Source: Syntrophorhabdus sp. (lineage in GTDB: Bacteria; Desulfobacterota; BSN033; UBA1163). From it: 6,891 nt of DNA. The notes beneath the pieces were generated by a model. That model was not told the origin of the DNA. It saw nothing but the letters and a program-made list of their open reading frames with translations, and did not search any database. Of the stretch, positions 1 to 6,891 are shown piece after piece. Both the position numbers and the translations under genes were made by a program. Where the stretch lies: assembly GCA_020724025.1 (NCBI GenBank), contig DYHU01000211.1, forward strand, positions 1-6,891, written 5' to 3'. Every line of letters begins with the position of its first letter. The stretch's first letter is position 1.

Positions 1-282
1 GAAGAAGAGTATTTTGCGAGGATGGAATTCGAGAAGAGGAAGCAGGCCGAAGAAAATAAACAGAAAAAGTTAGCCGGGGAGGAGAAAAAAAGACTTCAAG
101 AGCTTCATTATATGAGATGCCCGAAGTGTGGGATGCAATTGATTGAAATCGATTATAAAAATATCAAAGTGGATAAATGTTCCGGTTGCGAGGGAATCTG
201 GCTCGACCCGGGAGAACTTGAAGCCGTATCGAAACTTGAAAAATCAGGATTAGACAAACTGTTTGGCGTCTTTAAGAAATAA
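1..282 (+). CDS. TFIIB-type zinc-ribbon protein, 5'-truncated by window edge
   Basis: This is the C-terminal part of a small zinc-ribbon protein of the zf-TFIIB family, a widespread bacterial group of unknown function. The frame is open from base 1 and reads EEEYFAR before the first ATG at 22. Family members usually carry such an acidic EEEYFA-like stretch ahead of the charged helix, so I think the true start lies upstream of the window and the ATG at 22 is internal. A Lys/Glu-rich segment (about codons 8-36), probably a coiled helix, leads into the zinc ribbon: a first CxxC at 118-129 and a second CxxC at 178-189. The second CxxC is followed by the family signature EGIWLDPGELE. No signal peptide or membrane segment is visible, so it is presumably cytoplasmic. 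The gene ends in TAA and is followed directly by a REP-like palindrome. The family call is firm; the cellular role is unknown. Confidence 0.85.
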   Translation, partial: EEEYFARMEFEKRKQAEENKQKKLAGEEKKRLQELHYMRCPKCGMQLIEIDYKNIKVDKCSGCEGIWLDPGELEAVSKLEKSGLDKLFGVFKK

Positions 283-283
283 A

Positions 284-331
284 CCCCTCACCCCATCCCT
301 CTCCCCTTGGGGGAGAGGGGCAGGTGAGGGG
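284..331. repeat. REP-like GC-rich palindrome after the zinc-ribbon gene
   Basis: This is a two-tier inverted repeat. The outer arms CCCCTCACC (284-292) and GGTGAGGGG (323-331) pair perfectly. The inner arms CCTCTCCCC (298-306) and GGGGAGAGG (310-318) pair perfectly around a TTG loop. The sequence type (CCCTCACC / CCTCTCCC) recurs twice at 1145-1237, so it is a dispersed family and not a unique site. It begins 2 nt after the zinc-ribbon stop codon and could stabilise the 3' end of that mRNA or weakly terminate it. There is no following T-run, so it is not a classical intrinsic terminator on the plus strand. Confidence 0.8.
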
Positions 332-350
332 GAGAAAGGAGGTGCCTCTT

Positions 351-545
351 ATGAACATCTTCAAAAAGCCCCAGTGGAAAAAAGAGGCTTTAGAAAACAG
401 TCGGGGCTTCCCCATAATCCATAATGGAGAAGCCCCTCTCCTGGCTTTAAATATTTCGGATCGCGAACTGATTAGCCTACCAGGGTGGCTAAGTAGGCGG
501 CTCCGAGTTTATCAATATGATCCTTCACATTCTCAAAGTAGTTGA
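351..545 (+). CDS. Doubtful small ORF (64 codons), antisense to the ferritin 3' end
   Basis: An ATG at 351 is preceded by a good Shine-Dalgarno sequence (AAAGGAGG, 8 nt upstream) and opens a 64-residue frame starting MNIFKKPQWKKEAL. I do not recognise the product. It shows no Cys pairs, signal peptide or membrane helix. Two facts argue against it. Its last 74 nt run antisense through the end of the bacterioferritin gene. Its middle (403-436) is a strong hairpin that works better as that gene's terminator. It may be a chance frame or the remnant of a gene decayed by rearrangement. It is listed only because the ribosome binding site is better than chance would usually give. Confidence 0.2.
   Translation: MNIFKKPQWKKEALENSRGFPIIHNGEAPLLALNISDRELISLPGWLSRRLRVYQYDPSHSQSS
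392..436 (-). terminator. Likely intrinsic terminator of the bacterioferritin gene
   Basis: Read on the minus strand, an 11-bp stem with one G-T wobble is formed by GGGGCTTCTCC (436-426) and GGGGAAGCCCC (413-403), with a 12-nt AT-rich loop. It is followed by the moderately T-rich tail GACTGTTTTCT (402-392). It lies 36 nt beyond the bacterioferritin stop codon, where a terminator would be expected. The T-run is imperfect, so efficiency is uncertain. Confidence 0.45.
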
Positions 546-930
546 AATGCTCCTCCTCGTCCTTGAGAAGCTCTTCAAATATCTCTTTTGAAATCTGATC
601 CTTTTCGGCCGCACAGACTGTAGAGGCGTCGTTATACATCTTCATGGCCGCCGCCTCAAGGCCCATATTCGTCTTCAGCATCTCGCCGATGCCCTGCCCT
701 TTTTTGGCAACGCTATCGGGTTTGGAGGTAGGTTCTCCCTTCAGGAAGAGAATCCTCTCCGCCAATTTCTCCGCATGCTTCATCTCTGCGATGGCAATCT
801 CCTTAAATTTGGAGGCCAGTTTGCCAAAGTCCTGGTCTTCGAGTTCGTAGTGCTGGGCCATATACTGGGAGATGGCGGTCAATTCTCTTGACCGCGCCGC
901 ATTCAACAGATCAATCACCTTCTTGCTCAT
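472..930 (-). CDS. bfr: Bacterioferritin-like diiron iron-storage protein
   Basis: This 152-residue four-helix-bundle protein of the ferritin/bacterioferritin family oxidises Fe(II) and stores it as a ferric mineral in a 24-mer shell in the cytoplasm. The complete set of ferroxidase ligands is visible when compared with E. coli Bfr: E16, E49 and H52 (in AEMKHAE), E92, and E125 and H128 (in DEEEH). Met50 lies where E. coli Bfr has its haem-ligating Met52, which favours bacterioferritin over plain ferritin. Length is close to E. coli Bfr (158). The start is well supported: AAAGGAGG sits 4 nt before the ATG, and the N-terminus MSKKVIDLLNAARSREL aligns with family members. The gene stands alone, divergent from the molybdoenzyme gene, with its own promoter at 966-994. 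In an anaerobe it would serve oxygen defence and iron buffering. A broader ferritin-like (Dps or rubrerythrin-type) label is less likely given the full Bfr ligand pattern. Confidence 0.9.
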   Translation of the reverse strand: MSKKVIDLLNAARSRELTAISQYMAQHYELEDQDFGKLASKFKEIAIAEMKHAEKLAERILFLKGEPTSKPDSVAKKGQGIGEMLKTNMGLEAAAMKMYNDASTVCAAEKDQISKEIFEELLKDEEEHFNYFENVKDHIDKLGAAYLATLVG

Positions 931-956
931 ATGCCCTCCTTTCTAATAGGGATGAT

Positions 957-972
957 TTATAATATTTTATAA
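957..972. promoter_or_regulatory. AT-rich dyad over the -10 region, possible operator
   Basis: TTATAA-TATT-TTATAA is a perfect 6+6 inverted repeat covering the -10 box and the predicted start site of the bacterioferritin promoter. Its position suits a repressor. The half-sites resemble those of PerR boxes (TTATAAT/ATTATAA), but the spacing is one base too long and one half-site has a mismatch. AT-rich -10 regions also give such dyads by chance. No regulator gene is in the window. Confidence 0.25.
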
Positions 973-994
973 CACTGAACATGATGTAAGACAA
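966..994 (-). promoter_or_regulatory. Sigma70-type promoter of the bacterioferritin gene
   Basis: On the minus strand a -35 box TTGTCT (994-989) is separated by exactly 17 nt from a -10 box TATAAA (971-966). Transcription would begin near 959, giving a leader of about 30 nt before the ATG at 930 that contains the AAAGGAGG ribosome site. The left direct repeat of the mobile element (995-1009) abuts the -35 box, so the element landed just upstream of the core promoter. Confidence 0.55.
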
Positions 995-1009
995 GAAAAA
1001 TTTTCTGTT
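995..1009. repeat. Left direct repeat (putative target-site duplication)
   Basis: GAAAAATTTTCTGTT directly precedes the TGT tip of the MITE-like element and matches 1291-1305 at 14 of 15 positions. It contains the palindrome GAAAATTTTC-like core, which may have been the target preference. Confidence 0.6.
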
Positions 1010-1290
1010 TGTCATTTAAGAATTAAAAGTGCACCGTTTTTTGTGGATTTAAAGTTTAAAAGTGCACACTTAATTTGTCTAAAATCGGCCATGGTAGGCT
1101 CGTTAACAAAGACATGAGAACCAGATGATGAAAACCAATATTTTCCCTCTCCCGCTGGCGGGAGAGGGTTGGGGTGAGGGTGGTCTCCAGGTTATTCCCC
1201 CTCACCTTTCTCCTCTCCCCGAGGGGAGAGGAGGTGATAGGGTGTGCAATTTTAAAGTTTAAACGGTGCACTTTTAAATTTTAGCTAACA
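1010..1290. mobile_element. 281-bp MITE-like non-autonomous element, possibly IS481-derived
   Basis: This element fills most of the 448-nt gene-free gap between the divergent bfr and molybdoenzyme genes. It starts TGTCATTTAAG and ends GCTAACA, so the tips are TGT...ACA. Long inverted repeats lie inside. AAAAGTGCACCGTTT (1025-1039) is matched exactly in reverse at 1261-1275. A second block at 1048-1069 pairs with 1242-1263 at 20 of 22 positions. The left arm carries about 10 extra bases between the blocks. The element is immediately flanked by GAAAAATTTTCTGTT (995-1009) and GCAAAATTTTCTGTT (1291-1305), a 14/15 direct repeat that reads as a target-site duplication. No transposase frame is present. 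TGT ends and long duplications are known in the IS481 family, so the parent could be of that type; this assignment is inference. Confidence 0.65.
1145..1237. repeat. Pair of REP-like palindromes inside the MITE-like element
   Basis: The first hairpin is CCCTCTCCCGC (1145-1155) with GCGGGAGAGGG (1158-1168). The second is TCCTCTCCCC (1211-1220) with GGGGAGAGGA (1223-1232), extended by TCACC (1202-1206) with GGTGA (1233-1237). The two units also face each other: GGTGAGGG (1173-1180) is the reverse complement of CCCTCACC (1199-1206). This is a mirror-image, BIME-like arrangement of the same repeat type as 284-331. Very stable structure is expected in RNA from either strand. Confidence 0.75.
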
Positions 1291-1305
1291 GCAAAATTTT
1301 CTGTT
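1291..1305. repeat. Right direct repeat (putative target-site duplication)
   Basis: GCAAAATTTTCTGTT directly follows the ACA tip of the MITE-like element. It differs from the left copy at 995-1009 only at its second base, which suggests a fairly recent insertion. Confidence 0.6.
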
Positions 1306-1327
1306 CTTTTCACCCAGGGGAAAAAGC

Positions 1328-1356
1328 TTGTCAATCGGGCTTCAGAGTGTTAAAAA
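1328..1356 (+). promoter_or_regulatory. Possible promoter of the molybdoenzyme gene
   Basis: TTGTCA (1328-1333) and TAAAAA (1351-1356) are separated by 17 nt. Transcription would begin near 1363, leaving a short leader that contains the AAGGA ribosome site (1367-1371) before the ATG at 1379. The -10 box is only a fair match. The promoter lies downstream of the MITE-like element, so the element would not interrupt it. Confidence 0.3.
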
Positions 1357-1378
1357 TGACTGGAGAAAGGAAGAGGAA

Positions 1379-3463
1379 ATGATCGTTAAAACCTATTGTG
1401 CCAGGATGGATCACGGGGGTTGCGGAATTCTGGTTCACGTGGAGGATGGTAGAATTAAAAAGATCGAGGGCGATCCGGATTCCCCCTTAAACCAGGGAAC
1501 CATCTGCGCCAAAGGCCTTGCCCAGATCGAAAGACTGAACCATCCTGACCGTCTCACCTATCCGATGAAGCGAACAGGGGAAAGGGGAGAGGGAAAGTGG
1601 GCCCGTATCTCCTGGGACGAGGCGCTTGAGACCATTGCTAAAAAGATCGGTGAGACAATAGAGCGCGAAGGCCCGCAAGCCATCTCCTTTGCCCAGGGAA
1701 CGCCCAAAGGGTTGGAACTCTTCCTGATGATCCGGCTTGCCAATCTCCTTCGTATCCCCAATATCTCCACGCCCGGCAACATCTGTCACATGCCGAGGGA
1801 GACCGCATCCACACTCACCTGCGGCTTCTTTCCGGTTCCCGACTACGATCATCCCCCTTCCTCTGTCCTGGTCTGGGGAAGCAACCTCTTCCAGACGAAT
1901 GAAGAGGGGGTGATAGGCTCCCAGTTGAAAAGGGCTCTGGATCGCGGAGCCAAACTAATTGTAATCGATCCGAGAAAAACGACTGCCGCCTCCAGGGCAG
2001 ACCTCTGGATTCAACCCAGGCCTGGGACAGACCTATTTTTAGCGCTGGGAATGCTCAGGGTCATCATTGATGAGGAACTTTACGATCAAGGTTTTGTGGA
2101 AAATTGGACGAAAGGTTTTCCTGAATTGAGAGAACATCTCCGGCGCTATCCTCTCGAAAAAGTCTCAGAGATCACATGGGTCTCAAAAGACCATACCATT
2201 GAGGCAGCTCGCCTCTACGCCCGGACCAAACCCGCCTCTCTTCATTGGGGAAATGCCATCGAACATAATATTAACAGCTTCCAGTGCGCGAGGGCGCTGC
2301 TCATCCTCATGGCGATTACCGGGAATCTCGATGTCCCTGGCGGAAATGTAAACCGAGTGGGTCCGGCCGTTATGAGGCCCGGAGAATTGGTCCAGATCAA
2401 GAAATTTCCCGAGAAGAAAGAGAAGATCCTCAGCCCGGAATTCCGACTGGCAACGATGATGGGTTTTGTCCCCTCTCAATTGATCGTAAAGGCCATTCTC
2501 ACCGGAAAGCCTCATCCCATTCGTATGATGTATATTCAGGGCGGAAATCCCCTTCTCAGCTATGCCAATTCAAAAGAGACCTTTGAGGCTTTGAAAAGAT
2601 TGAGCTTCTTAGCCCTCTCGGAGATATTTTTAACCCCCACGGCCCAAATGGCTGATATCGTCCTGCCTGCGGCCACCAACCTGGAGTTCGATGACATCGG
2701 CCATTTCGGTCTTCCCCACGGGTTTATCCTGGCCCGGCCCAAGATCGTTGAACCGGTTGGGGAGTCCTGGCCCGATTCAAAAATCTTAAATGAACTGGGC
2801 CGACATCTTGGCCTCCGTCAATATTTCTGGAATGACCTCGGGGAATGCCTTGACGAAATTCTCAAACCCGCAGGGATGACTTATGACGACTTCAAGACCA
2901 TCGGTATTTTAAAGGGGAAGTGGGAATATCGGTCCTATGAAAAGAAGGGTTTTTCAACCCCTTCAGGAAAGATTGAAATCTACTCCGAACAATTGAAAAA
3001 GTGGGGATACGATCCCCTTCCCTGCTCTCTTGATCTCCCCGGACCTTCCGGAGAATCTCTCAAAGAGTATCCGCTCATCTTCACCTCTGCCAAAGACCCC
3101 TTTTTCTTCCATTCAGCCTACCGGAACATCCCCTCCCTTCGCAAACTCTCACCGGATCCCGTTCTCCTCATTCACCCTGACACTGCCTCGCAATCAGGGA
3201 TTGAAGAGGGGGATTGGGTCGCCGTAGAAACGGAGATGGGAACAATCCGGCAAAAGGCGAAATTGGATAAAGAGATCGATCCCCGGGTTATTATCCTCAG
3301 TTTTGGCTGGTGGTTTCCCGAGCGAAAGGATCTTGAACTCAGCGGTTGGAAAGAATCGAACCTCAATGTTCTGACAAATAACAACCCTCCCTATGAACCG
3401 GCGATCGGATCCACCCCCCTTCGAGCCATCCCCTGCCGCATCTATAAATCGAAACCCTTTTAA
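1379..3463 (+). CDS. Molybdopterin oxidoreductase, DMSO-reductase family, orphan catalytic subunit
   Basis: This 694-residue enzyme is predicted to bind a bis-molybdopterin guanine dinucleotide Mo or W centre and one N-terminal [4Fe-4S] cluster. I chose the ATG at 1379, with AAGGA 7 nt upstream; a TTG at 1328 would add 17 residues of non-family sequence. The Fe-S region has C7, C15 and C43 (CAKG) but Asp11 where the second Cys is expected. C136 in GNICHMPRE aligns with the C/U-H-x-P metal-ligand motif of formate dehydrogenase H, so Cys ligation of the metal is likely. The C-terminal dinucleotide-binding domain spans about 563-690. General layout and several motifs recall acetylene hydratase (730 aa), thiosulfate/polysulfide reductases and formate dehydrogenases, but the substrate cannot be assigned. 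There is no twin-arginine signal, so it is cytoplasmic. No electron-transfer or membrane subunit lies beside it; the nearest plus-strand gene is 250 nt away and unrelated. Confidence 0.9.
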   Translation: MIVKTYCARMDHGGCGILVHVEDGRIKKIEGDPDSPLNQGTICAKGLAQIERLNHPDRLTYPMKRTGERGEGKWARISWDEALETIAKKIGETIEREGPQAISFAQGTPKGLELFLMIRLANLLRIPNISTPGNICHMPRETASTLTCGFFPVPDYDHPPSSVLVWGSNLFQTNEEGVIGSQLKRALDRGAKLIVIDPRKTTAASRADLWIQPRPGTDLFLALGMLRVIIDEELYDQGFVENWTKGFPELREHLRRYPLEKVSEITWVSKDHTIEAARLYARTKPASLHWGNAIEHNINSFQCARALLILMAITGNLDVPGGNVNRVGPAVMRPGELVQIKKFPEKKEKILSPEFRLATMMGFVPSQLIVKAILTGKPHPIRMMYIQGGNPLLSYANSKETFEALKRLSFLALSEIFLTPTAQMADIVLPAATNLEFDDIGHFGLPHGFILARPKIVEPVGESWPDSKILNELGRHLGLRQYFWNDLGECLDEILKPAGMTYDDFKTIGILKGKWEYRSYEKKGFSTPSGKIEIYSEQLKKWGYDPLPCSLDLPGPSGESLKEYPLIFTSAKDPFFFHSAYRNIPSLRKLSPDPVLLIHPDTASQSGIEEGDWVAVETEMGTIRQKAKLDKEIDPRVIILSFGWWFPERKDLELSGWKESNLNVLTNNNPPYEPAIGSTPLRAIPCRIYKSKPF

Positions 3464-3531
3464 TATAACAAAAATCACTCAGTTATGTGGGGTAATTCCA
3501 TCTCATTGATAGTAGGAGTCGATAGTCCCGC

Positions 3532-3586
3532 TGGAGGCGGGATAACCCCGCCTCCAATATAGGCGGGACAGGAATGTCCCGCCTAT
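3532..3586. repeat. Two tandem GC-rich hairpins
   Basis: Hairpin A pairs TGGAGGCGGG (3532-3541) with CCCGCCTCCA (3547-3556) around ATAAC. Hairpin B pairs ATAGGCGGGAC (3559-3569) perfectly with GTCCCGCCTAT (3576-3586) around AGGAAT. The arms share the GGCGGG core, so alternative pairings between A and B are possible, including with GTCCCGC at 3525-3531. They lie 69 nt or more beyond the molybdoenzyme stop and could limit read-through, but no T-run directly follows. This is a repeat type distinct from the CCCTCACC palindromes. Confidence 0.75.
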
Positions 3587-3661
3587 CGGGGTAATTAAAT
3601 TTTTATCAGGAATTTTGTGACCCCCCATAAATTGGGAATTACATCTAACTTTTCAATTTCC

Positions 3662-3689
3662 TTGACAATTTCGTGGAAACGGATAAAAT
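3662..3689 (+). promoter_or_regulatory. Sigma70-type promoter of the three-gene operon
   Basis: A consensus -35 box TTGACA (3662-3667) is followed after 16 nt by TAAAAT (3684-3689), one mismatch from the consensus -10. The start site would be near 3696, giving a leader of roughly 18 nt. This is the best promoter match in the window and suggests constitutive expression of the operon. No clear operator is visible. Confidence 0.6.
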
Positions 3690-3713
3690 TCAAAGAATTT
3701 AATTCGGGGGTTA

Positions 3714-4700
3714 ATGCATCTGAAAGCGCTGGTCACAGGAGGCACAGGATTTATCGGAAGTCATCTGGTTGAGGCCCTTCTCCAGAGAGAGGTCGAGGTC
3801 CGGTGCCTTGTCCGGAATAGAAGTGATTTAAAGTGGTTAAGAAACCTCCCCATCGAACTGGCGGATGGCGACTGCAGTGACAAGACCTCTTTGCAAGAAG
3901 CCGTAAAAGGAGTCGATCAGGTATTCCATCTGGCAGGCCTGACCAGGGCCCTCAAAGAGGAGGCCTACTTTGAGGTCAATGCAAACGGAACAGAGAACCT
4001 GATCCATGCCTGTCTTGAAATGAATCCCCATCTGAAGAAATTCGTCTATCTCTCAAGCCAGGCCGCCGCAGGTCCTTGTCAAAACGGGGGAAGGAAGAAG
4101 GAATCAGACCATTGCGAACCCGTCTCCTCCTATGGCAGGAGCAAACGGAAGGGAGAGGAGTTCTGCCTCGAACATGCCCATGAAATTCCCCTTGTCATCC
4201 TCCGGCCTTCCGCTGTCTATGGGCCAAGGGACAGGGATGTCTATGCCTTCTTTAAGATCCTCACCAAAAGAATCAAGCCCAATTTCTCCCGACAGGAACA
4301 GCACATCAGCCTCTGCTATGTCCAGGACATTGTGCAGGCCACTCTTCTGGCCTCGGATTCCAGGGAGTCAGGAGGGGAAATCTTCTTTCTCTCGGACGGT
4401 CACGATTACCGTCTTGATAAAATCGGCGATCTATTCGAAGAAGCTATGGAAATCCATGCCTATCGAATTCATATTCCGGGGTGGGTGATTTCCGGAGTCG
4501 CTTCTTTTTCGGAATTTCTCTCCAAGTTTTCCGGAAGACCTCCATTGATCAATAAGGGTAAAGTGGAGGAGATGATTCAGAAAAATTGGCTATGCGACAT
4601 CACAAAGGCTAAGACGCTTCTGGGATTCGAACCCCGGTTTTCCCTTGCGGAAGGAATAAAAATCACTTATGAATGGTATCGAAAAGAAAATTGGCTATAA
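3714..4700 (+). CDS. Extended SDR (NAD-dependent epimerase/dehydratase family), CerR-like ceramide reductase candidate
   Basis: This 328-residue Rossmann-fold oxidoreductase is of the extended short-chain dehydrogenase type. The N-terminal nucleotide motif is VTGGTGFIGSHL (G9, G12, G15), in the TGxxGxxG form. The active site shows S114/S115 (YLSS), Y140 and K144 (YGRSK), followed by RPSAVYGPRDRD near 164-175, typical of the family. No signal peptide or membrane helix is visible. The start is at ATG 3714 with a weak GGGGG ribosome site; the dinucleotide motif beginning at residue 7 confirms it. The stop lies 18 nt before the SPT start, so the two are co-transcribed. Alone it could act on sugar nucleotides, flavonols or sterols. 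Next to an SPT and a GNAT acyltransferase, it best fits CerR, which reduces the 3-keto group of 3-oxo-ceramide or 3-ketosphinganine in Caulobacter. The family is certain; the substrate is inferred from context. Confidence 0.9.
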   Translation: MHLKALVTGGTGFIGSHLVEALLQREVEVRCLVRNRSDLKWLRNLPIELADGDCSDKTSLQEAVKGVDQVFHLAGLTRALKEEAYFEVNANGTENLIHACLEMNPHLKKFVYLSSQAAAGPCQNGGRKKESDHCEPVSSYGRSKRKGEEFCLEHAHEIPLVILRPSAVYGPRDRDVYAFFKILTKRIKPNFSRQEQHISLCYVQDIVQATLLASDSRESGGEIFFLSDGHDYRLDKIGDLFEEAMEIHAYRIHIPGWVISGVASFSEFLSKFSGRPPLINKGKVEEMIQKNWLCDITKAKTLLGFEPRFSLAEGIKITYEWYRKENWL

Positions 4701-4718
4701 CATAGGATGAGGTGGGGT

Positions 4719-5900
4719 ATGGATGTCTTTGAGAAATGTGTGAAAGTTAATGAACAGTACCGAGAGGTCTTTGATAGCGGAAACTATTTTTTCTTTCGCA
4801 AGCTCGAATCCCCCCAGGATTCAGAGGTTATGGTAAATGGAAGACGTGTAATCATGGTCGGCTCCAACAACTATCTTGGCCTAACCAATCATCCAAGGGT
4901 GAAGGAGGCCGCCATCAAGGCCATCGAAAAATTCGGAAGTGGCTGTGCGGGATCACGCTTCCTCAACGGGAATCTCGAAATCCATGAGGAACTGGAGGCA
5001 AAGTTGGCCCGGTTTTTCCGAAAGGAGGCCGCCCTCGTCTTTGCCACTGGCTATCAGACCAATTTGGGCGCCATCTCCGCTCTGGTAGGAAGGAATGATG
5101 TGGCTATCATCGATAAATTTGACCATGCCAGCATCATCGATGGCTGTCGCCTCTCCTTCGGTCAGGTCAAGAAATTCCGTCACAATGACATGAAAGATCT
5201 GAAAAGGGTTCTGGAAGGAACGCAGGATAAAGGAAAATTGATCATTGTGGATGGTGTCTTCAGCATGGAGGGCGATATTGCCGATCTTCCCACGATTATC
5301 AGCCTAGCCAAGGAGTATGGCGCCAGGGTGATGGTTGATGATGCCCATGGCGTCGGAGTCCTGGGACGAGGAGGAAGAGGCACGGCAGAGCATTTTGGAC
5401 TGGAGAATGAAGTCGATATCATCATGGGCACCTATAGCAAATCCCTGGCGGCCATAGGAGGGTTTGTCGTTGCCTCATGGGAGGTGGTTAATTTTATCAA
5501 ACATACAGGCCGCTCCATGATCTTCAGCGCCAGTCTTCCGCCTGCGCTGGTTGCCTCCGTGAGCACGGCCCTGGACATCATTGAAGAACAACCCCAGCTC
5601 ATAACGCAACTCTGGAAAAATACAAGGAAGATGCTTCAGGGTTATAAGGAGCTGGGTTTTGATACCGGAACGAGTGAGACGCCCATCGTCCCCATCATCA
5701 TCGGCGACACCATGAAGGTTTACGGGATGTGCAAACTCCTCTTTGAAAACAATGTCTTCGTCAACCCGGTTGCCAGCCCTGCAGTCCCTCCCGGTAGAGA
5801 ACTCCTCAGAACGAGTTATATGGCCACCCATACGGAGGAACAGTTGGATCGAGTCCTGGATGCCTTCAAAAAGGTGGGAAAACAGATGGGCCTGATCTGA
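4719..5900 (+). CDS. spt: Serine palmitoyltransferase-like alpha-oxoamine synthase (PLP)
   Basis: This 393-residue fold-type I PLP enzyme of the alpha-oxoamine synthase family is predicted to join L-serine to a long-chain acyl thioester with loss of CO2, giving 3-ketosphinganine. I chose ATG 4719 because GAGGTG lies just before it; ATG 4707 would add four residues. Counting from 4719, H136 (FDHASIIDGC) stacks on PLP, D207 and H210 (VDDAHG) bind the cofactor, K241 (TYSKS) forms the Schiff base, and R364 (LLRTS) matches the substrate-binding Arg of Sphingomonas SPT. The segments FGSGCAGSRFLNGN and the C-terminal PAVPPGRELLRTSYMATHT resemble SPT more than 8-amino-7-oxononanoate synthase (BioF) or 2-amino-3-ketobutyrate ligase (Kbl). 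No bio genes or threonine dehydrogenase adjoin it. It is cytoplasmic and soluble, the middle gene of the operon. BioF or Kbl activity cannot be fully excluded from sequence alone. Confidence 0.85.
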   Translation: MDVFEKCVKVNEQYREVFDSGNYFFFRKLESPQDSEVMVNGRRVIMVGSNNYLGLTNHPRVKEAAIKAIEKFGSGCAGSRFLNGNLEIHEELEAKLARFFRKEAALVFATGYQTNLGAISALVGRNDVAIIDKFDHASIIDGCRLSFGQVKKFRHNDMKDLKRVLEGTQDKGKLIIVDGVFSMEGDIADLPTIISLAKEYGARVMVDDAHGVGVLGRGGRGTAEHFGLENEVDIIMGTYSKSLAAIGGFVVASWEVVNFIKHTGRSMIFSASLPPALVASVSTALDIIEEQPQLITQLWKNTRKMLQGYKELGFDTGTSETPIVPIIIGDTMKVYGMCKLLFENNVFVNPVASPAVPPGRELLRTSYMATHTEEQLDRVLDAFKKVGKQMGLI

Positions 5901-5914
5901 CGGAAACGAGCGGG

Positions 5915-6891
5915 ATGATAGCGCAAAAACTCACCCTTCAGGAGGTCAAGACCCGTCAGGACCTCATGGTCTTCATCAAATTCCCTTGGAGAGTTTATCA
6001 GGGAAACTCCTACTGGGTTCCGCCTCTCATTAAGGATCAACTCCAGAAATTTAGCCCAAAATCCCCCTTCCTCTCCCATGCGGAGATGATCCTTTTCCTC
6101 GCCTATCGGGGTGGAGAGACAGTGGGGAGGATTGCAGGCATCATCGATCGCCATTATATCGAGTTTCATCAGGAGAAGGTTGGGTTCTTCGGATTCTTTG
6201 AGTCAATCGAAGATGCTGAGGTGGCCCAGTTGCTTCTCTCATCCGTGGCGGCCTGGCTCAGGGAACGGGGAATGGAGAAGATGGCAGGCCCCATCAATCC
6301 TTCCACCAATGATGAATGCGGTCTTCTGATCGATGCCTTCGACTCCTCTCCCTGCCTCATGATGCCTTATAACCCTTCCTATTACCCCGCTCTGCTCGAA
6401 GATTTGGGTCTCCATAAGGTGATGGATCTCTACGCTTACTGGCTTGAAAAAGATATCTTTAACTATGACCGCCTGGACCGCATCACCGGCCGGATCCTGC
6501 ACAGAGAGCCCCGGCTCTCTGTGCGGCCGTTAAACCTTCGCCGTTTCGACGAGGAATTAAAGATCATCAAGGACATTTACAATAACTCATGGAGCAAGAA
6601 TTGGGGATTTGTTCCAATGACCGAAGAGGAGATTGACGATCTGGCAAAAAACCTTAAACCGATCATCGTTCCCGAGATTGTCCTCTTTGCCTACTGGGGA
6701 GAGACACCCGTTGGGTTTTCGGCCGCCCTTCCCGACTATAATGTCGTCCTCAAACACCTCAACGGGAAGCTGGGGCTTCTGGGGTCGATCAAGTTTCTCT
6801 ATTTTGCAAAAAAGATCAAGACCGTCCGGATCATGCTTCTGGGAGTGAAACATTCCTTCCAGAAAAGGGGCGTGGAAGGGCTCCTCTATAT
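5915..6891 (+). CDS. GNAT-fold acyltransferase, bacterial ceramide synthase (bCerS) candidate, 3'-truncated
   Basis: An open frame from ATG 5915 runs 325 codons to the window edge without a stop. It starts 14 nt after the SPT stop, behind a weak GAGCGGG ribosome site, and is clearly the third gene of the operon. It belongs to a large GNAT-superfamily group usually labelled N-acetyltransferase (YghO-like). Family features are WVPPL near residue 37, FFGFFES at 91-97, NPSTNDECG at 128-136 and MMPYNPSYYP at 149-158. The protein seems to hold two GNAT-like halves joined near residue 195, where the DNA carries a perfect palindrome (6499-6524). Beside SPT and a CerR-like SDR, it best fits bCerS, the GNAT-type enzyme that N-acylates 3-ketosphinganine in Caulobacter and is unrelated to eukaryotic ceramide synthase. 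No signal peptide is seen. The GNAT call is firm and the ceramide role inferred; only a few dozen residues are likely missing. Confidence 0.8.
   Translation, partial: MIAQKLTLQEVKTRQDLMVFIKFPWRVYQGNSYWVPPLIKDQLQKFSPKSPFLSHAEMILFLAYRGGETVGRIAGIIDRHYIEFHQEKVGFFGFFESIEDAEVAQLLLSSVAAWLRERGMEKMAGPINPSTNDECGLLIDAFDSSPCLMMPYNPSYYPALLEDLGLHKVMDLYAYWLEKDIFNYDRLDRITGRILHREPRLSVRPLNLRRFDEELKIIKDIYNNSWSKNWGFVPMTEEEIDDLAKNLKPIIVPEIVLFAYWGETPVGFSAALPDYNVVLKHLNGKLGLLGSIKFLYFAKKIKTVRIMLLGVKHSFQKRGVEGLLY
6499..6524. repeat. Perfect 12-bp inverted repeat inside the acyltransferase gene
   Basis: GCACAGAGAGCC (6499-6510) and GGCTCTCTGTGC (6513-6524) are exact reverse complements separated by CC. The palindrome is in frame and encodes part of LHREPRLSVRP, at the probable linker between the two GNAT halves. 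It would form a strong hairpin in the mRNA. It is not related to the intergenic REP-like palindromes. Confidence 0.8.

What the first reader, a model, noticed from the sequence alone, without database searches (positions are those of the whole stretch)
3714..6891. Compact cerR-spt-bcerS-like operon: probable bacterial sphingolipid (ceramide) synthesis outside Caulobacter
The sequence shows three co-directional genes with gaps of 18 and 14 nt behind one good promoter: an extended SDR, an SPT-like PLP enzyme with the full catalytic set (H136, D207, H210, K241, R364), and a GNAT-fold acyltransferase. In Caulobacter these three enzyme classes (CerR, SPT, bCerS) form the core ceramide pathway, where bCerS is thought to N-acylate 3-ketosphinganine before CerR reduces the keto group. 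Having all three in immediate succession is unlikely by chance. Caulobacter also uses a dedicated acyl carrier protein and an acyl-CoA synthetase gene; neither is in this window, and they may lie downstream. The inference is that this organism, likely a Deltaproteobacterium, makes ceramide-type membrane lipids.
Basis: partly seen in the sequence, partly recalled or inferred. Interest (0 to 1): 0.75.

Follow-up and report, generated by a model that had tools for sequence, protein, structure and literature searches.

The report
Bacterial ceramide-making gene operon
This stretch of an uncultured deltaproteobacterium-like genome carries the three core genes that bacteria use to build ceramides; the operon is of a known kind, but its relatives carry a possible ceramide head-group enzyme next door, and some other bacteria fuse two of its enzymes into one protein.

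Summary
In detail: cerR (3714-4700), spt (4719-5900) and bcerS (5915 to beyond 6891), co-directional, gaps 18 and 14 nt, behind a TTGACA-16-TAAAAT promoter whose -35 box is identical in four relatives. The PLP enzyme falls in the SPT clade (SH-aLRT 100), apart from Kbl and BioF. The GNAT protein is homologous along its length to E. coli YghO, the published bCerS orthologue. The reductase groups with operon SDRs, not HpnA. Of 38 SPT loci sampled in one phylum, 27 have bcerS, and 26 of these have all three genes within 5 kb. It is a new member of a known kind.

Two things go further. (1) Downstream, 14 of 14 close relatives carry not acp/aasR but a convergent PAP2_3 gene whose model best matches inositol phosphorylceramide synthase: a possible head-group enzyme. 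(2) SPT and bCerS are fused in one ORF in at least two lineages (78 full-length proteins), none with a CerR domain. That favours acylation before keto reduction, a debated order; in one fusion clade the acyltransferase half has lost conserved residues. Product lipid untested.

The parts
3662..3689 (+). sigma-70-like promoter TTGACA-16-TAAAAT of the operon
   Evidence: 11 of 12 matches; number of sites not above shuffles; TTGACA identical in 5 of 5 aligned upstream regions
3714..4700 (+). cerR-like extended SDR (predicted ketoceramide / 3-ketosphinganine reductase), 328 aa
   Evidence: PF01370 144 bits; 28% identity to the E. coli BL21 epi/CerR orthologue; tree places it in the 45-row operon-SDR clade, SH-aLRT 89, apart from HpnA-like SDRs; HpnA score 162.6 against cut-off 367.65
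4719..5900 (+). spt: serine palmitoyltransferase-clade alpha-oxoamine synthase, 393 aa (ORF open from 4707)
   Evidence: best PDB relatives are the SPTs 8guh/3a2b, 442.7 bits; SPT clade SH-aLRT 100; catalytic residues present
5915..6891 (+). bcerS: YghO/bCerS-family GNAT N-acyltransferase, first 325 aa of about 374; gene runs past the window end
   Evidence: 33% identity over 314 aligned positions to E. coli YghO; tblastn E 4e-56 over 96% of the query to a plasmid yghO; 94% to P0001 and 91% to P0002
3575..3603 (+). possible intrinsic terminator upstream of the operon promoter
   Evidence: 3 such sites found in the region against a shuffle mean of 1.5, so weak

Best explanation
The window carries a ceramide-synthesis operon of an uncultured deltaproteobacterium-like (probably Desulfobacterota/Thermodesulfobacteriota) organism. 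SPT condenses an amino acid (most likely L-serine) with a long-chain acyl thioester, probably acyl-CoA since no dedicated ACP gene was seen beside the operon in relatives, and gives a 3-keto long-chain base. The GNAT-fold bCerS N-acylates that base to a ketoceramide, and CerR then reduces the keto group. Shown here: gene identity by homology and two trees, and the conserved operon. Inferred: substrates, order of steps and product. A PAP2_3 gene next door in all 14 close relatives, not in the window itself, is inferred to add a phosphate-linked head group to the ceramide as the fungal IPC synthase Aur1 does (about 0.5 likely on its own).
For: PLP enzyme in a 72-of-82-row SPT clade (SH-aLRT 100) with the E. 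coli BL21 SPT, whose activity was assayed in PMC9386255 (passages), and 7 further rows that I labelled SPT by context or similarity; 5 Kbl and 3 BioF rows fall outside. Best solved relatives are SPTs. bCerS homologous along its length to YghO, listed with CC_1154 in PMC9386255. CerR tree. All three genes together in 11 of 14 close loci (L010 and L012 run into contig ends, L014 lacks spt there), in 26 of 27 phylum-sample loci with bcerS and in 24 of 66 other loci. SPT and bCerS fused in 78 full-length proteins, with CerR unlinked but present in the 3 fusion genomes checked.
Against: No lipid or enzyme data for this organism. All three NCBIfam SPT equivalog cut-offs are missed (555.6 against 640; 425.4 against 500; 346.9 against 670). 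A BioF/Kbl-named enzyme (330.2 bits) scores above the other SPT structures (311.4 or less). CerR support is moderate (SH-aLRT 89) and its identity to the E. coli CerR is 28%. I could not obtain the Caulobacter proteins, so the link to them runs through E. coli orthologues named in print. In 11 of 38 phylum-sample SPT loci no bcerS was found in the fetched stretch, and in 42 of 66 more distant bCerS loci the three genes are not all within 5 kb; some of these end at contig ends.
Confidence: 0.87

Rival explanations
1. The operon makes a related but different lipid: 1-deoxyceramide from alanine, or a sulfono/cysteate analogue, because the SPT-clade enzyme prefers another amino acid.
For: Ding et al. 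suggest that 1-deoxyceramides and sulfono-1-deoxyceramides in the upper euxinic Black Sea may come from Desulfobacterota and/or Bacteroidota (passages). I made no test of amino-acid choice.
Against: The structure named cysteate-C-fatty acyltransferase (28eh) scores 274.6 bits against 442.7 for the best SPT structures.
Confidence: 0.15
2. Reduction comes first, as in eukaryotes: CerR reduces 3-ketosphinganine to sphinganine and bCerS then acylates it.
For: Proposed for Caulobacter by another group, as told in the Discussion of PMC11087976 (read). The gene order cerR-spt-bcerS is neutral. In the first fusion clade the bCerS half may not be a normal bCerS.
Against: SPT-bCerS fusions arose at least twice, SPT first in all 27 and 52 full-length ones, and none of the 36 and 119 long proteins scanned has a CerR domain at E 1e-3 (SPT-CerR fusions were not searched for). 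CerR is a separate, unlinked gene in 3 of 3 fusion genomes of the second kind.
Confidence: 0.2
3. Not sphingolipid at all: a BioF/Kbl-type synthase with an HpnA-like sugar epimerase and an unrelated GNAT acetyltransferase.
For: Generic Pfam hits only; the best NCBIfam hit of the SDR is HpnA, and the PLP enzyme misses all equivalog cut-offs.
Against: Both trees; the conserved three-gene cluster; the YghO homology. Relatives' genomes have a Kbl-clade gene elsewhere (3 genomes put in the tree) beside an SDR that I take by eye for Tdh, and one has a BioF beside what look by eye like bioA and bioD.
Confidence: 0.03
4. The neighbouring PAP2_3 gene is an ordinary lipid phosphatase (PgpB/LpxE-like) whose adjacency is inherited synteny, not a head-group transferase.
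For: NCBIfam: LpxE outscores phosphoinositol-dihydroceramide synthase in 5 of 9 proteins, both far below cut-off. The only PDB sequence hit is a phosphatase, at E 0.22-0.73. The gene is convergent, not co-transcribed, in all 14 close loci, which share ancestry.
Confidence: 0.4

Closest known systems
spt-bcerS-cerR ceramide pathway (Caulobacter, E. coli BL21 yghO cluster)
   Same: same three enzyme families; clustered genes; catalytic SPT residues
   Different: no acpR or aasR seen beside the operon in relatives; SPT nearer to the Bacteroidota/delta subgroup; gene order cerR-spt-bcerS; PAP2_3 neighbour in relatives
Spt-like clusters of Black Sea MAGs (Ding et al. 2024, PMC11334938)
   Same: Spt-like proteins, with CerR and bCerS close by for part of them, in many phyla; Desulfobacterota among the Spt-like carriers
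   Different: the paper's text, as searched, has no hit for fused/fusion, PAP2 or inositol; it notes only that some Spt hits were part of longer proteins
Bacteroides thetaiotaomicron inositol-lipid cluster BT_1522-1526 (Heaver et al. 2022, PMC9246714)
   Same: BT_1522, likened there to AUR1, is needed for phosphoinositol dihydroceramide (passages); a MIPS domain gene is also present in 13 of 14 relatives here
   Different: here the PAP2_3 gene sits beside the ceramide operon and MIPS lies elsewhere; by eye no PI-synthase cluster around MIPS in 5 genomes
Fungal IPC synthase Aur1
   Same: best fold match over nearly the full length; His/His/Asp spacing 39 and 4 (H217, H256, D260 of the L007 protein), which equals yeast Aur1 as I recall it
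   Different: 16-17% identity; head-group donor unknown

Membership tests
Bacterial serine palmitoyltransferase (phylogenetic clade) | groups with SPTs, not with Kbl/BioF | tested here: met
   72-row clade, SH-aLRT 100, holds all 8 SPT references. Only the E. coli one is known to me from a call as assayed; Sphingomonas, Rubrobacter, Streptomyces and Aureispira were labelled by gene context, the three Bacteroidota rows by similarity. SPT best in PDB
Bacterial serine palmitoyltransferase (phylogenetic clade) | PLP lysine, Asp/His pair, ring-stacking His, carboxylate-binding Arg (roles recalled) | tested here: met
   (K245, D211, H214, H140, R368 from ATG 4707)
NCBIfam SPT equivalog NF047600 (CFB type) | curated cut-off of 640 bits | tested here: not met
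   555.6 bits; hence not filed as that equivalog, only as SPT-clade
bCerS (YghO family) | full-length homology to a bCerS orthologue and conserved residues | tested here: met
   (33% over 314 positions, E 5e-71 for the pair); invariant columns. No bCerS tree was built, and I saw no assay of YghO itself
CerR | groups with CerR of ceramide clusters, apart from other extended SDRs | tested here: met
   45-row clade SH-aLRT 89 with 5 CerR references and 39 operon SDRs (chosen by place and by a profile that includes the window protein); HpnA-likes outside; moderate support
CerR | periplasmic location (as in Caulobacter, PMC11087976) | not tested
   no localisation test was run; the glycine motif GGTGFIG begins at residue 9 (sequence)
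Rhodobacterial five-gene ceramide system | dedicated AcpR and AasR near spt | tested here: not met
   none within 5 kb in 14 close and 38 phylum-sample loci, by phmmer with the E. coli proteins; only 4 and 16 of these (with bcerS) have 5 kb on both sides. Elsewhere in the genomes not excluded (1-6 ACP-type hits each)
HpnA sugar epimerase | TIGR03466 cut-off of 367.65 bits | tested here: not met
   162.6 bits
Ceramide producers | ceramide in the lipidome | not testable with these tools
   -
Phosphoinositol dihydroceramide synthase NF052609 (PAP2_3 neighbour in relatives) | curated cut-off of 480 bits | tested here: not met
   19.3-34.5 bits in 9 proteins; claimed only as Aur1-like in fold, not as a member

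The most novel reading that the evidence does not exclude
In anaerobic Desulfobacterota-type bacteria this operon feeds a phospho-head-group branch: ketoceramide made by closely coupled SPT and bCerS is reduced by CerR and then converted by an Aur1-like PAP2_3 enzyme, encoded beside the operon, to a phosphosphingolipid (inositol- or other phosphoceramide). The recurrent SPT-bCerS fusion proteins of other lineages are single-chain ketoceramide synthases, which would settle that bacteria acylate before they reduce.
Probability: 0.45. Interest if true: 0.68.

Novelty: new member of a known kind. Interest (0 to 1): 0.45.

Why it matters
It adds a ceramide operon to an uncultured lineage near Deltaproteobacteria/Syntrophaceae MAGs; bacterial sphingolipids were lately reported as about 20% of the Black Sea sedimentary lipidome (PMC12619533, passages). 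It points to a candidate for the head-group step. Through the natural SPT-bCerS fusions it gives a direct way to test a question that PMC11087976 calls disputed, namely whether bacterial ceramide synthesis acylates before it reduces: express one chain and look for N-acyl-3-ketosphinganine.

Tried and rejected
Rejected: Kbl/BioF identity; HpnA identity; acp and acyl-CoA synthetase right downstream. MIPS as a specific marker: present in 13 of 14 relatives but also in 216 of 395 genomes of the phylum. The enrichment in SPT-positive genomes (39 of 47 against 177 of 348, p 3e-5) is confounded by kinship, so it is only weak support for an inositol head group. Around MIPS in 5 genomes I saw no PI-synthase cluster, judged by eye from ORF starts, without a domain search.

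Led nowhere: near-identity search of plasmids (no match); PDB sequence search with bCerS (nothing below E 1.6) and with the PAP2 protein and profile (only a phosphatase at E 0.73 and 0.22); AlphaFold model of bCerS (pLDDT 55; tandem-GNAT folds on top, low confidence). The Stankeviciute 2022 paper is not held, so what it says on fusions is unknown to me. That I found no report of the SPT-bCerS fusion or of the PAP2 link rests only on the listings of searches and on term searches inside PMC11334938, PMC11087976 and PMC11324152. An NCBI protein name (P0193) already calls one fusion bifunctional.

Results against my reading: in the first fusion clade the acyltransferase half has lost N132, E134, W226, N229 and W230 (26 of 27; the one that keeps them is P0155). 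The second clade keeps them (52 of 52). The stand-alone yardstick of 80 loci was found with the pattern WSKNWGF, so its invariance at 226-232 is partly by construction. LpxE outscores the inositol-ceramide model for 5 of 9 PAP2 proteins. In 11 of 38 SPT loci no bcerS was found near.

Rows dropped: one search left out 16 rows of the set to save time (13 crowded loci, E. coli BioF, Halobellus, the G009 BioF) and took 18 of the 31 database fusions plus the UBA1163 one; one search left out P0150, counted earlier. One search worked on picked ORFs and missed the PAP2 genes of L045, L141 and L149 that one search found.
Full report
WHAT IS THERE. The window has three co-directional genes behind one promoter: an extended SDR (3714-4700), a PLP-dependent alpha-oxoamine synthase (4719-5900, ORF open from 4707) and a GNAT-family protein that runs off the window end (5915-6891+, 325 of about 374 aa). 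The gaps of 18 and 14 nt are as stated. The TTGACA-16-TAAAAT promoter at 3662-3689 is no rarer than chance as a pattern, but its -35 box is identical in all five aligned upstream regions, window included.

THE PLP ENZYME IS SPT-CLADE. Its best solved relatives are the SPTs 8guh/3a2b (442.7 bits), ahead of an enzyme named BioF/Kbl (330.2), other SPTs (311.4 or less), Kbl (282.9 or less), a cysteate acyltransferase (274.6) and BioF (220 or less). In a tree of 82 proteins it lies in a 72-row clade (SH-aLRT 100) with all 8 SPT references, while 5 Kbl and 3 BioF rows lie outside. Of the 8 references only the E. coli BL21 SPT is known to me from a call as assayed (PMC9386255, passages); the others I labelled by gene context or by similarity. 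Three of the Kbl rows come from close relatives' own genomes, beside an SDR that I take by eye for Tdh. NCBIfam's SPT equivalog cut-offs are all missed, so I call it SPT-clade. By score it is nearer to the Bacteroidota/delta subgroup described in PMC9386255 than to the Caulobacter subgroup.

THE GNAT PROTEIN IS bCerS-FAMILY. NCBIfam names it not at all and Pfam only as a weak generic GNAT, but it aligns with E. coli YghO over 314 positions at 33% identity. YghO is listed with CC_1154 as the acyl-CoA N-acyltransferase of ceramide synthesis in PMC9386255. The E. coli BL21 cluster (yghO, fatty acyl-AMP ligase, epimerase, ACP, spt) was fetched as the reference. I could not reach the Caulobacter proteins themselves, and built no bCerS tree.

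THE SDR IS CerR-LIKE. HpnA is the best NCBIfam hit for this protein and also for the E. coli, Rubrobacter, Streptomyces and Aureispira operon SDRs, always far below cut-off. In a tree of 58 SDRs the window protein lies with 39 operon SDRs and 5 CerR references (SH-aLRT 89), and the HpnA-like SDRs of related genomes lie outside.

HOW CONSERVED. A scan of species genomes with an alignment of close bCerS gave 80 loci, the best of 195. The 14 closest (L007-L020) are titled Deltaproteobacteria, Syntrophaceae, Thermodesulfobacteriota, or uncultured bacterium/proteobacterium. Eleven of these 14 have all three genes within 5 kb. L010 and L012 run into contig ends, and L014 (UBA1163) lacks spt there but has one at the edge of another contig. 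Of 395 genomes of UBA1163's phylum, at least 47 have an SPT hit of 425 bits or more (two candidates scored per genome). Nine of these are the close group; I fetched the surroundings of the other 38. In 27 of the 38 bcerS was found, and 26 of these 27 have all three genes within 5 kb; in 11 no bcerS was seen in the fetched stretch. Among the other 66 bCerS loci, 24 have all three within 5 kb and 49 have SPT within 3 kb on the same strand.

FUSIONS AND THE ORDER OF STEPS. UBA1163 also encodes one 785-aa ORF with SPT (54% to the window's) followed by bCerS (41%). A database search with its bCerS half, which by its length rule sees only long proteins, gave 35 hits, 31 with both domains; 27 are full-length, query included. 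A second search from the most distant one, P0155, had 274 hits of which 120 are listed; of the 119 that I examined, 52 are full-length SPT-bCerS fusions and 66 are tandem bCerS-bCerS proteins. P0155 is in both sets, so there are 78 full-length fusions (each a 90%-identity cluster, but for the query). Of 19 fusions put in a tree of SPT parts, 18 form one clade (SH-aLRT 100), and P0155 lies among SPTs of loci titled Ignavibacteriales, Bacteroidetes and the like (99), so there were at least two origins. SPT catalytic residues are intact in 27 of 27 and, but for one H214Q, in 52 of 52. In the first clade the acyltransferase half has lost five conserved residues; the second keeps them in 52 of 52. 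None of the 36 and 119 proteins scanned has a CerR domain; SPT-CerR fusions were not searched for. In UBA1163's phylum only its own genome of 395 has an uninterrupted fusion. In the phylum of the genome of L040 (titled Bacteroidetes bacterium) 3 of 395 do, and 44 more genomes match along both halves (one of them only to residue 647) but through stop codons, i.e. as neighbouring genes. In these 3 genomes CerR is not near the fusion, but each has one clear CerR elsewhere (356, 328 and 311 bits; next best 186 or less). Uchendu et al. (PMC11087976; abstract and Discussion read) state that the order of acylation and reduction is disputed. Fusion of SPT to bCerS, at least twice, favours direct hand-over of the keto base to the acyltransferase, which is the order that those authors prefer. 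Fusion shows association, not order, so this is support and not proof.

WHAT IS KNOWN. Ding et al. 2024 (PMC11334938, passages) report Spt-like proteins in 1271 MAGs of 38 phyla, with CerR and bCerS close by for part of them, and connect Desulfobacterota and/or Bacteroidota with 1-deoxy- and sulfono-1-deoxyceramides. A later paper finds abundant sphingolipids in Black Sea sediment (PMC12619533, passages). The operon is thus a new member of a known kind. I found no mention of the fusion or of the PAP2_3 link in the searches named under Tried and rejected; that is a statement about the held library only.

Noticed in passing
L107:2262-4622 (-); P0121-P0149, P0151, P0152, P0155, P0158-P0204 and others: SPT and bCerS fused in one ORF in at least two lineages; in the first clade the bCerS half has lost N132, E134, W226, N229 and W230, so it may have a new acceptor or be inactive.
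   Followed up: yes
P0150; P0205-P0216 and others (66 of 119 examined): Tandem bCerS-bCerS proteins of about 770-850 aa, several named as Thermoguttaceae, Pirellulales or Planctomycetes; W226 is missing in all 66 first halves and in 65 of 66 second halves.
   Followed up: partly
L014:4260-6542 and L110:2197-3381: UBA1163 has cerR directly followed by bcerS with no spt between; an spt sits at the edge of another contig, so either a real rearrangement or an assembly break.
   Followed up: partly
window 3714-3725; L007, L008, L009, L013: The window's ATG at 3714 is not conserved; relatives show CTG or TTG at the position of window base 3720, which suggests a non-ATG start of cerR.
   Followed up: partly
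window 1010-1290: MITE-like stretch: inverted repeats 1010-1039/1261-1290 (83%) and 1050-1067/1266-1283 (94%) around GC-rich CCCTCTCCC-type repeats that also occur at 285-333.
   Followed up: no
window 3559-3586: Perfect 12-bp inverted repeat with a 4-nt loop in the intergenic stretch before the operon.
   Followed up: no
window 1328-3463: Molybdopterin oxidoreductase (below all equivalog cut-offs listed); among the 14 close loci a gene of like start and size (694-699 aa) lies just upstream of the operon in L007, L008, L009 and L013.
   Followed up: no
L028:11136-12056 and 307-aa ORFs after bcerS in L030, L033, L036, L037, L039, L041, L044: A class IV aminotransferase (PF01063, tested in L028 only) follows bcerS in loci titled Bacteroidetes; perhaps tied to branched-chain precursors.
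   Followed up: no
L116:6001-7215 (Priestia megaterium plasmid): SPT-clade enzyme, 54.6% identical to the window's, near an acyltransferase and a methyltransferase, with no annotated bCerS or CerR within 6 kb: possibly a different product.
   Followed up: no
L045:8700-11116, L067:6773-9272: A gene that looks by eye like fabH lies just beside bcerS, with a PAP2_3-profile hit within 5 kb and no SPT within 3 kb, in a Poribacteria and an Abyssobacteria MAG.
   Followed up: no
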